DNA of 64,000 nt from Minwuia thermotolerans (GTDB lineage: Bacteria; Pseudomonadota; Alphaproteobacteria; Minwuiales; Minwuiaceae): assembly GCF_002924445.1 (NCBI RefSeq), contig NZ_PIGG01000026.1:248001-312000 (forward strand), in the 5' to 3' direction. This document shows positions 1 through 64,000 of this stretch, in pieces. The notes under the pieces were generated by a model. The model ran no database searches. It was not told the DNA's origin and was given only the letters and a program-made list of their open reading frames with translations. Numbering within the stretch: position 1 is the stretch's first letter; each line of letters begins with the position of its first letter. A program made the position numbers and the translations under genes.

Positions 1-85
1 GTTCAAGGCGCTGGCAGTCTCGCCCGCCGACCAGCTGACGCCCGCAGGATTCGCCGATGAAGACGCTTACAGCCGCAACGCTTGA
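1..85 (+). CDS. C-terminal end of a MidA-like SAM-dependent methyltransferase (partial)
   Basis: An open frame enters from the left edge (frame starting at base 2) and stops at TGA 83-85, giving a tail that contains FKALAVSPADQLTPAGF and ends DEDAYSRNA. This resembles the C-terminus of the MidA/NDUFAF7 class of SAM-dependent methyltransferases, which often lie directly upstream of pgeF in alphaproteobacteria. The frame overlaps the start of pgeF by 29 bases, so the two are probably cotranscribed. Only 27 codons are visible, so the family call rests on the short motif and the neighbour. Confidence 0.5.
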   Translation, partial: FKALAVSPADQLTPAGFADEDAYSRNA

Positions 86-827
86 GGGCCTGCCGGGCCT
101 TGCCCACGGCTTCTTCACGCGAAGGGGCGGCGTCTCGCAGGGCATCTACGGCAGCCTCAACGCCGGCCCGGGCTCGGGCGACGATCCGGCGGCCGTGGCC
201 GAAAACAGGGAGCGGGTGGCGCGGGCGCTGGGCGCGGCGCATCTGGTGACCGTCCATCAACATCACAGCGCCGACGTGGTCCGGGTCGACGGCCCCTTCA
301 CCGGGCCCCGGCCGAAGGCCGACGCCATGGTGACCGACCGTCCGGGGCTGGCGCTGGGCGTTCTCTCCGCCGATTGCGGACCCTTGCTGATGGCAGATCC
401 GGAGGCGGGCGTGATCGGGGCGGCCCATGCCGGCTGGGGCGGCGCCCTGAAGGGCATCATCGGGAACACCATCGACGCCATGGAGACGCTGGGCGCGGAC
501 AGGGCGCGGATCCGCGTGGCCCTCGGGCCGGCGCTGGCGCAGCCGTCCTATGAGGTCGGCCCGGAATATCGCGCGCGTTTCGTTGCGGACGACCCTCGGA
601 ATGAACGCTTCTTCAGCCAGCCGGACGGCGCGCCCAGGCCCTTCTTCGACCTGCCGGGCTACATCGCGGCTCGCGTCATGGCCACGGGCGTCGCGCCGGC
701 GCATTTCGCCGATCTGGCGCGGGACACCTACGCGGAACCCGGCCTGTTCTACAGCTACCGGCGGAGCGTCCATCACGGCGAGCCGGACTATGGCCGGCTG
801 GTCGCGGCGGTGATGCTGACGCCATGA
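57..827 (+). CDS. pgeF: Peptidoglycan editing factor / laccase-domain protein PgeF (YfiH)
   Basis: A 256-residue YfiH/PgeF (Cu-oxidase_4) protein. The N-terminal HGFFTRRGGVS signature is at residues 17-27. The zinc-site residues expected for the family are visible: His69/70 in VHQHHS, Cys107 in SADCGPL and His124 in AHAGWGG. Family members act in the cytoplasm; they have been described as a peptidoglycan-precursor proofreading enzyme in E. coli and as purine nucleoside phosphorylase/adenosine deaminase-type enzymes elsewhere. The start overlaps the upstream methyltransferase-like frame. Length and motifs are complete, so this is an intact copy. Confidence 0.9.
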   Translation: MKTLTAATLEGLPGLAHGFFTRRGGVSQGIYGSLNAGPGSGDDPAAVAENRERVARALGAAHLVTVHQHHSADVVRVDGPFTGPRPKADAMVTDRPGLALGVLSADCGPLLMADPEAGVIGAAHAGWGGALKGIIGNTIDAMETLGADRARIRVALGPALAQPSYEVGPEYRARFVADDPRNERFFSQPDGAPRPFFDLPGYIAARVMATGVAPAHFADLARDTYAEPGLFYSYRRSVHHGEPDYGRLVAAVMLTP

Positions 828-899
828 TTTGCGGATCGACAGTCCCCGAAATATTGTGGCCGCTGATCATCGGCTCGCCGGGTAAGGCCTGACAGGGAC

Positions 900-2051
900 A
901 TGGCGCTACATTTCAGCCGCGAGGAGTTCGGGCAGCGGCTCGCCGCCACCTGCGCCGCCATGCGCGCGGAGCGGCTGGATGCGATGCTGATCTTCCGCCA
1001 GGAGAGCATGTACTGGCTCACCGGCTACGACACCTTCGGCTATGTCTATTTCCAGTGCCTGGTGCTGACCGCCGACGAGCGCATGGTGCTGATGACGCGT
1101 TCGGCCGACCTCCGGCAGGCGCAGCTGACCTCCATCGTCGGGGACATCCGCATCTGGGAGGACCGGGAGGGCGCCAATCCGGCGGACGATCTGCGCGAGA
1201 TCATGGCCGAACTGGACCTGGACGGCGCGCGCGTCGGCGTCGAGCTGGAGGCCTATGGCCTGACGGGCAGATCGCTCAGGATGCTCGACCGGGCCATGGA
1301 GGGCTTCTGCGCCATGACCGACGCCTCGTTCCTGATCAGCCGGCTTCGGCTGGTGAAGAGTCCGGCCGAGATCGAGTATGTCGAGAGAGCGGCCGAACTG
1401 GCCGACGACGCGTTCGACGCAGCGCTCGAAACCGCGCGTCCGGGCGCGTTCGAAGGCGATATCCTGGCCGCAATGCAGGGGGCCGTGTTCCGGGGCGGCG
1501 GCGACTATTCCGGCAACGAGTTCGTCATCGGCTCGGGCGATCACGCCCTGCTCTGCCGCTATCAGGTGGGACGGCGGCGCCTTGACGCCGAAGATCAGCT
1601 CACCCTGGAGTGGGCCGGCGTCTACCGGCGGTATCATGCCGCCCTGATGCGGACCTTCACCGTCGGGCGCACGACCGGCCGTCACCGCGACCTGCATGCC
1701 GCCAGCATGGAGGCGCTGCAGGCCTGCGAGGCCAGGCTGCGTCCCGGCTCGACGATGGGCGACGTGTTCCGGGCCCATTCGGACGTCTTCGACCGGCGCG
1801 GGCTCAGGGCCCATCGCCTCAACGCCTGCGGCTACGCCCTGGGGACCACCTTCGCACCCAACTGGATGGACTGGCCGATGTTCTACCGTGACAATCCGGT
1901 GGAGATTCGTCCGGGGATGGTGTTCTTCGTCCACATGATCCTGGCCGACAGCGACAGCGGAACCGCCATGACGCTCGCCCGGACGTCCCTGGTCACGGAG
2001 ACGGGCTCACGTCCGCTCAGCCGCCATCCGCTCGATCTCGTGCAGGTCTGA
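900..2051 (+). CDS. M24 (pita-bread) family protein, metal-ligand-less, ectoine hydrolase/creatinase-like
   Basis: 383 residues with a creatinase N-terminal domain (about 1-150) and a pita-bread catalytic fold (about 155-383). In M24 metallopeptidases five residues (D, D, H, E, E) bind metal. Here the aligned positions read Glu237 (LTLEWAGVY), Ala248 (YHAALMRT), Tyr312 (GYALG), His345 (FFVHMIL) and about Ala360, so none of the usual set is kept. This argues against a classic Xaa-Pro aminopeptidase. It fits metal-free relatives such as creatinase or ectoine hydrolase (DoeA), whose GVYRRYH-type segment it resembles. The substrate is unknown. A 22-residue reading frame and a lipoprotein gene follow closely. 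Confidence 0.75.
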   Translation: MALHFSREEFGQRLAATCAAMRAERLDAMLIFRQESMYWLTGYDTFGYVYFQCLVLTADERMVLMTRSADLRQAQLTSIVGDIRIWEDREGANPADDLREIMAELDLDGARVGVELEAYGLTGRSLRMLDRAMEGFCAMTDASFLISRLRLVKSPAEIEYVERAAELADDAFDAALETARPGAFEGDILAAMQGAVFRGGGDYSGNEFVIGSGDHALLCRYQVGRRRLDAEDQLTLEWAGVYRRYHAALMRTFTVGRTTGRHRDLHAASMEALQACEARLRPGSTMGDVFRAHSDVFDRRGLRAHRLNACGYALGTTFAPNWMDWPMFYRDNPVEIRPGMVFFVHMILADSDSGTAMTLARTSLVTETGSRPLSRHPLDLVQV

Positions 2052-2055
2052 CCCC

Positions 2056-2124
2056 ATGCCCTGGCTGATCATGCTGGTCATCGTGTTCGTGATCTTCGCG
2101 ATGGCGAGCTGTGTCATTTTCTAG
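2056..2124 (+). CDS. Possible 22-residue hydrophobic peptide coupled to the lipoprotein gene
   Basis: ATG at 2056 opens a frame of 22 codons ending at TAG 2122-2124. The peptide begins MPWLIMLVIVFVIFAM and is hydrophobic throughout, with one Ser and one Cys near the end, so it could form a single membrane helix. It begins 4 bases after the M24 gene stops and overlaps the GTG start of the lipoprotein by 14 bases. It may be a true small membrane peptide or a leader that couples translation of the lipoprotein. It is short and unconserved as far as I can tell, so confidence is low. Confidence 0.3.
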   Translation: MPWLIMLVIVFVIFAMASCVIF

Positions 2125-2971
2125 GGCCGCAGCCTGGCTGGCGGTGGCCGGGCTTGCGGTGATGCTGGCGGCCTGCGGCAGCGTGCCGAGGCCCTTCAGC
2201 CCCGCCGACAAGGGCGGCGGGGTGCCGCCGCCGGGGCCGTCCACGGCGCTGATCGTGCATCCGGCGGTGGGCGCGGATCGCGCCGCCCTGGACATGCTGA
2301 CCGACATGGTGGTCGAGGAACTCCGCACACGGGAGGTCGCGGCCATCCGCTACGAGGTGCCCAACCGTTACCGGCTGGTGGGTCAGGCGTCGGCCGGTCC
2401 CCCGCAGGACGGCACCGCGACGATGACGCTGCAATGGCAGCTTCTCACGCCCGACGGCGCGCCGGTCGAGACCGTCGCCTATCGCCAGGATGTCGACTGG
2501 GCCTCGTACCGGCAGGCGGATCCCTTCGTCATCCGCCAGATGGCGCGTGCGGCGATCGGCGAGATCGGCGCCATGCTCGGATTCGACGCGCCGGCGCAGG
2601 CAAGGGAATCCGGGCCGAAGCTGATCCTGAGCGGCGCGCGGGGCGCGCCCGGCGACGGCAACGCGGCGCTGGAGTCGGCCATGACGCACGAACTGGGGCG
2701 CTTCGATGTGACTGTCGACGATGGCCGCGGCGGCGCGCGCCTGCCGGTGCTGCGCGCCTTGGTCGAAGTGCGCCCCATGGACGAGGCCAACGAGCTGGTC
2801 ACCATCACATGGCTGCTGCACGACGCCGAGGGCAAGGAACGCGGCCGCCTGCAGCAGCAGAACCGCGTGGCGAAGGGCCGGCTGGACCGCCGGTGGGGCG
2901 TGGTGGCGAAACTGGCGGCCGCGGCTGCAGCACCTGAGATTGCCGATCTGCTGCGCCGGTTCAGCCCATAG
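2111..2971 (+). CDS. Predicted lipoprotein of unknown function
   Basis: 286 residues from a GTG start at 2111. The N-terminus has two Arg/Ser residues, a hydrophobic core and a lipobox ending LAAC with Cys22, typical of a signal-peptidase II substrate, so the mature protein should be an acylated envelope protein. GTG 2111 is chosen because the next in-frame ATG (near 2161) would remove most of the signal. A Pro/Gly-rich linker (about 28-45) precedes a mixed alpha/beta region without motifs I recognise. The gene sits between the M24 gene and prs. Confidence 0.65.
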   Translation: MSFSRAAAWLAVAGLAVMLAACGSVPRPFSPADKGGGVPPPGPSTALIVHPAVGADRAALDMLTDMVVEELRTREVAAIRYEVPNRYRLVGQASAGPPQDGTATMTLQWQLLTPDGAPVETVAYRQDVDWASYRQADPFVIRQMARAAIGEIGAMLGFDAPAQARESGPKLILSGARGAPGDGNAALESAMTHELGRFDVTVDDGRGGARLPVLRALVEVRPMDEANELVTITWLLHDAEGKERGRLQQQNRVAKGRLDRRWGVVAKLAAAAAAPEIADLLRRFSP

Positions 2972-3100
2972 TCGCATGTCCGGGCGGGAGGGCGCCCCGA
3001 CCGTCAGAAAAGCGTCACGGCAGATGGACAGCCCATGGCCTTGCTGGTACAAGTCCGCCGCCGCCGCCGTCGTCGCCATCATGGAAAATCCGCCAGTCTC

Positions 3101-4036
3101 ATGAAGGTTCTCGCTGGGAACAGCAATCCCGTATTGACCGCCCAGATCGCCGATTATCTGGGGGTCCGTCCGACCAACGCCTCGGTGAAACGCTTCGCCG
3201 ACGAAGAGGTCTATGTGGAAATCCACGAGAACGTCCGCGGTGAGGACGTGTTCGTCGTTCAGTCCACGTCCTTTCCCGCCAACGACCATCTGATGGAGCT
3301 GCTGATCTGCGTCGACGCGCTGCGCCGGGCCTCGGCGCGCCGCATCACCGCGGTGCTGCCCTATTTCGGCTATGCCCGGCAGGACCGGAAGCCGGGGCCG
3401 CGCACGCCGATCTCGGCCAAGCTGGTGGCCAACCTGATCGAGAAGGCGGGCGCCGACCGCGTGCTGACCGTCGATCTTCACGCCGGGCAGATCCAGGGCT
3501 TCTTCGACATCCCGCTGGACAACCTCTATGCCGGGCCGGTGCTGATCGACGACATCAAGCAGCATTTCGACAACGAATCCGACCTGATGGTCATCTCGCC
3601 CGACGTGGGCGGCGTCGTGCGCGCGCGCTACTTCGCCAAGCGGCTTGACGCCGACCTGGCGATCGTGGATAAGCGCCGCGAAAAGGCTGGCGTTTCGGAA
3701 GTGATGAACGTGATCGGCGAGGTCGAGGGACGTCGCTGCATACTGGTCGATGATATCGTCGACAGCGCGGGCACGCTCTGCAACGCGGCCGCGGTGCTCC
3801 TGGACAGGGGGGCGCTGTCGGTTTCGGCCTATGTCACGCATGGCGTCCTTTCGGGCGGCGCGGTGAAACGCGTTGCCGAATCGGCGCTTGAGTCGCTTGT
3901 GGTGACCGACACCATCCGCGCGACGGAAGACATCGAGAACGAGCCGAAGATCCGGCAGGTCTCGATCGGCTCCCTGCTGGCGGAAGCGATCAAGCGGATT
4001 TCGACGGAAACCTCGGTTTCCAGCCTGTTCGACTAG
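3101..4036 (+). CDS. prs: Ribose-phosphate pyrophosphokinase (PRPP synthetase)
   Basis: A 311-residue PRPP synthetase, which makes phosphoribosyl pyrophosphate from ribose 5-phosphate and ATP for nucleotide, histidine and NAD synthesis. The frame is open upstream to 3035, but the family start [12 protein letters not shown] lies at ATG 3101; the extra upstream residues are Arg-rich and non-homologous. Visible motifs include [20 protein letters not shown], the [13 protein letters not shown] segment and the PRPP loop [13 protein letters not shown]. It leads into rplY and pth, a common alphaproteobacterial arrangement. Confidence 0.95.
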
Positions 4037-4125
4037 AGCCAGGGGCGCCGGCCCCGGCAACGGAATTTCGGATTCACCGGCGCGCGCGGCGGCGAGGCTG
4101 CGGCGCCCGGCAGAGGAGAGAAGAC

Positions 4126-4827
4126 ATGGCCGATATGGATATCATCGAAGCCTCGATGCGTGACGTCACCACCAAGGGTGCGGTCCGCACGCTTCGCCAG
4201 CAGGGCAAGGTTCCGGCCGTCGTGTATGGCGACAAGAAGGAGCCTGCCAGCATCGCCGTCGAGTTCGGCGCCGTGGTCAAGGAACTGCACCGGGGCGGCT
4301 TCATGGGCCGCGTCTACGAACTGCGCGTCGGCGACCGCAAGCAGCGCTGCCTGCCCCGCGACGTGCAGCTCGATCCGGTGACCGACGCGCCGATCCACAT
4401 CGACTTCCTGCGGCTGTCGGCCGACGCGCGCGTGGCGGTGAACATCCCCGTCATCTTCGTGGGCGAGGAAGAGAGCCCGGGCCTGGTCCGCGGCGGCGTG
4501 CTCAACGTCGTCCGTCACGAGGTCGAGCTCGACTGCCCGGCGGACGCCATCCCCGAGAACATCGAGGTCAGCCTGGCCGGGCTCGATATCAACGACGCGG
4601 CCAAGATCAGCAACGTCACCCTGCCTGAGGGCGTCGAGCCGACCATCACGGACCGCGACTTCACCATCGCCACCATCGCCGCCTCCACGGCCGTCGCCGA
4701 GGAGCAGGCCGAGGAGCAGGCGGATTCGGAGGCCGAGGCCGTCGCCGAGGCGGAAGCCGAAGAGGCCGAGGGCGAAGAGGCCGAGGGCGGCGGCGAGGCG
4801 GAAGCCGAAGAGTCCGAAGAGAAGTAG
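4126..4827 (+). CDS. rplY: 50S ribosomal protein L25 / general stress protein Ctc
   Basis: 233 residues of the long L25 (TL5/CTC) type that binds 5S rRNA. The N-terminal L25 domain (about 5-95) includes GAVRTLRQQGKVPAVVYG, and a beta domain (about 100-190) follows. From about residue 190 the tail is almost purely Ala/Glu/Gly, strongly acidic and low in complexity, as in other alphaproteobacterial L25 proteins. A GAGGAGAG ribosome-binding site precedes the ATG. The gene is 30 bases upstream of pth. Confidence 0.95.
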   Translation: MADMDIIEASMRDVTTKGAVRTLRQQGKVPAVVYGDKKEPASIAVEFGAVVKELHRGGFMGRVYELRVGDRKQRCLPRDVQLDPVTDAPIHIDFLRLSADARVAVNIPVIFVGEEESPGLVRGGVLNVVRHEVELDCPADAIPENIEVSLAGLDINDAAKISNVTLPEGVEPTITDRDFTIATIAASTAVAEEQAEEQADSEAEAVAEAEAEEAEGEEAEGGGEAEAEESEEK

Positions 4828-4857
4828 CCGGCCGCTCCTCCTCTGGGAGGCCAATCC

Positions 4858-5478
4858 ATGCGACTGTTCGTCGGGCTGGGCAATCCCGGCCGGGACTATG
4901 CCGGCCATCGCCACAATGTCGGCTACATGGCGGTGGACCGGATCGCCGCCGATCACGGCTTCGGGCCGTGGCGGCGCAAGTTCCAGGGCCAGATCGCCGA
5001 GGGCGTTCTGGCCGGCGAGAAGGTGCTTCTGCTGAAACCCGAAACCTTCATGAACCGCTCCGGCCAGTCGGTCGCCGAGGCCGTCCGCTTCCACAAGCTG
5101 GCGCTGGACCGGTTGACTGTGTTTCACGACGAGCTTGATCTCGCCTTCGGCAAGGTCAAGGTGAAGGTGGGCGGGGGCCATGCGGGCAACAACGGCGTGC
5201 GCTCGGTCGCGCAGCACATGACGCCGGATTTCCAGCGGGTGCGCATCGGCATCGACCATCCCGGTCACAAGGACCGGGTGACCGGCCATGTGCTGGGCAA
5301 TTTCGCGAAGGCCCAGCAGCCTATGCTGGACCAGCTTCTGGACGCGATCGCCTTCGCCGCCCCGAAGCTGGCCCAGGGCGACGCGCCGGGATTCATGACC
5401 GCGGTGGCGCTGAAATGCCCGCCGCCGAGGCCGGAAAAGAACAAGAGCGAGAGCGAGGCCGACAAGGATGGGATTTAA
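4858..5478 (+). CDS. pth: Peptidyl-tRNA hydrolase
   Basis: A 206-residue Pth that releases peptides from peptidyl-tRNA to recycle tRNA. It starts with [11 protein letters not shown], carries the catalytic His19 in HRHNVG, and has ETFMNRSG and FHDELDL motifs that contribute the conserved Asn and Asp. The C-terminal tail (about 185-206) is charged and Lys/Glu-rich. A CTGGGAGG-type ribosome-binding site precedes the ATG. The 3' end overlaps the start of ychF by 11 bases, suggesting translational coupling. Confidence 0.96.
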
Positions 5479-6568
5479 GTGCGGTATCGTCGGGCTGCCG
5501 AATGTCGGCAAGTCCACCCTGTTCAACGCCCTGACGCAGACGGCCTCGGCGCAGGCGGCGAACTACCCGTTCTGCACCATCGAGCCGAACCTGGGCCGCG
5601 TCGCGGTGCCGGATCCGCGCCTGAAGCGGCTGGCCGAACTGGCGAAGTCGAAGGAAGTCATCCCGACCCAGCTCACCTTCGTCGATATTGCCGGGCTGGT
5701 CCGCGGCGCCTCGAAGGGCGAGGGGCTCGGCAACCAGTTCCTCAGCCATATCCGGGAAGTCGACGCCATTGTCCATGTGCTGAGATGCTTCGAGGATGAT
5801 GACATCACCCATGTCGACGGCCGCATCGATCCGGTCGCCGACGCGGAGACGGTCGAGACGGAGCTGATGATCGCGGACATGGAGAGCCTGGAGAAACGCC
5901 TGACGCCGTTGCAGAAGCGCTTCCAGTCCGGCGACAAGAGCCTGAAGGCCGACGTGGAAGTGATGCAGGGCGCGCTGGATCTGCTGCGCGAGGGCAAGCC
6001 CGCGCGCCTGTTGGCGGTCTCGGCGGAAGACCGCAAGCGCTTCGAGATGCTGCAGCTTCTGACCGCGAAACCCGTTCTGTATGTGTGCAACGTCGCCGAG
6101 GCGGACGCGAAGGACGGCAACGAACACTCGGCCCGCGTGGCCGAAAAGGCCGCGGCCGAGGGCGCCACGGCGGTCGTCATCTCGGCGGCGATCGAGGCGG
6201 AAATCGCGCAGCTCACCGACCCGGACGAGCGGGCGATGTTTCTCGATGAGATCGGCCTGGAGGAGACCGGCCTCGACCGCATCATCAGCGCCGGTTACGG
6301 CCTGCTGGATTTGATCACCTTCTTCACGGCGGGTCCGAAGGAGGCGCGGGCCTGGACCGTTGAGGCGGGCGCCGCCGCGCCGCAGGCCGCCGGCGCGATC
6401 CACACCGACTTCGAGAAGGGCTTCATCCGCGCCGAGACCATCGCCTATGACGACTATGTGAGCCTCGGCGGCGAACAGGGCGCCAAGGATGCCGGCCGCA
6501 TGCGGCTGGAGGGCCGCGAGTACGTGGTCCAGGACGGCGACGTGATGCATTTCCGGTTCAACGTCTGA
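5468..6568 (+). CDS. ychF: Redox-responsive ATPase/GTPase YchF (Obg family)
   Basis: 366 residues, the usual size for YchF/OLA1. The P-loop GLPNVGKST is at residues 9-17, followed by a coiled-coil insertion (about 125-165), [14 protein letters not shown] as the switch II region, and a C-terminal TGS domain ending [11 protein letters not shown]. YchF binds ATP rather than GTP in studied members and associates with ribosomes. It overlaps pth, the normal neighbour in many Proteobacteria. Confidence 0.96.
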
Positions 6569-6582
6569 GGGGAGCGACGTAG

Positions 6583-7041
6583 ATGGGGGAGGATGGCCGA
6601 CGGTTCTGGGAGGAGATCGAGGTCGGCGAGGTGCACCGCCACGGCCCGCACCGGGTCACGGAGGACGCCATCGTCCGCTTCGCCGAGCAGTTCGATCCCC
6701 AGTATTTCCATCTGAGCCGGGAGGGCGGCGAACGCGGTCCGTTCGGCAAGCTGTCGGCCTCGGGCTGGCACAGCTGTTCCATCGCCATGCGGCTGATGGT
6801 CGACGGCATGCTGACCACCATGGTCAGCCAGGGCGCACCCGGCGTGAAATCCGTGCGCTGGCTGAAGCCGACCTTCGTTGATGACGAGCTGACGCTGGTG
6901 ACCGAGATCGCCGGCAAGTTTCCCTCGAAGAGCCGGGCGGATATTGGCTTCTGTCATGCGAAGCACCGCCTCGAGGACCAGGACGGTGCGGCGAAGATGG
7001 TCATGGAGAACAACTTCATGATCGGCCGCCGGCCCGCATAG
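6583..7041 (+). CDS. MaoC-like (R)-hydratase domain protein
   Basis: 152 residues with a single hotdog fold of the MaoC dehydratase type. The active-site pattern Asp-x4-His is visible in QFDPQYFH (about residues 37-44), and KLSASGWHS follows as the second conserved segment. Such proteins hydrate trans-2-enoyl-CoA or related thioesters; the substrate is not evident. GGGGAG just upstream, 14 bases after ychF, serves as the ribosome-binding site. It is the last gene of the leftmost plus-strand run and meets the efflux operon tail-to-tail across 6 bases. Confidence 0.85.
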   Translation: MGEDGRRFWEEIEVGEVHRHGPHRVTEDAIVRFAEQFDPQYFHLSREGGERGPFGKLSASGWHSCSIAMRLMVDGMLTTMVSQGAPGVKSVRWLKPTFVDDELTLVTEIAGKFPSKSRADIGFCHAKHRLEDQDGAAKMVMENNFMIGRRPA

Positions 7042-7047
7042 CCGCCG

Positions 7048-7734
7048 TCAGCCCGGCACCCTCAGCTCCTCCACCGTGTAGGCGTGGGTCAGCGACCGGC
7101 CCAGCATCGGGTCGGCAAGTTCCATGCGGAAGTTCGCCGCCGGGCGGATGCCGCCGATGGCGGAAGGCGCGCCGCCGAACATGATCGTGCCGTCGGGCAG
7201 GCCATCCGCGCCGAAGCCCCTGGCGATCAGTTCCGCCGGCTCCCGCATCGCGTCCAGCGTGGCCTGCTGGTAGAGGACCTCGCCCTCGCCGAAGTCGCAC
7301 CAGGCCGAGAGCCGGAGCCGGTCCCAGTGCGGCGCAACGTCCTCCAGGCGCCAGAGCGCAGCGGCCAGGGGCTTGTCGCAGATCTGCTTCGACAGGGTCA
7401 CCGAGACGGATTCCAGATCCCGGTCGGTGTGGTCGGAACCGAGTCCGACCCAGGTCTCGCCGCCATGGCTGAGCAGGAAGTACTCGACTTCGCCGCTGGT
7501 GCCGGGACCCGAGACGTGGATCCGGCCGGCCTGCGTCAGGCGGTCGGGCGAAAGCGGATAGAAGACGGGAACCGAGGCCGGCGGCTTGACGCCGAGTTCC
7601 TTCAGTTCCTCGATATGAGCGAGCACCGCGGCCTCGTCGCGGCCGGTCCAGCCTGCCATGACGAGACGGCCGATCCTTGCATTGACGCTCGCTGCGCCGC
7701 TGTCCGCCGCGACGCGGAATGTCAGTTCCCTCAA
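7048..7734 (-). CDS. DUF2848 family protein
   Basis: 228 residues of the DUF2848 family, which has no assigned function; its fold has been suggested to resemble the fumarylacetoacetase C-terminal type. The start is placed at TTG 7734: it overlaps the MFS stop codon, is preceded by GGGAGG at a suitable distance, and gives LRELTFRVAAD as the N-terminus; the first ATG would cut off about 28 residues. The C-terminus FGGAPSAIGGIRPAANFRME is typical of the family. Being the last gene of a marR-hlyD-mfs operon is unusual and hints that it acts on the exported or inducing compound. Confidence 0.75.
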   Translation of the reverse strand: MRELTFRVAADSGAASVNARIGRLVMAGWTGRDEAAVLAHIEELKELGVKPPASVPVFYPLSPDRLTQAGRIHVSGPGTSGEVEYFLLSHGGETWVGLGSDHTDRDLESVSVTLSKQICDKPLAAALWRLEDVAPHWDRLRLSAWCDFGEGEVLYQQATLDAMREPAELIARGFGADGLPDGTIMFGGAPSAIGGIRPAANFRMELADPMLGRSLTHAYTVEELRVPG

Positions 7735-9302
7735 GCCATCGCCTCCCTGCGCCGGCGCTTGCGCGCGCCGCGGACCATCATGACCGCCCCGACGACGGAG
7801 GCAAGGAAGGCGACGGAGCCGAACAGGAAGGATTCCTGGAAGCCGAAGGTCGCGGCCTCCACCTGAAGGGCGCGGGAGAGGTGGTCCAGCGCCACTGCTT
7901 CGGCCTGCATGTCGGAGATTCCGCCGCGCTCGGCCATTTCGGCGACGGTCCGGACATAGGCCTCGGTGGCGCCGTTGGCCGGAGTCTGGGTCGACGTCAC
8001 GTGGTCGGAGAAGTAGCTGATCTCCCGGTCCAGCATCACCGCCAGGATATTGACGCCGAAGGCGCCGCCCAGCTGGCGGGTGAAGTTCATCGTCGCCGAG
8101 CCCTGCTGCAGCAGGTTCATGGGCAGGAGGCGCACTGAACCGGCGCTGAGGGAGGGGAAGATGAAGCCCATCCCCGCGCGGCTGATCAGGATGTAGACGG
8201 CGAGGGTCAGGAACGCGGTGTTGGGGTCGGCGAAGGACATCAGGAAGAAGGAGACGGCGAACATGAGCAGACCGAAGCCGACGGTCATGCCCGGTTCGAA
8301 GCGGTCGGCCATCCGGCCGGAGAAGGTGGTGATCAGCATCATGGAGATCCCCGCCGGCAACAGCAGCAGGCCCGACAGCGTCGGCGTCAGGTTCTGCACG
8401 GTCTGGGCGAAGAGCGGGATCAGATAGGTCGAGCCGAACAGGCCCGCGCCGAGGATGAGACTGACGACCACCGCGCCCATGAAGCCCGGTTGTCGATAGA
8501 CCGTCATGTCCATCAGCGGGTGTTCCGCCTGATGCTCCCACCAGATGAAGAGCAGGAAGGCCGCTCCCGCCACCAGGAACCGGCCCATCACGGAGATGCT
8601 GGCCCACCCCAGGTCCTGACCGTCGGCGAAGGCGGTCAGCAGGCTGATCAGGAAGACGATCAGAAGACCGAAGGCGAACCAGTCGAAACGCGGCCGGATC
8701 TCGCTCAGCCGGCCCGACGGCACGAACAGGTTGGTCAGGACCAGACCCAGGAAACCCATGGGCACGGCAATGTAGAAGGTGTAGCGCCAGCCCAGTCCGT
8801 CCACCAGCAGACCGCCGAGAAACGGCGAGGTGCCCGGCGCCATGACCACGCCGAGGCCGTAGATGCCCATGGCGAAGCCGCGCCGTTCCGGCGGGAAGAC
8901 CTGGAAGACCACGACCATGGCCAGCGGCTGGATGATTCCGGCCGATGCGCCCTGCAGGATGCGGGAGGCGATTGCGGCATCGGCCGTTTCCGCCAGGCCG
9001 CCCATCAACCCCCCGGCCAGGAAGATTCCCAGCGCGATGTTCATGGTCGCCCGCTGGCCGATGGTCTTGGTCAGGAAGTCGATCAGCAGCATCGTGGCGG
9101 TCATGGCGGCCAGGAAGCCGCTGGACAGCCATTGCGCGGTGACCTGGTCGATGCCGAAGGCGCCCATGATGTCGGGGATGGCGACATTGACGATGGTCGC
9201 CGAGAGGACCGCGGCCATGGTGCAGATCATCGCCGAGGACAGCGCCAGCCAGCGATAGGCGGAGCCATAGCGTTCGGTCAGGATCTCGACGGTCTGCGGC
9301 AT
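7731..9302 (-). CDS. MFS drug:H+ antiporter, DHA2 family (EmrB-like)
   Basis: 523 residues with about 14 predicted membrane segments, the DHA2 topology. The start MPQTVEILTERYG (ATG 9302) is chosen because it overlaps the hlyD stop as ATGA; the longer open frame is antisense noise. Family landmarks include SATIVNVAIPDIMG in helix 1, QWLSSGFLAAMTATM and GAGLFGSTYLIPLF. It should form an EmrAB-type pump with the adjacent HlyD protein and an outer-membrane TolC encoded elsewhere. Expression probably depends on the upstream MarR repressor. Confidence 0.9.
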   Translation of the reverse strand: MPQTVEILTERYGSAYRWLALSSAMICTMAAVLSATIVNVAIPDIMGAFGIDQVTAQWLSSGFLAAMTATMLLIDFLTKTIGQRATMNIALGIFLAGGLMGGLAETADAAIASRILQGASAGIIQPLAMVVVFQVFPPERRGFAMGIYGLGVVMAPGTSPFLGGLLVDGLGWRYTFYIAVPMGFLGLVLTNLFVPSGRLSEIRPRFDWFAFGLLIVFLISLLTAFADGQDLGWASISVMGRFLVAGAAFLLFIWWEHQAEHPLMDMTVYRQPGFMGAVVVSLILGAGLFGSTYLIPLFAQTVQNLTPTLSGLLLLPAGISMMLITTFSGRMADRFEPGMTVGFGLLMFAVSFFLMSFADPNTAFLTLAVYILISRAGMGFIFPSLSAGSVRLLPMNLLQQGSATMNFTRQLGGAFGVNILAVMLDREISYFSDHVTSTQTPANGATEAYVRTVAEMAERGGISDMQAEAVALDHLSRALQVEAATFGFQESFLFGSVAFLASVVGAVMMVRGARKRRRREAMA

Positions 9303-10426
9303 CAGTCCCGCTCCGCGTCGATCGCCACCTCGACCATCATGCCGGGCCGGAGCCCCTCCTTCGCGCCCTCGAGATCGATCCGCACGGGCACGCGCTGCGT
9401 CACCTTGGTGAAGTTGCCGGAGGGGTTGGGATTGGGCAGCAGCGCGAACACGCTGGAGGCGGCCGGCGCGATCCATGTCACGCGGCCGGTGATTTCGCGC
9501 CCCGGGAAGGCGTCGACCCTGACAATGGCGCGGGAGCCGACGCGGAAGCGGCCGAGCTCGGTCTCCTTGATGTTGGCGGCGACCCAGACGTTGTCAGGAT
9601 CGTGGATCATCAGCAGACGCTGGCCGGGGCGCACATATTCGCCGGCCTCGATGAAGGTCTGGTCGACCACGCCGTCGATGCCGCTGGCGATGTCGCGGTC
9701 GTCGCGGCGGGTCTGAAGCTGATCCAGCCGAGCCTGGAGGGCGGGGCGTTCGGCTTCCAGCAGCTCGATCTGGCGCGCCAGCACATCGATGCGATCGCGC
9801 TCGGCCTCGGCCTGGCGCTGTTCGGCCCTGGCGGCCAGCACGGCGGCGCGCGCGCGCAGCATTCGCCCTTCCAGGTCGGCGAAATCGGCCCGGGCGTCAT
9901 CGACGGCCCGGGAGGACACCACCTTGCGCCGATAGAGCTGCTCGGCGCGTTCGAGTTCCCTGGTGGCCTGCGCCATCAGAGCCTCTACGGATGTCCGTTC
10001 GGCCTCGGCGACGGCAATGCGCGCCCTGGCCGCTTCGGTAGCCGCCTCGACCTGGCGGCGGGTCAGCGCCATCTCGGCTTCCAGCCGCGCCCGGTCGACC
10101 GGCAGGCGCGACATCCGGGCCAGCACCTCCTCGATCTGCAGGTCCAGTTCGCGGTGGTCGATGCGCACCAGCACCGCGCCGCGCCGGATGACGTCGCCGG
10201 TGCCCACCGGCAGTTCGGTGATCACGCCCCCGTCCTGCGCACCGATCGTGATGATGTCGGAAGCGATGCGGGAATCGATGACGTAGACATGGGTCTGACG
10301 GCGGACCACCCAGTCCTGTACGAAATAGGCGGCGAGACCCAGAACAGCCAGCAGTGCGCCGTAGCGGACGATCCGCCGGCGCGCGCGACCGGGGCGAGGC
10401 GGCAGGCTGGCCTCCTCAGTGCTCAC
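9302..10426 (-). CDS. HlyD/EmrA-family membrane fusion (periplasmic adaptor) protein
   Basis: 374 residues: a short cytoplasmic Arg-rich tail, one transmembrane helix (about 20-40), a lipoyl/beta-barrel half motif, a long coiled-coil hairpin (about 90-235, rich in Ala/Glu/Arg), then the second barrel half with VAANIKETELGRF. This is the adaptor layout that links an inner-membrane MFS pump to TolC. Its start overlaps the marR stop by 4 bases and its stop overlaps the MFS start, giving a tightly coupled operon. Confidence 0.9.
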   Translation of the reverse strand: MSTEEASLPPRPGRARRRIVRYGALLAVLGLAAYFVQDWVVRRQTHVYVIDSRIASDIITIGAQDGGVITELPVGTGDVIRRGAVLVRIDHRELDLQIEEVLARMSRLPVDRARLEAEMALTRRQVEAATEAARARIAVAEAERTSVEALMAQATRELERAEQLYRRKVVSSRAVDDARADFADLEGRMLRARAAVLAARAEQRQAEAERDRIDVLARQIELLEAERPALQARLDQLQTRRDDRDIASGIDGVVDQTFIEAGEYVRPGQRLLMIHDPDNVWVAANIKETELGRFRVGSRAIVRVDAFPGREITGRVTWIAPAASSVFALLPNPNPSGNFTKVTQRVPVRIDLEGAKEGLRPGMMVEVAIDAERD

Positions 10427-10884
10427 CGTGACGCCTCCGCCAGTTCCGTCAGCCGCTGGTCGATCTTGCGGAAGACGCGGACGCAGGTCGCCAGTTCCTC
10501 GTCGTCGATGCCTTCTGTCAGCTCCAGCCGGAGCCCGTGAGCGATCTCCTCGATGCGTCCGACCAGCGGGCGCGCGGTATCGGTCAGGTGCACGGTCTTG
10601 GCGCGTCGGTCCCGGGTGTCGGGCCGGCGCTCGATCATGTTCTGGCGCTCCAGCGAATTGAGGATGTGCACCAGCGTCGGTCCCTCGATGCCGATGAACT
10701 CGGCGAGCTGACGCTGCGAAACCCCTTCGCGGCGCTGGATCTGCAGCAGCGCCGCCCAGCGCGCCTGGGTCAGGCCCAGATCCTGGAGACGGCTGTCCAG
10801 CCGCCAGCGCCAGCGGCGGGCGAGTTGGACGAGAGAGACGGTAAAGGTCTCCCGGATGTCGCGGGCGGGTCGATCCATCCGCAT
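10423..10884 (-). CDS. MarR-family transcriptional repressor of the efflux operon
   Basis: 153 residues with the MarR winged helix: LGLTQARWAALLQIQ, GVSQRQLAEFIGIEGPTLV (recognition region, about 55-75) and the wing IERRPDTRDRRAKTVHLT. It is the first gene of the marR-hlyD-mfs-DUF2848 operon. The ATG at 10884 lies inside a 32-base inverted repeat, so the transcript may be leaderless; an alternative ATG lies two codons downstream at 10878. Autorepression through this palindrome is inferred. The inducer is unknown. Confidence 0.88.
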   Translation of the reverse strand: MRMDRPARDIRETFTVSLVQLARRWRWRLDSRLQDLGLTQARWAALLQIQRREGVSQRQLAEFIGIEGPTLVHILNSLERQNMIERRPDTRDRRAKTVHLTDTARPLVGRIEEIAHGLRLELTEGIDDEELATCVRVFRKIDQRLTELAEASR

Positions 10885-10910
10885 ATCATTAGCTTGCTAA
10901 CGATATGCGG
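10879..10910. promoter_or_regulatory. Likely MarR operator (32-base inverted repeat)
   Basis: Two 15-base arms (10879-10893 and 10896-10910) are inverted copies with one mismatch and a 2-base spacer. The core is TTAGC-N2-GCTAA, a typical MarR-type palindrome. It covers the marR start codon and lies about 180 bases upstream of the divergent MBL-rhodanese gene. Binding here should block the operon promoter. Confidence 0.65.
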
Positions 10911-11091
10911 AGAAATGCGGATTGCTGGGGGCTCGCATGCTGCGAAGTCGCAGGCGGTTGATCGCCGGATCGTTGAACGCATGTGAGCTGTGAAATCGCC
11001 GCCGCCGGCGCGGCGGAATTCCAACTGGAACATCAGCGAGGAAGACCTCCCGGTCGTTTCCTTCCAGGTTCCAACGGCTCAGGAGAAAGCC

Positions 11092-12456
11092 ATGATTGTC
11101 GAAAAGATCAAGACCGACGGCCTCGCTCATCTTTCCTATTTCGTGGGTTCCGGCGGCGACGCCGCCGTGATCGACCCGAGACGGGACATCGATGTCTATG
11201 TCCGGCTGGCGGACGCCCATGGCATGCGGATCCGGCACGTGCTGGAAACCCATCGCAACGAGGACCTGGTGTCCGGCGCGCCGACCCTTGCGCGCGAGAC
11301 CGGCGCCAGGATCTGGCACGGCCCCAACCCGGTGGCGCCCGTGAGCTATGCCGAGACCGTACGCGAGGGCGACAGCTTCGATCTGGGTGACGCCCGACTG
11401 GAAGTGCTGGAGACTCCGGGTCACACCGACGACAGTCTCTCGTTCGCCCTGTTCGACCGGGACTTCGGCGAGGGCGCGGTCGGCGTGTTCACGGGCGATG
11501 CGCTTTTCATCGGCGATGTCGGGCGGACCGATTTCTATCCGGACCGCCCGCGCGAGGTCGCGGGACTGCTCCATGACAGTCTGCGGAAGATCCTGGGGCT
11601 GGGTGATCAGGCGCTGGTCTACCCGGCGCACGGCGCAGGTTCCGTCTGCGGCTCCGGCATGGCGGACCGGGAGTTTTCCAGCCTGGGCCATGAACGGCGC
11701 AACAACCCGATGCTGCAGATCGCGGATCGCGAAGCCTTCATCGACGCCAAGGTGTCGGAGAATCATTACCAGCCGCCGTATTTCCGGCTCATGGAGCGAT
11801 TGAACTCCGAGGGCGGGTCGGCGATGCAGCGTTTCATCATGCCGCCCCGGCTGCCGGCAGACGCGCTGACGGACGGCGCGGAAGCTCAACTGGTCGATGT
11901 ACGTTCGATTACCGCCTTCGCCGGCGCCCACCTGCCGGGTTCGCTGGCCATTCCCGACGACATGCTGGCCGCGTTCGCGGGCTGGCTGCTCGATCCGGAG
12001 CGCGAGATCCGTCTGCTTGCCGAGGATGGACGGCAGGCCGAAGAGTCGGTTCGCACGCTGGGCCGCATCGGTTTCGACGGGGTGAGCTGCTACGCCGCCG
12101 GGATGGTCGGCGGCGCCACCCAGGGCGTTGTTTTCCGGACATTGCCGATGGTCGACACCGAAACCGTTCGCCGGCGTCTCGGCGACGATATGCCGAACTG
12201 GCAGCTGCTCGACGTTCGTTCGATCGACGAATTCGAAGCCGGCCACATAGACGACGCCATACATGTCTATGTCGGCCAGTTGCCGGAAGAACTCGGCCGG
12301 CTCGATCGGGATCGCGCGGTGACGGTGTATTGCGGCAGCGGCAAGCGGGCGGCCATTGCGGCGTCGGTACTGCGAGCCAACGGCTTCGGCGAAGTCGACG
12401 TCTATCTCGGTTCGATAGCGGCCTGGAAGGCCGACGGTCTGCGCCTCGCCGCGTGA
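11092..12456 (+). CDS. MBL-fold/double-rhodanese protein (persulfide dioxygenase-like) with altered metal motif
   Basis: 454 residues: a metallo-beta-lactamase domain (about 1-240), an inactive rhodanese domain (about 260-345) and a second rhodanese (about 350-450) with active-site Cys414 in YCGSGKRA. In ETHE1-type persulfide dioxygenases the first metal motif is HxHxDH; here it reads THRNEDL (His54, Asn56, Asp58, Leu59), so two ligands are replaced. His111 (GHTDDS), Asp136 (TGDALF) and His180 (YPAHG) remain. AGGAGA at 11081 sets the ATG at 11092. Sulfur transfer or persulfide chemistry is likely, but classic dioxygenase activity is doubtful. It diverges from the MarR operon. Confidence 0.82.
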   Translation: MIVEKIKTDGLAHLSYFVGSGGDAAVIDPRRDIDVYVRLADAHGMRIRHVLETHRNEDLVSGAPTLARETGARIWHGPNPVAPVSYAETVREGDSFDLGDARLEVLETPGHTDDSLSFALFDRDFGEGAVGVFTGDALFIGDVGRTDFYPDRPREVAGLLHDSLRKILGLGDQALVYPAHGAGSVCGSGMADREFSSLGHERRNNPMLQIADREAFIDAKVSENHYQPPYFRLMERLNSEGGSAMQRFIMPPRLPADALTDGAEAQLVDVRSITAFAGAHLPGSLAIPDDMLAAFAGWLLDPEREIRLLAEDGRQAEESVRTLGRIGFDGVSCYAAGMVGGATQGVVFRTLPMVDTETVRRRLGDDMPNWQLLDVRSIDEFEAGHIDDAIHVYVGQLPEELGRLDRDRAVTVYCGSGKRAAIAASVLRANGFGEVDVYLGSIAAWKADGLRLAA

Positions 12457-12480
12457 AGCCGGCCTGGATGCGAGCAGCTT

Positions 12481-13098
12481 CTACCGGGCGGCGATGGTGA
12501 AGCGGCCGGGGCTCTGTTCGATGGTCAGAACCAGGCCCTCGACATCGGCCAGCTTGCGGGCGAGGAAGCTCTCGATGATGCGCGCGTCCTCGCCGCCGGC
12601 GGCCTCGCGACGGCCCTCCAGCGCCTCGACCACCGCATCGGGCAGGGCGGCCCGGTCGTGCACGCCGGTGACAGTGAGAGAGTCGTTGTCCACACTCACC
12701 GTCAGCTCGCCGCCGCGCACCAGCCCCGCCGCGCCGGCCATGGTCAGGTTCAGCGCCAGGCGGATGCGGCCCTTGGCCGGCTCCGCGCTCCCGGCATCCG
12801 GCCAGATGAGCTCCAGGCGGTGGTCGGTGAAGAAGTCGAGCGCGGCCTGACGGGCGTCGCGGACGGGCAGGGGCAGTTCGTCGCCGCCCGAGGAGCCGAA
12901 GGCGAAGCGCAGGAACTTCAGCCGCCGCGAGGCGTTCGCCGCCGAATGCTTCAGCAGGTCCAGCGCGTCCTTCATCATCTCCGGCTCGTCCTCCATCTCC
13001 ATCAGCTCGATGCCGTTGGAAATGGCGCCGACCGGGCCGACGAGGTCGTGGCACAGCCTGGAGCAGATCAGGGATGTGAAATTGAGATCGGCGGACAT
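12481..13098 (-). CDS. chpT: Histidine phosphotransferase ChpT
   Basis: 205 residues of the ChpT type: an N-terminal dimerisation/four-helix part with the phosphorylatable His17 in RLCHDLVGPVGAISNG, and a degenerate ATPase-like C-terminal domain lacking clear nucleotide-binding boxes. In alphaproteobacteria ChpT carries phosphate from CckA to CtrA and CpdR, controlling cell cycle or motility. ATG 13098 (MSADLNFTS) is chosen over the longer frame because family homology begins there. It is tail-to-tail with the MBL-rhodanese gene. Confidence 0.85.
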   Translation of the reverse strand: MSADLNFTSLICSRLCHDLVGPVGAISNGIELMEMEDEPEMMKDALDLLKHSAANASRRLKFLRFAFGSSGGDELPLPVRDARQAALDFFTDHRLELIWPDAGSAEPAKGRIRLALNLTMAGAAGLVRGGELTVSVDNDSLTVTGVHDRAALPDAVVEALEGRREAAGGEDARIIESFLARKLADVEGLVLTIEQSPGRFTIAAR

Positions 13099-13229
13099 GG
13101 CGACACTCTCTGCGACGATCGGAGGACATGCGGGGCGATGTGCGGTCGGCGGCGGCCTGTCCCGCAAGATGGCCACGGCGGCGCCGACAGGAAGACCACT
13201 TTGCCCGGATTCGGTTCAGGAACCGTGAA

Positions 13230-13259
13230 CGGCCGGCTGCCCCGGAGGGAAGCCGGCCG
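13230..13259 (-). terminator. Hairpin downstream of the aldehyde dehydrogenase gene
   Basis: Perfect 9-base GC-rich arms (13230-13238 and 13251-13259) with a 12-base loop, starting 8 bases beyond the stop codon of the minus-strand gene. There is no T run, so it is a weak or Rho-assisted terminator, or an mRNA-end stabiliser. Confidence 0.4.
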
Positions 13260-13267
13260 CTGGCCGG

Positions 13268-14722
13268 TCAGTCCTTGATTTCCGGCGAGTGGATTACCGT
13301 CATCTTCTGGATCTGCATCTCGTGCATGGAATGCGGTACGCCGCCGACCCCGTGGCCGGACTGCTTCAGGCCGGCGAAAGGCATCCAGTCGACGCGGAAG
13401 GCGGTGTGATCGTTGACCATGACGGCCGAGGCGTCGAGCCGGCTGGAGACCCGCATCAGCTTGTCGATGTCCTGGCCAAAAACGGCCGCCTGGAACGAGA
13501 ACGGCAGGGAATTCGCCCGGTCGATCGCTTCGTCCATGTCGTCATAGCCATAGACGCAGACCACGGGCCCGAAGATCTCCTGCACCGACACCTTCGCATC
13601 CGCCGGCGGATTCAGTAGCACCGTCGGCTTGTAGGCGGTGTCGGTGAGCTTCTCGCCGCCGCAGAGAACTTCCGCCCCGGCGGCCTTCGCCTCCTCGACC
13701 CACTGGTGGACGCGGTCGACCTCGCCGGGGGTGATCAGCGGCCCGATCTCGGTATCCGCCAGGGTGGGGTCGCCGACCTTCATCTTCTTCGCCGCGTCGG
13801 CCAGCCGGGTGGCGAATTCCCTGGCCATGGCTTTCGGCGTGAACACGCGCTGCACCGACACGCAGACCTGGCCGGCGTGATAGAAGCCGCCCTTGGCCAG
13901 GGACGGGACGGCGCGGTCCAGGTCGGCACCCTCGGTCACGATCACCGGCGCCGCGCCGCCGTGCTCCAGCGCGCAGCGCGTGCCCGGCGCGAGCTGGCTG
14001 CGCAGCGTCCAGCCCACCTTTGCCGAACCGATGAAGCTGAAGAAGCCGACGCGCTCGTCGGTCACCATGGCGGTCGCGTCCTTGCGGTCCGCGGTGACCA
14101 CGGCCTGGCACCATTCCGGCGGCAGGCCGGCCTCACGCAGGATCTGCACGAAGCTCAGGCAGGACAGCGCGGTCTTGTCGGCCGGCTTGACGATCACCGG
14201 ACAACCGGTGGCGACCGCCGGCGCGACCTGATGCGCGATCAGGTTGAGCGGGTGGTTGAAGGCGCTGACGGCGACCACGACGCCGACCGGCTCGGGGCGG
14301 GTGAAGGCGACGCGGTTCTTTGAGCTCTCGGTAATGCACATCGGAATCACCTCGCCGGCGCGGCTGCGCAGCTCGTCGATGCAGATGTGCACGCTGTCGA
14401 TGGCGCGGTCGACCTCGATCAGCGAGTCGGCCAGCGGCTTTCCGCCTTCGCGCGCGGCGTCAGTGGCCATTTTTTCGCGGCGTTCGCGCATGATGCCCAT
14501 GGCGCGGGTGAGAATCTGAACCCGTTCCCGCATGGGCAGCCAGGCGTCCCGGTTGCGGTAGAGCGCATAGGCGTTGGCCAGCGCCTTCTCCACCGTGGCG
14601 CTGTCGGCGCGGGCGACGGTGGCGATGGGCGTCAGATCCCAGGGCGCCGAAACGGTGACGGACGTGGCGCTGCTCTCGATACCCGGAACCAGCAAGGGAA
14701 TGTGCGGCAGTTCGGCGGACAT
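13268..14722 (-). CDS. NAD(P)-dependent aldehyde dehydrogenase
   Basis: 484 residues of the ALDH superfamily. The catalytic Glu is in ALEHGGAAPVIV and the catalytic Cys in HAGQVCVSVQRVF (about residue 285); the Rossmann segment contains FFSFIGSAKVGW and the C-terminus has MPFAGLKQSGHGVGG. The LEHGG variant and overall pattern resemble the phosphonoacetaldehyde/lactaldehyde/glyceraldehyde-type ALDH branch rather than betaine or succinate-semialdehyde enzymes. It is monocistronic by spacing, so the substrate cannot be inferred from context. Confidence 0.88.
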   Translation of the reverse strand: MSAELPHIPLLVPGIESSATSVTVSAPWDLTPIATVARADSATVEKALANAYALYRNRDAWLPMRERVQILTRAMGIMRERREKMATDAAREGGKPLADSLIEVDRAIDSVHICIDELRSRAGEVIPMCITESSKNRVAFTRPEPVGVVVAVSAFNHPLNLIAHQVAPAVATGCPVIVKPADKTALSCLSFVQILREAGLPPEWCQAVVTADRKDATAMVTDERVGFFSFIGSAKVGWTLRSQLAPGTRCALEHGGAAPVIVTEGADLDRAVPSLAKGGFYHAGQVCVSVQRVFTPKAMAREFATRLADAAKKMKVGDPTLADTEIGPLITPGEVDRVHQWVEEAKAAGAEVLCGGEKLTDTAYKPTVLLNPPADAKVSVQEIFGPVVCVYGYDDMDEAIDRANSLPFSFQAAVFGQDIDKLMRVSSRLDASAVMVNDHTAFRVDWMPFAGLKQSGHGVGGVPHSMHEMQIQKMTVIHSPEIKD

Positions 14723-14866
14723 GGTCTGGAGACCCCCTCTTCCAGTTTTGGACGGGCCTCCTGCGGCCCCGTTCGCGCTCGGGCAATTCTCTACGAGCGC
14801 CGGGCGGAATCATAGACCCGATATCCGGGTGCGAAGCGGGGCTGTCGGCGTGGTCACGACCTGCGG

Positions 14867-14896
14867 GCCATGGCGCGGCCGAGCCTGCGCCATGGC
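14867..14896. repeat. Perfect 10-base inverted repeat between DUF4167 and ALDH genes
   Basis: Arms 14867-14876 and 14887-14896 are exact inverted copies with a 10-base loop; each arm contains CCATGG. The element lies about 145 bases upstream of the ALDH start and 60 bases downstream of the DUF4167 stop, so it could be an operator for one or a 3' hairpin of the other. Confidence 0.4.
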
Positions 14897-14930
14897 GCTG
14901 CGAACGTCGATGGCAGAAGGGGATGGCGGG

Positions 14931-14946
14931 CCGGTCCGAAGACCGG
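14931..14946 (-). terminator. Short hairpin just after the DUF4167 gene
   Basis: Six-base GC-rich arms CCGGTC/GACCGG around a CGAA tetraloop, beginning 10 bases past the stop codon. No T run follows. It may act as a 3' end stabiliser or a weak terminator. Confidence 0.35.
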
Positions 14947-14956
14947 CGGCGCATCA

Positions 14957-15697
14957 TCAGTCGGCGGCGTCCTCGGTCGCCGCCTCGCGGCCGCCGTCAT
15001 CGTTGGACTTGCCGCCCTGCTCGTCCTCGTCGCGGGCGCGGCGCGGACGCCGTGCGCGGGTGCGGCGCACCGCGCGCTCCAGGCCGGCAGTCTCGGACTC
15101 GCCGCCGCTCTCGTCGGCGCTTTCGTCGCGATCGCCGCTGTCGCCGCGGGCTTCGGATTGAGCCTGATCGTCCTGGTCGCGATCGTCGCGATCGGCGCCG
15201 CCGGAGCGTTCATTGCGGCCGCCCCTGCGGGAGCGGGATTCGCTCTGGCCCTGCTCGTCCTGATCGCGATCGTCGCCGCCGGAATCGCCGCCCGACCGGT
15301 CATTGCGGCCGCCCCTGCGGGAGCGGGATTCGCTCTGACCCTGGTCGTCCTGATCGCGGTCGTCGCGGTCGGAGCGGTCGTTCTGATCGTTGCCGGAGCG
15401 GTCGTTCTGATCGTTCTGGTCCTGGCCGTCGCCCGACTGCTGGTTCTGCGGTCGGTTGTTCTGCTGCATCGACATCATGATGCGGTAGTAGTGCTCGGCG
15501 TGCTGCCAGAACCCTTCGGCCGCGACGAGGTCGCCGGTCGCGGCGGCGTCGCGCGCGAGCTGGCTGTACTTGTCGTAGACCTGATTGGCGTTGCCGCGAA
15601 TCTTCCCGTCCGGCCCGTTGCTTTCGAAGCTGCGATTCGGATTCGGGGGACGCCTGTTCGTGCGCCCGCGCGCCCGCTTGTTGTTCGGTGCTCTCAT
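14957..15697 (-). CDS. DUF4167 protein with long charged, repeat-bearing tail
   Basis: 246 residues. The N-terminal DUF4167 domain (about 1-80) begins MRAPNNKRARGR and contains GKIRGNANQVYDKYSQLARD and FWQHAEHYYRIM. The rest is disordered, rich in Asp, Arg, Gln, Ser and Gly, and built from in-frame repeats containing SRSRRGGRN. The basic RGG-like composition suggests RNA binding, as has been proposed for the family; this is inference. ATG 15697 has an AGGA site and starts the conserved domain, while the longer frame reads through a leader hairpin. It follows prmC, its usual neighbour in alphaproteobacteria. Confidence 0.85.
   Translation of the reverse strand: MRAPNNKRARGRTNRRPPNPNRSFESNGPDGKIRGNANQVYDKYSQLARDAAATGDLVAAEGFWQHAEHYYRIMMSMQQNNRPQNQQSGDGQDQNDQNDRSGNDQNDRSDRDDRDQDDQGQSESRSRRGGRNDRSGGDSGGDDRDQDEQGQSESRSRRGGRNERSGGADRDDRDQDDQAQSEARGDSGDRDESADESGGESETAGLERAVRRTRARRPRRARDEDEQGGKSNDDGGREAATEDAAD
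15211..15415. repeat. In-frame repeats inside the DUF4167 gene (90-base and 24-base periods)
   Basis: About 68 bases from 15211 recur from 15301 with roughly three mismatches (period 90). Adjoining this, a perfect 21-base direct repeat occurs at 15371-15391 and 15395-15415 (period 24). Both periods are multiples of three, so copy-number changes keep the reading frame and alter only tail length. Confidence 0.8.
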
Positions 15698-15725
15698 GTT
15701 CCTGCCAAAGGTCTGCTTCGTGTAA

Positions 15726-15752
15726 GGCCCATCCTCAACATACGGATGGGCC
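15726..15752 (-). promoter_or_regulatory. Leader hairpin upstream of the DUF4167 gene
   Basis: Perfect 9-base arms (15726-15734 and 15744-15752) with a 9-base loop, ending about 30 bases before the ATG on the minus strand. It would form a stable stem in the 5' untranslated region, close to but not covering the AGGA ribosome-binding site. It could be a protein-binding or stability element. Confidence 0.45.
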
Positions 15753-15878
15753 GGATTCGCTCGTCGCTTTGCGATTGATACGAAATTTGGGACTGCCGCA
15801 GCCGCGGCTTTCGCCGCCAGGCGCTGTCCTGATCCCGAAACTAGACGTCCAACCTGCCGTTTCCAAGTGTTTTTTTCG

Positions 15879-16733
15879 TTAACCTGCCGTGACAAAGGCC
15901 ATGGCGCGCATGTGGCCGCCCAGATCGGCGGCCGTTTTCGCCAGATCGAAACCGTTTGCGGCGGCGATCCCGGCGACGTCGTCCTGCTGACCGCAGCCGA
16001 TCTCGACCACCACGCGGCCTCGCGGGGAAACTACCCGTCCCGCCTCGGCGAAAATCGCGCGGTAGGCCGCCAGCCCGTCTCCGCCGCCGGCCAGCGCCTG
16101 GTGCGGGTCGTAGTCGCGGACTTCCGGCATCAGCGTTGCGATCTCGTCTTCCGGTATATAGGGCGGATTCGAGATCACGAGGTCGAAGCGGTCTTCGATC
16201 CCCGTCAGCCAGTCGCCCTGCCGGAAGGTGGCCCGGTTCCCGAGTCCGAGACGGCGGGCGTTTTCCGCGGCGGTGGCGGCGGCTTCGTTCGAGATGTCGA
16301 CGCCCAGACCGGTGGCTTCGGGTCTTTCGGCCAGCAGCGTCAGCAGCAGGCATCCGGTGCCGCTTCCGACATCGAGGATATGGTCCGTGCCGCCCAGGCA
16401 TTCAAGCGCCAGGTCGACCGTGGTTTCGCTGTCGGGACGGGGCTCCAGAGTGGCGGGCGACAGGCGGAAGACGCGGCCGTAGAACTCCCGCCGGCCCAGT
16501 ATCCGGGCCACGGGCTCGCGCGCCGCGCGCCGGCCAAGCAGGGCGGCGTAGCGTCGCTCGGTCTCCCGTTCCACCGACCCGGTTTCGCCGGGCAGCAGAC
16601 TCGCCGGTTCGCGTCCCAGGACGGCGGCCAGAAGGATCCGCGCGTCCAGCCGCGCCGTTCCGACGCCGGCCTGCCGCAGCCGCGCCGCGCCCCGGCTCAG
16701 CAGATCCTCGACGGTCGGCGCCTCAGCGATCAT
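15879..16733 (-). CDS. prmC: Peptide chain release factor N5-glutamine methyltransferase
   Basis: 284 residues of PrmC/HemK, which methylates the Gln of the GGQ motif in release factors. The N-terminal helical domain (about 1-85) is followed by a Rossmann methyltransferase domain with [11 protein letters not shown] (about 121-131) and the NPPY motif at 189-192 that recognises glutamine. The start overlaps the prfA stop by 11 bases, coupling the enzyme to its substrate gene. Confidence 0.95.
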
Positions 16734-17808
16734 CGTTCAGCGCCGCCAGGCGGCGGGCCTGGTCTTCGGCGATCAGCGAATCCACCACTTCGCCCAGCGC
16801 CTCGCCGGAAAGCACTTCGGGCAGCCGGTGCATGGTCAGGTTGATGCGGTGGTCGGTGACGCGCCCCTGCGGAAAGTTGTAGGTGCGGATGCGCTCGGAG
16901 CGGTCCCCCGAACCCACCTGGCCGCGCCGGTCCGCAGCGCGTTCGTCGGCCAGCCGCTGCCGCTCGGCTTCGAACAGGCGCGCGCGCAGGACGCGCATCG
17001 CCTTTTCCTTGTTCTTGTGCTGGGACTTCTCGTCCTGCTGGATGACGACGACGCCGGTCGGCAGATGGGTGATGCGAACCGCCGAATCGGTCGTATTGAC
17101 CGACTGTCCGCCGGGACCGGAGGCGCGGTAGATGTCGATACGAAGGTCCTTGTCCTCGATCTTCACGTCCACTTCCTGGGCTTCGGGCAGCACCGCGACC
17201 GTGGCCGCCGAGGTGTGGATGCGCCCCCCCGATTCCGTTTGCGGTACGCGCTGGACGCGATGGGTGCCCGATTCGAACTTCATCCGGGCATAGACGTCGG
17301 GGCCGCCGATCTCGGCGACGCCTTCCTTCAGACCGCCCAGATCCGTCTCGGTCATGTCCATGGTCTGGAAGCGCCAGCCGTTGATTTCCGCGAAACGCTG
17401 ATACATCCGGAACAGCTCCGCGGCGAACAGCGCCGCTTCCTCGCCGCCCGTACCGGCGCGCACTTCCAGAATGGCGTTGCGGGCGTCAGCCTCGTCCTTC
17501 GGCAGCAGCATGAGCTGGACCTTGCGCTCCAGCGCCGGCATGGCCTCGTCCAGTTCGTCCAGTTCCGCCTCGGCCAGTTCGCGCATTTCCTTGTCCGAGC
17601 TGCGGTCGGCGGCGAGTTCGCGCAGTTCCTCGCGCTCCTTCTCGCGCGCCTCCAGTTCGTCGATCGTCTCCACGACCGACGCCAGCTCGGCATACTCCCG
17701 GGAAAGACTGGCGAAGTCGCCCCGCCCGGCCGCGCCCGGATCGGCCAGCAACGAGGCCAGTTCGTCCTGGCGCGCCTTGATCTGGCGGAGTCGATCGCGT
17801 GGAATCAC
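16723..17808 (-). CDS. prfA: Peptide chain release factor 1
   Basis: A 361-residue RF1 that terminates translation at UAA and UAG. The GGQ motif is at residues 233-235 within [12 protein letters not shown]; the codon-recognition domain precedes it with [10 protein letters not shown]. The N-terminal coiled coil is Glu-rich as usual. It overlaps hisS by 4 bases and prmC by 11, forming a single translation-related operon with ispG upstream. Confidence 0.97.
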
Positions 17809-19061
17809 ACTCGTGAATCCCCATAGATCTGCAATGCGCCGGCAAGCTCGCCCAGCGGTGTTTCGTTCTGCTCGCCGCTGGCCAGGTCGCGGAGCGTGAC
17901 CGTGTCGCGCGCCAGTTCCTCTTCGCCGAAGATCACGGCGCAGGCCGCGCCGATACGATCCGCGCGCTTCATGCGCTTGCCCAGGTTGCCGCGGAAGGCG
18001 AGGTCGACGATGAAACCTTCGCGGCGGAGCGTCTGAGCGATTTTCAGCGCTGCCTTGGCTGCGTCGTCGCCCACTGGCACCAGCGCGACCGGCTTGCGCG
18101 GCTGACCGGTCGCGCCCGACAGCATGGCGAGCCGTTCGATCCCGCCCGCCCAGCCGATGCCGGGGGTCGGCGAGCCGCCAATCTGCTCGATCAGACCGTC
18201 ATAGCGACCGCCGGCGATCACGGCGCCCTGCGCACCCAGCGCGTCGGTGACGAACTCGAAGGCGGTGTGGGTGTAGTAGTCCAGGCCGCGCACCAGCCGT
18301 GCGTCGAGGTCGTAGGCAATGCCCAGCGTGTCGAGGCCTGCGGTCACCTCCGCGAAGAAGTCCCGGCTCAACTGGTTCAGATACTCGCCGAAGAGCGGCG
18401 CGCCCTCGACGATGGCGCGGTCGCCCTCGTCCTTGGAATCGAGGATCCTGAGCGGGTTGCGGCCCAGCCGGTCCCGGCTGTCCTGCGAAAGACGGTCGCG
18501 GTGATCGGAGAAGTATTCGACCAGCGCGCCGCGATAATTCTGACGGCTCTCCGGATCGCCCAGCGTGTTGAGCTTCAGCGACGTCTTTTCCAGCACGCCG
18601 AGGCGGTCGAGAATCTCCGCGCCGAGGGATATGACCTCCACGTCCGCCGCCGGCTCCGGCGCCCCGATGACCTCGATGTCGATCTGGTGGAACTGCCTGA
18701 GCCGGCCCTTCTGCGGCCGCTCGTAGCGGAACATGGGTCCGTTGGCGAAGGCCTTCAGCGGCGCCGACTGCTGCAGGCCGTTGGAGATGTAGGCCCGGCA
18801 GATCGCGGCGGTATATTCGGGCCGGAGGGTGATCGAATCCCCGCCCCGGTCGGCGAAGGTGTACATCTCCTTGGAGACGACGTCCGAGGTCTCGCCCATG
18901 GAGCGCGCAAAGATCTCCGTGAACTCGAAGATCGGCGTCGCCATCTCGCGATAGCCATGCGCGGTCGCGACCCGGCGAGCGACGTCGATGACCGCCGCGT
19001 GGGCGGCGAAGTCGTCAGGCAAAAGGTCATGCGTCCCGCGTACGGGCTGGGGCTTGGCCAA
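17805..19061 (-). CDS. hisS: Histidyl-tRNA synthetase
   Basis: 418-residue class II synthetase. Visible motifs: [13 protein letters not shown] at the N-terminus, motif 2 [16 protein letters not shown], the histidine-specific [15 protein letters not shown] and GGRYDGL, and motif 3 [11 protein letters not shown]. The C-terminal anticodon-binding domain begins around residue 325. It lies 21 bases downstream of ispG and overlaps prfA. Confidence 0.97.
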
Positions 19062-19082
19062 GAATGTTCTCCCGGATGGGGC

Positions 19083-20210
19083 TCAGGCCGCGTCGGCCTT
19101 CTCCGCCTCTTTGGCGGCCTCGATGGCCGCCGCCTTCTCCTCGACCATCGATACGATGTGATCGACCAGCTTGTCATCGTCGATGTTGTGGTCGGCGATG
19201 CCGCCCACATAGACCTTGTGGCTGCGGCCCCTGGAGCCGCCGGTCAGGCCGATATCGGTCTCGCGCGCCTCGCCCGGGCCGTTGACCACGCAGCCGATGA
19301 TCGACAGCGACATGGGCGTGGTGATGTGGGCCAGGCGCTGTTCCAGCACTTCGACCGTCTTGATGACGGGGAAGGCCTGCCGCGCGCAGGAGGGGCAGGA
19401 GATGATCTGCACGCCGCGATGGCGCAGCCCCAGCGATTTCAGGATATCGAAGCCGACGCGCACTTCCTCGACCGGGTCCGCGGACAGCGAGACCCGGATG
19501 GTGTCGCCGATGCCCGACCAGAGCAGCATGCCCAAGCCGATGGACGATTTCACCGTGCCCCCGATCATGCCGCCGGCCTCGGTGATGCCCAGATGCAGGG
19601 GATAGTCGCAGGCCTCGGCCAGTCCCTGATAGGCGGCGACCGCCAGGAAGACGTCGGACGCCTTGACCGAGATCTTGAACTCGAAGAAGTCGTTGTCCTC
19701 CAGGATGCGGGCGTGGTCCAGCGCGCTTTCCACCATCGCCTCCGGGCAGGGCTCGCCGTACTTCTCCAGCAGATCCTTTTCCAGGCTGCCGGCATTGACG
19801 CCGATGCGCATGGAGCAGCCGTGATCCTTCGCCGCCCTCACCACGTCGCGCACCCGTTCGGCCGAACCGATATTGCCGGGATTGATGCGCAGGCAGGCGG
19901 CGCCGGCTTCCGCGGCCTCGATGGCGCGCTTGTGGTGGAAATGGATGTCGGCGACGATCGGCACTTCCGTGGCCCGGACGATGTGTTTCAGCGCCTTCGT
20001 GGAGTCCTCGTCGGGGCAGGACACCCGGACGATGTCGGCGCCGGCCGCCTCGGCCGCCCTCACCTGCGCGATCGTGGCCTCCACGTCGGAGGTCAGCGTG
20101 TTGGTCATGGTCTGGACGGCGATCGGGGCGCCGCCGCCGATGGGCACGGATCCGACGTGGATCTGGCGGCATTCGCGGCGGTAGATGTCTCTGTAGGGAC
20201 GGACGCTCAT
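19083..20210 (-). CDS. ispG: 4-hydroxy-3-methylbut-2-en-1-yl diphosphate synthase (GcpE)
   Basis: A 375-residue IspG, the [4Fe-4S] enzyme converting MEcPP to HMBPP in the non-mevalonate isoprenoid pathway. The start [13 protein letters not shown] at ATG 20210 has a strong AAGGAAGG site; the longer frame is not homologous. [20 protein letters not shown] opens the TIM barrel, and the cluster Cys residues lie in ISCPSCARQ and [10 protein letters not shown] near the C-terminus. First gene of the ispG-hisS-prfA-prmC run. Confidence 0.96.
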
Positions 20211-20312
20211 GGGTGCCTTCCTTGGGGATACGCGGGGTTCCAGCCTCGCGGCTAACATGATCGCATGAGCCGGCCCGATCAAGGCGCGCCGGGGACGCAG
20301 CCCGGGCCGCTG

Positions 20313-21650
20313 CTACCGGGCCAGCGACCGGAGGATTTCCGGGGTCAGCGCCAGGGCCCGGGCCGGGGCGGCGAGGACGCCCGCGCTGCCGATCGACTTT
20401 CCGTCGAGGAAGATTTCCAGATTGTCGATGTTCTCGCTTTCCAGGATCACCCCCCTGGTGTCGGGCACGCGGTAGCTGTCGCCGGGCTGCATCATCCGGT
20501 GGGGCAGCAGGGTGCGTCCGCCGCTCTGCTTGACGATGATCTGCGCCGGCGCCACCGCGCGGACGACAATGCGGGCGTCGCGGTTGGTGATGCCGAAGAC
20601 GCGGGGCACATAACCGTCGCGGCGCGCCGAGGGCGGCAGCGGCGGCGGCGTCAGCCGCGCCAGCCGGTCATCCTCGGATACCGCCGCCGGTGCCGCGGGC
20701 TCCGCCGTGACCGACGCCGTTTCCGTAGTCTCCTGAGCCGGTGCGGGCGCGACTTCGACCGGCTCCGGCTCGGCAGCGGCCAGATCGGGCGGGGTAGCGG
20801 CATCCACGGTCTCGCCGCCCGCAGGCGCCTCGTCGGATGCCGCGGCGCTTCCCTGGCCGTCCGAGGCCGTGGAATCCTCAGCCGTCTGCGCCGCGGCAGT
20901 CGCTTCCGCGATTGTCGTGGTCTCGTTCGGGGTCGTTTCGACCGAAGCTGACGTCTCCGGGGCGGGCGCTTCCGCATTCGTCGGCGGCTCATTTCCGGCC
21001 TCGGCGGCGGTTTCGCCATCCTCCGCCGGCGCGTCCCCGGCGGCAAACGTCTCGGCGGTCACCACGTCGCTTTCGGCCCGATCCTCGGCCGGCCTCTCGG
21101 AGGCGTTGGCGCCGACGATGGAATCGCTGCTGCGGCTTGCCGGCGCGCTCTGTTCGACGAACCGCTCGGGCACGGCAGGGACGGTCTCGGCCAGACGGTC
21201 GCCCTCGTTGCTGTAGACGTACCAGCCGCCATAGACCAGCGCGCCCAGCAGCAGGGACACTGCCAGGGTCATCATGCCGGGGCGGCGGTTCTCGATCGGC
21301 GGCGTGGGGAAGGACAGCCTGCGGCTATGACCGTCCGGGCCGACCTCGTCCTTGAAGATCCGCACGCAGACATCGCCGTCGGCGCCCAGGAACTCGGCGT
21401 AGGAACGCACGAAACCCAGCGCATAGATCCGGCCCGGCAGGTCGCCGAAGCGCCCCTCCTCAATGGAATGGAGATGCTGGACCCGGATCCTGAGCCGCTG
21501 GGAGACGTCCTCCAGGCTCAGGCCGCAGCGCAGGCGCTCTGCCTTCAGCTCCGCGCCGATGCCGGTGTAGCGGCCTTCGGCGAATGTATCGTCGATGTTG
21601 TACGACGCCTCGTCGGACGAGTTGCGGTCGTTTTCGAATCTGTTCGACAT
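20313..21650 (-). CDS. RodZ-like protein: HTH, transmembrane helix, Pro/Ala/Glu linker, DUF4115
   Basis: 445 residues. A cytoplasmic Xre-type helix-turn-helix (about 32-95, LKAERLRCGLSLEDVSQRL) resembles the RodZ domain that binds MreB; a membrane helix lies at about 125-145 (MMTLAVSLLLGALVYGG). A low-complexity Ala/Glu/Thr/Pro linker (about 150-330) leads to a periplasmic DUF4115 domain (about 350-435). This is the layout of the cell-shape protein RodZ. It is 102 bases upstream of ispG, a common placement. Confidence 0.85.
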   Translation of the reverse strand: MSNRFENDRNSSDEASYNIDDTFAEGRYTGIGAELKAERLRCGLSLEDVSQRLRIRVQHLHSIEEGRFGDLPGRIYALGFVRSYAEFLGADGDVCVRIFKDEVGPDGHSRRLSFPTPPIENRRPGMMTLAVSLLLGALVYGGWYVYSNEGDRLAETVPAVPERFVEQSAPASRSSDSIVGANASERPAEDRAESDVVTAETFAAGDAPAEDGETAAEAGNEPPTNAEAPAPETSASVETTPNETTTIAEATAAAQTAEDSTASDGQGSAAASDEAPAGGETVDAATPPDLAAAEPEPVEVAPAPAQETTETASVTAEPAAPAAVSEDDRLARLTPPPLPPSARRDGYVPRVFGITNRDARIVVRAVAPAQIIVKQSGGRTLLPHRMMQPGDSYRVPDTRGVILESENIDNLEIFLDGKSIGSAGVLAAPARALALTPEILRSLAR

Positions 21651-21877
21651 GCCACGACTTCTGTCAGGCTGGGAGCCACGGGCGGCCGCTTCATCGACCG
21701 CCGGCGGGCTCCCGCGGGTGCGCGAATCACGTGAAGCCCGTTTCGACTCAATTGCACTGGGGCTTCTCTTAACGCATTCGCGCGCGTCATCAAAGGCGGT
21801 ATTTCACCCAAGCCTTTGGGAAGCCGTGGTATTCGGGGGCAATTGTCAGGGCGTTCTGAATACGCCGCGTCTGGCCT

Positions 21878-22165
21878 TCACGGCATCTCCACCAGCGCGA
21901 ACACCATGTCGGCGCCCTGTTCCCGGATCGGGATCAGCGCCTGGTACTCGGCGCTGTTGTACCAGCGCCGGGCGGTCTCGGCGTCGGGGAACTCGATCAT
22001 GGCGACGACGTCCAGGTCGGCGTTGCCCGAGAGCACCTCGGTCACGTTGCCCCGGACGATGAACCGCCCGCCATGGGCGGCCACGGTGGCGGGCGCCTGG
22101 CTGGCATATTCCTTCAGCTTCGCGCGGTCCTTGATCCTGATCTGGACGCTGACATGGGCGGTCAT
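21878..22165 (-). CDS. DUF1330 domain protein
   Basis: 95 residues of the dimeric alpha/beta-barrel type, with the DUF1330 signatures GGRFIVRGN and VAMIEFPDAETARRWYNSAEYQ. The function of the family is unknown; members are small cytoplasmic ferredoxin-fold proteins. It follows the IlvD/Edd-type dehydratase gene by 15 bases, so the two are probably cotranscribed. Confidence 0.8.
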   Translation of the reverse strand: MTAHVSVQIRIKDRAKLKEYASQAPATVAAHGGRFIVRGNVTEVLSGNADLDVVAMIEFPDAETARRWYNSAEYQALIPIREQGADMVFALVEMP

Positions 22166-22180
22166 CGGTCTCTCCTTCGC

Positions 22181-23911
22181 TCAGTGGCTCTCGCGCGGGA
22201 CGGGCGCGCCCGATCCGCCGGCCAGGAAGTCGAGGTCGCAGCCCTCGTGCGCCTGGGTCACATGGTCGTGGTAGAGCCTGACCCAGCCGCGTTCCAGCGG
22301 CGGGGGCGGCGCCGTCCAGGCGGCCCTGCGCTTCTCCAGTTCCGCGTCGGAGACGTCCAGGTGCAGGCGGCGGTTCTCGACGTCCAGCTCGATCATGTCG
22401 CCGGTGCGGACCAGCGCCAGCGGCCCGCCGGCCGCCGATTCCGGGCTGACATGCAGCACCACCGCGCCATAGGCCGTGCCCGACATGCGGGCGTCGGAGA
22501 TGCGGACCATGTCGGTGACGCCCTTGCGCAGGATCTTGGCGGGCAGGGGGAAATTGCCGACTTCCGGCATGCCGGGATAGCCCTTCGGCCCCGCGCCCTT
22601 GAGGACCATGACGCAGCTTTCGTCGATCTCGAGATCGTCGTTCTCGACTTCCCGGCGCAGTTCCTCGATGGACTCGAAGACCACGGCGCGGCCCCGGTGC
22701 TTCAGCAGTTCCGGCGTCGCCGCCGACGGCTTGATGACAGCACCGTCGGGGCAGAGATTGCCGCGCAGCACGGCGAGGCCAACATCCTTGTTCAGCGGCT
22801 TGTCGAAGGGCCGGATGACCTCCTCGTTGTAGTTTCGGGCGCCCTTCGAGTTCTCGATGATGGAACTCCCGTTGACCGTCACCGTGTCCGCGTGCAGCAG
22901 GCCGGCCCCGGCCAGGCTGTCGATCACCACGGGCAGGCCGCCGGCGTAGTAGTAGTCCTCCATCAGGTACTCGCCGTTGGGGCGCAGGTTGACCAGCAGC
23001 GGTACCCCGCGCGCCAGCCTGTCGAAATCGTCGATGGAGAGATCGACGCCAAGGCGGCCCGCCATGGCGATCAGGTGGATGATGGCGTTGGTAGAGCCGC
23101 CGATGGCGGCGTTGACGCGGATCGCGTTCTCGAACGCCTTGCGCGTCATCACCTTCGACATCCGCAGGTCCTCGTGGACCATCTCGACGATACGCCGCCC
23201 GGCGAGGTGGGAGACCCGGTAGCGGTTGGCGTCGACGGCCGGAATGGCCGAGGCGCCGGGCAGGGTCATGCCGAGGGACTCGGTCAGCGAGGCCATGGTG
23301 GAGGCGGTGCCCATGGTCATGCAGTGCCCGTTGGAGCGGGACATGCAGTTCTCCGCCTCCATGAAGTCCTCGAGCGTCATCTTGCCGGCGCGCATGTCCT
23401 CGGAGAAGCGCCAGACGTCGGTGCCGGACCCGATGTCCCGGCCCTGGAACTTGCCGTTCAGCATCGGCCCGGACGTGATCACCAGCGTCGGCAGGTCGCA
23501 CGACGCCGCGCCCATCAGCATGGCCGGCTGGGTCTTGTCGCAGCCCGACAGCAGCACGATGCCGTCCAGCGGATAGGCGCGGATCGATTCCTCCACGTCC
23601 ATCGACATCAGGTTGCGGAACAGCATGGTCGTCGGCCGCATAAGGGTCTCGCCCAGCGACATGACCGGAAACTCCAGCGGAAAGCCGCCGGCCTCGTAGA
23701 CGCCGCGCTTCACCCGCTCCGCCACATCGCGCAGATGCGCGTTGCAGGGCGTCAGTTCCGACCATGAATTGCAGATGCCGATCACGGGCCGGCCGTCGAA
23801 CTGGTCGTGCGGTCGGCCCTGGTTCTTCATCCAGGAGCGGTGGTTGAAGCCGTCCTTGGAACCGGCGCCGAACCACTCCGCGCTGCGGTACTTCTTCTTC
23901 TCGTCGCCCAT
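22181..23911 (-). CDS. IlvD/Edd family sugar-acid dehydratase, L-arabinonate dehydratase-like
   Basis: 576 residues. The opening YRSAEWFGAGSKDGFNHRSW is the signature of the pentonate (L-arabinonate/D-xylonate) branch rather than of dihydroxy-acid dehydratase. Cys56 (ELTPCN), Cys124 (LSGCDKTQP) and Cys197 (NGHCMTMG) have the same spacing as the [2Fe-2S] ligands described for Rhizobium arabinonate dehydratase. The likely reaction is dehydration of a sugar acid to a 2-keto-3-deoxy acid. No sugar transport or other pentose genes accompany it, so the substrate stays open. Confidence 0.85.
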   Translation of the reverse strand: MGDEKKKYRSAEWFGAGSKDGFNHRSWMKNQGRPHDQFDGRPVIGICNSWSELTPCNAHLRDVAERVKRGVYEAGGFPLEFPVMSLGETLMRPTTMLFRNLMSMDVEESIRAYPLDGIVLLSGCDKTQPAMLMGAASCDLPTLVITSGPMLNGKFQGRDIGSGTDVWRFSEDMRAGKMTLEDFMEAENCMSRSNGHCMTMGTASTMASLTESLGMTLPGASAIPAVDANRYRVSHLAGRRIVEMVHEDLRMSKVMTRKAFENAIRVNAAIGGSTNAIIHLIAMAGRLGVDLSIDDFDRLARGVPLLVNLRPNGEYLMEDYYYAGGLPVVIDSLAGAGLLHADTVTVNGSSIIENSKGARNYNEEVIRPFDKPLNKDVGLAVLRGNLCPDGAVIKPSAATPELLKHRGRAVVFESIEELRREVENDDLEIDESCVMVLKGAGPKGYPGMPEVGNFPLPAKILRKGVTDMVRISDARMSGTAYGAVVLHVSPESAAGGPLALVRTGDMIELDVENRRLHLDVSDAELEKRRAAWTAPPPPLERGWVRLYHDHVTQAHEGCDLDFLAGGSGAPVPRESH

Positions 23912-24003
23912 GGCGCACCCCTCCCCGTTTGCCGGGAAGACTAGGCCCGGCTGTGACCGCGGGCAATCCGTTCCGGCTGGTCAAGGACCGATGCCGGGAC
24001 CAT

Positions 24004-24546
24004 ATGCAGGGGATGAGACCGACCGCATTCGCCTTGCCGGCCTTCCTCTGCCTCGCCGCTGCCGCCCTGCCGGCGCAGGCGGACAACGCGCTGGACTACC
24101 TGCCCGGCGGCTCGGCCGGATCGGTCCATCTCTCGAAGCCTTCCTATGATCGGGCCGATCAGCGCCGCTCGCCCGCTCTCCGCCACAACGAGCAGATGCG
24201 CCGTTACTGGGAGAACCGCGCCGAACAGCGCGCACGCGCCGAACGAAGCTATGACGGCGTGGAACTGGCGCCGGCGCCGCAGGAACGCCTGCCGGTCGTC
24301 ATCCGGCCCACGGTGTTCAGCTACAGCGCGGCGCTGGAGAACGTGCTCAGGATCGCGGTCGGCGACAGGGTGATCTTCCGCACCGCCGAGCGCACCGGTC
24401 ATCTGGAACTGCTGGAGATCGGCGCCGGGGCGGATGGCGCGACCTGCCGCCGCTTCCGTCAGGAGGTCCGCGGCCCCGGCGGCCCGGAGGTCAGCTTCGG
24501 CAGCGCCTGCCGCATGCGCGACGGCGCCTGGCGGTTCTCGGAGTAG
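24004..24546 (+). CDS. Secreted protein of unknown function with surface-antigen-like C-terminus
   Basis: 180 residues from ATG 24004 (ATG 24013 is an alternative). The N-terminus is a signal peptide, PTAFALPAFLCLAAAALP, with a likely AQA cleavage site, so the protein is exported. An Arg/Gln/Glu-rich middle follows. The last part, TCRRFRQEV...FGSACRMRDGAWRF, resembles the two-Cys end of 17-kDa rickettsial-type surface antigens, with the Cys pair perhaps forming a disulfide. It diverges from the sugar-acid dehydratase gene. Confidence 0.6.
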   Translation: MQGMRPTAFALPAFLCLAAAALPAQADNALDYLPGGSAGSVHLSKPSYDRADQRRSPALRHNEQMRRYWENRAEQRARAERSYDGVELAPAPQERLPVVIRPTVFSYSAALENVLRIAVGDRVIFRTAERTGHLELLEIGAGADGATCRRFRQEVRGPGGPEVSFGSACRMRDGAWRFSE

Positions 24547-24658
24547 ACGGCGCGGGCAATACATCGCCGACAGACCGCAAGGCTCGTCTTTCCCTCGATT
24601 TCGCGCCGGGCTAGGCTCCGCCACATCGGAGATACACATGAACGGGGAGCGATGCGCG

Positions 24659-25699
24659 ATGGAAGTCGGCCTGATCCTGGGCACCGGTGACGCCCAATAC
24701 TCGATCGATCTGGAAATGATCAAGGCGGCGGAGGCCATGGGCTTCCACTCGGTCTGGACATCGGAGGCCTGGGGCGCGGACGCCATTTCCTCGGCGGCCT
24801 GGATCCTGGGCAATACGACGAAGATCAAGGTCGGCACCGGCATCTGCCAGATGCAGGCCCGAACGCCGTCGCTCATGGCGACCACCTCGATCACCCTGCA
24901 GGAGCTTTCCGGCGGCCGTTTCATCCTGGGTCTTGGCCCGTCCGGCCCGCAGGTCATCGAAGGCTGGCACGGCCGCCCCTATGGCAAGCCGCTGGAGCTG
25001 ACGCAGGAATACGTCTCCATCGTCCGCAAGGTCATCGCTCGCGAGGAGCCGTTGACCCATGAGGGCGAGCACTACCAGATCCCCTATAAGGGTCCCGGCG
25101 CGACCGGTCTCGGCAAGCCGCTGAAGACCATCCTGCGGCCCCGTCACGGGCTGAAGATCTATTCGGCTTCCGTCTCGCCGGGCGGCATCCGCAACGCGGC
25201 GGAAGTCTGCGACGGCGTCATCCCGGTCTACATGGACCCGTCCAACTACGACGCCATCGGAACCTACATCAATCAGGGTTTCGAGAAGGCCGGCGGCGGC
25301 AAGAGCCTGGAGACCTTCGATGTCTGCCCCTTCGTCACCGTGGTGCAGAACGATGATATCGAACAGGCGCGCAAGCCGGTGAAGGAGAACATGGGCTTCT
25401 ACATCGGCGGCATGGGCGCCAAGAAGAAGAACTACTACAAGGAATACGCCAGCCGGCTGGGCTACGCCGATCAGGCCGAGGCGATCCAGGACGCCTTCCT
25501 GGGCGGCCGCCGGGCCGAGGCCTTCTCCATGGTGCCCGACGAACTGGTCGACAAGGTCGCGCTGGTCGGCCCGCAGGGCCATATCCGCGAGCAGCTCTCG
25601 GTCTGGAAGGAAGCCGGCCGCAAGCGTCAGGTCTCGGCCATGCTCTGCCGCGTCTCCTCCAGGGAGGCGATGGAGACCCTGGCCAAGGAACTGCTGTAG
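24659..25699 (+). CDS. LLM-class flavin/F420-dependent oxidoreductase (Rv3520c-like)
   Basis: 346 residues of the bacterial luciferase-like monooxygenase (LLM) TIM barrel. The segments GFHSVWTSEAWGADAISS and LSGGRFILGLGPSGPQVIEG are characteristic of the branch containing mycobacterial Rv3520c, usually described as F420-dependent. ATG 24659 is chosen because GGGGAG lies at a suitable distance and homology starts at MEVGLILGTG. Whether FMN or F420 is the cofactor cannot be told from sequence alone. It converges on the VOC gene across a hairpin repeat. Confidence 0.85.
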   Translation: MEVGLILGTGDAQYSIDLEMIKAAEAMGFHSVWTSEAWGADAISSAAWILGNTTKIKVGTGICQMQARTPSLMATTSITLQELSGGRFILGLGPSGPQVIEGWHGRPYGKPLELTQEYVSIVRKVIAREEPLTHEGEHYQIPYKGPGATGLGKPLKTILRPRHGLKIYSASVSPGGIRNAAEVCDGVIPVYMDPSNYDAIGTYINQGFEKAGGGKSLETFDVCPFVTVVQNDDIEQARKPVKENMGFYIGGMGAKKKNYYKEYASRLGYADQAEAIQDAFLGGRRAEAFSMVPDELVDKVALVGPQGHIREQLSVWKEAGRKRQVSAMLCRVSSREAMETLAKELL

Positions 25700-25740
25700 C
25701 GCGATCCTCGGAGAGATTGAACGTCACCGCAGCTTTGGTG

Positions 25741-25825
25741 TCATGCCCGCCCCGTGCGGGCATCCGGTCAATTCACGGACAGGCGGCAAAGCCGCTCCGG
25801 ACCCCCGCACAAAGGCAGGGGTGAC
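25741..25825. repeat. Dispersed palindromic repeat family A, copy 1
   Basis: About 85 bases with three stems: ATGCCCGC/GCGGGCAT (25743-25750, 25756-25763), GCGGC/GCCGC (25783-25787, 25791-25795) and a weaker ACCCC...GGGGT stem. Copies 2 and 3 share the layout. It lies between two convergent genes; another short hairpin (ACTCGCT/AGCGAGT) follows directly. Confidence 0.75.
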
Positions 25826-25867
25826 TCGCTGAGCGAGTGGCGGCGTTGCCGTAAGATGACGGAACGA

Positions 25868-26320
25868 TCAGCTGTAGCCGGTCGGCTTGATCTCGCCGAG
25901 GCCCTCCTTCAGCACGCCCTGGCCGGGCACGTAGTTCACCTCGAATCGGATGCCGTCCGGATCCTCGAACAGCACGTAATAGTAGCCCGGCGCCCAGTCG
26001 CCATCCATCGGCCCGCGGACCATGTTCGCGCCAAGCTCCTGCGCCAGCGCCGCCGTGCGGTCCACGTCCTCGCGGCTCTTCGCGCGCAGGCAGAAATGGT
26101 GCAGGCCGACGCGCTGCTGGACGAACCGGTCCTCGGGGTCGTCCAGCTCGCTGCGGGAGATGGCGATCGCCGTCCGCGCGCCCACGTGGTAGAAGAACTT
26201 CTCTCCGTCGAAGACCTTCTTCATGCCCATTTCCGGCAGCAGCCGGCCGTAGAAGGCCTTGGCCTCGTCCCATTTGCGGACGGTCAGGACGATATGGGCC
26301 ATCCCGTTGATGTCGATCAT
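25868..26320 (-). CDS. VOC (glyoxalase/bleomycin resistance/dioxygenase) family protein
   Basis: 150 residues with two beta-alpha-beta-beta-beta modules. The N-terminal metal-ligand position is His9 in MAHIVLTV; HHFCLRAKS starts the second module and FEDPDGIRFEVNYV carries the usual C-terminal Glu. Function could be an isomerase, epimerase or ring-cleavage enzyme; the family is too broad to decide. It is 51 bases beyond the benE-like gene on the same strand, probably cotranscribed. Confidence 0.8.
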   Translation of the reverse strand: MIDINGMAHIVLTVRKWDEAKAFYGRLLPEMGMKKVFDGEKFFYHVGARTAIAISRSELDDPEDRFVQQRVGLHHFCLRAKSREDVDRTAALAQELGANMVRGPMDGDWAPGYYYVLFEDPDGIRFEVNYVPGQGVLKEGLGEIKPTGYS

Positions 26321-26371
26321 GGTTTTCCTCTCCCCCAGTGCAGTTCGATCATGAACGGATAGTAACGCGCG

Positions 26372-27532
26372 TCAGGCTTTCCGCCAGCGGTCGAGGGCCC
26401 AGACAGCGCCGCCGGCCAGCAGGCCCCAGAACGCGCCGCTAATTCCGAAGAAGGCGAGACCCGAGGCGGTCACGATGAAGGTGATTACCGCAGCCTCCCG
26501 GCCTTCCGGTTTCTCCACCGCGCCGACCACCGCCCCGGCGAAGGCGCCGAGCAGGGCGAGGCCAGCCACCGCCTCGATCAGCACCGGCGGCGCCGCGCCG
26601 ATGAAGGCCGTCGCCCAGCCCGCGGTGAACGCCAGCAGCACGTAGAACACGCCCGACATGATCCCGGCCCAGTAGCGCCTGGCCGGATCGGGGTGTGCGT
26701 CCGGGCCGGCGCAGAGCGCCGCCGTGATCGCGGCGAGGTTGACCGCATGGGCGCCGAAGGGCGCGGCGGCCAGCGTGAACAGCCCCGTGCCGGTGAACAG
26801 CGGCCCGGGCGCCGGGCGGTAGCCATTGGCGTTGAGCACGGCGATGCCGGGGATGTTCTGCGAGGCCATGGTGACAAGGAAGAGCGGAAGGGCGAGCCCC
26901 AGCGCTTCCAGCGTGAACTGCGGCGCAATCGGCATCGGCGTCGCCATGACCGGTCCCAGGTCGTCGGCGCTCACCTCCGTCTGCGTGACGATCAGCACAG
27001 CGGTGACCAGCACCGCCGCGGGGACGGCGAACAGCCGGTTGATCCGCGCGACGGCGATCCAGGCCAGCACGATCAGGATGCCGGCCAGCGGCTGCTCGGC
27101 GATGGCGCGGACCGGCGCCAGGCAGAGCCCGAACAGGACGCCGGCCAGCATGGCGTTGGCCAGCGGTCCGGGAATACGCTGCACCGCGCGGCCGAAGGGC
27201 CGGAACAGGCCCGCGGCGATGATCAGCAAGCCGGAGATGACGAAGGCGCCGACGGCCTCGGCGAAGCCGCCGTCGAGGGCCGCCGAGGAGGCCAGCAGCG
27301 CGCCGCCCGGCGTCGACCAGGCGATGGAGATCGGCTGCTTCAGCCAGGCGCTGAACAGGATGGCTGGCAGGCCCATGGCGAGCGACAGCGCCATCAGCCC
27401 CGACGCGGCCTCCGCGGGGCTCGCGCCCACTGCGGTCAGGCCGGCGAGGATGACGGCGAAGGAACTGGCGAAGCCGACGACCGCCGCCAGCAGCCCGGCG
27501 CCGACCGCCTGGGCGGAGATGTCTCGGAACAT
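26372..27532 (-). CDS. BenE-family benzoate:H+ symporter-like membrane protein
   Basis: 386 residues with about 12 hydrophobic segments. The BenE pattern is visible in FASSFAVILAGLTAVGASPAE near the N-terminus, AWSTPGGALL in the substrate region and LGLALPLFLVTMASQNIPG. The prototype imports benzoate with protons, but no benzoate-ring genes are present here, so a different carboxylate or aromatic may be the substrate. Confidence 0.82.
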   Translation of the reverse strand: MFRDISAQAVGAGLLAAVVGFASSFAVILAGLTAVGASPAEAASGLMALSLAMGLPAILFSAWLKQPISIAWSTPGGALLASSAALDGGFAEAVGAFVISGLLIIAAGLFRPFGRAVQRIPGPLANAMLAGVLFGLCLAPVRAIAEQPLAGILIVLAWIAVARINRLFAVPAAVLVTAVLIVTQTEVSADDLGPVMATPMPIAPQFTLEALGLALPLFLVTMASQNIPGIAVLNANGYRPAPGPLFTGTGLFTLAAAPFGAHAVNLAAITAALCAGPDAHPDPARRYWAGIMSGVFYVLLAFTAGWATAFIGAAPPVLIEAVAGLALLGAFAGAVVGAVEKPEGREAAVITFIVTASGLAFFGISGAFWGLLAGGAVWALDRWRKA

Positions 27533-27553
27533 GTGAATTGCGTCTCCAGACTG

Positions 27554-27637
27554 TCACGCCCGCTTCATGCGGGCATCCGGGCATTCGTCAACCTGACGGC
27601 GAAGCCGCACCGGGCCCCCGCACAAGGCGAGGGCGAC
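27554..27637. repeat. Dispersed palindromic repeat family A, copy 2
   Basis: 84 bases with the same layout as copy 1: a GCCCGC/GCGGGC stem around a TTCAT loop (27558-27574), the conserved GGCATCCGG, then CGGCGAAGCCG, and a final ACCGGGCCCCCGCACAA...GGGCGAC part. It sits between the LLM gene and the BenE gene, both on the minus strand. Confidence 0.75.
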
Positions 27638-27650
27638 AAACAGGCGGTTC

Positions 27651-28901
27651 TCAATCGTCCCCTGAACCTTCCTTCGCCGCCTTCTTCAGGTCGGGCTCGT
27701 GGTGGGAGCCGAGCGGCGTGTTGGGGCCGGCGGAGTGTTTCAGCGCCTCGGCCGCACGCGGGTTTTCGTTGATCTTGGCAAGGATCGCCTGGCCGGCGCG
27801 CTCGAAGCTGTCGCGGTGGGCGACGACGTACTCCCGGCTCTCGCGGTAGGCGTCGAGCATGCCGTTGAGTTCGGGCACCACATAGCGGGCGACCAGATCC
27901 CAGCTCTTGCGCGTGTTCTGGCGGCTGGCCCAGTCGTGGACGAAGCCGATGGCGACGCCGAAGCCGCCGGTCAGCTCGATCAGGTCGCGCAGGCGCTGGA
28001 CCAGGTCGTCGGGCGTGCCGATGACCGCGGTGGCGCCGTCGGCGAAGGCGGTGAGCTCGACGGCCTCGTCGCGGTCCCTGAAGGCCTCGACGCCCGGGCG
28101 CATCAGGGTGCCGACATTGTATTCGTTGTGCCAGCGGAACAGGCCGTCCCGGGCCTCCTCGATCGCCTTTTCGCGGGTCTCGGCGATGTGCCACATCAGC
28201 ACGATGCGCCAGTTCTTCCGGTCGACCGTGTTGCCGTGCCTGGCCGCCGATTCCTCGGCGAAGCTCCACTGGGTCGAGAGGTTCTGCAGGCCGGCCGTCG
28301 ACATGGAGCCGATGGAGAGGACGCCGGTGCCGTGCTTGCCGGCCAGCGTCATGCCCGAGGGGCTGATCATGGAGGCGACGGCGAAGGGCATGTCCTCCTG
28401 CAGCGGCAGCAGCTGCAGCTTGGCGTCGCGGATGGTGAACCAGTCGCTCTCGTGGGTGACGCGCTCCTCGCCGCGCAGCAGCTTGCGGATGACGCCCACG
28501 GCCTCGTCCTGGCGGTCGCGCTGGGTCATCGGGTCGATGCCCATCAGCCAGGCGTCGGACGGCAGCGCGCCGGGCCCGGAGCCGAAGATGGCCCGGCCGC
28601 CGGTCATGTGGTCGAGCTGCACCATGCGCTGGGCGACGATGAACGGGTGGTGGTAGGGCAGGGAGACGACGCCGGTGCCGAGCCTGATGCGGTGGCTGCG
28701 CTGCCCCGCGGCGGCAAGGAACATCTCTGGTGAGGCGATCACCTCCCAGCCGGTCGAATGATGCTCGCCGCACCAGAATTCCTCGTAGCCCAGCTTGTCC
28801 AGCAGTTCGACGAGTTCCAGGTCGGCCTGGAACTGCAGCATCGGATGCTCGCCGATCGGATGATGGGGCGCCAGGAATGCGCCGAACTTCAGGCCCGCCA
28901 T
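27651..28901 (-). CDS. LLM-class flavin monooxygenase, limonene 1,2-monooxygenase-like
   Basis: 416 residues, longer than most LLM enzymes. The start KFGAFLAPHHPIGEHPM and the region YEEFWCGEHHSTGWEVI match the branch containing Rhodococcus limonene 1,2-monooxygenase; LGTGVVSLPYHHPF follows. These are FMN- or FAD-dependent monooxygenases needing a separate reductase, and none is seen nearby. A 70-residue C-terminal extension ends in a Lys-rich tail. It is divergent from the SDR-LLM-SDR gene run starting at 29058, and the two may share regulation in the 156-base gap. Confidence 0.82.
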   Translation of the reverse strand: MAGLKFGAFLAPHHPIGEHPMLQFQADLELVELLDKLGYEEFWCGEHHSTGWEVIASPEMFLAAAGQRSHRIRLGTGVVSLPYHHPFIVAQRMVQLDHMTGGRAIFGSGPGALPSDAWLMGIDPMTQRDRQDEAVGVIRKLLRGEERVTHESDWFTIRDAKLQLLPLQEDMPFAVASMISPSGMTLAGKHGTGVLSIGSMSTAGLQNLSTQWSFAEESAARHGNTVDRKNWRIVLMWHIAETREKAIEEARDGLFRWHNEYNVGTLMRPGVEAFRDRDEAVELTAFADGATAVIGTPDDLVQRLRDLIELTGGFGVAIGFVHDWASRQNTRKSWDLVARYVVPELNGMLDAYRESREYVVAHRDSFERAGQAILAKINENPRAAEALKHSAGPNTPLGSHHEPDLKKAAKEGSGDD

Positions 28902-29057
28902 GTCGGTTTTCCCCCTCCGGGTCTCGTTGTTTGCAGAAACTAGATCAGTTCCGCGCGCATGGGAATGTCGCGGGACAACCGCCGATCCGAGTATGGCGGG
29001 CGTGCCCCCGATGGCCTAGGATCGCGGCCATCGACGCATTCCGGGGAGGAGAAGAAC

Positions 29058-29876
29058 ATGGGCATGCTGGACGGCAAGGTCGCCATCGTCACCGGCGCGG
29101 GCCGCGGCATCGGCCGTGAGATCGCAACGCAGCTCGCCGGGCACGGCGCGAAAGTCGTGGTCAACGACCTGGACGACGCGCCCGCCAACGAGACGGTGGA
29201 CGCCATCAAGGCCGCCGGCGGCGAGGCGATCGCCTATGCCGGCAGCGTCACCGAGAAGGACTTCGCCGAACGCTTCGTGCAGAAGGCGATCGACACCTGG
29301 GGCAACCTGCACATTATCGTCAACAACGCCGGCTACACGTGGGATGCGGTGATCCAGAAGATGTCGGAGGAACAGTTCGACGCCATGATCGACGTCCACC
29401 TGAAGGCGCCGTGGCGGATCTGCAAGGCGGCCTCGGAATTCATCCGCGTGAAGTCCAAGGAGGAGGCGGAGAAGGGCGGCGTCACCGTGCGCAAGGTGGT
29501 GAACATCTCGTCTGTCTCCGGCACGCGCGGCAATGCCGGCCAGACCAACTATTCGTCGGGCAAGGCGGGCGTGGTCGGCCTGACCAAGACGCTGGCCAAG
29601 GAGTGGGGCCGCTATCAGGTCAACGTCAACGCGGTGGCCTTCGGCTTCATCCAGACCCGTCTGACCGAGGCGACCGACGAGAAGAAGATGATCGACGTCG
29701 AGGGCAACAAGGTGCCGATCGGCGTGCCGACCCAGAACATCGCCGCCATCGAGCGCATGATCCCCATGGGCCGCGGCGGAACGCCGGCCGAGGCCGCCGG
29801 CGCGGTGGTCATGCTCTGCCTGCCGCTGTCGGACTATGTCAGCGGCCAGATGCTGGAAGTCACCGGCGGCAACTGA
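29058..29876 (+). CDS. Short-chain dehydrogenase/reductase (FabG-like)
   Basis: 272 residues with the classical SDR fold: TGAGRGIG cofactor loop (about 13-20), NNAG, Ser in NISSVSG, and the catalytic Tyr-x3-Lys in TNYSSGKAG. An Asp in VVNDLDD after strand 2 favours NAD(H). An insertion of about 25 residues between the active-site Ser and the preceding helix makes it longer than FabG. GGGAGGAG sets the ATG at 29058; the upstream extension is not homologous. First gene of an SDR-LLM-SDR run. Confidence 0.88.
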   Translation: MGMLDGKVAIVTGAGRGIGREIATQLAGHGAKVVVNDLDDAPANETVDAIKAAGGEAIAYAGSVTEKDFAERFVQKAIDTWGNLHIIVNNAGYTWDAVIQKMSEEQFDAMIDVHLKAPWRICKAASEFIRVKSKEEAEKGGVTVRKVVNISSVSGTRGNAGQTNYSSGKAGVVGLTKTLAKEWGRYQVNVNAVAFGFIQTRLTEATDEKKMIDVEGNKVPIGVPTQNIAAIERMIPMGRGGTPAEAAGAVVMLCLPLSDYVSGQMLEVTGGN

Positions 29877-29903
29877 CCGGCGAACCGGACGAGGGAGGAG
29901 CGA

Positions 29904-30908
29904 ATGGCGCCGAAACAGCGCATGGCGGTGACGGTCCCGGCGGGACCGAAGCTGGAGGATACGGCCAAGCGCCTGCAATGGGCCGAGGCGAACGGCTATG
30001 ACGATGCGTGGTTCTCCGACTCGGGCGCGCCGGATTCGCTGACGGCCATCGCCGCGCTGGCGCACCGCGTCGAGCGGCTGCGCATCGGCATCGCGGTCAC
30101 GCCGGTGTTCTCGCGGACCCCGGCGGTGCTGGCGGCGACGGCGAACGTGCTGGGCCAGGCGCTGCCCGGCCGCTTCGTCTTCGGCCTCGGCGCCTCCAGC
30201 CAGACCATGATGCAGAACTGGCACGGCCTGGAATACGAGAAGCCGCTGACCCGGGTGAAGGAAACCGCGGTCATGGTCCGCTCCATGCTGGCCGGCGAGA
30301 AATCGGACTTCGACCTGGAGACGCTGAAGAGTCACGGCTACCGCCAGCCGCCGTCCGATCCCATGGTGCCGCTCTATCTCGCGGCGCTGCGTCCTAAGAT
30401 GATCGAGATGGCCGCCGAGGTGGGCGACGGCGTCGTCTTCAACCTCTGGCCCCGCAAGGCGCTGCCGAAGATGGTGGAGCACGTCCACACCGGCGCGGCG
30501 CGCGGCGGCAAGGACGGCGCCGGCGTGGAGATCGTCAACCGCTACATGGTGCTGGTCACCGATGACAAGGCGGAGGCGCGCAACCGCTTCCGCGCCGCTT
30601 TCGCGCCCTACTACGCGACGCCGGTCTACAACAGCTTCCTCGCCTGGGCGGGCTACGAGGACGCCGCCCGGCAGATCCGGGAAGGCTGGGCCGAGAAGGA
30701 CCGGGCCAAGACCACCGGCGCGCTGGAAGACGACCTGATCGACGACATCGCGGTGATCGGCAACGAGGACGAGTGCCGCGAGCGCATCCGCTGGGCAGCG
30801 GAGACGGGCATCCACACCCATATCGTGGCGCCGCTGACGCAGGATCCGGCGGAGGTGGAGCGCACCTTCGCGGCCTTCCGCCCGGAGGTGTTCGACCTGG
30901 CGGCCTGA
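29904..30908 (+). CDS. LLM-class flavin/F420-dependent oxidoreductase
   Basis: 334 residues of the LLM barrel, with [40 protein letters not shown] and [20 protein letters not shown] as landmarks. The pattern fits the methylenetetrahydromethanopterin-reductase-like branch that includes many F420-dependent enzymes. It lies 27 bases after one SDR and 17 bases before another with a GGGAGGAG site, so an operon is likely and the three may carry out successive oxidoreductions on one compound. Confidence 0.82.
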
Positions 30909-30925
30909 AAGAGAAGGGCAGAACC

Positions 30926-31681
30926 ATGAGCGAAAACAGGGTGGCGCTGGTCACCGGGGCCGGCTCGGGCGTCGGACAGGCCGCGGCGGTGGCGCTGTCG
31001 AAGGCGGGCTACGACCTCGTGATCTCCGGGCGGCGCACGGAGAAGCTGGACGAAACCGCGGCGGCGATGGGCGCCGGCGACGACCGGGTGCTGAAGGTGC
31101 AGTGCGACGTCGGCGACCCCGAGTCCGTGCGGCTGATGTTCGACGCCTGCGTCGACCGTTTCGGCCGGCTGGACGTCCTGTTCAACAACGCCGGGACCGG
31201 CGCGCCGCCCGTGCCGATGGACGAACTGACGCCGGAACAGTGGCTGACCGTGGTCAACGCCAATTTCAACGGCGTCTTCTACTGCACCCAGAACGCCTTC
31301 CGGGTGATGAAGTCGCAGACGCCGATGGGCGGACGGATCATCAACAACGGCTCGATCTCGGCCCATGCGCCCCGGCCCTACTCGGCCCCCTACACGGCGA
31401 CCAAGCATGCGGTGACCGGGCTCACCAGGTCGACCTCCCTGGACGGCCGCGAGTTCGACATCGCCTGCAGCCAGATCGATATCGGCAATGCGGCGACACC
31501 GATGACCGCGCGCATGCCCGAAGGCGTGCCGCAGCCCGACGGCTCGGTCCGCGCCGAGCCGGTGATGGACGTCCAGCACGTGGCCGACGCGGTGGTCTAC
31601 ATGGCCAACCTGCCGCTGGACGCCAACGTGCTGTTCATGACCGTGATGGCGACCAAGATGCCCTATGTGGGGCGGGGGTAG
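30926..31681 (+). CDS. Short-chain dehydrogenase/reductase
   Basis: 251 residues: cofactor loop TGAGSGVG (about 10-17), NNAGTGAPP, Ser in NGSISAHAP and Tyr-x3-Lys in [10 protein letters not shown]. Arg residues after strand 2 (ISGRRTEK) favour NADP(H). The active-site region and C-terminus are unlike the SDR two genes upstream, so the two are not recent duplicates. Start ATG 30926 follows GAGAAGGG. It ends the SDR-LLM-SDR run. Confidence 0.86.
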
Positions 31682-31693
31682 ATGATCCTGCCC

Positions 31694-31777
31694 GTCACCC
31701 CCGCCCTGTGCGGGGGGTCCGGTGCGGCTTCGCCGCGAGTCCATGCATGACCGGATGCCCGCATGAAGCGGGCATGA
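31694..31777. repeat. Dispersed palindromic repeat family A, copy 3 (inverted)
   Basis: 84 bases matching copies 1 and 2 in reverse orientation: GTCACCCCCGCCCTGTGCGG at the left, GCGGC/GCCGC stem in the middle and ATGCCCGC/GCGGGCAT at the right. It lies between convergent genes, 12 bases after the SDR stop. Confidence 0.75.
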
Positions 31778-31798
31778 CGCTGATGCACGGCGACCAGA

Positions 31799-32629
31799 CT
31801 ACACCGCCAGCGTCACCTTCTCGTGGTCGTTGACCGCGTAGCAGTAGAGGCATCCGTGGGCGCAGCTGTCATAGCGGCCGATATCGCGCGACTCCGCGCA
31901 TTCGCAGCCCGGCCGGTTGCCCTTGCGCTTCGCGCGGAACGCCGCCCCGCCGATCCGCGCCAGCCGTGCCGCGTCGACGCACTTCGCCGGCTTCAGGTTG
32001 TCTGACAGCAGATGCGGCTGACTGCAGAGCGTCGCCGTCATGTTGCGCGCCGCGGCAATAGCGCCAAGATCGCCCAGCAATCCGCGCTTCTCTTCATCGG
32101 GCGGGTCGTCGACGGCGAGCGCCGGGGCGTGGCGCTTCAGGTTCCGCCGCGACTTGGCGTAGAGCGTCGCCGCCGAGAGCGTGACTTCGTCCGTCACGCC
32201 CGTCAGCGCATCGGCCAGACGGGCGAAGTTCTGGCGGTGGAAGGCGGCGTCCGTCTCGCTGGTCCAGATCACGGGATCGTAACGCCAGACCACCGTGCCC
32301 GGCCCGAAATCGCCGACGATCCGGCGCATTTCCGCGATGGCATGGTCCGCGGGCGGGACGCCGCGCTCCAGCGTCTCCGGGTATCCGGTGACGGTGTACT
32401 GGACGACGAAGGGCGCGCGCTTGCCGGCCGCGGCGAGCCCTTCGCGGAAGGGGCGGGCATTGCGCGTCCAGAAGATGAAGCCGTCGACGTCCGTCGCTTC
32501 CAGGGAAACGCGATAGGGCCGGCTGCCATAGGGGTTCGGCACGTCGGCGAAGCCGGCCCGGAGCTGTGACAGGAAGCGCGGCCCGTGAAAGGCCGGAACG
32601 TCGCTGCGGTAGCTGGCCGATACGATCAG
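31799..32629 (-). CDS. DUF1848 protein with C-terminal CX3CX2C iron-sulfur-type motif
   Basis: About 276 residues of DUF1848. Its hallmark is near the C-terminus: two Cys in GCEC, then DIGRYDSC and SCAHGCLYCYA, giving a CX3CX2C set like the radical-SAM cluster motif but at the opposite end of the protein. The family is uncharacterised. Homology begins at LIVSASYRSDVPAFHG, directly where the upstream DUF1244 gene stops; the only start there is CTG 32629, overlapping the stop as CTGA. The first ATG (32701) lies inside DUF1244. The start is therefore uncertain. Confidence 0.72.
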   Translation of the reverse strand: MIVSASYRSDVPAFHGPRFLSQLRAGFADVPNPYGSRPYRVSLEATDVDGFIFWTRNARPFREGLAAAGKRAPFVVQYTVTGYPETLERGVPPADHAIAEMRRIVGDFGPGTVVWRYDPVIWTSETDAAFHRQNFARLADALTGVTDEVTLSAATLYAKSRRNLKRHAPALAVDDPPDEEKRGLLGDLGAIAAARNMTATLCSQPHLLSDNLKPAKCVDAARLARIGGAAFRAKRKGNRPGCECAESRDIGRYDSCAHGCLYCYAVNDHEKVTLAV

Positions 32630-32922
32630 TGGTTCGGGTTGCGCTCGGCGAACGCCTTCTGCTGCTCGGGGCTGGCCTCGGACTGATGCTTCGCCTTCCA
32701 CTCCGAATAGGGCATGCCGTAGATGATCTCGCGGGATTCCTCCTTCGACATCTCGATGCCCTTGTCCTCGGCGGCTTCGCGGTACCAGTTCGACAGGCAG
32801 TTGCGGCAGAACCCGGCGAGGTTCATCAGGTCGATGTTCTGCACGTCCGTGTTCTCGCGCAGATGGGAAACGAGACGGCGGAATGCGGCCGCCTGCAGCT
32901 CGGTTTCGGTCTTCTGATCCAT
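32626..32922 (-). CDS. DUF1244 family protein
   Basis: 98 residues of DUF1244, with the conserved core LMNLAGFCRNCLSNWYREAA (a Cys-x2-Cys pair at 39 and 42) followed by IIYGMPYSEWKAKHQ. The family is common in Proteobacteria and has no established role; the Cys pair could bind metal. Start ATG 32922 is preceded by GGAGG. It directly precedes, and overlaps, the DUF1848 gene. Confidence 0.85.
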   Translation of the reverse strand: MDQKTETELQAAAFRRLVSHLRENTDVQNIDLMNLAGFCRNCLSNWYREAAEDKGIEMSKEESREIIYGMPYSEWKAKHQSEASPEQQKAFAERNPNH

Positions 32923-32981
32923 GGCCGATCCTCCATTGTTCCGCATCAGATGTGGTTCATCGCCCGGGCGGAGTAAAGCGC

Positions 32982-34121
32982 TCAGTCGAGGCCTTCGGCG
33001 CTGTGCGCGATCAGTTCGTCGACCACGGCACGGAAGGCGGCCGCCTCGCCGTCGCCGGCAGCCAGCCGCTTCTCGAAGGTCGCCATCTGCAGGTCGGCCG
33101 AGGTGCCGCGCATGGCGATGTTGCGGGCGTGGCGGACCTCGGCCTGACAGCCAAGCGCTTCGGCGTCCTCGGCGGTCAGCTCCAGGATTTCCTCCAGCAG
33201 GTCGGCGAAGGGCACCTGTTCGCCGATGCCGAAGTCGACCAGCGCGCCGCGCGCGCCGTGACGCATCGCCAGCCAGCGGTTCTCCTTGATCAGGGCGGCC
33301 GGGTAGATGCGCCAGCGCTGATTGCGCCGTTTCAGCCGCCAGAGCATGCGCAGCAGGCAGGTGAAGAGCGCGGCCACCGCGATCGCGTCGTCCAGCCGGG
33401 TGCAGACGTCGGTCACGCGCATTTCCAGCGTCGGAAACTTGGCGCTCGGGCGGATGTCCCACCAGAGCTTTGTGGCGTCCTCGATGACACCCGCGTTGAT
33501 GAACTGGTGCACCAGACGCTCGTATTCCCCGTAGCTGGAGAAGGTTTCCGGCATGCCGGTCCGGGGCAGGGCGTCGAAGACCGTGAGGCGGTAGGAACTG
33601 AGCCCGGACCGCCGACCCTGCCAGAAGGGAGAGGACGTCGTCAGCGCCAGCAGATGGGGCAGGAAGTAGCGGACCTGGTTCATCAGGTCGATGCGCAGAT
33701 CCTCGTCGTCGATGCAGACATGGACGTGCATGCCGCAGATCAGCAGCCGCCTGACCACCGCCTGCAGGTCCCGGGCGAGGGTCTCGTAGCGTTCCTTGCG
33801 GGTGGGGTGCTGGCGCGTCCACTCGGCGAATGGGTGGGTCGAAGCGGCCGCGAAGGCCAGCCCCTCCTCGGCCACGGCGTCGCGTACGGCGCGCCGCAGC
33901 TCGGTCAACGCCGTCCGCGCCTCTCCGACCGTCCGGCAGACCCGCGTGCCGACCTCGATCTGGGCGCGGAGGAATTCCGGCGTGACGAGCTGGTCCGGCG
34001 CCAGCTTCTGCGCCCGCTCCAGGATGGATTCGGGGGGGTCGGCCGCGAGGTCACGCGTCTCGGGGTCGATCAGGAGGTATTCCTCCTCGATCCCGATGGT
34101 GAACTGCGGCTCCGCGGTCAT
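32982..34121 (-). CDS. Carboxylate-amine ligase, YbdK/GCS2 family
   Basis: 379 residues of the YbdK-type glutamate-cysteine ligase family (GCS2). The N-terminus FTIGIEEEYLLIDPETRDL carries the acidic metal-binding residues; HVHVCIDDEDLR and TSSPFWQGRRSGLSSYR are further landmarks. YbdK has weak glutamate-cysteine ligase activity in vitro; the natural amine is unknown. It overlaps the N-formylglutamate amidohydrolase-like gene by 4 bases, implying one function shared between bond making and hydrolysis of gamma-glutamyl or formyl compounds. Confidence 0.85.
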   Translation of the reverse strand: MTAEPQFTIGIEEEYLLIDPETRDLAADPPESILERAQKLAPDQLVTPEFLRAQIEVGTRVCRTVGEARTALTELRRAVRDAVAEEGLAFAAASTHPFAEWTRQHPTRKERYETLARDLQAVVRRLLICGMHVHVCIDDEDLRIDLMNQVRYFLPHLLALTTSSPFWQGRRSGLSSYRLTVFDALPRTGMPETFSSYGEYERLVHQFINAGVIEDATKLWWDIRPSAKFPTLEMRVTDVCTRLDDAIAVAALFTCLLRMLWRLKRRNQRWRIYPAALIKENRWLAMRHGARGALVDFGIGEQVPFADLLEEILELTAEDAEALGCQAEVRHARNIAMRGTSADLQMATFEKRLAAGDGEAAAFRAVVDELIAHSAEGLD

Positions 34122-34915
34122 GCGGCCGTCTGCTCCGGGAAGGCCCGGTTCGGCGCCAGCGCCTCGCGGAACGCCCGGGCGATGATCACGGCCCAGCGGT
34201 CGGCGGCTTCCTCGGTCTCGATCAGGTCCTGGCGGATCTCCAGCGCGATGTAGGGCCGGCCCGCGTCGATGGCGTGTTCGTAGATCGAGTAGGACTTCGG
34301 GTCGTCCACCGAATAGGGCTGGTTGTCGCCGACGGCGATTTCCGGGTCGGCGCGCAGCACGTCCACCAGCCGCCGGCTCTCCGCGCTCTGTCCGTCGTGC
34401 AGGACGCCCAGGTGCCAGGGCCGCTGGGTGCCGCCGATGCGGGGCGTGAAACTGTGGATGAACAGCAGCACCGGCGGCTCCGGCCGGCTCATCGCGGCGA
34501 TCCGGCGGGCGACCTCGTCATGGTATTGCTGGTGGGCAGCCAGGCGGTGGGCGCGTTCGTTGTCCCCCAGGTTCTCGTTGCCATGCACGACCGTGCCGTC
34601 GGAGAAGCTGGCGATGCAGGTCGGATCGTCGGAGTAGCGGTTGAGGTCGACGAACAGCCGCGACAGCCCGGCCAGAATCGCCGGCGCATCGAGCAGTTCC
34701 GAGAGCCGGCGGGTGACGGCGGCGGCGCCGACGTCCCAGGCGATGTGCTCGAACATCTTCTCCTCGGCGATGCCCAGGCTGCCATAGCCGCGGGGCAGGG
34801 CGTTGGAGGCGTGGTCGCAGATCAGCAGCGCCCGCGCTGGCGCGCCGTCATTCAGGATATGGAAGGCCGGGGGCTCGGCGTCGCCCGTTGGTCTCAATGT
34901 CATGGGATCGAACAT
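34118..34915 (-). CDS. N-formylglutamate amidohydrolase-like protein
   Basis: 265 residues of the HutG/N-formylglutamate amidohydrolase fold. LLICDHASNALPRGYG near residue 30 contains the conserved Asp-His, and FVDLNRYSDD and FIHSFTPRIGG follow; IALEIRQDLI near the C-terminus holds a conserved Glu. True HutG acts in histidine catabolism, but no hut genes are nearby. Pairing with the YbdK-like ligase is seen in other alphaproteobacteria. Confidence 0.83.
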   Translation of the reverse strand: MFDPMTLRPTGDAEPPAFHILNDGAPARALLICDHASNALPRGYGSLGIAEEKMFEHIAWDVGAAAVTRRLSELLDAPAILAGLSRLFVDLNRYSDDPTCIASFSDGTVVHGNENLGDNERAHRLAAHQQYHDEVARRIAAMSRPEPPVLLFIHSFTPRIGGTQRPWHLGVLHDGQSAESRRLVDVLRADPEIAVGDNQPYSVDDPKSYSIYEHAIDAGRPYIALEIRQDLIETEEAADRWAVIIARAFREALAPNRAFPEQTAA

Positions 34916-34978
34916 GACCCGGATGGATAGCGCGGACAGGCCTGCATTTACAGGGTCTTGTTGCGCTGCAACGAGGGA

Positions 34979-37264
34979 TCAGACGCTGCCGGTCCAGTCC
35001 TCTTTCGACAGCGGCAGGTCCCGCACGCGCCGGCCGGTCAGGCGGAACAGGGCGTTGGTCACCGCCGGCGCGATCGGTGGCGTGCCCGGTTCGCCGGCGC
35101 CGCCTGGCGCCTCGCCGGAAGCGACGATGACCGTCTCGATCTCGGGCATGGTGTCCATCCGCACGACCTCGTAGTCGGGGAAGTTCGATTGCACGACCCG
35201 GCCCTTGTCGAAGTTGATCTGGCCCCAGAGCGTAGCCGAAAGACCGTAGACGATGCCGCTCTCCATCTGCGCGACCAGGGTATCGGGATTGATCACAGTG
35301 CCGCAATCGACGGCGCAGACGACCCGGTGGACGCGGGGTTGCCCGTCCTCGATGGAGACCTCGGCGACCTGCGCGACGATGGCGCCGAAGCTCTCGTGCA
35401 GGGCGATGCCGCGGGCGCGGCCCTGTGGCGGCGGGCTGTCCCATCGGGCGGCGTTTGCGGCGGCGTCCAGCACGGCCACGTAGCGTGGCTTGTCGCGCAT
35501 CAGGTGGCGGCGGTAGGCGTAGGGGTCCTTGCTGGCCTTGTGTGCCAGCTCGTCGATGAAGCTCTCTGAGAAGAAGGCGTTGTGGGAATGCCCCACCGAA
35601 CGCCAGAAGCCGATCCGCATCGGCACGCGGCTCAGCACGTGCTCCACGCGGACATTGGGCACGGCGTAGGGCAGCCAGGCCGCGCCGTCCACGGTGGTGC
35701 GGTCGGGCCCGGCGTCCGACATGAAGGACATGTAGCGCAGCGTCGCCTGGCCCGAAACGGAGGGACCGACGACCTTGTTCAGCCATGCGGTGGGATAGCC
35801 GTCCGCGTCCAGGGCGGCGCGGAAGTGCGACAGACCCGCCGGACGGTAGGTGTCCTGGCGGATGTCTTCCTCGCGCGACCAGATCAGCTTCACCGGACGG
35901 CCGGGTACGGCGTTGGCCAGCTTCACCGCCTGCCGGATGAAGTCGGGCTCCGCCCGACGGCCGAAGCCGCCGCCCAGATAGGTCACGTGGACGGTGACGT
36001 CTTCCTCCGGCAGGTCGGCTTCGCCGGCGGCTACCCACTGGCTGACCATCGGCCCCTGTGTCGGGGCCCAGATCTCCAGCTTGTCGTCCTGTCTGAGCGC
36101 GGTGCAGTTGATCGGCTCCATCGGCGCGTGCGCCAGGAAGGGCGCGCGGTAGGTCGCTTCGATGACCTCGCCCGCGGTTTCCAGCGTGGCTGCAGCGTCG
36201 CCGTCGTCCTGATAGCCGAAGCCGTCCTCGGCCAGCGCCGTCTCGAAGTCCGCGAAGATGTCGGCGTCGGAAAGCTCGGCCGCCTCCGACATGTCCCAGG
36301 CCACGTCCAGCGCGTCCAGGGCCCGCCACGCGCGCCAGGGCGCATCGGCGATCACCGCGACGCCGCCGGGCACCGCCATGATGCGGTGGACGCCCGGCAT
36401 CCGGGCGACCTGAGCGGGGTCGAAGCGCTCGACCCTGGCACCGACGACCGGTGGATGCTTCACCGCGGCGTAGAGCATCCCCTCCAGCCGGACGTCCATG
36501 CCGAACACGGCCGATCCGTCGACCTTGGCCGGAATGTCGAGGCGCGGGCGCGGCGTCCCGATGATGCGGTAGTCGGAGGGGCTCTTCAGCGCCGGGCTCT
36601 CCGGCGGGCTCTGCCGCGCGGCGTCTTCGGCGACGTCGCCATAGTCAAGGGTGCGGCCGCTGCCGGCATGGGTGATCACGCTGTCGCGGGCCGTCAGTTC
36701 GCCTACCGGGACGTTCAGCCGTTCGGCCGCGGCGGCCAGCAGCATCGCCTTCGCCGCCGCGCCGGCCTGACGCATCGGTCCCCAGGCCGCGCGCACGCTG
36801 GTGGAGCCGCCGGTCGCCTGAACGCCGATCAGTGTGGAGAGCCAGGCGCCCATGGAGCGCGCCTGGCGCGCCATGAAGCTGTCGTCATGCGGGCCGAAGG
36901 GAAAGCCCTCCGGCAGCATCACCTCGTTGGTGTAGATCGTATCGATCTCGGCGTCGGCGAAGGTGACCTTGGCCCAGTCTGCGTCCAGTTCCTCGGCCAG
37001 GATCATGGGCAGGGCCGTCTGCACGCCCTGGCCCATTTCGCTCCGCGGGACCGCGACGGTCACCGTGCCGTCCCAGGCGATCTTGACCCAGCCGTTCAGC
37101 GCCGCCTCGTTGGCGGCCGGGTTCATCAGTTCCTCGGGCGTGCCCGATTCCCCGGGCGTGAGATAACGCCACCCGACGACCAGTCCGGCGCCGGCGACCA
37201 GCGCGCCGCCGATCAGGAAGCGGCGGCGGCCGCGATTCTTTGGCTTTCCTATCTTCTTCGCCAT
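34979..37264 (-). CDS. Molybdenum hydroxylase large subunit, IorB-like (Tat-exported)
   Basis: 761 residues related to isoquinoline 1-oxidoreductase beta and aldehyde/xanthine dehydrogenase large subunits. The N-terminus has a twin-arginine signal (RRRFLIGGALVAGAG, about 13-27), so it should be exported folded. Molybdopterin-binding landmarks include GQGVQTALPMILAEELD and TYLGGGFGRRAEPD; the catalytic Glu is expected in GGAGEPGTPPIAPAV. It hydroxylates an N-heterocycle or aldehyde. It forms an operon with the 2Fe-2S subunit 14 bases upstream. No cytochrome c subunit is visible nearby. Confidence 0.88.
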   Translation of the reverse strand: MAKKIGKPKNRGRRRFLIGGALVAGAGLVVGWRYLTPGESGTPEELMNPAANEAALNGWVKIAWDGTVTVAVPRSEMGQGVQTALPMILAEELDADWAKVTFADAEIDTIYTNEVMLPEGFPFGPHDDSFMARQARSMGAWLSTLIGVQATGGSTSVRAAWGPMRQAGAAAKAMLLAAAAERLNVPVGELTARDSVITHAGSGRTLDYGDVAEDAARQSPPESPALKSPSDYRIIGTPRPRLDIPAKVDGSAVFGMDVRLEGMLYAAVKHPPVVGARVERFDPAQVARMPGVHRIMAVPGGVAVIADAPWRAWRALDALDVAWDMSEAAELSDADIFADFETALAEDGFGYQDDGDAAATLETAGEVIEATYRAPFLAHAPMEPINCTALRQDDKLEIWAPTQGPMVSQWVAAGEADLPEEDVTVHVTYLGGGFGRRAEPDFIRQAVKLANAVPGRPVKLIWSREEDIRQDTYRPAGLSHFRAALDADGYPTAWLNKVVGPSVSGQATLRYMSFMSDAGPDRTTVDGAAWLPYAVPNVRVEHVLSRVPMRIGFWRSVGHSHNAFFSESFIDELAHKASKDPYAYRRHLMRDKPRYVAVLDAAANAARWDSPPPQGRARGIALHESFGAIVAQVAEVSIEDGQPRVHRVVCAVDCGTVINPDTLVAQMESGIVYGLSATLWGQINFDKGRVVQSNFPDYEVVRMDTMPEIETVIVASGEAPGGAGEPGTPPIAPAVTNALFRLTGRRVRDLPLSKEDWTGSV

Positions 37265-37278
37265 TGTTCCGCTCCGGC

Positions 37279-37728
37279 TCAGGCGCGCGCGGCGCGGTGG
37301 ATCGCGCGGCGGATGCGGCTGTAGGTGCCACAGCGGCAGATGTTGGTGATGGCGGCGTCGATGTCGGCGTCGCTCGGCTCCGGGTTCTCGTCCAGCAAGG
37401 CCGCCGCGGCCATGATCATGCCGGACTGGCAGTAGCCGCACTGGGGAACCTGCTCGTCGATCCAGGCCTGCTGCAGGCGGTGCAGCCGGCCGGCCCGGCC
37501 GATACCTTCGATGGTGGTGATCTCGGCGCCCTCGACGGCTTCGACGGGCAGAACGCATGTCGGGGTCGCAACGCCGTCGACATGGACGGTGCAGGCGCCG
37601 CATGCGGCCACGCCGCAGCCGAATTTCGTGCCGGTCAGTCCCAGGGTCTCGCGGATGACCCAGAGGAGCGGGGCGTCGCCCTCCACGTCAACCGTCACCG
37701 GTTCGCCATTCAGGACGAAGCTCGCCAT
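37279..37728 (-). CDS. (2Fe-2S) subunit of the molybdenum hydroxylase, IorA-like
   Basis: 149 residues with two iron-sulfur domains: the plant-type ferredoxin motif [17 protein letters not shown] plus a later Cys, and the C-terminal [10 protein letters not shown]...CRCGTY motif. Such subunits pass electrons from the molybdenum site. It starts the iorAB operon after GGGAGG; a TetR-type palindrome lies 57-75 bases upstream. The subunit has no signal, consistent with export as a complex through the IorB Tat signal. Confidence 0.93.
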
Positions 37729-37784
37729 TCCCGCCTCCCGAGATGCCGGCGATACAGCCGGTGGAGATTCAACGCTTCAAATTT

Positions 37785-37803
37785 AACTGACCAAGGGTCA
37801 GTT
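37785..37803. promoter_or_regulatory. Likely TetR operator upstream of iorA
   Basis: Perfect 8-base inverted repeat AACTGACC-N3-GGTCAGTT, 57-75 bases before the iorA start and overlapping the tetR stop codon. The core CTGACC-N3-GGTCAG recurs at 38453-38469 before tetR. A TTGGTC...TTGAAT pair beside it could be the iorA promoter. Confidence 0.7.
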
Positions 37804-38451
37804 ATCAAGAACCGCGGCGAGCAGGGCGGCGAGGCCGGGGCGGACCACCGTCTCGAAGTCCGGCCGGAGGTTCTGGAATTCGGCCCGTTTCATGACGTTG
37901 CGCGCCGATTTCGGCGGATCGGAGACCTGCCATAGGCCGATGACCAGCGCGTAGACCTGCAACAGCAGGGCCGGCCCGTCGCCCGGACCCAGCTTCGGAA
38001 TCCGCCCCTCGGCCAGCGCGCCGAGCTCGGCGAGGGCGCCGGAAGTCGCCTGCTTGAAGGCGAGTACGGCATCCTCCGCAACCTGGCGCTCCAGGGTGCC
38101 ATGACACTGGGCGGCCAGCCGCAACATCACCGTGCGGCTCCGCAGGTCGGCGGTCATCCACTCCGCGATGCCTTCCGGGCTCGGCGTGGCGCCTTCCAGC
38201 GAGGCGGCGATGGCGTCGACCCAGGCTTCCAGCTCGTCGGTGAACAGGGCGAGGAAGATTTCCTCCTTGGCGCCGAAATAGAGATAGACCGTGCCCTTCG
38301 CCAGGCCGGCCCGCCTGGCCACCTGGTCCACGCTGGGAAGCTCGCCGTCGGTCTCCACGAACAGATCGCGGGCCGCGGTCAGGATGGTCTGACGGCGTTG
38401 TGCCTTCTCGATGTCGCCGCGGGCGCGTCTGGGTCTGGTGGTGTCGGCCAT
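37798..38451 (-). CDS. TetR-family regulator of the iorAB operon
   Basis: 217 residues. The N-terminal helix-turn-helix (about 15-65) reads RRQTILTAARDLFVETDG then LPSVDQVARRAGLAKGTVYLYFGAKEE, a typical TetR DNA-binding domain; the ligand domain is variable. ATG 38451 (MADTTRPRR) is chosen over the longer frame. Identical palindrome cores lie before this gene and before iorA, so it probably represses itself and the molybdenum hydroxylase and is relieved by substrate. Confidence 0.86.
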   Translation of the reverse strand: MADTTRPRRARGDIEKAQRRQTILTAARDLFVETDGELPSVDQVARRAGLAKGTVYLYFGAKEEIFLALFTDELEAWVDAIAASLEGATPSPEGIAEWMTADLRSRTVMLRLAAQCHGTLERQVAEDAVLAFKQATSGALAELGALAEGRIPKLGPGDGPALLLQVYALVIGLWQVSDPPKSARNVMKRAEFQNLRPDFETVVRPGLAALLAAVLDN

Positions 38452-38452
38452 A

Positions 38453-38469
38453 GCTGACCCAAGGTCAGC
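38453..38469. promoter_or_regulatory. Likely TetR operator at the tetR / DMT divergent promoter
   Basis: Perfect 7-base inverted repeat GCTGACC-N3-GGTCAGC immediately upstream of the tetR ATG, matching the core of the iorA site. The DMT permease gene diverges 106 bases away and might also respond. Confidence 0.7.
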
Positions 38470-38574
38470 AATGGCGCTGCCCCTGTCAAGCGGCGGACGC
38501 GGCTGGCCGCCCATGCATGCGCCACTGCGGACAGCGCAATGGATCGGCGGGGAATTCCGGCATAATCTCCCGCG

Positions 38575-39567
38575 ATGCCTGCTCACGACCATCCCGAACC
38601 CCTGCCGCACGAGAAGGCCGAGGAAGCCCGCCTGCGCAATCGGGGGGTGCTGGTCGGCATGGGCTATCTGGTGCTTTCGGGCCTGCTGTTCGCAATCTTC
38701 ACGGCCATTGTCAGGTGGGTCTCCAGCGACCTTCACCCGGCGGAGACCGCCTTCATCCGCTACCTTTTCGGTTTCCTCTTCCTGCTGCCGATCTTCATGG
38801 GCGCCCGGCGGCGCGAACTGAAGACGAAGCGGCCGGTGATGCACGTGTTGCGCGGGCTGATCCACGGTACGGGCGTGCTGCTGTGGTTCTACGCCATCGC
38901 CAAGATCACCCTGGCGGAAGTGACCGCGCTGGCCTTCACCGCGCCTGTCTGGGCGACGCTCGGTGCCTTTCTCTTTCTCGGCGAGACGGTCCGGGCCCGG
39001 CGCATCGCCGCGGTGCTGATCGGCCTGCTCGGCGCACTGATCGTGCTCTTCGGCATTCCTTCCTCCCAGGCGGAACTGATGGCGAATCTGAGCGGCATCG
39101 GCCTGGGGCAGTTCGCGATCCTCGTCGCCGCGCCTCTGTTCGCCTGCTCCAAGCTGATGACCAAGCGGCTGACGGATACCGAGAACACGACGGCCATCGT
39201 CGCCTGGCTGTCGCTGACGGTGACGGTGGTGCTGGCCATACCGGCGATCACGGTCTGGCGCATGCCGTCGCTGGAAGAATGGCTGTCACTGGCCGCGGTC
39301 GCGGCGCTGGCCACCACCGCGCACATCTGCATGACCCGCGCCTGGCAGGCCGCCGACATCTCCGTCACCCAGCCGGTGGAGTTCCTGCAACTGGTCTGGG
39401 CTTCCCTGATCGGCATCTACATGTTCGGCGAGACGCCGACCCTCGGCATCTGGATCGGCGGCGCGGTGATCGTCGGCTCCGCCAGCTACATCGCGCACCG
39501 CGAGGCGCTGACGCGGCGCCAGGAGCGGACGGCGGAAGCGGTTGCGGCCCGGCCGCATGCGACTTAA
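38575..39567 (+). CDS. DMT-superfamily (EamA) transporter
   Basis: 330 residues with ten hydrophobic helices in two EamA halves (about 25-165 and 180-315). LRGLIHGTGVLLWFYAIAKI and ALAFTAPVWATLGAFLFLGE are the typical helix 3-4 signature. It is a permease of the drug/metabolite family; direction and substrate are unknown. It is paralogous to the DMT gene at 49053. The divergent position next to tetR allows a role in moving the iorAB substrate, but this is inference. Confidence 0.85.
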   Translation: MPAHDHPEPLPHEKAEEARLRNRGVLVGMGYLVLSGLLFAIFTAIVRWVSSDLHPAETAFIRYLFGFLFLLPIFMGARRRELKTKRPVMHVLRGLIHGTGVLLWFYAIAKITLAEVTALAFTAPVWATLGAFLFLGETVRARRIAAVLIGLLGALIVLFGIPSSQAELMANLSGIGLGQFAILVAAPLFACSKLMTKRLTDTENTTAIVAWLSLTVTVVLAIPAITVWRMPSLEEWLSLAAVAALATTAHICMTRAWQAADISVTQPVEFLQLVWASLIGIYMFGETPTLGIWIGGAVIVGSASYIAHREALTRRQERTAEAVAARPHAT

Positions 39568-39600
39568 ACCTTGCTCCACGGGTCAATGAGGGAGCATCCG

Positions 39601-39891
39601 ATGGCGGACCAGAACCAGCAGTTCATCGACGGCGTGTTCAACGTCGGCATCCAGGATGGCGCCGTCCGCGTCGACTTCTTCACCTATTCCCCCACCCAGA
39701 AGGATGCCGAAGGCAAGCCGGCACGGCAGTTCACCCAGCGCCTGGTGATGAGCCCCCAGGGCTTCCTGCAGACCTATTCGGCGCTCGACCAGCTCGTCCG
39801 CCAGCTCGAGGAGCGCGGTCTGGTGCAGCGCAAGGACGGCGCCGCGAAGACGACATCCGATTCACTGCCCGACACCGACGGCAAGGACTGA
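39601..39891 (+). CDS. Small acidic protein of unknown function
   Basis: 96 residues from ATG 39601 (GGGAG upstream). The core FNVGIQDGAVRVDFFTYSP and RLVMSPQGFLQTYSALDQLV has alternating beta strands and a helix with a pattern loosely like DUF3467 proteins, but I cannot name the family. The tail is Lys/Asp/Thr-rich and probably disordered. It lies 33 bases after the DMT gene and 42 bases before the carboxyltransferase, on the same strand. Confidence 0.6.
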   Translation: MADQNQQFIDGVFNVGIQDGAVRVDFFTYSPTQKDAEGKPARQFTQRLVMSPQGFLQTYSALDQLVRQLEERGLVQRKDGAAKTTSDSLPDTDGKD

Positions 39892-39933
39892 ACCGTTGGC
39901 GGTCCGGGTGACGGCAGGGGAGGGCCGGTCACC

Positions 39934-41481
39934 ATGCGCGATCTGATCGAGGACCTGGAGCGGCGCCGCGCGGCCACGCTGGGGCATGGCGGCGTCGAGC
40001 GCGTCGAACGCCAGCGCAAGGCCGGCAAGAACACCGCGCGCGAACGCGTCGGAATGCTCCTCGACGCCGGCAGTTTCGACGAGATCGGCCAGCTCGCCAC
40101 CCACGCCTATACCAAGGTGACGCCGGTCAAGAACAAGGTGACCCCTGCCGACGGCGTCGTCACCGGATTCGGCACCGTCGACGGCCGGCCTGTCGGCGTG
40201 GTGGCCGAGGATTTCACAGTGCTCGGCGGCTCGCTCGGCCTGATCAACTTCGAGAAGAAGTGCCGGATGATGGAGCTGGCCGAACGCGACCGCGTACCGC
40301 TGGTCTGGCTGTTCGACGGCGCCGGCGCGCGCACCGACGAATATGTCGGCCAGGGCCTGGCGCCGATGCACCACTTCATGATCCAGGCGCGGCTTTCGGG
40401 CACCGCGCCCCAGGTGGCGGCGGTCATGGGACCGAGCGCGGGCGATTCCTCGCTGCTGGCCGCCATGATGGAATTCATCGTCATGGTCCGCGGCACGTCG
40501 ATGCTCGCCGCCGGCGGCCCGCCGCTCGTCGCCTCCGGCACCGGAGAGACCGTGGACAAGGAGGAACTGGGCGGCGCGGATCTGCATTGCGGCCACTCCG
40601 GTGTCGGCGACAACGCCGTCGACACGGAGGAAGAGGCGATCGCCGCGGTGAAGCGCTACCTCTCCTACCTGCCCACCAATGCCTGGGCCTGGCCGCCGTC
40701 GATCGAATCCACGGACCCGGCCGACCGGGCCGAGGAGGCGCTGCTCGACATCATTCCGGAGAACCGCCGCCGGCCATACGACATGAAGAAGGTGATCGAC
40801 CTGGTGGTCGACCGCGGCAGCTTCTTCGAAATCAAGCCGGACTACGCGAAGATGATGATTACCGGCCTGGCGCGGCTGAACGGCCATCCCGTCGGCATCT
40901 GCGCCAACCAGCCCAAGGTGCTGTCGGGCGCAATCACCGCGGCGGCCGGCCAGAAACTTCGGCATTTCATGGACATCTGCTCGGCCTATCATGTGCCGCT
41001 GGTCTTCCTGACGGATACGCCGGGCGTCATGACCGGGCCGAAGTCGGAGCGGGAGGCGGCGCTGCGCGTCGGCATGCAGGTCGCCTACAGCTTCGCCTTT
41101 GCCGACGTGCCGATCCTCACCTGTGTCGTGCACAAGGGCTTCGGCTACGGCGCCGCGGCCATGGGCGGCTATGGAGCCGGCCAGTCGGCGGTGCTCGCGT
41201 GGCCGACCGCCGACTTCAACGCCATTCCGCTGGACAGCGGCATCACTGCGGCCTACCGCGCGGAACTGGCCGCCTCGCCGGATCCGAAGAAGCTGCACGC
41301 CGAACTGGTGGCGGAGTACAAGGATGTCATCGGCGCGGTGCCCGCCGCCGGGCAGATGAAGATCGACGACGTGATCGACCCGCGCGAGACGCGTCTGCGC
41401 CTCATCCGTGCGCTGGAGCGGGCGCTCAACCGGCGGACCGAACCGCCGAAACGAACCGTGCGGCATGGCGTGCTGCCATGA
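39934..41481 (+). CDS. Acyl-CoA carboxylase, carboxyltransferase (beta) subunit
   Basis: 515 residues with the N- and C-terminal crotonase-like carboxyltransferase domains of propionyl/methylcrotonyl/geranyl-CoA carboxylases. KNTARERVGMLLDAGSF is the usual N-terminal signature, FTVLGGSLG lies in domain N, and DTPGVMTGPKSEREAALR plus GFGYGAAAMGG lie in domain C. It needs a biotin carboxylase/biotin carrier subunit, which is not in this window. The nearby LLM and semialdehyde dehydrogenase genes suggest a catabolic, not fatty-acid-synthesis, role. Which acyl-CoA it uses is unclear. Confidence 0.87.
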   Translation: MRDLIEDLERRRAATLGHGGVERVERQRKAGKNTARERVGMLLDAGSFDEIGQLATHAYTKVTPVKNKVTPADGVVTGFGTVDGRPVGVVAEDFTVLGGSLGLINFEKKCRMMELAERDRVPLVWLFDGAGARTDEYVGQGLAPMHHFMIQARLSGTAPQVAAVMGPSAGDSSLLAAMMEFIVMVRGTSMLAAGGPPLVASGTGETVDKEELGGADLHCGHSGVGDNAVDTEEEAIAAVKRYLSYLPTNAWAWPPSIESTDPADRAEEALLDIIPENRRRPYDMKKVIDLVVDRGSFFEIKPDYAKMMITGLARLNGHPVGICANQPKVLSGAITAAAGQKLRHFMDICSAYHVPLVFLTDTPGVMTGPKSEREAALRVGMQVAYSFAFADVPILTCVVHKGFGYGAAAMGGYGAGQSAVLAWPTADFNAIPLDSGITAAYRAELAASPDPKKLHAELVAEYKDVIGAVPAAGQMKIDDVIDPRETRLRLIRALERALNRRTEPPKRTVRHGVLP

Positions 41482-41506
41482 CCGCCGCGAAGGGGAGGAC
41501 AGAATC

Positions 41507-42535
41507 ATGGCACTGAAGATCGACTGCCAGCTCCGCGGGCTGGATTTCCGCGAAGTGGGCCAGCACGCCAGACTGATGGAGGACATGGGCTTCGACGCGG
41601 CCTGGACCTTCGAGGCCGGCCAGGACGCCTTCACGCCACTGACGCTGGCGGCTGCGGCGACCGAGAAGATCCATCTGGGCACCAATATCGCCGTCGCCTT
41701 CGGGCGGAGCCCGTTTTCCATGGCGCAGACCGCCTGGGACATGCAGAAGCTCTCGCGCGGGCGCATGCATCTGGGTGTCGGCACCCAGGTCCGCGCCCAT
41801 ATCGAGCGCCGCTTCTCCATGCCGTTCGACCGGCCGGCGGCCCGGATAACGGATTACATCCGCTGCATGAAGGCGATCTTCGACACCTTCCAGAACGACA
41901 CGAAGCCCGACTATCGCGGCGAGTTCTACCAGTTCACGCTGATGAACCCGTTCTTCAATCCGGGCCCGGTCGACAATCCCGATCTGCCGGTCTACCTGGC
42001 CGGCGTGAACCCGCGCATGTGCCGCGCCGCAGGCGAGGTCGCCGACGGGTTCCACGCGCATCCGATCCATACGGTCGGCTATCTGAAGGACGTGGTGAAG
42101 CCGGCGATCGACGAGGGCGCGAAGACGCGCGGCAAGTCGGTCGACGACCTGGAAGTCCAGACCATGGTGCTGATCGCTTCCGGCGACACGCAGGCCGAGA
42201 TCGACAAGGCGGTCGAGGACGTGCGCTTCCAGATTTCCTTCTACGGTTCGACGCCGAACTATCGCCCCGTGCTGGAGCACATGGGCTATGGCGATCTGGG
42301 CAAGGAACTGAGCCAGATGATGCGTTCCGGCCAGATGAAGGAAATGCCGAAGAAGATCCCGGACGCGATCGTCGAGCAGGTCGCGGTGATCGGCAAGCTG
42401 TCCGAAGTCGGCAAGGTGGTCCGCGAGCGCTACGAGGGCGTGCTCGACCGCGTCGCCTACTACTATCCGATCCCCGCCGACCAGCCGGTCGAGAAGTGGA
42501 AGGCCTTCACAGACGAGGTCAAGCGCGCCGCCTGA
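41507..42535 (+). CDS. LLM-class oxidoreductase (TIGR03617-like)
   Basis: 342 residues. QVRAHIERRFSMPFDRPAA and FYGSTPNYRPVLEHMG mark a distinct LLM branch (TIGR03617-type, often listed as F420-dependent). The protein at 60648 has the same segments and is a clear paralogue. ATG 41507 follows GGGGAGG. It starts 25 bases after the carboxyltransferase and is followed by a strong hairpin, so the two are likely one transcription unit. Confidence 0.83.
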   Translation: MALKIDCQLRGLDFREVGQHARLMEDMGFDAAWTFEAGQDAFTPLTLAAAATEKIHLGTNIAVAFGRSPFSMAQTAWDMQKLSRGRMHLGVGTQVRAHIERRFSMPFDRPAARITDYIRCMKAIFDTFQNDTKPDYRGEFYQFTLMNPFFNPGPVDNPDLPVYLAGVNPRMCRAAGEVADGFHAHPIHTVGYLKDVVKPAIDEGAKTRGKSVDDLEVQTMVLIASGDTQAEIDKAVEDVRFQISFYGSTPNYRPVLEHMGYGDLGKELSQMMRSGQMKEMPKKIPDAIVEQVAVIGKLSEVGKVVRERYEGVLDRVAYYYPIPADQPVEKWKAFTDEVKRAA

Positions 42536-42561
42536 ACGGCGTCAGGACCGGCCGTTCATCC

Positions 42562-42609
42562 TCCCGCCGCCCGCCTTCCCTGACGTCAGTTTCGGGGCGG
42601 GCGGCGGGA
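42562..42609 (+). terminator. GC-rich hairpin after the LLM gene
   Basis: Perfect 14-base arms TCCCGCCGCCCGCC (42562-42575) and its inverse (42596-42609), with a 20-base loop containing TGACGTCA. Only a short T-rich stretch follows, so termination may be partial. It separates the carboxyltransferase-LLM pair from gabD. Confidence 0.6.
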
Positions 42610-42694
42610 TTTCGCCTTGAAATGACCCCGGCGAGCGCATCAAGTGTGCCTTAGCGGCATGCGAGGCCGCCGACGACATTTCCGGGAGGCAACG

Positions 42695-44185
42695 ATGAAC
42701 GAGCAATCGCCGATGGGCGCACCGGCCCTGGGACTGAAGGATGGCAGGCTGTTTCGCGAGCAGTGCTATGTGGGCGGCGCCTGGAGCGATGCCGACAGCG
42801 GCGCGAAGATCGACGTCGTCAATCCGGCCACGGGTCAGGCGATCGGCACCGTGCCGAAGCTGGGCGCCGGCGAGACCCGCCGCGCCATCGAGGCCGCGAA
42901 GGACGCCCTGCCGGGCTGGCGGAAGAAGACCGCCAAGGAGCGGGCCGCCGTGCTGCGCAAGTGGTTCGACCTGATCATGGAAAACCAGGAGGATCTGGCG
43001 CGGCTGATGACCGCGGAGCAAGGCAAGCCCCTGGCCGAATCCCGGGGCGAGATCGCCTATGCCGCCAGCTTCATCGAATGGTTCGGCGAGGAAGGCAAGC
43101 GCGTCTACGGCGACACCATTCCCAGCCATCGCGGCGACGCCCGCATCGTCGTGATCAAGGAACCGGTCGGCGTTACCGCCGCGATCACGCCGTGGAACTT
43201 TCCGTCCGCCATGATCACCCGCAAGGCCGGTCCGGCGCTGGCGGCGGGCTGCACCATGGTCGTCAAGCCGGCGACCCAGACGCCCTATTCGGCGCTGGCG
43301 CTGGCGGAACTGGCCGAACGCGCGGGCGTGCCGAAGGGCGTGCTGTCGATCATCACCGGTCCGGCGAGCGAGATCGGTGGCGAGCTGACCGCCAACCCGG
43401 TCGTGCGCAAGCTGACTTTCACGGGCTCCACGGATGTCGGCAAGAAGCTGATGGCGCAGTGCTCCGACACGTTGAAGAAGCTGACAATGGAACTGGGCGG
43501 CAACGCGCCCTTCATCGTCTTCGACGACGCCGATCTGGATTCCGCGGTGGAGGGCGCGATCCAGTGCAAGTTCCGCAACATGGGCCAGACCTGCGTCTGC
43601 GCCAATCGTATCTACGTGCAGTCCGGCGTCTACGACGCCTTCGTCGAGAAGTTCTCGGCTGCCGTGGCGAAGCTGCGGGTCGGCGACGCGCTGAAGAACG
43701 AAGTCGACCAGGGACCGCTGATCGACCAGAGCGGTTACGACAAGGTACGCGAGCACATCGACGACGCGCTGTCCAAGGGCGGCAGCATTGTCCAGGGCGG
43801 CAAGCCGCATGAACTGGGCGGTCTGTTCTACCAGCCGACGGTAATCCGCGACGTCACCCAGGAAATGAAGGTGGCGAAGGAGGAGACCTTCGGCCCGCTG
43901 GCCCCGGTCTTCCGCTTCGAGACCGAGGAAGAGGTGCTGGCCAAGGCCAACGATACCGAGTTCGGTCTCGCCTCCTACTACTTCACCCGCGACATCGGCC
44001 GCATCTGGCGAATGTCGGAGGGGCTGGAGTACGGCATCGTCGGCATCAACACCGGTCTGATCTCCTCGGAAGTGGCGCCCTTCGGCGGCATGAAGGAGTC
44101 CGGCTTCGGCCGCGAGGGCTCGAAGTACGGGATCGAGGACTATGTCGAGGTGAAGTACCTGCTGATGGCGGGCATCGACAAGTAG
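42695..44185 (+). CDS. gabD: Succinate-semialdehyde dehydrogenase family (GabD-like)
   Basis: 496 residues of the NAD(P)-dependent SSADH branch. ITPWNFPSAMITRKAGPALA, the catalytic Glu in MELGGNAPFIVFDDADLD, and the catalytic Cys in FRNMGQTCVCANR match GabD; the C-terminus APFGGMKESGFGREGS is also typical. It oxidises succinate semialdehyde or a similar aldehyde-acid to the diacid. GGGAGG precedes ATG 42695. A long spacer follows before the glutathione reductase gene. Confidence 0.87.
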   Translation: MNEQSPMGAPALGLKDGRLFREQCYVGGAWSDADSGAKIDVVNPATGQAIGTVPKLGAGETRRAIEAAKDALPGWRKKTAKERAAVLRKWFDLIMENQEDLARLMTAEQGKPLAESRGEIAYAASFIEWFGEEGKRVYGDTIPSHRGDARIVVIKEPVGVTAAITPWNFPSAMITRKAGPALAAGCTMVVKPATQTPYSALALAELAERAGVPKGVLSIITGPASEIGGELTANPVVRKLTFTGSTDVGKKLMAQCSDTLKKLTMELGGNAPFIVFDDADLDSAVEGAIQCKFRNMGQTCVCANRIYVQSGVYDAFVEKFSAAVAKLRVGDALKNEVDQGPLIDQSGYDKVREHIDDALSKGGSIVQGGKPHELGGLFYQPTVIRDVTQEMKVAKEETFGPLAPVFRFETEEEVLAKANDTEFGLASYYFTRDIGRIWRMSEGLEYGIVGINTGLISSEVAPFGGMKESGFGREGSKYGIEDYVEVKYLLMAGIDK

Positions 44186-44284
44186 CCGCCAGCCGGTCCG
44201 CCCGTGATTGCTCTGGACTTGGCTTACCGCCCGTTGTGACTATCTGACCGCAGGTTGGACAACACGAACGAGCGGGGCCTTTCC

Positions 44285-45637
44285 ATGAGCAATTACGACT
44301 TCGACCTCTTCGTCATCGGCGTCGGTTCCGGCGGCGTCCGCGCGGCGCGCATGGCCGCTTCGAACGGCGCGAAGGTGGCGGCCGCGGAGTCGAGCTGGCT
44401 GGGCGGCACCTGCGTCAACGTCGGCTGCGTGCCCAAGAAGCTGCTGGTCTATGGCAGCCATTTCAGCGAGGACTTCGAGGACGCCTCGGCCTATGGCTGG
44501 GACGTGCAGGTCGGCGGTTTCCACTGGGACCGTCTGATCGCCAACAAGAACAAGGAGATCTCGCGGCTCAACGACGTCTACCGACGGCTCTGCGACAATG
44601 CCGGCGTCAGGCTCTACGAGACCCACGCGGAGATCATCGACAATCACACCATCCAGGTGGGCAACGAGCGGGTGACCACCGACAGGCTGCTGATCGCGAC
44701 CGGCGGCTGGCCGTCCATGCCGGACGTGCCGGGCATCGAGCACGCCATCTCGTCCAACGAGGTGTTCTTCCTGGAGAAGCGGCCCGAGCGGTTCGTGGTC
44801 GTCGGCGGCGGCTACATCGCGCTGGAGTTCGCCGGCATCATGCATGGTCTCGGCAGTCACGTGACCCAGATCTACCGCGGCGAGCAGATCCTGCGCGGCT
44901 TCGACCAGGACGTCCGCGACGTCGTCGGCCGCGAGGTCCGGAAGAAGGGCGTCGATCTGCGCACCGAGGTCAATGTCTGGGAGATCGACAAGCGCGGCGA
45001 GAAGCTGGTCGCCAAGCTGACCGACGGCACCGAGATCGAGGCCGATTGCATCATGTACGCGACCGGCCGCCATCCCAGGATCGACGGCTACGGACTCGAA
45101 CGGCTCGGCGTCGAGATCAGCGCCGAGGGCGGCATCAAGGTCGACGACTATTCGAAGACCAACATCGACAATGTCTGGGCCATCGGCGACGTGACGCACC
45201 GCATGGCGCTCACGCCCGTGGCGATCCACGAGGCGATGTGCTTCTACCGCACCGAGTTCCTGGGCGAGCCGGAAAAGGTCGACCACGACAACGTGCCTTC
45301 CGCCGTGTTCAGCCAGCCGCCGGTGGGTTCGGTCGGGCTTTCCGAAGCTCAGGCCCGGGCGGTCCACGGGGAGGTCGACATCTACCGCTCCGCCTTCACG
45401 CCGATGAAGCACACCATGACCGGCCGCGACGAGAAGACGATGATGAAGCTGATTGTCGCCCGGGACAGCCAGAAGGTCGTCGGCGTCCACATGGTCGGTC
45501 CAGAGGCGGGCGAGATCATCCAGGGCATCGCCATCGCCGTGAAGATGGGCGCCACCAAGGCCGACTTCGACCGCACCATCGGCATCCATCCGACTGCGGC
45601 CGAGGAGTTCGTCACCATGCGCCAGAAGGCGGCTTAG
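44285..45637 (+). CDS. gor: Glutathione-disulfide reductase
   Basis: 450 residues of the class I pyridine nucleotide-disulfide oxidoreductases. FAD loop GVGSGGVRAAR, redox disulfide Cys43/Cys48 in GGTCVNVGCVPKK, and the NADPH-site GGGYIALEFAGIMHGLG with Arg in IYRGEQILRGFD, which indicates NADPH and glutathione reductase rather than lipoamide dehydrogenase. The C-terminal HPTAAEEFVTM motif contains the active-site His-Glu of the other subunit. It reduces GSSG in the cytoplasm. A strong hairpin follows the stop. Confidence 0.94.
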   Translation: MSNYDFDLFVIGVGSGGVRAARMAASNGAKVAAAESSWLGGTCVNVGCVPKKLLVYGSHFSEDFEDASAYGWDVQVGGFHWDRLIANKNKEISRLNDVYRRLCDNAGVRLYETHAEIIDNHTIQVGNERVTTDRLLIATGGWPSMPDVPGIEHAISSNEVFFLEKRPERFVVVGGGYIALEFAGIMHGLGSHVTQIYRGEQILRGFDQDVRDVVGREVRKKGVDLRTEVNVWEIDKRGEKLVAKLTDGTEIEADCIMYATGRHPRIDGYGLERLGVEISAEGGIKVDDYSKTNIDNVWAIGDVTHRMALTPVAIHEAMCFYRTEFLGEPEKVDHDNVPSAVFSQPPVGSVGLSEAQARAVHGEVDIYRSAFTPMKHTMTGRDEKTMMKLIVARDSQKVVGVHMVGPEAGEIIQGIAIAVKMGATKADFDRTIGIHPTAAEEFVTMRQKAA

Positions 45638-45676
45638 CGGCAGGCGAGGCAGGCGCGCCGTTCTGTCCACTGCCGA

Positions 45677-45708
45677 GTCCCGAGCGAACCGCAGGTTCGA
45701 CTCGGGAC
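45677..45708. terminator. Strong hairpin between convergent gor and methyltransferase genes
   Basis: A stem of GTCCCGAGCGAACC with its inverse GGTTCG-a-CTCGGGAC (one bulged A at 45700) around a GCA loop. It lies 39 bases past gor and may act for both convergent genes. A second palindromic GCCGGC pair follows near 45771-45786. Confidence 0.55.
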
Positions 45709-45816
45709 CCACGCCTGGGCAAATCCGGTCGCACCTTTTCCGGCGGAAAGGCTCAGGCACGGGCCCCGGGCGCCGGCTGAAGCCGGCCCCAGGGCTCGGG
45801 GGCATTCTCGAACGGT

Positions 45817-46545
45817 TCAGGCGGCCTTGACGGCCTCCGGCTCCGGCGTGACGGCGTGCGCGGCGGCGGCGGGTTCGATCAGATAGAAGGCGGAGCGGAA
45901 GCCGACCTGCAGGTAGGCGATGCTGAGCAGCTTCAGTTTCAGGGACTTGGGCGGCATGCGGCGGAACTCCGCCACCCTGAGACCATGCTGTCCGGCGAGT
46001 TTCTCGATCTTCGGCCGGAACCAGGCCGGGAACTGCACCAGCAGCCGCCCGCCGGGAGTCAGGTGGTCGGCGGCCTCGGCGAACAGGATCGGCAGATAGC
46101 GTACCGAGGTGGCGAACTGCGCCTCCTCATCGGCGAAATCGGCGGCTATGTAGGGCGGGTTGGCGAGGATCAGGTCGAAGCGCCCTTCGACATTGTCGAA
46201 CATGTCGCTGACCAGGGCGCGCACGTTGGTCAGGCCCAGGCGGCGTGCGTTCTCCGCGGTATTGCGGACCGCGACCTCGCTGATGTCGACGGCGATGACC
46301 TCGCGGGCGCGCGCCGCCGAGAAGATGGCGTTGACGCCGCAACCGCAGCCCAGATCCAGCACCCGCTCGCCGGGCCGGCAATAGGCGGCCGAGGCCTGCT
46401 CGTTCTCGATCGGCTTGTAGACGCCCGGCAGGATGACAAGCTCCCGGCCCTCCAGCGTGATCTTCGGCCAGAGCGCGTTGAGTTTCCGGACATACCAGTA
46501 CCAGAAGGTCATCAGGCCGCGCTTGTAGAGCGTATAGGGATGCAT
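45817..46545 (-). CDS. N5-glutamine/small-type class I SAM methyltransferase
   Basis: 242 residues: a Trp/Tyr-rich N-terminal stretch, then a Rossmann methyltransferase domain with LDLGCGCGVNAIFSA (motif I), AVDISEVAV and LILANPPYIAA, the NPPY motif found in amine, tRNA/rRNA base and glutamine methyltransferases. The target is not identifiable. A Pro/Ala/Val-rich tail ends the protein. It converges on gor. Confidence 0.78.
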   Translation of the reverse strand: MHPYTLYKRGLMTFWYWYVRKLNALWPKITLEGRELVILPGVYKPIENEQASAAYCRPGERVLDLGCGCGVNAIFSAARAREVIAVDISEVAVRNTAENARRLGLTNVRALVSDMFDNVEGRFDLILANPPYIAADFADEEAQFATSVRYLPILFAEAADHLTPGGRLLVQFPAWFRPKIEKLAGQHGLRVAEFRRMPPKSLKLKLLSIAYLQVGFRSAFYLIEPAAAAHAVTPEPEAVKAA

Positions 46546-46609
46546 CGGCTTACCTCTCGGGGTTTGCCGAAGTGTCCGCGCAAATGCCTAAGGAGTCGTT
46601 TCCGTATGC

Positions 46610-47344
46610 CTACCGGCCCGTGAAGTCCGGCGCCCGCTTCTCCCGGAACGCCGCAGCGCCCTCGGCGAAGTCCGACGAACTGCGGATCGCCTCCAGGTCG
46701 CGCCGCGCCAGCCCGGCCCGCTCCGACGGTCCCTTGGGCAGCATCTCGGCGACGTGCCGCTTCAGCGTCGAGAGCACCATCGGCGCGAGGCCGGCGAGCT
46801 TCTCGGCATAGTCCATGGCGGCGTCCATCACCTCCGCCTGCGGGACGACGCGGTTGACCATGCCCGTCTCGTAGGCGCGGGCGGCGGTCATCGGCTCGCC
46901 CAGCATCATGAACTCCATGGCGATCTTGTGGGGCACGCGCGCGGCCACCGAGGCGATCAGCCCGCCGGAGAGCCCGACCTTCGCCTCCGGATAGACGAAG
47001 GTCGCGTCTTCGGCCATGACGCAGAGATCGCAGAACTGCACCAGGATGAAGGCGCCGCCGACGCAGATGCCGTTGACCGCGGCCACGACCGGCTTGTCGA
47101 CATGCACCCCGACGCTCGGCGCGAAGGGCCAGATCTCGGGCGGGTCCCGCAGGTCCGCGCCGACGGAGAAGGCGCGGTCGCCGGCCGCGGTCAGCACCGC
47201 CGCGCGCTCCGGCCCGGCCTGAAAGCGCGTCCACGCCTCGGCGAGTTCCGCGCCGAGTTCCTTCGAGAGAGCGTTCAGCTTGTCGGGACGGTTCAGGGTG
47301 ATCACCGCGACGCGGCCGCGGACCTCGTAGAGTACGGTGCTCAT
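46610..47344 (-). CDS. Crotonase-family (enoyl-CoA hydratase/isomerase-like) protein lacking one catalytic Glu
   Basis: 244 residues with the crotonase oxyanion segment FSVGADLRD and a second in NGICVGGAFILVQFCD. In hydratases two Glu (144 and 164 in rat) bind water; here the first is Ile100 (VGGAFI) while the second, Glu120 in VYPEAKVG, remains. That pattern is more like isomerases or other crotonase activities than a plain hydratase. It overlaps the MaoC gene by 4 bases in a crotonase-MaoC-CoA-transferase operon. Confidence 0.85.
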   Translation of the reverse strand: MSTVLYEVRGRVAVITLNRPDKLNALSKELGAELAEAWTRFQAGPERAAVLTAAGDRAFSVGADLRDPPEIWPFAPSVGVHVDKPVVAAVNGICVGGAFILVQFCDLCVMAEDATFVYPEAKVGLSGGLIASVAARVPHKIAMEFMMLGEPMTAARAYETGMVNRVVPQAEVMDAAMDYAEKLAGLAPMVLSTLKRHVAEMLPKGPSERAGLARRDLEAIRSSSDFAEGAAAFREKRAPDFTGR

Positions 47345-47829
47345 GGTTGCGCCTCCGGCTGCCGCTTCTTCACCAGGTACTTGTGCTCGCCCTCCAGCAC
47401 CAGAACGCCGTCCTGGTTGTGGATGGTGGCGCGGCAGGTCACGACCCCTGTCGTCCGGCCCGGCTTCAGTTCGGTGATCTCTAGCTGCGGATAGAGCGTG
47501 TCGCCGGCATAGACCGGGGCCATGAACTTCGCCGACGCCTCGATGAAACCGATCAGCGCCTCGCCGATGACGTGCGGAAAGACGCCGGCGCCGGCGGCGG
47601 TCTGCGCCATGACCTGCAGCCCGTGGGCCAGCAGGCCCCGGTGGCCCTGGCGTTTGCAGTATTCGACATCGTAGTGGATCGGATGGTTGTCGCCGGAGGC
47701 GAGCTGGAAAGCGGAGAACAGGGCGTCCGTCTGGGTGCGGGAGTTGATGTAGAAGGTCCGGCCAACCTCCAGGTCCTCGAAATAGGAAGCTTCGCACATA
47801 CGGTGTTCTTCGGGTCTGAACTCGCTCAT
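47341..47829 (-). CDS. MaoC-family dehydratase
   Basis: 162 residues, hotdog fold, with the active-site Asp-x4-His in SGDNHPIHYD (about 46-55) and LLAHGLQVMAQTAAGAG as second core. It probably hydrates an enoyl-CoA produced by the neighbouring CoA-transferase and crotonase genes. ATG 47829 is preferred to the long N-terminal extension, which is antisense-type noise. It overlaps both neighbours by 4 bases, so translation is coupled. Confidence 0.86.
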   Translation of the reverse strand: MSEFRPEEHRMCEASYFEDLEVGRTFYINSRTQTDALFSAFQLASGDNHPIHYDVEYCKRQGHRGLLAHGLQVMAQTAAGAGVFPHVIGEALIGFIEASAKFMAPVYAGDTLYPQLEITELKPGRTTGVVTCRATIHNQDGVLVLEGEHKYLVKKRQPEAQP

Positions 47830-49013
47830 GTGGTCTTCTCCCCCAGAAAGACGGCGCGCTTGGCCGCCATATCGGCGATCTCGTCCGGCGCGTAGCCCAG
47901 CTCGGCCAGGATCGCGTCGCCATGCTGGCCGATCCCCGGCGCGTCGCCGATGTCGGCCGGCGATTGCGGTGCGCCGGGCACCCGCGCCAGCGGGCTTTCG
48001 CCCACGCCCGGCTGATCGGCGGCAGGCGCGGCCTGCACGGCGCGGACATGCTCGTCGGCCAGCCAGTCGTTGAAGGTGTTGACCGGCTCGCAGAGAATGC
48101 CTTCCGGCTTGAGGATCGCCATCCACTCGGCCGTGGTCTTCTCACGGTAGCGCGTCCGGAGCTGATCCATCAGTTCATCCAGGTGTTCCGCGCGGTTGGC
48201 GAAGGTCTGAAGACGCGGGTCGTCGGCCAGGTGCGGCAGGCCGATCAGCCGCGCGGTCTTCACGAATTCGGCGTCGCGGACCAGCGTCACGGCGATCCAG
48301 CCGTCCTTCGTCTCGAAGTTGCCGGCCGGCGGATTGAAGGCCTGCGGCGTGCCGCCCTGCAGATGCGCTTCCAGGATCTTGGGCGCCAGGATGGCCGCCG
48401 CGCCCTGCATCAGGCTGACGTCGATGTGGCGGCCCTCGCCCGTCTGGCCGCGGGCGTAGAGGGCCGTCGCGACGGCCTGGTAGGCGAACAGGCCGGTGAT
48501 GGAATCGACCAGCACCGCGCCCACCTTCACCGGCGCGCCGTCATTGCCCGTGTTGACGCTCATCAGGCCGGAAAAGGCCTGGGCGACGGTGTCCGTGCAG
48601 GGACGTTCGCGGTAGGGGCCTTCCTGACCGAAGCCGCTGACCGAAAGGTAGAGCGCCCGGCGGTTGATGCGGCGGATATCCTCGTAGCCGATCTTCAGCC
48701 GGTCGGCGACGCCGGGCCGGAAGCTCTCGATCACCACGTCGGCGTCGCGGGCCAGGCGGTAGATGATCTCCAGCCCCGCCTCCGACTTCATGTCGAGGGC
48801 GATCGAGCGTTTGCCGCGGCTGTAGTAGACGCCGTGCGCCGAGTGCTGGCCGTAGCGCACGCCGATCGGCCGGATCCAGTCGCCGGCTTCCGGCTCCACC
48901 TTGATGACGTCCGCGCCGTAGAGCGCCAGCAGCATGCCGGCGTGCGGGCCGGCCACTCCCTGGCTCATGTCGAGGACCTTCAATCCCCGATAGGGTCTCG
49001 CATAATCGGTCAT
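47826..49013 (-). CDS. CaiB/BaiF (class III) CoA-transferase
   Basis: 395 residues of family III CoA-transferases. GADVIKVEPEAGDWIRPIG and SRGKRSIALDMKSEAGLEI are characteristic, and the conserved Asp nucleophile lies in CTDTVAQAFSGLMSVNTG. It moves CoA between an acyl donor and an organic acid, probably activating the substrate for the crotonase/MaoC steps that follow. ATG 49013 is taken as start; GTG 49022 (three codons upstream, with GGGAGG nearby) is also possible. Confidence 0.86.
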   Translation of the reverse strand: MTDYARPYRGLKVLDMSQGVAGPHAGMLLALYGADVIKVEPEAGDWIRPIGVRYGQHSAHGVYYSRGKRSIALDMKSEAGLEIIYRLARDADVVIESFRPGVADRLKIGYEDIRRINRRALYLSVSGFGQEGPYRERPCTDTVAQAFSGLMSVNTGNDGAPVKVGAVLVDSITGLFAYQAVATALYARGQTGEGRHIDVSLMQGAAAILAPKILEAHLQGGTPQAFNPPAGNFETKDGWIAVTLVRDAEFVKTARLIGLPHLADDPRLQTFANRAEHLDELMDQLRTRYREKTTAEWMAILKPEGILCEPVNTFNDWLADEHVRAVQAAPAADQPGVGESPLARVPGAPQSPADIGDAPGIGQHGDAILAELGYAPDEIADMAAKRAVFLGEKTT

Positions 49014-49052
49014 GCCCCTCACGTTCCTCCCCTCGTTCCGCGTGCGCCGGCT

Positions 49053-49955
49053 TCAGACCGGTCTGGCCGGTTCCCGCACCGGCGGCGATTTGCCCGTGAT
49101 CTTACGTTCCCTGTAGGCGATGTAGAAGCCGCCGGCGAAGATCATCACCGATCCGATCCAGACCCAGAGGTCGAGCACCTGGGCGAAGAAGAACCAGCCC
49201 AGCAGCGCGCTCCAGAACAGCTTCGAGAAATCGAAAGGCAGAACGGCGGTGGCGTCGGCCAGCCGGAAGGCCTGGGCGAACGCCATCTGGGAAAAGGTGC
49301 CGATGACGCCAATGGCGGCGAGCCAGATGAACTGCTCCGCCGTCGGCCAGGTCCAGACGAAGGCGGCGGCGATGCCCGAGATCGGCGTCAGCATCAGCAC
49401 CATGTAGAGCGATACGGTGATCGCCGAGTCCGTGTCGGTCAGGCGCTTGATGATCGTCATCGCCACGCCCCACATCATCGCCGCCAGCAGGATGTAGACC
49501 GCGCCGGGTTCGATGGCGGACATGCCGGGGCGCAGGATCACCAGCGTGCCGAGGAAGCCGATGGCGAGCGCGGTCCAGCGGTGGGCGCGCATCTTCTCGC
49601 CCAGGAACAGCACCGCCAGCAGCGAGGTGAACAACGGCGCGGTGAAGCTGAGCGACTGTACGAGGCCCAGCGCGATGCCGGTCGTGATGCCATAGAAGAA
49701 CAGCAGCATGGCGACCGCGTTCACCGCGCCGCGGGCGAAGTGGAGCTTGATCTTGGTGGTGCGGAACGGCTCAAGCCCGTAGCGGATGAAGATCGGCGTC
49801 AGCGCGACGATGCCGAACAGGTTGCGGAAGAACGCGATCTCGAAGCCGTGCAGGCCCTGCTTGCCGAGATACTGGATCATGGCGTGCATGACGCTGAAGC
49901 CCATCGTTGACAGCACGACCAGCGCCGCGCCGGCCAATGTCGGAGACAGCTTCAC
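49053..49955 (-). CDS. DMT-superfamily (EamA) transporter
   Basis: 300 residues, ten hydrophobic helices in two EamA repeats. SLSFTAPLFTSLLAVLFLGE and GVAMTIIKRLTDTDSAIT match the DMT permease at 38575, so the two are paralogues. It is 39 bases upstream of the CoA-transferase operon on the same strand and could transport the substrate, but a separate role is equally possible. Confidence 0.85.
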   Translation of the reverse strand: MKLSPTLAGAALVVLSTMGFSVMHAMIQYLGKQGLHGFEIAFFRNLFGIVALTPIFIRYGLEPFRTTKIKLHFARGAVNAVAMLLFFYGITTGIALGLVQSLSFTAPLFTSLLAVLFLGEKMRAHRWTALAIGFLGTLVILRPGMSAIEPGAVYILLAAMMWGVAMTIIKRLTDTDSAITVSLYMVLMLTPISGIAAAFVWTWPTAEQFIWLAAIGVIGTFSQMAFAQAFRLADATAVLPFDFSKLFWSALLGWFFFAQVLDLWVWIGSVMIFAGGFYIAYRERKITGKSPPVREPARPV

Positions 49956-49989
49956 GCAGATTTCCCGATGGAGCGGGTAGAGCGCCGGC

Positions 49990-50063
49990 GATCCCCCGTC
50001 CCGACCTTCCCCCTTGGGCAGGGGGGAGGGAGGACCCGCGTCATGCGGGTCGGGAGGGGGATC
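49990..50063. repeat. Cloverleaf-like triple-hairpin intergenic element
   Basis: An outer near-palindrome of about 16 pairs (49990-50006 against 50048-50063, one extra G) encloses two smaller stems: CCCCC...GGGGG (about 50009-50026) and GACCCGC-gtcat-GCGGGTC (50033-50051). The second stem shares its CCCGC-n5-GCGGG core with repeat family A. It lies between purH and the DMT gene. Confidence 0.65.
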
Positions 50064-50096
50064 GGGACAGGCAGATTCGTCTGGTTCTGCACTCGA

Positions 50097-51683
50097 TCAG
50101 TGCCGGAAATGGCGCATGCCGGTGAACGCCATGGCGAGACCGGCCTCGTCGGCTGCCGCGATGACCTCGTTGTCGCGGACCGAGCCGCCGGGCTGGATCA
50201 CCGCCGTCGCGCCGGCCTCGACCGCCGCCAGCAGGCCGTCGGCGAAGGGGAAGAAGGCGTCGGAAGCGACGACCGAGCCTTTGGTCCAGCTTTCGGCGTC
50301 GCCGGCGGCCTCGCGGGCGTCCTCGGCCTTGCGCGCGGCGATGCGCGCGGAATCGACCCGGCTCATCTGGCCGGCGCCGATGCCGACCGTGCGCTGGCCG
50401 CGGACATAGACGATGGCGTTGGACTTGACGTGCTTGGCGACGCGGAAGGCGAAGATCATGTCCGCCATCTCGGCGTCGCTCGGCGCGCGCTTCGTCACGA
50501 TCCGGAGGCCGGATTTGGTCACCCGGCCGTTGTCGCGCGACTGGGCCAGCACGCCGCCGGCCAGCGCCTTGTAGGCCAGGCCCGGCGCCGCCGGGTCGGG
50601 CAGGCCGTCGGTCAGCAACAGGCGCAGGTTCTTCTTCTTCGCCACGATCTCGATGGCTGCTTCCGAAGCGCCGGGGGCGATGATGACCTCGGTGAAGATC
50701 TCCGTGATCTTCGCCGCCGCATCCGCTTCCAACGGCCGGTTCAGCGCGATGATGCCGCCGAAGGCGCTGACGGGATCGCAGGCCAGCGCCCGCGCATAGG
50801 CCTCGGCCACGCTGGGTCCGGTGGCGACGCCGCAGGGATTGGCGTGCTTGATGATGGCCACGGCCGCCGCGTCGCGGGCGTCGAACTCGGCGACCAGTTC
50901 ATAGGCCGCGTCGGTGTCGTTCAGGTTGTTGTAGCTCAGCGCCTTGCCCTGGAGCTGGCGCGCGCTGGCGACGCCGGGACGCAGATCGCCGGAGGGGTAG
51001 AAGGCCGCCATCTGGTGCGGGTTCTCGCCATAGCGCAGCGGCTGGGCCGGGCCTGCCGAGACGGCGAATCGGCCCGGCATCTCGTCGGACTGGCCGGCGA
51101 ACCAGGCGGTGATCGCGGAATCGTAGGCGCCGGTCCTGGCGAAGGCCTTGGCCGCCAGATGCTCGCGGAAGTCCAGCGTCAGCCCGCCTTCGTTGCGCCA
51201 CTGCTCCATCAGCCCGTCATAGTCCGCCGGGTCGGTGACGATGGCGACGAAGCGGTGGTTCTTGGCGGCCGACCGGATCATCGCCGGTCCGCCGATGTCG
51301 ATGTTCTCGATCGCGGTCGTACGGTCGGCGCCGGCGGCAACGGTCTGTTCGAAGGGGTAGAGGTTGATGATGACGAGATCGATGGGGGCGATGTCGTGGT
51401 CCTTCATCGCCTTCACGTGGCTCTCGGCGTCCCGCAGCCCCAGGATGCCGCCGTGGATCTTCGGGTGCAGCGTCTTGACGCGGCCGTCCATCATCTCCGG
51501 CGAGCCGGTGTGATCGCTCACCTCGGTGACGTCGCAGCCCATGTCGGCGAGCGCCCGGGCGGTGCCGCCGGTGGACAGGATTTCCACGCCCTTCGATTTC
51601 AGGAACCGACCCAGCCGGTCCAGCCCCGACTTGTCGGAAACCGAGATCAGCGCGCGCTTCGGCGCGAACGTAGTGTCGGTCAT
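50097..51683 (-). CDS. purH: Bifunctional AICAR formyltransferase / IMP cyclohydrolase
   Basis: 528 residues, the usual PurH length, catalysing the last two steps of IMP synthesis. The cyclohydrolase domain (about 1-195) has [11 protein letters not shown] and [11 protein letters not shown] plus [17 protein letters not shown]; the formyltransferase domain contains [11 protein letters not shown] with the catalytic Lys-His and [11 protein letters not shown]. It overlaps the heparinase-like gene by 4 bases and is the last of the htpX-rsmB-rpe-hep-purH run. Confidence 0.97.
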
Positions 51684-53329
51684 AGTTCCAGGCCCTCCTG
51701 CGCGGCTTCTTCCTGTCCCTCGGGGCCGTCAATCAGCCCGAAAGCCCACTGCACCGCAACCGATTCTTCCGCAAGGCTGCCCGCCAGCACGATCTGGGTG
51801 CTACGGCGCGGCGAACCATCGCCGAGATGGATACTTTCCTCGAGCTGTGGCGCCGCGCCCGCCACACGGAACCGCCAGCCGCGGCCCGATTTCAGGCTGA
51901 GAATCACCGCCGTGCCGCCCTGCGAGAGCGAGGCCCGGACCAGGGGGTGCAGGTGGAAGCGGATGGCAAAGGGCGTAGGTTGGCCGGTTCTGCGCTCCAG
52001 CGGCTCCAGTACGTCCTCGCCGCGGAAGTCGCCGCCAGTGGCGTCGAGGTAGAGCCGTCGGCGGTGCACCAGGCCGAAACTGCCGCGATAGCCGTCATGG
52101 CTCATTTCCAGCCAGGTGGCGTCGGTCGATTCCGTGCGCGTCGCCTCGGCAGCCATGCGCCGGCGTCGCTTGCGCCCGGCTTCCGGCACCGCGATGGCGT
52201 TGGTGTCGGCGACCGTCAGGGTGGAGTGTGCCGCCGTCGACGCCAGCGCCTTCGACCACTGCGCCGCCGGGGGGCGGGCGCTGCCGCTGTTGACCACGAT
52301 GCGTTCGCGCCGGTGGCTCAGTTCGAAGCTGAGCAGGCCGGCATGGCCGACGCCGGCCTCCGGGTGCGGGCCGCCAAAATCGGCGACGACGACCGTGCGG
52401 CCGCCCTCCATCCGTTCGAAGCCTGTGCGGGGCGCCGACAGGTTAGGCCGGCCGCGTACGCCGGAGCGCTTGATGGTAACCTCGATCGCGGCCGGATCGC
52501 CTTCGGTCGCGCCGTTGAACAGCGCCAGACCGCCATCGCCATGGCGGAACATGCGCAGCGTCGGCGTGATCCGGTCGACGGCGTGGACCAGCGGCTCCGG
52601 CGGCGGTTCGCCCACCTCCATCATCACCCGCTTCAGCAGGACGAGATCCTGCAATACGGCGTGCAGCAGCTCCGGATCGCGGCTGACATGACCGCCGTCG
52701 GAATGAATCTGCCGCTGCGTCTGATCGGTCAGCAGCCGCAGGCCCGTTTCGGCATAGGCGCGCGATTCGGGCAGGCAATAGCCCAGCAGCGCCAGCCCTG
52801 CGGCCGCCTTGATCGCTGGCGGGCCAGGCGGCGCCTTGTCGGCCGTGCGCGCCAGATGCCGCGCCTGCCGGCCCAGCGAGCGCAGCAGGTTGGAGCGGTA
52901 GGTCAGTTCGGCGTTGCGGATCAGCAGGTCCGCGTTCAGGCACCAGTTGATCAGCCGGCGCGACAGGATGTCGGGGCGCCAGGCGAAGGCCTCGTACTGT
53001 CCGCAATGGGTGAGCCAGGCGCCGGCGAGAGAGCGGGCGGCGCGTTCGGCGGCGTCGCCGCCGGCGGCGCGGAAATCGCGGAGCCAGTCGAAGCCCTGCA
53101 GTGCGGCGCGCCAGCTCTCGGAGCCGCGATGTCCCGGCCAGGGCGTGCTGGGCCCGACATCCACGACCTCCCCGCCGAAACTGTAGATGCCGCGGAACAG
53201 CTCGTTGGCGCGGGCGGCGTCGCCATCCCACGGATCGGCCGGCTGGAAAGCGAGGCCGTGATGAAACCTGCCCCTCAGGCTCATGCGGTATAGGGCGCTG
53301 CCGTAGATGATGTCCCGGACGCCGCGCAT
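51680..53329 (-). CDS. Heparinase II/III-like protein
   Basis: 549 residues. An N-terminal alpha-toroid (about 60-290) and a C-terminal beta-sandwich heparinase II/III domain (about 310-500) with [21 protein letters not shown] and [12 protein letters not shown]. Related genes sit between rsmB and purH in many alphaproteobacteria, where the role is unproven; a link to cell-surface polysaccharide is possible. No signal peptide is evident. Start ATG 53329 follows AGGGA. Confidence 0.84.
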
Positions 53330-53349
53330 GGTCCCTGGTTCCCGTATTG

Positions 53350-54033
53350 TCAGTCGGCGGCGTCGGCTGCGTTGGCGGCGCCGCGCAGCGCCTCGATATT
53401 GCCGGCGTAGCACTCGGGCCCGCCCTGGAAGACCGCCGTCCCCGCCACCAGCGCGTCGGCGCCGGCGGACAGCACGTCGACCGCGGTCTGGGCGTTGACG
53501 CCGCCGTCGACCTCCAGGGTGACGTCGACCTCGCAGCCGTCGATCAGGCCGCGCAGGGCCGAGATCTTGTCGAGCTGGCTGCGGATGAACTTCTGGCCGC
53601 CATAGCCCGGATTGACGCTCATGACCAGGATCAGGTCGAGATCGTGAATCACCGGTTCCACCGACTGCCACGGCGTCGCGGGATTGAGCGCGACCCCGGC
53701 CTTGATGCCGAAGCTGCGGATGAGCTGCAGCGTGCGGTGCAGATGCGGGCCGGCCTCGCCGTGCACGGTCAGGATGTCGGCGCCGGCATCGACGAAGGCT
53801 TCGACATACCTGTCGACCGGCGAAATCATCAGATGCACGTCGAAGGGCTTCTGCGTATGGCCTCGCAGGGCCTTGATGACGGCGGGGCCGATGGTGAGAT
53901 TGGGCACGAAATGGCCGTCCATGACGTCCACGTGAATCCAGTCGGCGCCGGCGGCGTCGATGTCCTGCACTTCCTCTCCCAGATTGGCGAAATCGGCGGA
54001 GAGGATCGAAGGCGAGATGATGGGTGTCTTCAT
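53350..54033 (-). CDS. rpe: Ribulose-phosphate 3-epimerase
   Basis: 227-residue TIM barrel of Rpe, interconverting ribulose 5-phosphate and xylulose 5-phosphate. The start [17 protein letters not shown], the catalytic Asp in [12 protein letters not shown], His in [18 protein letters not shown] and the second Asp in LEVDGGVN are all present. ATG 54033 is used because homology begins at MKTPIISPS. It is 20 bases upstream of the heparinase-like gene. Confidence 0.95.
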
Positions 54034-54081
54034 GGCGCCTTCCCTACCAGTTTCGCGGCTGCCCGACAATGTGGCCGGGTA

Positions 54082-55362
54082 TCAAGCATGCACAAGCCGG
54101 GCCGCGAAGAATCCGTCCATTCCGCCGCGTTCGCCGAGATGGCTGGGCAGGGTCCGAAGGTCCCCCTCGGCGGTTGCCGCGTCGGACGGCAGGCCCAGCG
54201 CCGCCGCGTCGACGGGCGCGCGGCGAAAGCCTTCATGCCGCGCCAGGAAGGCGGCGATGCGCGTCTCGCCCTCCTCGGGCTCCATGGAGCAGGTGCAGTA
54301 GACCAGTGTACCTCCGGGGGCGACGAAACCGGCGGCGCGGTCCAGCAGTTCGTCCTGCGCGCCCGACAGCGCCGCAACGTCGGCCTCGCCGCGCAGCCAG
54401 CCGATATCGGGATGGCGGCGGAGCGTACCCGTCGCGGTGCAGGGCGCGTCCAGCAACACCGCGTCGAAGACCTCTTCGCGGTCGAAGTTGCGGAAGTCGG
54501 CGGCGACCGTCTCGGCCTCGAGTTCCAGGCGATCCAGATTGGACTGCAGGGTCTGCAGCCGTTTGGGCGAGCGGTCGACCGCCGTGACCCGCGCGCCGCC
54601 GGCCGCGGCCTGGGCCGTCTTGCCGCCGGGCGCAGCGCAGGCGTCGAGCAGGGATCTGCCGGAGAGATCGCCGAACAGCCGCACGGGCAGGGTGGCGGCG
54701 GCGTCCTGCACCCACCAGCGCCCCTCGTCGAAGCCTTCCAGGTCCGGCACAGGTCCCCCGGTGGCGATACGGACCGAGCCTGTGGGCAGGACTTCGCCTC
54801 CCAGACGCGCGGCCCAGCCGTCCGGGTCCGATTTCACGGTGAGGTCGAGCGGTACGGCGTCCTGCCACAAGACGCCGGCGATGGCCGACAGCGTGTCCTC
54901 GCCGAAGCGGGCGCGCCAGCGCCGCGCGAGCCAGTCCGGCAGGTCGTGGCTTCGGGCTTCGGGCTGCCCGATCTCGCGCCGGCCGTCGCGGTCGAAGCGG
55001 CGAAGCACCGCGTTGACCACGCCGCGGAACTTGCTGCGCTGGCCCAGCAGGTTGACCTGTTCGTTGACCACCGCATGCGCGGGACTGCCGAGAAAGAGAA
55101 GCTGCGCCGCGCCGGCGAGCAGCGCCAGATGGGCGTCGCGGCCCGATTTCGGCAATGGCCGCGAGAGGTAGCGCGCGATCAGGTGCTCGATGGAGCCCTT
55201 GTGGCGCAGGCTGGCCAGCGCGATGGCGCGGACGAAGCGGCGCTCGCGGTCTTCCAGCCGCCCCGCCGCCGACGTCAGCGCCTCGTCGAGCGGCTGGCCC
55301 CGGTCGAGGACACGCCTGAGGGTGTCGAGCGCAGCCGCCCTTGCGGGGGGAGGGGGGCTCAA
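54082..55362 (-). CDS. rsmB: 16S rRNA (cytosine-C5) methyltransferase RsmB
   Basis: 426 residues: NusB-like N-terminal domain (about 5-135), then the RNA m5C methyltransferase domain with [14 protein letters not shown] (SAM site), [17 protein letters not shown] and the catalytic Cys in [12 protein letters not shown]. The start is TTG at 55362, overlapping the htpX stop as TTGA. It methylates C967 of 16S rRNA in E. coli terms. Confidence 0.93.
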
Positions 55363-56285
55363 CCCCAGGGCCTGTTGCGCGTCGGGCCGGGATCGGTGAC
55401 CGGAACTGAAGTAGCGCGGGGACCGGCGGCGCGGTCCTGCATCTGACCAGCCAACTCCCGTAGCCGCGCGACCCGGTTCGCCGTCGCCGGGTGCGTGGAG
55501 AACAGGCCGTCAACCGAATGGGCGTGCAGCGGGTTGATGATGAACATGTGGGCCGTTGCCGGGTTGCGCTCGGCGCGGTGGTTGTCGATGCCGCGGGCGT
55601 AGGCGTCGAGCTTCTCCAGCGCCGATGCGAGCCAGAGCGGGTTGCCGCAGATCTCGGCGCCGCCCCGGTCGGCGGAATATTCGCGCGTGCGGCTGATGGC
55701 CATCTGCACCAGCATGGCCGCGACCGGCGCCAGCATGGCGACCAGCAGCGTGCCGACGAAACCGAGCGGGTTGTTGTCGTTGCGGCCGAACATGCCGAAG
55801 AACAGCGCGAAGTTGGCCAGCATGCCGATGGCGCCGGCGATGGTCGCAGTGACCGTCATCGTCAGCGTGTCGCGGTTCTTCACGTGGGACAGTTCGTGCG
55901 CCATGACGCCGGCGATCTCGTTGCGGTTCAGACGGCGCAACAGGCCGGTGGTCGCCGCAACCGCCGCCTTGTCGGGGCTGCGGCCGGTGGCAAAGGCGTT
56001 GGGCTGGTCGGACTCGATCAGATAGACCTTCGGCATCGGCAGGCCGGCGTGGGTGGCGAGGTCCGCCACCAGGCCGTGGAACTCGGGCGCGGAGCGGCTG
56101 TCGACCTCTTTCGCGCGGTACATGCGCAGGACGATCTTGTCGGCGTTCCAGAACGAGAAGGCGTTCATGGCGAAGGCCACGACCAGCGCGATGATCAGGC
56201 CGCCCTGGCCGCCGATCAGGTAACCGGCGGTCATCAGGATCGCCGTCATCGCGGCCAGCAGCAGCGCGGTGCGTGCGTAGTTCAT
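55359..56285 (-). CDS. htpX: Zinc metalloprotease HtpX homologue
   Basis: 308 residues, M48 family membrane protease for quality control of inner-membrane proteins. Two N-terminal helices (about 8-45), the zinc motif HELSH at 130-134 with flanking helices, and two further helices around 145-200. The third zinc ligand Glu lies in [13 protein letters not shown]-preceding sequence (EYSADRGG). It diverges from the SdhAF4 gene across an 82-base gap that holds plausible promoters in both directions. Confidence 0.94.
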
Positions 56286-56296
56286 GATTTTCCGTG

Positions 56297-56324
56297 TTGA
56301 AGGCGTTGCGTCCGCTAATATCTA
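56297..56324 (+). promoter_or_regulatory. Possible promoter for SdhAF4-lolA
   Basis: TTGAAG at 56297-56302 and TATCTA at 56319-56324 are separated by 16 bases, 44 bases before the SdhAF4 start. On the minus strand CTTGCG...TAGATAT in the same gap could serve htpX, perhaps with a heat-shock sigma factor. Sequence match only. Confidence 0.35.
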
Positions 56325-56367
56325 AGGCTCCCGTACCGCCGCGCAAGCATTCAACGGAAGGCCGTTC

Positions 56368-56547
56368 ATGACCGATACAGGAAAAGCCGATAACCCGGAG
56401 TTCGACGAGACGGAAGACGGCAAGCTGCGCCGCCGTAAGGCCGCGCACAGGCTGGAGCAGGCGCCGGGCGAGCGGGAAGGCCGCAAGGGCCCGGAGCCGA
56501 CGCGATACGGCGACTGGGAAAACAAGGGGATCATCAGTGATTTCTAG
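56368..56547 (+). CDS. Succinate dehydrogenase assembly factor 4-like (DUF1674)
   Basis: A 59-residue protein missed by long-ORF searches. The hallmark of DUF1674/SdhAF4 is the C-terminus, here GPEPTRYGDWENKGIISDF, preceded by a charged, disordered Lys/Glu/Arg region. In mitochondria the homologue binds flavinated SdhA and helps assemble complex II. CGGAAGG lies upstream. Its last codons overlap the GTG start of lolA by 11 bases. Confidence 0.85.
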   Translation: MTDTGKADNPEFDETEDGKLRRRKAAHRLEQAPGEREGRKGPEPTRYGDWENKGIISDF

Positions 56548-57151
56548 GCTGCTGGCCGCCCTCGCGGCGGCGTTTCTGCTGGCGCAGCCCGCGCTGGCGC
56601 TGACGGACGAGGAGCGCGCCACGGTCCGGGCGGCGGAGCAGTACCTGCAGGATATCGAGACCCTGAGTGCGGACTTCGTGCAGCAGGCGCCGAACGGCGG
56701 CGTCGCCGAGGGCGAACTGATGCTGCGCCGGCCGGGGCTGATCCGCTTCGACTATGCGCCACCCTCCGAGATCCTGCTGGTCTCCGACGGCGCGCTGGTG
56801 AGCTTCATCGACTACGAGGTCGGCCAGCTTTCGCAATGGCCACTGTCGGACACGCCGCTCAGCTACCTGGTGCGGCGGGATGTCGACCTTCTCCGCGACA
56901 CGGTGGTAGATCAGGTCCGCGAGGAGGGCAATACCGTCCGCTTCCGGGTGCGCGACCGTGACGACCCGGAACAGGGCGCGATCACCTTCCACTTCACCAC
57001 CGATCCGATGACGCTGCGCGGCTGGCGACTGGTCGACGCGCAGGAGCAGGAGACGCAGGTCGCGCTGACCGATCTCAGCCTGAACCGCGAACTGCCGCGG
57101 GATGCCTTCCGCTTCGACGAGCCCAAGGCCCCCTGGGCGACCAGCCCATGA
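56537..57151 (+). CDS. lolA: LolA-like outer-membrane lipoprotein carrier
   Basis: 204 residues from a GTG start inside the end of the SdhAF4 gene. The signal peptide MISRLLAALAAAFLLAQPALA is followed by a LolA barrel: ETLSADFVQQAPNGGVAEGE, MLRRPGLIRFDYAPPSEILLV and TDLSLNRELPRDAFRFDEP. LolA escorts lipoproteins across the periplasm to the outer membrane. It overlaps the next gene as ATGA. Confidence 0.88.
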   Translation: MISRLLAALAAAFLLAQPALALTDEERATVRAAEQYLQDIETLSADFVQQAPNGGVAEGELMLRRPGLIRFDYAPPSEILLVSDGALVSFIDYEVGQLSQWPLSDTPLSYLVRRDVDLLRDTVVDQVREEGNTVRFRVRDRDDPEQGAITFHFTTDPMTLRGWRLVDAQEQETQVALTDLSLNRELPRDAFRFDEPKAPWATSP

Positions 57152-57915
57152 GCGCTGCGATCCGGCCCGTCGTGGCCATCGCCACCAACCGGCGCGAACT
57201 CGACGGTCACCGTTTCCATGCCTCCGGCGAGAATTACATCCACTCGGCGGTCGACTACGCCGAGGCCACGCCGGTGCTGCTGCCGGCGCTGCTCGACATC
57301 TCCGCCATCGGCAGTCTGGTTGCCGGAATTCATGGTGTGGTGCTGACGGGGGGCGCGTCGAACATCCAGCCGCATCTCTACGGCGAGGACGAGGAGGCCG
57401 AAAGCGGCGAGCGCGACGCCGGCCGCGACACCACCGCCTTCGCGCTCACCCACGCCTGCCTGGAGCACGGCGTGCCACTGCTTGGCATCTGCCGCGGCAT
57501 CCAGGAAATGAACGTCGCCCTGGGCGGTTCGCTGCATCAGCATCTGCGCCATGTTCCCGGCAAGTTCGACCACCGCCGCCCGCGCGAGAAGCCGGTCGAG
57601 GAACAGCTCGCGCCGCGCCACGGCATCGCCATCCGCCATGACGGCCTGCTGGCGCGCATCCTGGAAGGCGCCCGCGAGGTCAAGGTGAACTCGCTGCATG
57701 GCCAGGGGGTCAAGCGCGTCGCCGACCGGCTCGTGGTGGAAGCGACCGCCGCCGACGGGTCGATCGAGGCGGTCAGCGTCCGCGGCGCCAAGGCTTTTGC
57801 CCTGGGCGTGCAATGGCACGCCGAGGCCGATCCGGGAAAGTACCCGGTGCACGAGAAGATCTGGCGCGCTTTCGGCGACGCCTGCCGCCAGCGCCTGGAA
57901 TCCGTGGCAGGGTAG
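57148..57915 (+). CDS. Class I glutamine amidotransferase-like gamma-glutamyl hydrolase (PuuD-type)
   Basis: 255 residues of the peptidase C26/PuuD family that hydrolyses gamma-glutamyl amides such as gamma-glutamyl-GABA. The nucleophile Cys is in LLGICRGIQEMNVALGG (about residue 115) and the catalytic His-x-Glu in VQWHAEADPGK near the C-terminus; VVLTGGASNIQPHLYGE is the oxyanion region. It overlaps lolA by 4 bases. No putrescine genes are nearby, so the substrate is open. Confidence 0.86.
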   Translation: MSAAIRPVVAIATNRRELDGHRFHASGENYIHSAVDYAEATPVLLPALLDISAIGSLVAGIHGVVLTGGASNIQPHLYGEDEEAESGERDAGRDTTAFALTHACLEHGVPLLGICRGIQEMNVALGGSLHQHLRHVPGKFDHRRPREKPVEEQLAPRHGIAIRHDGLLARILEGAREVKVNSLHGQGVKRVADRLVVEATAADGSIEAVSVRGAKAFALGVQWHAEADPGKYPVHEKIWRAFGDACRQRLESVAG

Positions 57916-57940
57916 TCAGTCGTTGGACAAGCGAAGAGGA

Positions 57941-58016
57941 CGGCGTGCTCGGGCTTGACCCGAGCACCCGGATGGATGTCTGTCCTGGGCCCTCGGGTCC
58001 TGGCCCGAGTGCGCCG
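57941..58016. repeat. Dispersed palindromic repeat family B, copy 1
   Basis: Two stems: GTGCTCGGG-cttga-CCCGAGCAC (57945-57967) and CTCGGG...CCCGAG (57992-58009). The layout matches the copies at 61807 and 63239. It lies in the 177-base gap after the PuuD-like gene. Confidence 0.75.
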
Positions 58017-58092
58017 GCAATGGCGTTGCACTTGCCCCCGCCCGATTTCGCGCCACCATGGGCGGTATCTGCACGACACGGAGACAGAGCCC

Positions 58093-59277
58093 ATGGCCGG
58101 ACCCCTCGACGGCATCCGCATCCTCGATCTCAGCGCGGTGATCTCCGGCCCCTTCGGCACCATGATGCTGGCCGACCAGGGCGCTGACGTGATCAAGGTC
58201 GAGCCGCCGGGGACCGGCGATTTCACCCGTCAGGCCGGCAACAGGCAGAACGGGGTCTCGGCCAGTTTCCTCAACAACAACCGCAACAAGCGCTCCATCT
58301 CGCTCGACCTGAAGAGTGCGGAAGGCGTGAAGGTGATCAAGCGGCTCGCGCGGACCGCCGACGCCATGGTGCAGAATTTCCGCCCCGGCGTCGTCGACCG
58401 TCTCGGCGTCGGCTATGATGCCATCCGGGAAGTGAAGCCTGACATTGTCTACGTCTCGATTTCCGGTTTCGGCGAGAATGGTCCCTTCGCGCAGAAGCCT
58501 GTCTACGACCCGATCGTGCAGGCGCTGTCCGGGCTCGCCTCGGTCCAGGGCGGCTCGGACCGGCAACGGCCGCGGCTGATCCGCACCATCGTGCCCGACA
58601 AGCTGACGGCGGTGACCGCCAGCCAGGCCATCACGGCGGCGCTGCTGGCGAAGGAACGGACGGGCCAGGGGCAGCATGTGAAGCTCTCCATGCTCGACTC
58701 CGTACTGGCCTTTCTCTGGGCCTCCGACATGGGCGCGCAGACCTATGTGGGCAAGGAGGTCAGCCAGCAGCGCGCGGCGAGCTTCATCGACCTGATCTAC
58801 GAGACGAAGGACGGCCACATGTCGGTCGCCGTCATGACCGACCGCCAGTGGCGCGCCTTCTGCGAGACCATGGGCAAGCCCGAATGGCTGGAGGACGAAC
58901 GGTTCGCCACCACGGAACTGCGCGATCTCAACATCGATGCGCGCCTGGAGCTGATCCAGTCGGTGCTGCGCGACCGCACCACCGACGAACTTATGGGGCT
59001 GCTGGAGCCCGCCGGCGTGCCCTGCGCCCCGGTGCTGCACCGCAAGGACGTGATCCGGCATCCGCAGATCCTGGCCTCCGATATCCTGCGCGAGCACGAC
59101 CACCCGGTCGCCGGCCGGCTGCGCCAGACGCGGACCGCCGCCCGCTTCGAAGGCACGACACCGGAATACCGCCGCGGCGCGCCGGCTCTGGGCGAACACA
59201 CCGACGAGATCCTGGCCGAGGCGGGTTACGCCGCCGACGAGATCGAACGCCTGCGCGGGGCGAAAGCCGTCGGCTGA
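58093..59277 (+). CDS. CaiB/BaiF (class III) CoA-transferase
   Basis: 394 residues of family III CoA-transferases with SAVISGPFGTMMLADQGADV, FLNNNRNKRSISLDLKS and the nucleophile Asp in VYDPIVQALSGLASVQGG. It is distinct from the copy at 47826. ATG 58093 is used; the open frame upstream crosses a hairpin repeat. It heads a CoA-transferase / P450 / LLM gene run on the plus strand with gaps of 88 and 31 bases. Confidence 0.87.
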   Translation: MAGPLDGIRILDLSAVISGPFGTMMLADQGADVIKVEPPGTGDFTRQAGNRQNGVSASFLNNNRNKRSISLDLKSAEGVKVIKRLARTADAMVQNFRPGVVDRLGVGYDAIREVKPDIVYVSISGFGENGPFAQKPVYDPIVQALSGLASVQGGSDRQRPRLIRTIVPDKLTAVTASQAITAALLAKERTGQGQHVKLSMLDSVLAFLWASDMGAQTYVGKEVSQQRAASFIDLIYETKDGHMSVAVMTDRQWRAFCETMGKPEWLEDERFATTELRDLNIDARLELIQSVLRDRTTDELMGLLEPAGVPCAPVLHRKDVIRHPQILASDILREHDHPVAGRLRQTRTAARFEGTTPEYRRGAPALGEHTDEILAEAGYAADEIERLRGAKAVG

Positions 59278-59365
59278 CACTTGGCCTCGCGCTCGATGCG
59301 CGCCGGGTCTAGGATCAGCGTTGCCCGCCTGGGGAGGATGGGCCGCAAGACCGGGGGAGGCTTCG

Positions 59366-60616
59366 ATGAGCGCAGTCGCGGAATTCGATCCACAGGCGGA
59401 TGCGGAATCGCTGCCGCTGGACGCGATCGACATCAGCCTGGCGGAACGCTTCAGGGACGACACGATCTGGCCCTATCTGGCGCGGCTGCGCCGGGACGCG
59501 CCGGTCCACTACTGCGCGCAGAGCCGCTACGGCCCCTACTGGTCGATCACGAAGTACAAGGACATCGTCGAAGTCGAACTGGACACCGAGACCTTCTCGT
59601 CGGACTCCAGCCATGGCGGCGTCACGATGGCGGACATTTCGCCCGAGTTCACTTCGCCGGCGTTCATAACCATGGACCCGCCGAAGCATACCGGTCAGCG
59701 CAGGGCGGTCAGCCCCATGGTGTCGCCGACCAGCCTGAAGACGCTGGAGGACACGATCCGGGAACGCACGGGGCGTGTGCTGGACAACCTGCCGCTGGAC
59801 GAGACCTTCGACTGGGTCGAGACGGTCTCCGTCGAGCTGACGACCCAGATGCTGGCGACGATGTTCGACTTCCCGTGGGAGGACCGGCATCTGCTGACCT
59901 GGTGGTCGGACGTGGTCACCGCCGACAGCCGCGCGGGCGGGCCGATCGATTCCCCGGTGAAGCGGCGTCAGGAGCTGCAGAAGTGCTATGACTATTTCAA
60001 GCGCCTCTGGGACGAACGCGTCGACGCGGAGCCGCGCTTCGACCTGATCTCCATGCTGGCCCACTCCCCGGACACTCGCCATATGGACGCCGAGGAGTTT
60101 CTCGGCAATCTGCAGCTGCTCATCGTCGGCGGCAACGACACGACCCGGAACTCCATGTCCGGCGGCGTCTGGTTCCTGCACAACAACCCGGCCGAAATGG
60201 CGAAGGTGCGCGCCAACCCGAATCTCATTCCTTCCATGGTGTCCGAGATCGTGCGCATGCAGTCGCCCATCGTGCACTTCCGCCGCACGGCGACGCGCGA
60301 CGTCGAATTCCGCGGCCAGACGATCCGCAAGGGCGACAAGGTCGTGCTCTGGTACATTTCCGGCAACCGCGACGAGGAGGTGATCGACGAACCCGACCGT
60401 TTCATCGTCGACCGCCGCCGTCCGCGCCAGCATCTCTCCTACGGCTTCGGCATCCACCATTGCGTCGGCCGCCGGCTGGCCGACCTGCAGCTGCGGATCC
60501 TGTGGGAGGAAGCGCTGTCGCGGTTCAGCGCCATCGAGGTGAAGGGCGGGCCGGAGCGCGTCTATTCCAATCTGATACACGGGATCAGCCGGCTGCCGGT
60601 GCGCGTCTCGCGCTGA
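59366..60616 (+). CDS. Cytochrome P450, CYP153-like
   Basis: 416 residues. The heme Cys366 is in SYGFGIHHCVGRRLA; the I-helix is LLIVGGNDTTRNSMSGGV (255-261 core), where Asn-Asp replaces the usual Gly-x-Asp/Glu; Glu294-x2-Arg297 is the ExxR motif. ITMDPPKHTGQRRAVSPMVS and VSVELTTQMLATMFDFPWED closely follow the pattern of CYP153 alkane omega-hydroxylases. It needs a ferredoxin and reductase, not seen here. GGGGGAGG sets ATG 59366. Terminal hydroxylation of an alkyl or terpenoid substrate is a reasonable inference. Confidence 0.85.
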   Translation: MSAVAEFDPQADAESLPLDAIDISLAERFRDDTIWPYLARLRRDAPVHYCAQSRYGPYWSITKYKDIVEVELDTETFSSDSSHGGVTMADISPEFTSPAFITMDPPKHTGQRRAVSPMVSPTSLKTLEDTIRERTGRVLDNLPLDETFDWVETVSVELTTQMLATMFDFPWEDRHLLTWWSDVVTADSRAGGPIDSPVKRRQELQKCYDYFKRLWDERVDAEPRFDLISMLAHSPDTRHMDAEEFLGNLQLLIVGGNDTTRNSMSGGVWFLHNNPAEMAKVRANPNLIPSMVSEIVRMQSPIVHFRRTATRDVEFRGQTIRKGDKVVLWYISGNRDEEVIDEPDRFIVDRRRPRQHLSYGFGIHHCVGRRLADLQLRILWEEALSRFSAIEVKGGPERVYSNLIHGISRLPVRVSR

Positions 60617-60647
60617 ACCGGGCGACGGACGCGAAGGGGAGGATTGC

Positions 60648-61706
60648 ATGAAGATCGACGGGGCGCTGTTTCCGGGGGTGGACGATCTGAGACTCTATGA
60701 CGGCAATCTGGCGATCGTGCCGGAGCGGATCAGGCTGCTGGAGGAGATGGGCTTCGACGGCGCCTTCACGCTGGAAACCAATGTCGATCCCTTCTTCAAC
60801 CTGCTGCTGGCGGCCGAGCATTCCAGCCGGATCGAGCTGATCACCGGCGTCGCCATCGCCTTCGCCCGCTCGCCCATGATCACGGCGCTGCAGAGCTGGA
60901 ACCTGCAGGAATATTCCGGGGGCCGCTTCATCCTCGGCATCGGCTCCCAGGTCCGCGCCCATGTGGAGAAGCGCTTCTCCATGCCCTGGCACGGTCCGGC
61001 GAAGCAGATGCGCGAATACGTGCTGGCGCTGCGCGCCATCTGGGACCACTGGCAGAACGGCACGAAGCTGAATTTCCGCGGCGAGTTCTACACCCACGCG
61101 GTCACCAACCCGGTCTTCACGCCGGCGCCGCTGGACGGGCCGCCGCCGAAGATTCACGTCGGCGGGCTGGGCCCGCGCATGGTGGAGATGGCCGGGGAGG
61201 TCGCCGACGGCCTGTTCGCCCATCCGTTCATCACGCCGAAGTTCCTGCACGAGGTGCAGGTGCCGGCGCTGGAGCGCGGCCTGGCGAAGAGCGGCCGGAG
61301 CCTCGCGGATTTCGACATGCCGGCGATGATCATCACCATCACCGGCCGCAATGACGAGGCGATCGAGCGGGCCGAGGCCAATGTCCGCCGCCTGCTCGCC
61401 TTCTACGGCTCGACGCCGAACTATCACAGCGTGCTGGAAGCCCATGGCTGGAACGACCTGGGGCCGATCCTGAACCGCATGTCCAAGGAAGGGCGCTGGG
61501 CGGAGATGCCCGCCGAACTGCCCGACGAGATGGTGGAGCAGTTCTGCGTCAAGGGCCGGCCGTCGGAGATTCCGAAGCTGATCGAGCAACGCGCGGCGGG
61601 CCTGGTCGACCGCCTCACTCTCTACGCCCCCTACGCCTCCGAGCCCGAGCTCTGGGGCGACATCGTCGCGGGCGTCAAGGCGCTACCCGGCAAGAAGGTG
61701 GCCTGA
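60648..61706 (+). CDS. LLM-class oxidoreductase (TIGR03617-like)
   Basis: 352 residues. SQVRAHVEKRFSMPWHGPAK and FYGSTPNYHSVLEAHG align directly with the LLM protein at 41507, so the two are paralogues of the TIGR03617 type. A GGGGAGG site precedes the ATG. It is 31 bases after the P450 gene and probably cotranscribed, suggesting that it acts on the P450 product or a shared pathway. The cofactor (FMN or F420) is not determinable here. Confidence 0.83.
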   Translation: MKIDGALFPGVDDLRLYDGNLAIVPERIRLLEEMGFDGAFTLETNVDPFFNLLLAAEHSSRIELITGVAIAFARSPMITALQSWNLQEYSGGRFILGIGSQVRAHVEKRFSMPWHGPAKQMREYVLALRAIWDHWQNGTKLNFRGEFYTHAVTNPVFTPAPLDGPPPKIHVGGLGPRMVEMAGEVADGLFAHPFITPKFLHEVQVPALERGLAKSGRSLADFDMPAMIITITGRNDEAIERAEANVRRLLAFYGSTPNYHSVLEAHGWNDLGPILNRMSKEGRWAEMPAELPDEMVEQFCVKGRPSEIPKLIEQRAAGLVDRLTLYAPYASEPELWGDIVAGVKALPGKKVA

Positions 61707-61806
61707 GAGGCGCAGGGCGGTTCGGTGGCCGCCGGACCTGGCGGCACGGGGGCCGTCGGCGGTGGCCCGAGCGGTGGAATCGTAACACGGAGTGATGCAA
61801 TCACAG

Positions 61807-61877
61807 GCGTCCTGGGGCTTGACCCCAGGACCCAGTTCGTCGGTGCGCTGGGCCCTTGGATCAAGTCCAAGGGCGAC
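61807..61877. repeat. Dispersed palindromic repeat family B, copy 2
   Basis: Two perfect stems: GTCCTGGGG-cttga-CCCCAGGAC (61809-61831) and CCCTTGGA-tcaag-TCCAAGGG (61853-61873), separated by a GGACCCAG-type spacer. It lies between convergent genes in a 203-base gap and could serve as a bidirectional terminator. Confidence 0.8.
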
Positions 61878-61909
61878 AAGAGGAGATGGGTAGTCGCTGA
61901 CGGCAGAGC

Positions 61910-63211
<1,302 letters not shown>

Positions 63212-63238
63212 GTCTGTCCTGTCCTTGTCCCGATAGGC

Positions 63239-63310
63239 GGCGTCCCCGGGCGTGACCCGGGGACCCAGCCTTTCGGTTTGCTGGGCCCTCGGATCGGGTC
63301 CGAGGGCGCC
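63239..63310. repeat. Dispersed palindromic repeat family B, copy 3
   Basis: Two perfect stems: GTCCCCGGG-cgtga-CCCGGGGAC (63242-63264) and CCCTCGGA-tcggg-TCCGAGGG (63286-63306), with ACCCAG between. Arm sequences differ from the other copies but pair within each copy, so the structure is conserved. Confidence 0.8.
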
Positions 63311-63342
63311 GTCAGCTTTCTTCAGCTAGCCGCGGAGATCGG

Positions 63343-64000
63343 TCAGATATCCGCGTAGCAGTGCGTTTCCGCCTTGCCGCCCGGATGGGTGACGGCGCCT
63401 AGATGGGCCGGGCCCACGGTCTGGGCGTATTTCCAGATCGCGCCGGACTGGTAGTCGGTCTCGCGGGGCGTCCATTCCTTGCGCCGGGCTTCGAGCTCCG
63501 CGTCGGTCAGGTCGACGTGCAGCGTGCCGGCGTCGGCGTCGATGTGGATCATGTCGCCGTCCTGCAGCAGCCCGATCGGGCCGCCGACCGCCGCTTCCGG
63601 GCCCACATGGCCGATGCAGAAGCCGCGCGTGCCGCCGGAGAAGCGCCCGTCGGTGATCAGCGCGATCTTGTCGGAGATGCCCTGGCCGTAGAGGGCGGCG
63701 GTGGTCGCCAGCATCTCGCGCATGCCGGGGCCGCCCTTCGGCCCCTCGTAGCGGATGACGAGGACGTCGCCTTCCTTGTACTCACGGCGCTCGACGGCGG
63801 CGAAGCAGTCCTCCTCGCAGTCGAAGACCCGCGCCGGGCCCGAGTGCTGCATGCGGCCCAGGCCCGCCACCTTCACGATGGCGCCGTCGGGGGCGAGATT
63901 GCCCTTCAGCCCCACCACGCCGCCGGTCGGCGTCAGCGGGTTGGCGACGTGGTAGATGACGTCCTGGTCCTCGGGGAAGACCACGTCCTTGACGTTCTCC
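63343..64000 (-). CDS. ilvD: Dihydroxy-acid dehydratase, C-terminal part (cut by window edge)
   Basis: About 219 codons are visible; the gene continues beyond the right edge. The segments [40 protein letters not shown] and [20 protein letters not shown] are the strongly conserved C-terminal motifs of IlvD. The enzyme dehydrates dihydroxy acids in valine, leucine and isoleucine synthesis. It is a different branch from the pentonate-type dehydratase at 22181. Confidence 0.88.

Follow-up and report, generated by a model that had tools for sequence, protein, structure and literature searches.

A 64,000-nucleotide stretch of the Minwuia thermotolerans genome (the window) contains a tetR gene with a perfect palindrome on each side. 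Based on sequence features, the product of this gene is very probably an autoregulating repressor of the neighboring molybdenum hydroxylase genes iorAB, acting via putative operators upstream of tetR (O1) and upstream of iorA (O2) (Table 1).

Table 1. Genes, predicted operators, and promoter elements of the tetR-iorAB locus (positions are those of the window)
Feature	Positions	Strand	Description
iorB-like molybdopterin-binding subunit	34979-37258	-	759 aa from the start codon used, exact start approximate; MoCoBD_1 and MoCoBD_2
iorA-like [2Fe-2S] subunit of molybdenum hydroxylase	37279-37728	-	149 aa; Fer2 and Fer2_2
Predicted sigma70-like promoter for iorAB	37780-37808	-	TTGATA-N17-TAAATT; sole promoter-like site in scanned 37650-38650 (0.0 +/- 0.2 expected)
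Predicted operator O2	37787-37801	.	CTGACC-AAG-GGTCAG; 15-mer core CTGACCAAGGGTCAG
tetR	37798-38451	-	217 aa; TetR_N and TetR_C_34 regulator (Pfam)
Predicted operator O1	38454-38468	.	CTGACC-CAA-GGTCAG; 15-mer core CTGACCCAAGGTCAG
Possible tetR -35 hexamer	38484-38489	-	TTGACA; 22 nt upstream of the TGACC core of O1
EamA-family transporter	38575-39567	+	EamA; divergent from tetR; start 106 nt from O1

The tetR, iorA, and iorB genes are codirectional, so the two sites flank tetR, one on each side, as the sequence-only reading had described. iorA and iorB are adjacent, in the arrangement of a two-subunit IorAB-like molybdenum hydroxylase; no NCBIfam equivalog cut-off was reached for an isoquinoline-type assignment. 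Downstream of iorB, on the same strand, are genes for an N-formylglutamate amidohydrolase-like protein and a GCS2 carboxylate-amine ligase, which overlap by 4 bases (32982-34915). A larger operon that includes these two genes was considered and rejected, as among the compared loci the linkage was seen just in the near-identical G006.

Assignment of the regulator to the TetR family is supported by matches to TetR_N (PF00440; E 4.1e-12, 46.1 bits versus a cut-off of 24) and TetR_C_34 (PF17929; E 6.8e-26, 91.2 bits versus a cut-off of 26.3), and the TetR_C_34 domain was found in all ten homologous regulators scanned. An AlphaFold2 model (mean pLDDT 89.4) displays the all-helical TetR fold. The best match in the PDB, and the nearest solved structure by both sequence and fold, is SCO7815 (2zcx; sequence E 3.3e-14, TM-score 0.80 on the query, 26% identity). 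Against the RutR model (TIGR03613) the protein scores 38.1 bits, below the equivalog cut-off of 368.

The perfect palindromes CTGACC-N3-GGTCAG that had been claimed near iorA and tetR are both present. The arms are perfect over 9 bp at O2 (37784-37804) and over 7 bp at O1 (38453-38469), and because they reach beyond the 15-mer cores they agree with the positions first proposed. The sites are 667 bp apart; the tetR start codon is 2 nt past the end of O1 and the stop codon (TGA, 37800-37798) is inside O2. A search of the 4.9-Mb genome for the 15-base motif, a scan suggested with the original claim, recovered O1 and O2 as the two exact copies, both at the tetR locus. The shared half-site and spacing had been called unlikely by chance, and this holds up: in dinucleotide shuffling of the 901-bp region, palindrome pairs with arms of at least 6 bp, a shared half-site, and a shared gap were produced in two of 2000 runs. 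One coincidental pair within the tetR coding sequence was also flagged by this test, which indicates that the shuffles somewhat underestimate how often coding DNA contains such pairs. At up to two mismatches, the window contains 10 matches to the motif versus 3.97 +/- 1.83 in shuffles (10 or more in 0/100 shuffles). The shorter core TGACC-N3-GGTCA occurs nine times in the genome, compared with about 3.8 occurrences expected from dinucleotide shuffles and zero for the reversed control motif. One such core on its own could therefore be coincidental, but the O1/O2 pair cannot easily be explained in this way.

The position of O2 relative to the predicted iorA promoter suggests how it might act. 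The 17-bp spacer of this promoter covers 37786-37802, and is thus filled by O2. The -35 hexamer overlaps the final tetR sense codons (CTT GAT AAC TGA), and CTTGATA(A/G)CTGACC is retained in all eight family loci. At the matching place in G098, which is from another family, we identified CTTGTAAATGACC followed by TATAAG. We infer that the last tetR codons are fixed by the promoter and operator, not by the protein. Among seven family loci, the 30-nt O2 core is 89% identical, compared with 60% for the next 60 nt and 80% for the preceding 60 coding nt. For tetR itself, TTGAC occurs 22 nt upstream of O1 at six loci of the genus, in the window's genome (G000), in G001-G004, and in G006, and 30 nt upstream in G008. 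No clear -10 element accompanies it, and the scan of 37650-38650 yielded no clear tetR promoter. Use of this TTGAC element would give a tetR transcript with almost no leader.

We searched for tetR homologues in 60 relatives, in 385 genomes of the class, and in genome contigs, where a single-protein search recovered no relative and a profile search found homologues. After exclusion of two repeat records (L185, the same as G002, and L209, the same as G098), 16 distinct tetR-iorA loci were counted, and TGACC-N3-GGTCA is located between tetR and iorA in all of them (14 exact; one mismatch in G004 and G009). The genes are codirectional at 10 of these loci and divergent at six. Family loci are mutually related, so the 16 loci do not represent 16 independent events. 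At a further locus (L235) iorB adjoins a homologous tetR, no iorA was detected, and there is no site, making the count 16/17 if it is included. The outcome that had been named as refuting the operators, a tetR-iorAB locus that lacks the palindrome, was not seen at any of the 16 loci; the tetR-iorB locus L235 has no site.

Within the family, presence of the site also follows linkage of iorA to this regulator. It is upstream of 8/8 tetR-linked iorA genes and 0/22 distinct iorA paralogues away from this tetR (30 of 52 matches were fetched, L050 with just 103 nt upstream, and measured gene starts were used). Exact sites occur at 1 of the 15 TetR_N loci of the genome, which is the locus described here; at another (L123), a match with one mismatch is located about 540 nt beyond the helix-turn-helix start. 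O1 is less strictly conserved. It is exact at two of seven testable family loci (G000 and G006) and has one mismatch at the other five (G001-G004 and G008), with G005 omitted from the count because the locus ends at a contig edge. O1 with one mismatch was also found at L218, and G098 keeps O2 with no site found upstream of tetR. Overall, the proposal that this TetR has operators at the promoters of both tetR and iorAB is well supported, given the conservation of O2, its restriction to linked genes, the restriction of exact copies to this TetR locus, and the overlap of O2 with the predicted promoter; autorepression is supported by the more variable O1.

The location of the sites on or next to core promoters, and their retention together with the regulator, argue for an occlusion mechanism of repression and for autoregulation. 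A TetR_C_34 dimer would bind TGACC-N3-GGTCA at O1 and O2. Bound at O2, it would cover the iorA promoter spacer and keep RNA polymerase off iorAB; bound at O1, it would cover the tetR start region and so limit its own synthesis. TetR would be released by a small molecule, which might be a compound that the Ior-type hydroxylase consumes or produces; the hydroxylase substrate as the ligand, as predicted in the sequence-only reading, is only a guess. Dimerization, binding, repression, and ligand release are all predicted from knowledge of the TetR family.

Other explanations for the two sites were considered. O1 is 106 nt upstream of the EamA transporter start, making the transporter a possible further target of TetR. 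It is unlikely, however, that TetR mainly represses this gene and that O1 exists for it. The transporter gene is divergent from tetR in the window, G001-G004, and G006, with O1 between the two genes, but O1 is 106 nt from the transporter start and O2 is on the predicted iorA promoter. In addition, iorAB is retained at G008 and at the examined tetR-iorAB loci outside the family, whereas these loci yielded no EamA relative. Alternatively, O2 could encode an RNA hairpin that ends or stabilizes the tetR transcript, and the window sequence at the tetR stop codon does fold (-11.6 kcal/mol, z -3.55). We rejected this role, which we consider highly improbable, because it is not conserved: fold energies range from -12.8 to -2.7 kcal/mol over five family members. 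Further, no terminator-like site was found in the scan of 37650-38650, the motif is away from the tetR end at the six divergent loci, and the same motif occurs as O1 at the 5' side of tetR. Chance or coding coincidence could explain a lone core site, given the number predicted per genome, but can be virtually dismissed for the palindromes, as the genome has no exact 15-mer beyond this pair and the core is conserved at all 16 tetR-iorAB loci. Some observations do count against an autoregulated iorAB repressor, namely the missing site at L235, the missing O1 in G098, the single mismatch in most family copies of O1, the many homologues with no TGACC-type site (see below), and the unrecognizable tetR -10 element.

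TetR may also act in trans, repressing a small regulon that comprises, besides iorAB, the gene for an AurF-like di-iron oxygenase. In some species, a GMC oxidoreductase gene and the SDR gene divergent from it would also belong to the regulon. This proposal, to which we assign slightly less than even probability, extends the reading of TetR as an autoregulated iorAB repressor and does not replace it. The AurF-like gene was assigned by PF11583, and its site in the window's genome is at G000:C40:3507-3519 (L079; orthologues L157-L163). Based on measured gene starts, TGACC-N3-(G/A)GTCA is located 33-43 nt upstream of the AurF-like start in 7/7 genus genomes (three exact, four with one mismatch) and in 0/6 other AurF-like loci. 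Across six aligned genomes the site is 94% identical, versus 74% in its flanks. Exact sites were also found at three of six GMC oxidoreductase orthologues, and no TetR helix-turn-helix was found near the AurF-like or GMC genes. On the other hand, TTGACC may simply be a -35 element, and the GMC orthologues of G001-G003 have no site. The GMC scan assumed a 1500-nt upstream flank everywhere, an assumption that fails for loci at contig ends, among them L038 and L168. The TetR loci checked in the genome were those better than E 1e-4, and a further TetR that recognizes this motif may therefore exist. In G002 and G003, a site with one mismatch was also found at a flavin monooxygenase gene, and the identical site sequence occurs in G001. 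The candidate sites at the AurF-like, GMC, and flavin monooxygenase genes may be bound by this TetR or by another.

The putative operator is not confined to tetR-iorAB loci. Homologous TetR_C_34 regulators with the same operator were found in several phyla, often with helically phased pairs of sites, and beside some of them no iorAB was found. Among 80 TetR homologues on genome contigs, 21 have an exact site within 500 bp and 29 have a site with at most one mismatch (two of the latter solely inside coding sequence), compared with 0 and 2, respectively, for the reversed motif; the remaining 51 have no TGACC-type site within this distance. Pairs of TGACC-N3-GGTCA-type sites exactly 31 bp apart occur upstream of tetR at L188, L190, L207, L211, L226-L229, and L232. 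This spacing is approximately three helical turns, which suggests that two dimers bind in phase. At G001, G008, L213, L219, and L244 the paired sites are 21-22 bp apart. Firmicutes-type homologues, which have the helix FSRPTIYNY or close variants, instead have TGAC-N5-GTCA pairs upstream of tetR, mostly TGACA-N3-TGTCA and mostly 36 bp apart (L243, L247, L252, L253, L255-L260, and L262-L264). The base at position five of the half-site seems to vary with the recognition helix. Operator type clusters in a quick tree of 85 regulators (L185, L198, L209, and L245 omitted as repeats or near-copies); the tree has many weak branches and serves to show this clustering, with no clade defined from it. The Spirochaete homologues L216 and L231 have one exact site on each side of tetR, a flanking layout like that of the window.

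Possibly, though we propose this tentatively, TetR_C_34 regulators share one cross-phylum code, TGAC-X-N3-X'-GTCA, in which X would be C for the helix AKGTVYLY and A for the Firmicutes helix FSRPTIYNY. The sites would often be paired, with spacings of 21-22, 31, or 33-36 bp, so that two dimers could bind in phase. The window would then be one instance of this code, with operator, iorA -35 element, and tetR stop codon overlapping in a single segment, and the same protein would also control the AurF-like oxygenase elsewhere in the genome.

Some described regulators resemble parts of this system. Escherichia coli RutR, like Streptomyces coelicolor XdhR, is a TetR family member, and its operator is TTGACCA-N2-TGGTCAA. 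The RutR operator shares the TGACC half-site with O1 and O2, but the window TetR falls below the RutR cut-off. With the terms used, searches of openly licensed literature returned no paper on RutR with this operator, none on TGACCNNNGGTCA with TetR, and none that combines TetR, 'isoquinoline 1-oxidoreductase', and operator. TetR_0692 of Clostridium thermocellum was found by EMSA to bind the perfect palindrome TGACCACGTGGTCA upstream of its own gene; this was described as the sole such palindrome in that genome, and autoinhibition was inferred (PMC8457756). Both TetR_0692 and the window TetR have TGACC...GGTCA upstream of their own genes, with four central bases in the TetR_0692 site versus three in O1 and O2, and the passages that describe TetR_0692 do not feature a molybdenum hydroxylase.

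Similarities in gene arrangement occur in two other systems. XdhR is described as a repressor that adjoins and controls xdhABC, with ppGpp as the ligand (PMC6627660). It is comparable to the window TetR in arrangement and control, as a regulator beside molybdenum hydroxylase genes, but its target is a xanthine dehydrogenase, unlike the IorAB-like enzyme. According to passages on Agrobacterium tumefaciens S33, a tetR gene is located by the two-subunit molybdenum hydroxylase genes ndhAB, both are induced by nicotine, and NdhAB was compared with IorAB (PMC5500553). As in the window, a TetR gene is beside a two-subunit molybdenum hydroxylase. However, the S33 TetR resembles NicR2 and is encoded in the opposite direction to ndhAB, whereas the window tetR is codirectional with iorAB.

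As predicted from sequence, the tetR-iorAB switch is ordinary in kind, and its binding motif is common to many related regulators. For an uncharacterized molybdenum hydroxylase, the analysis provides a candidate operator together with a probable local circuit, and after identification of the ligand the tetR-O2 pair would serve directly as a reporter of the substrate of the enzyme. More broadly, sites of many functionally uncharacterized TetR_C_34 regulators appear to be predictable from this operator.
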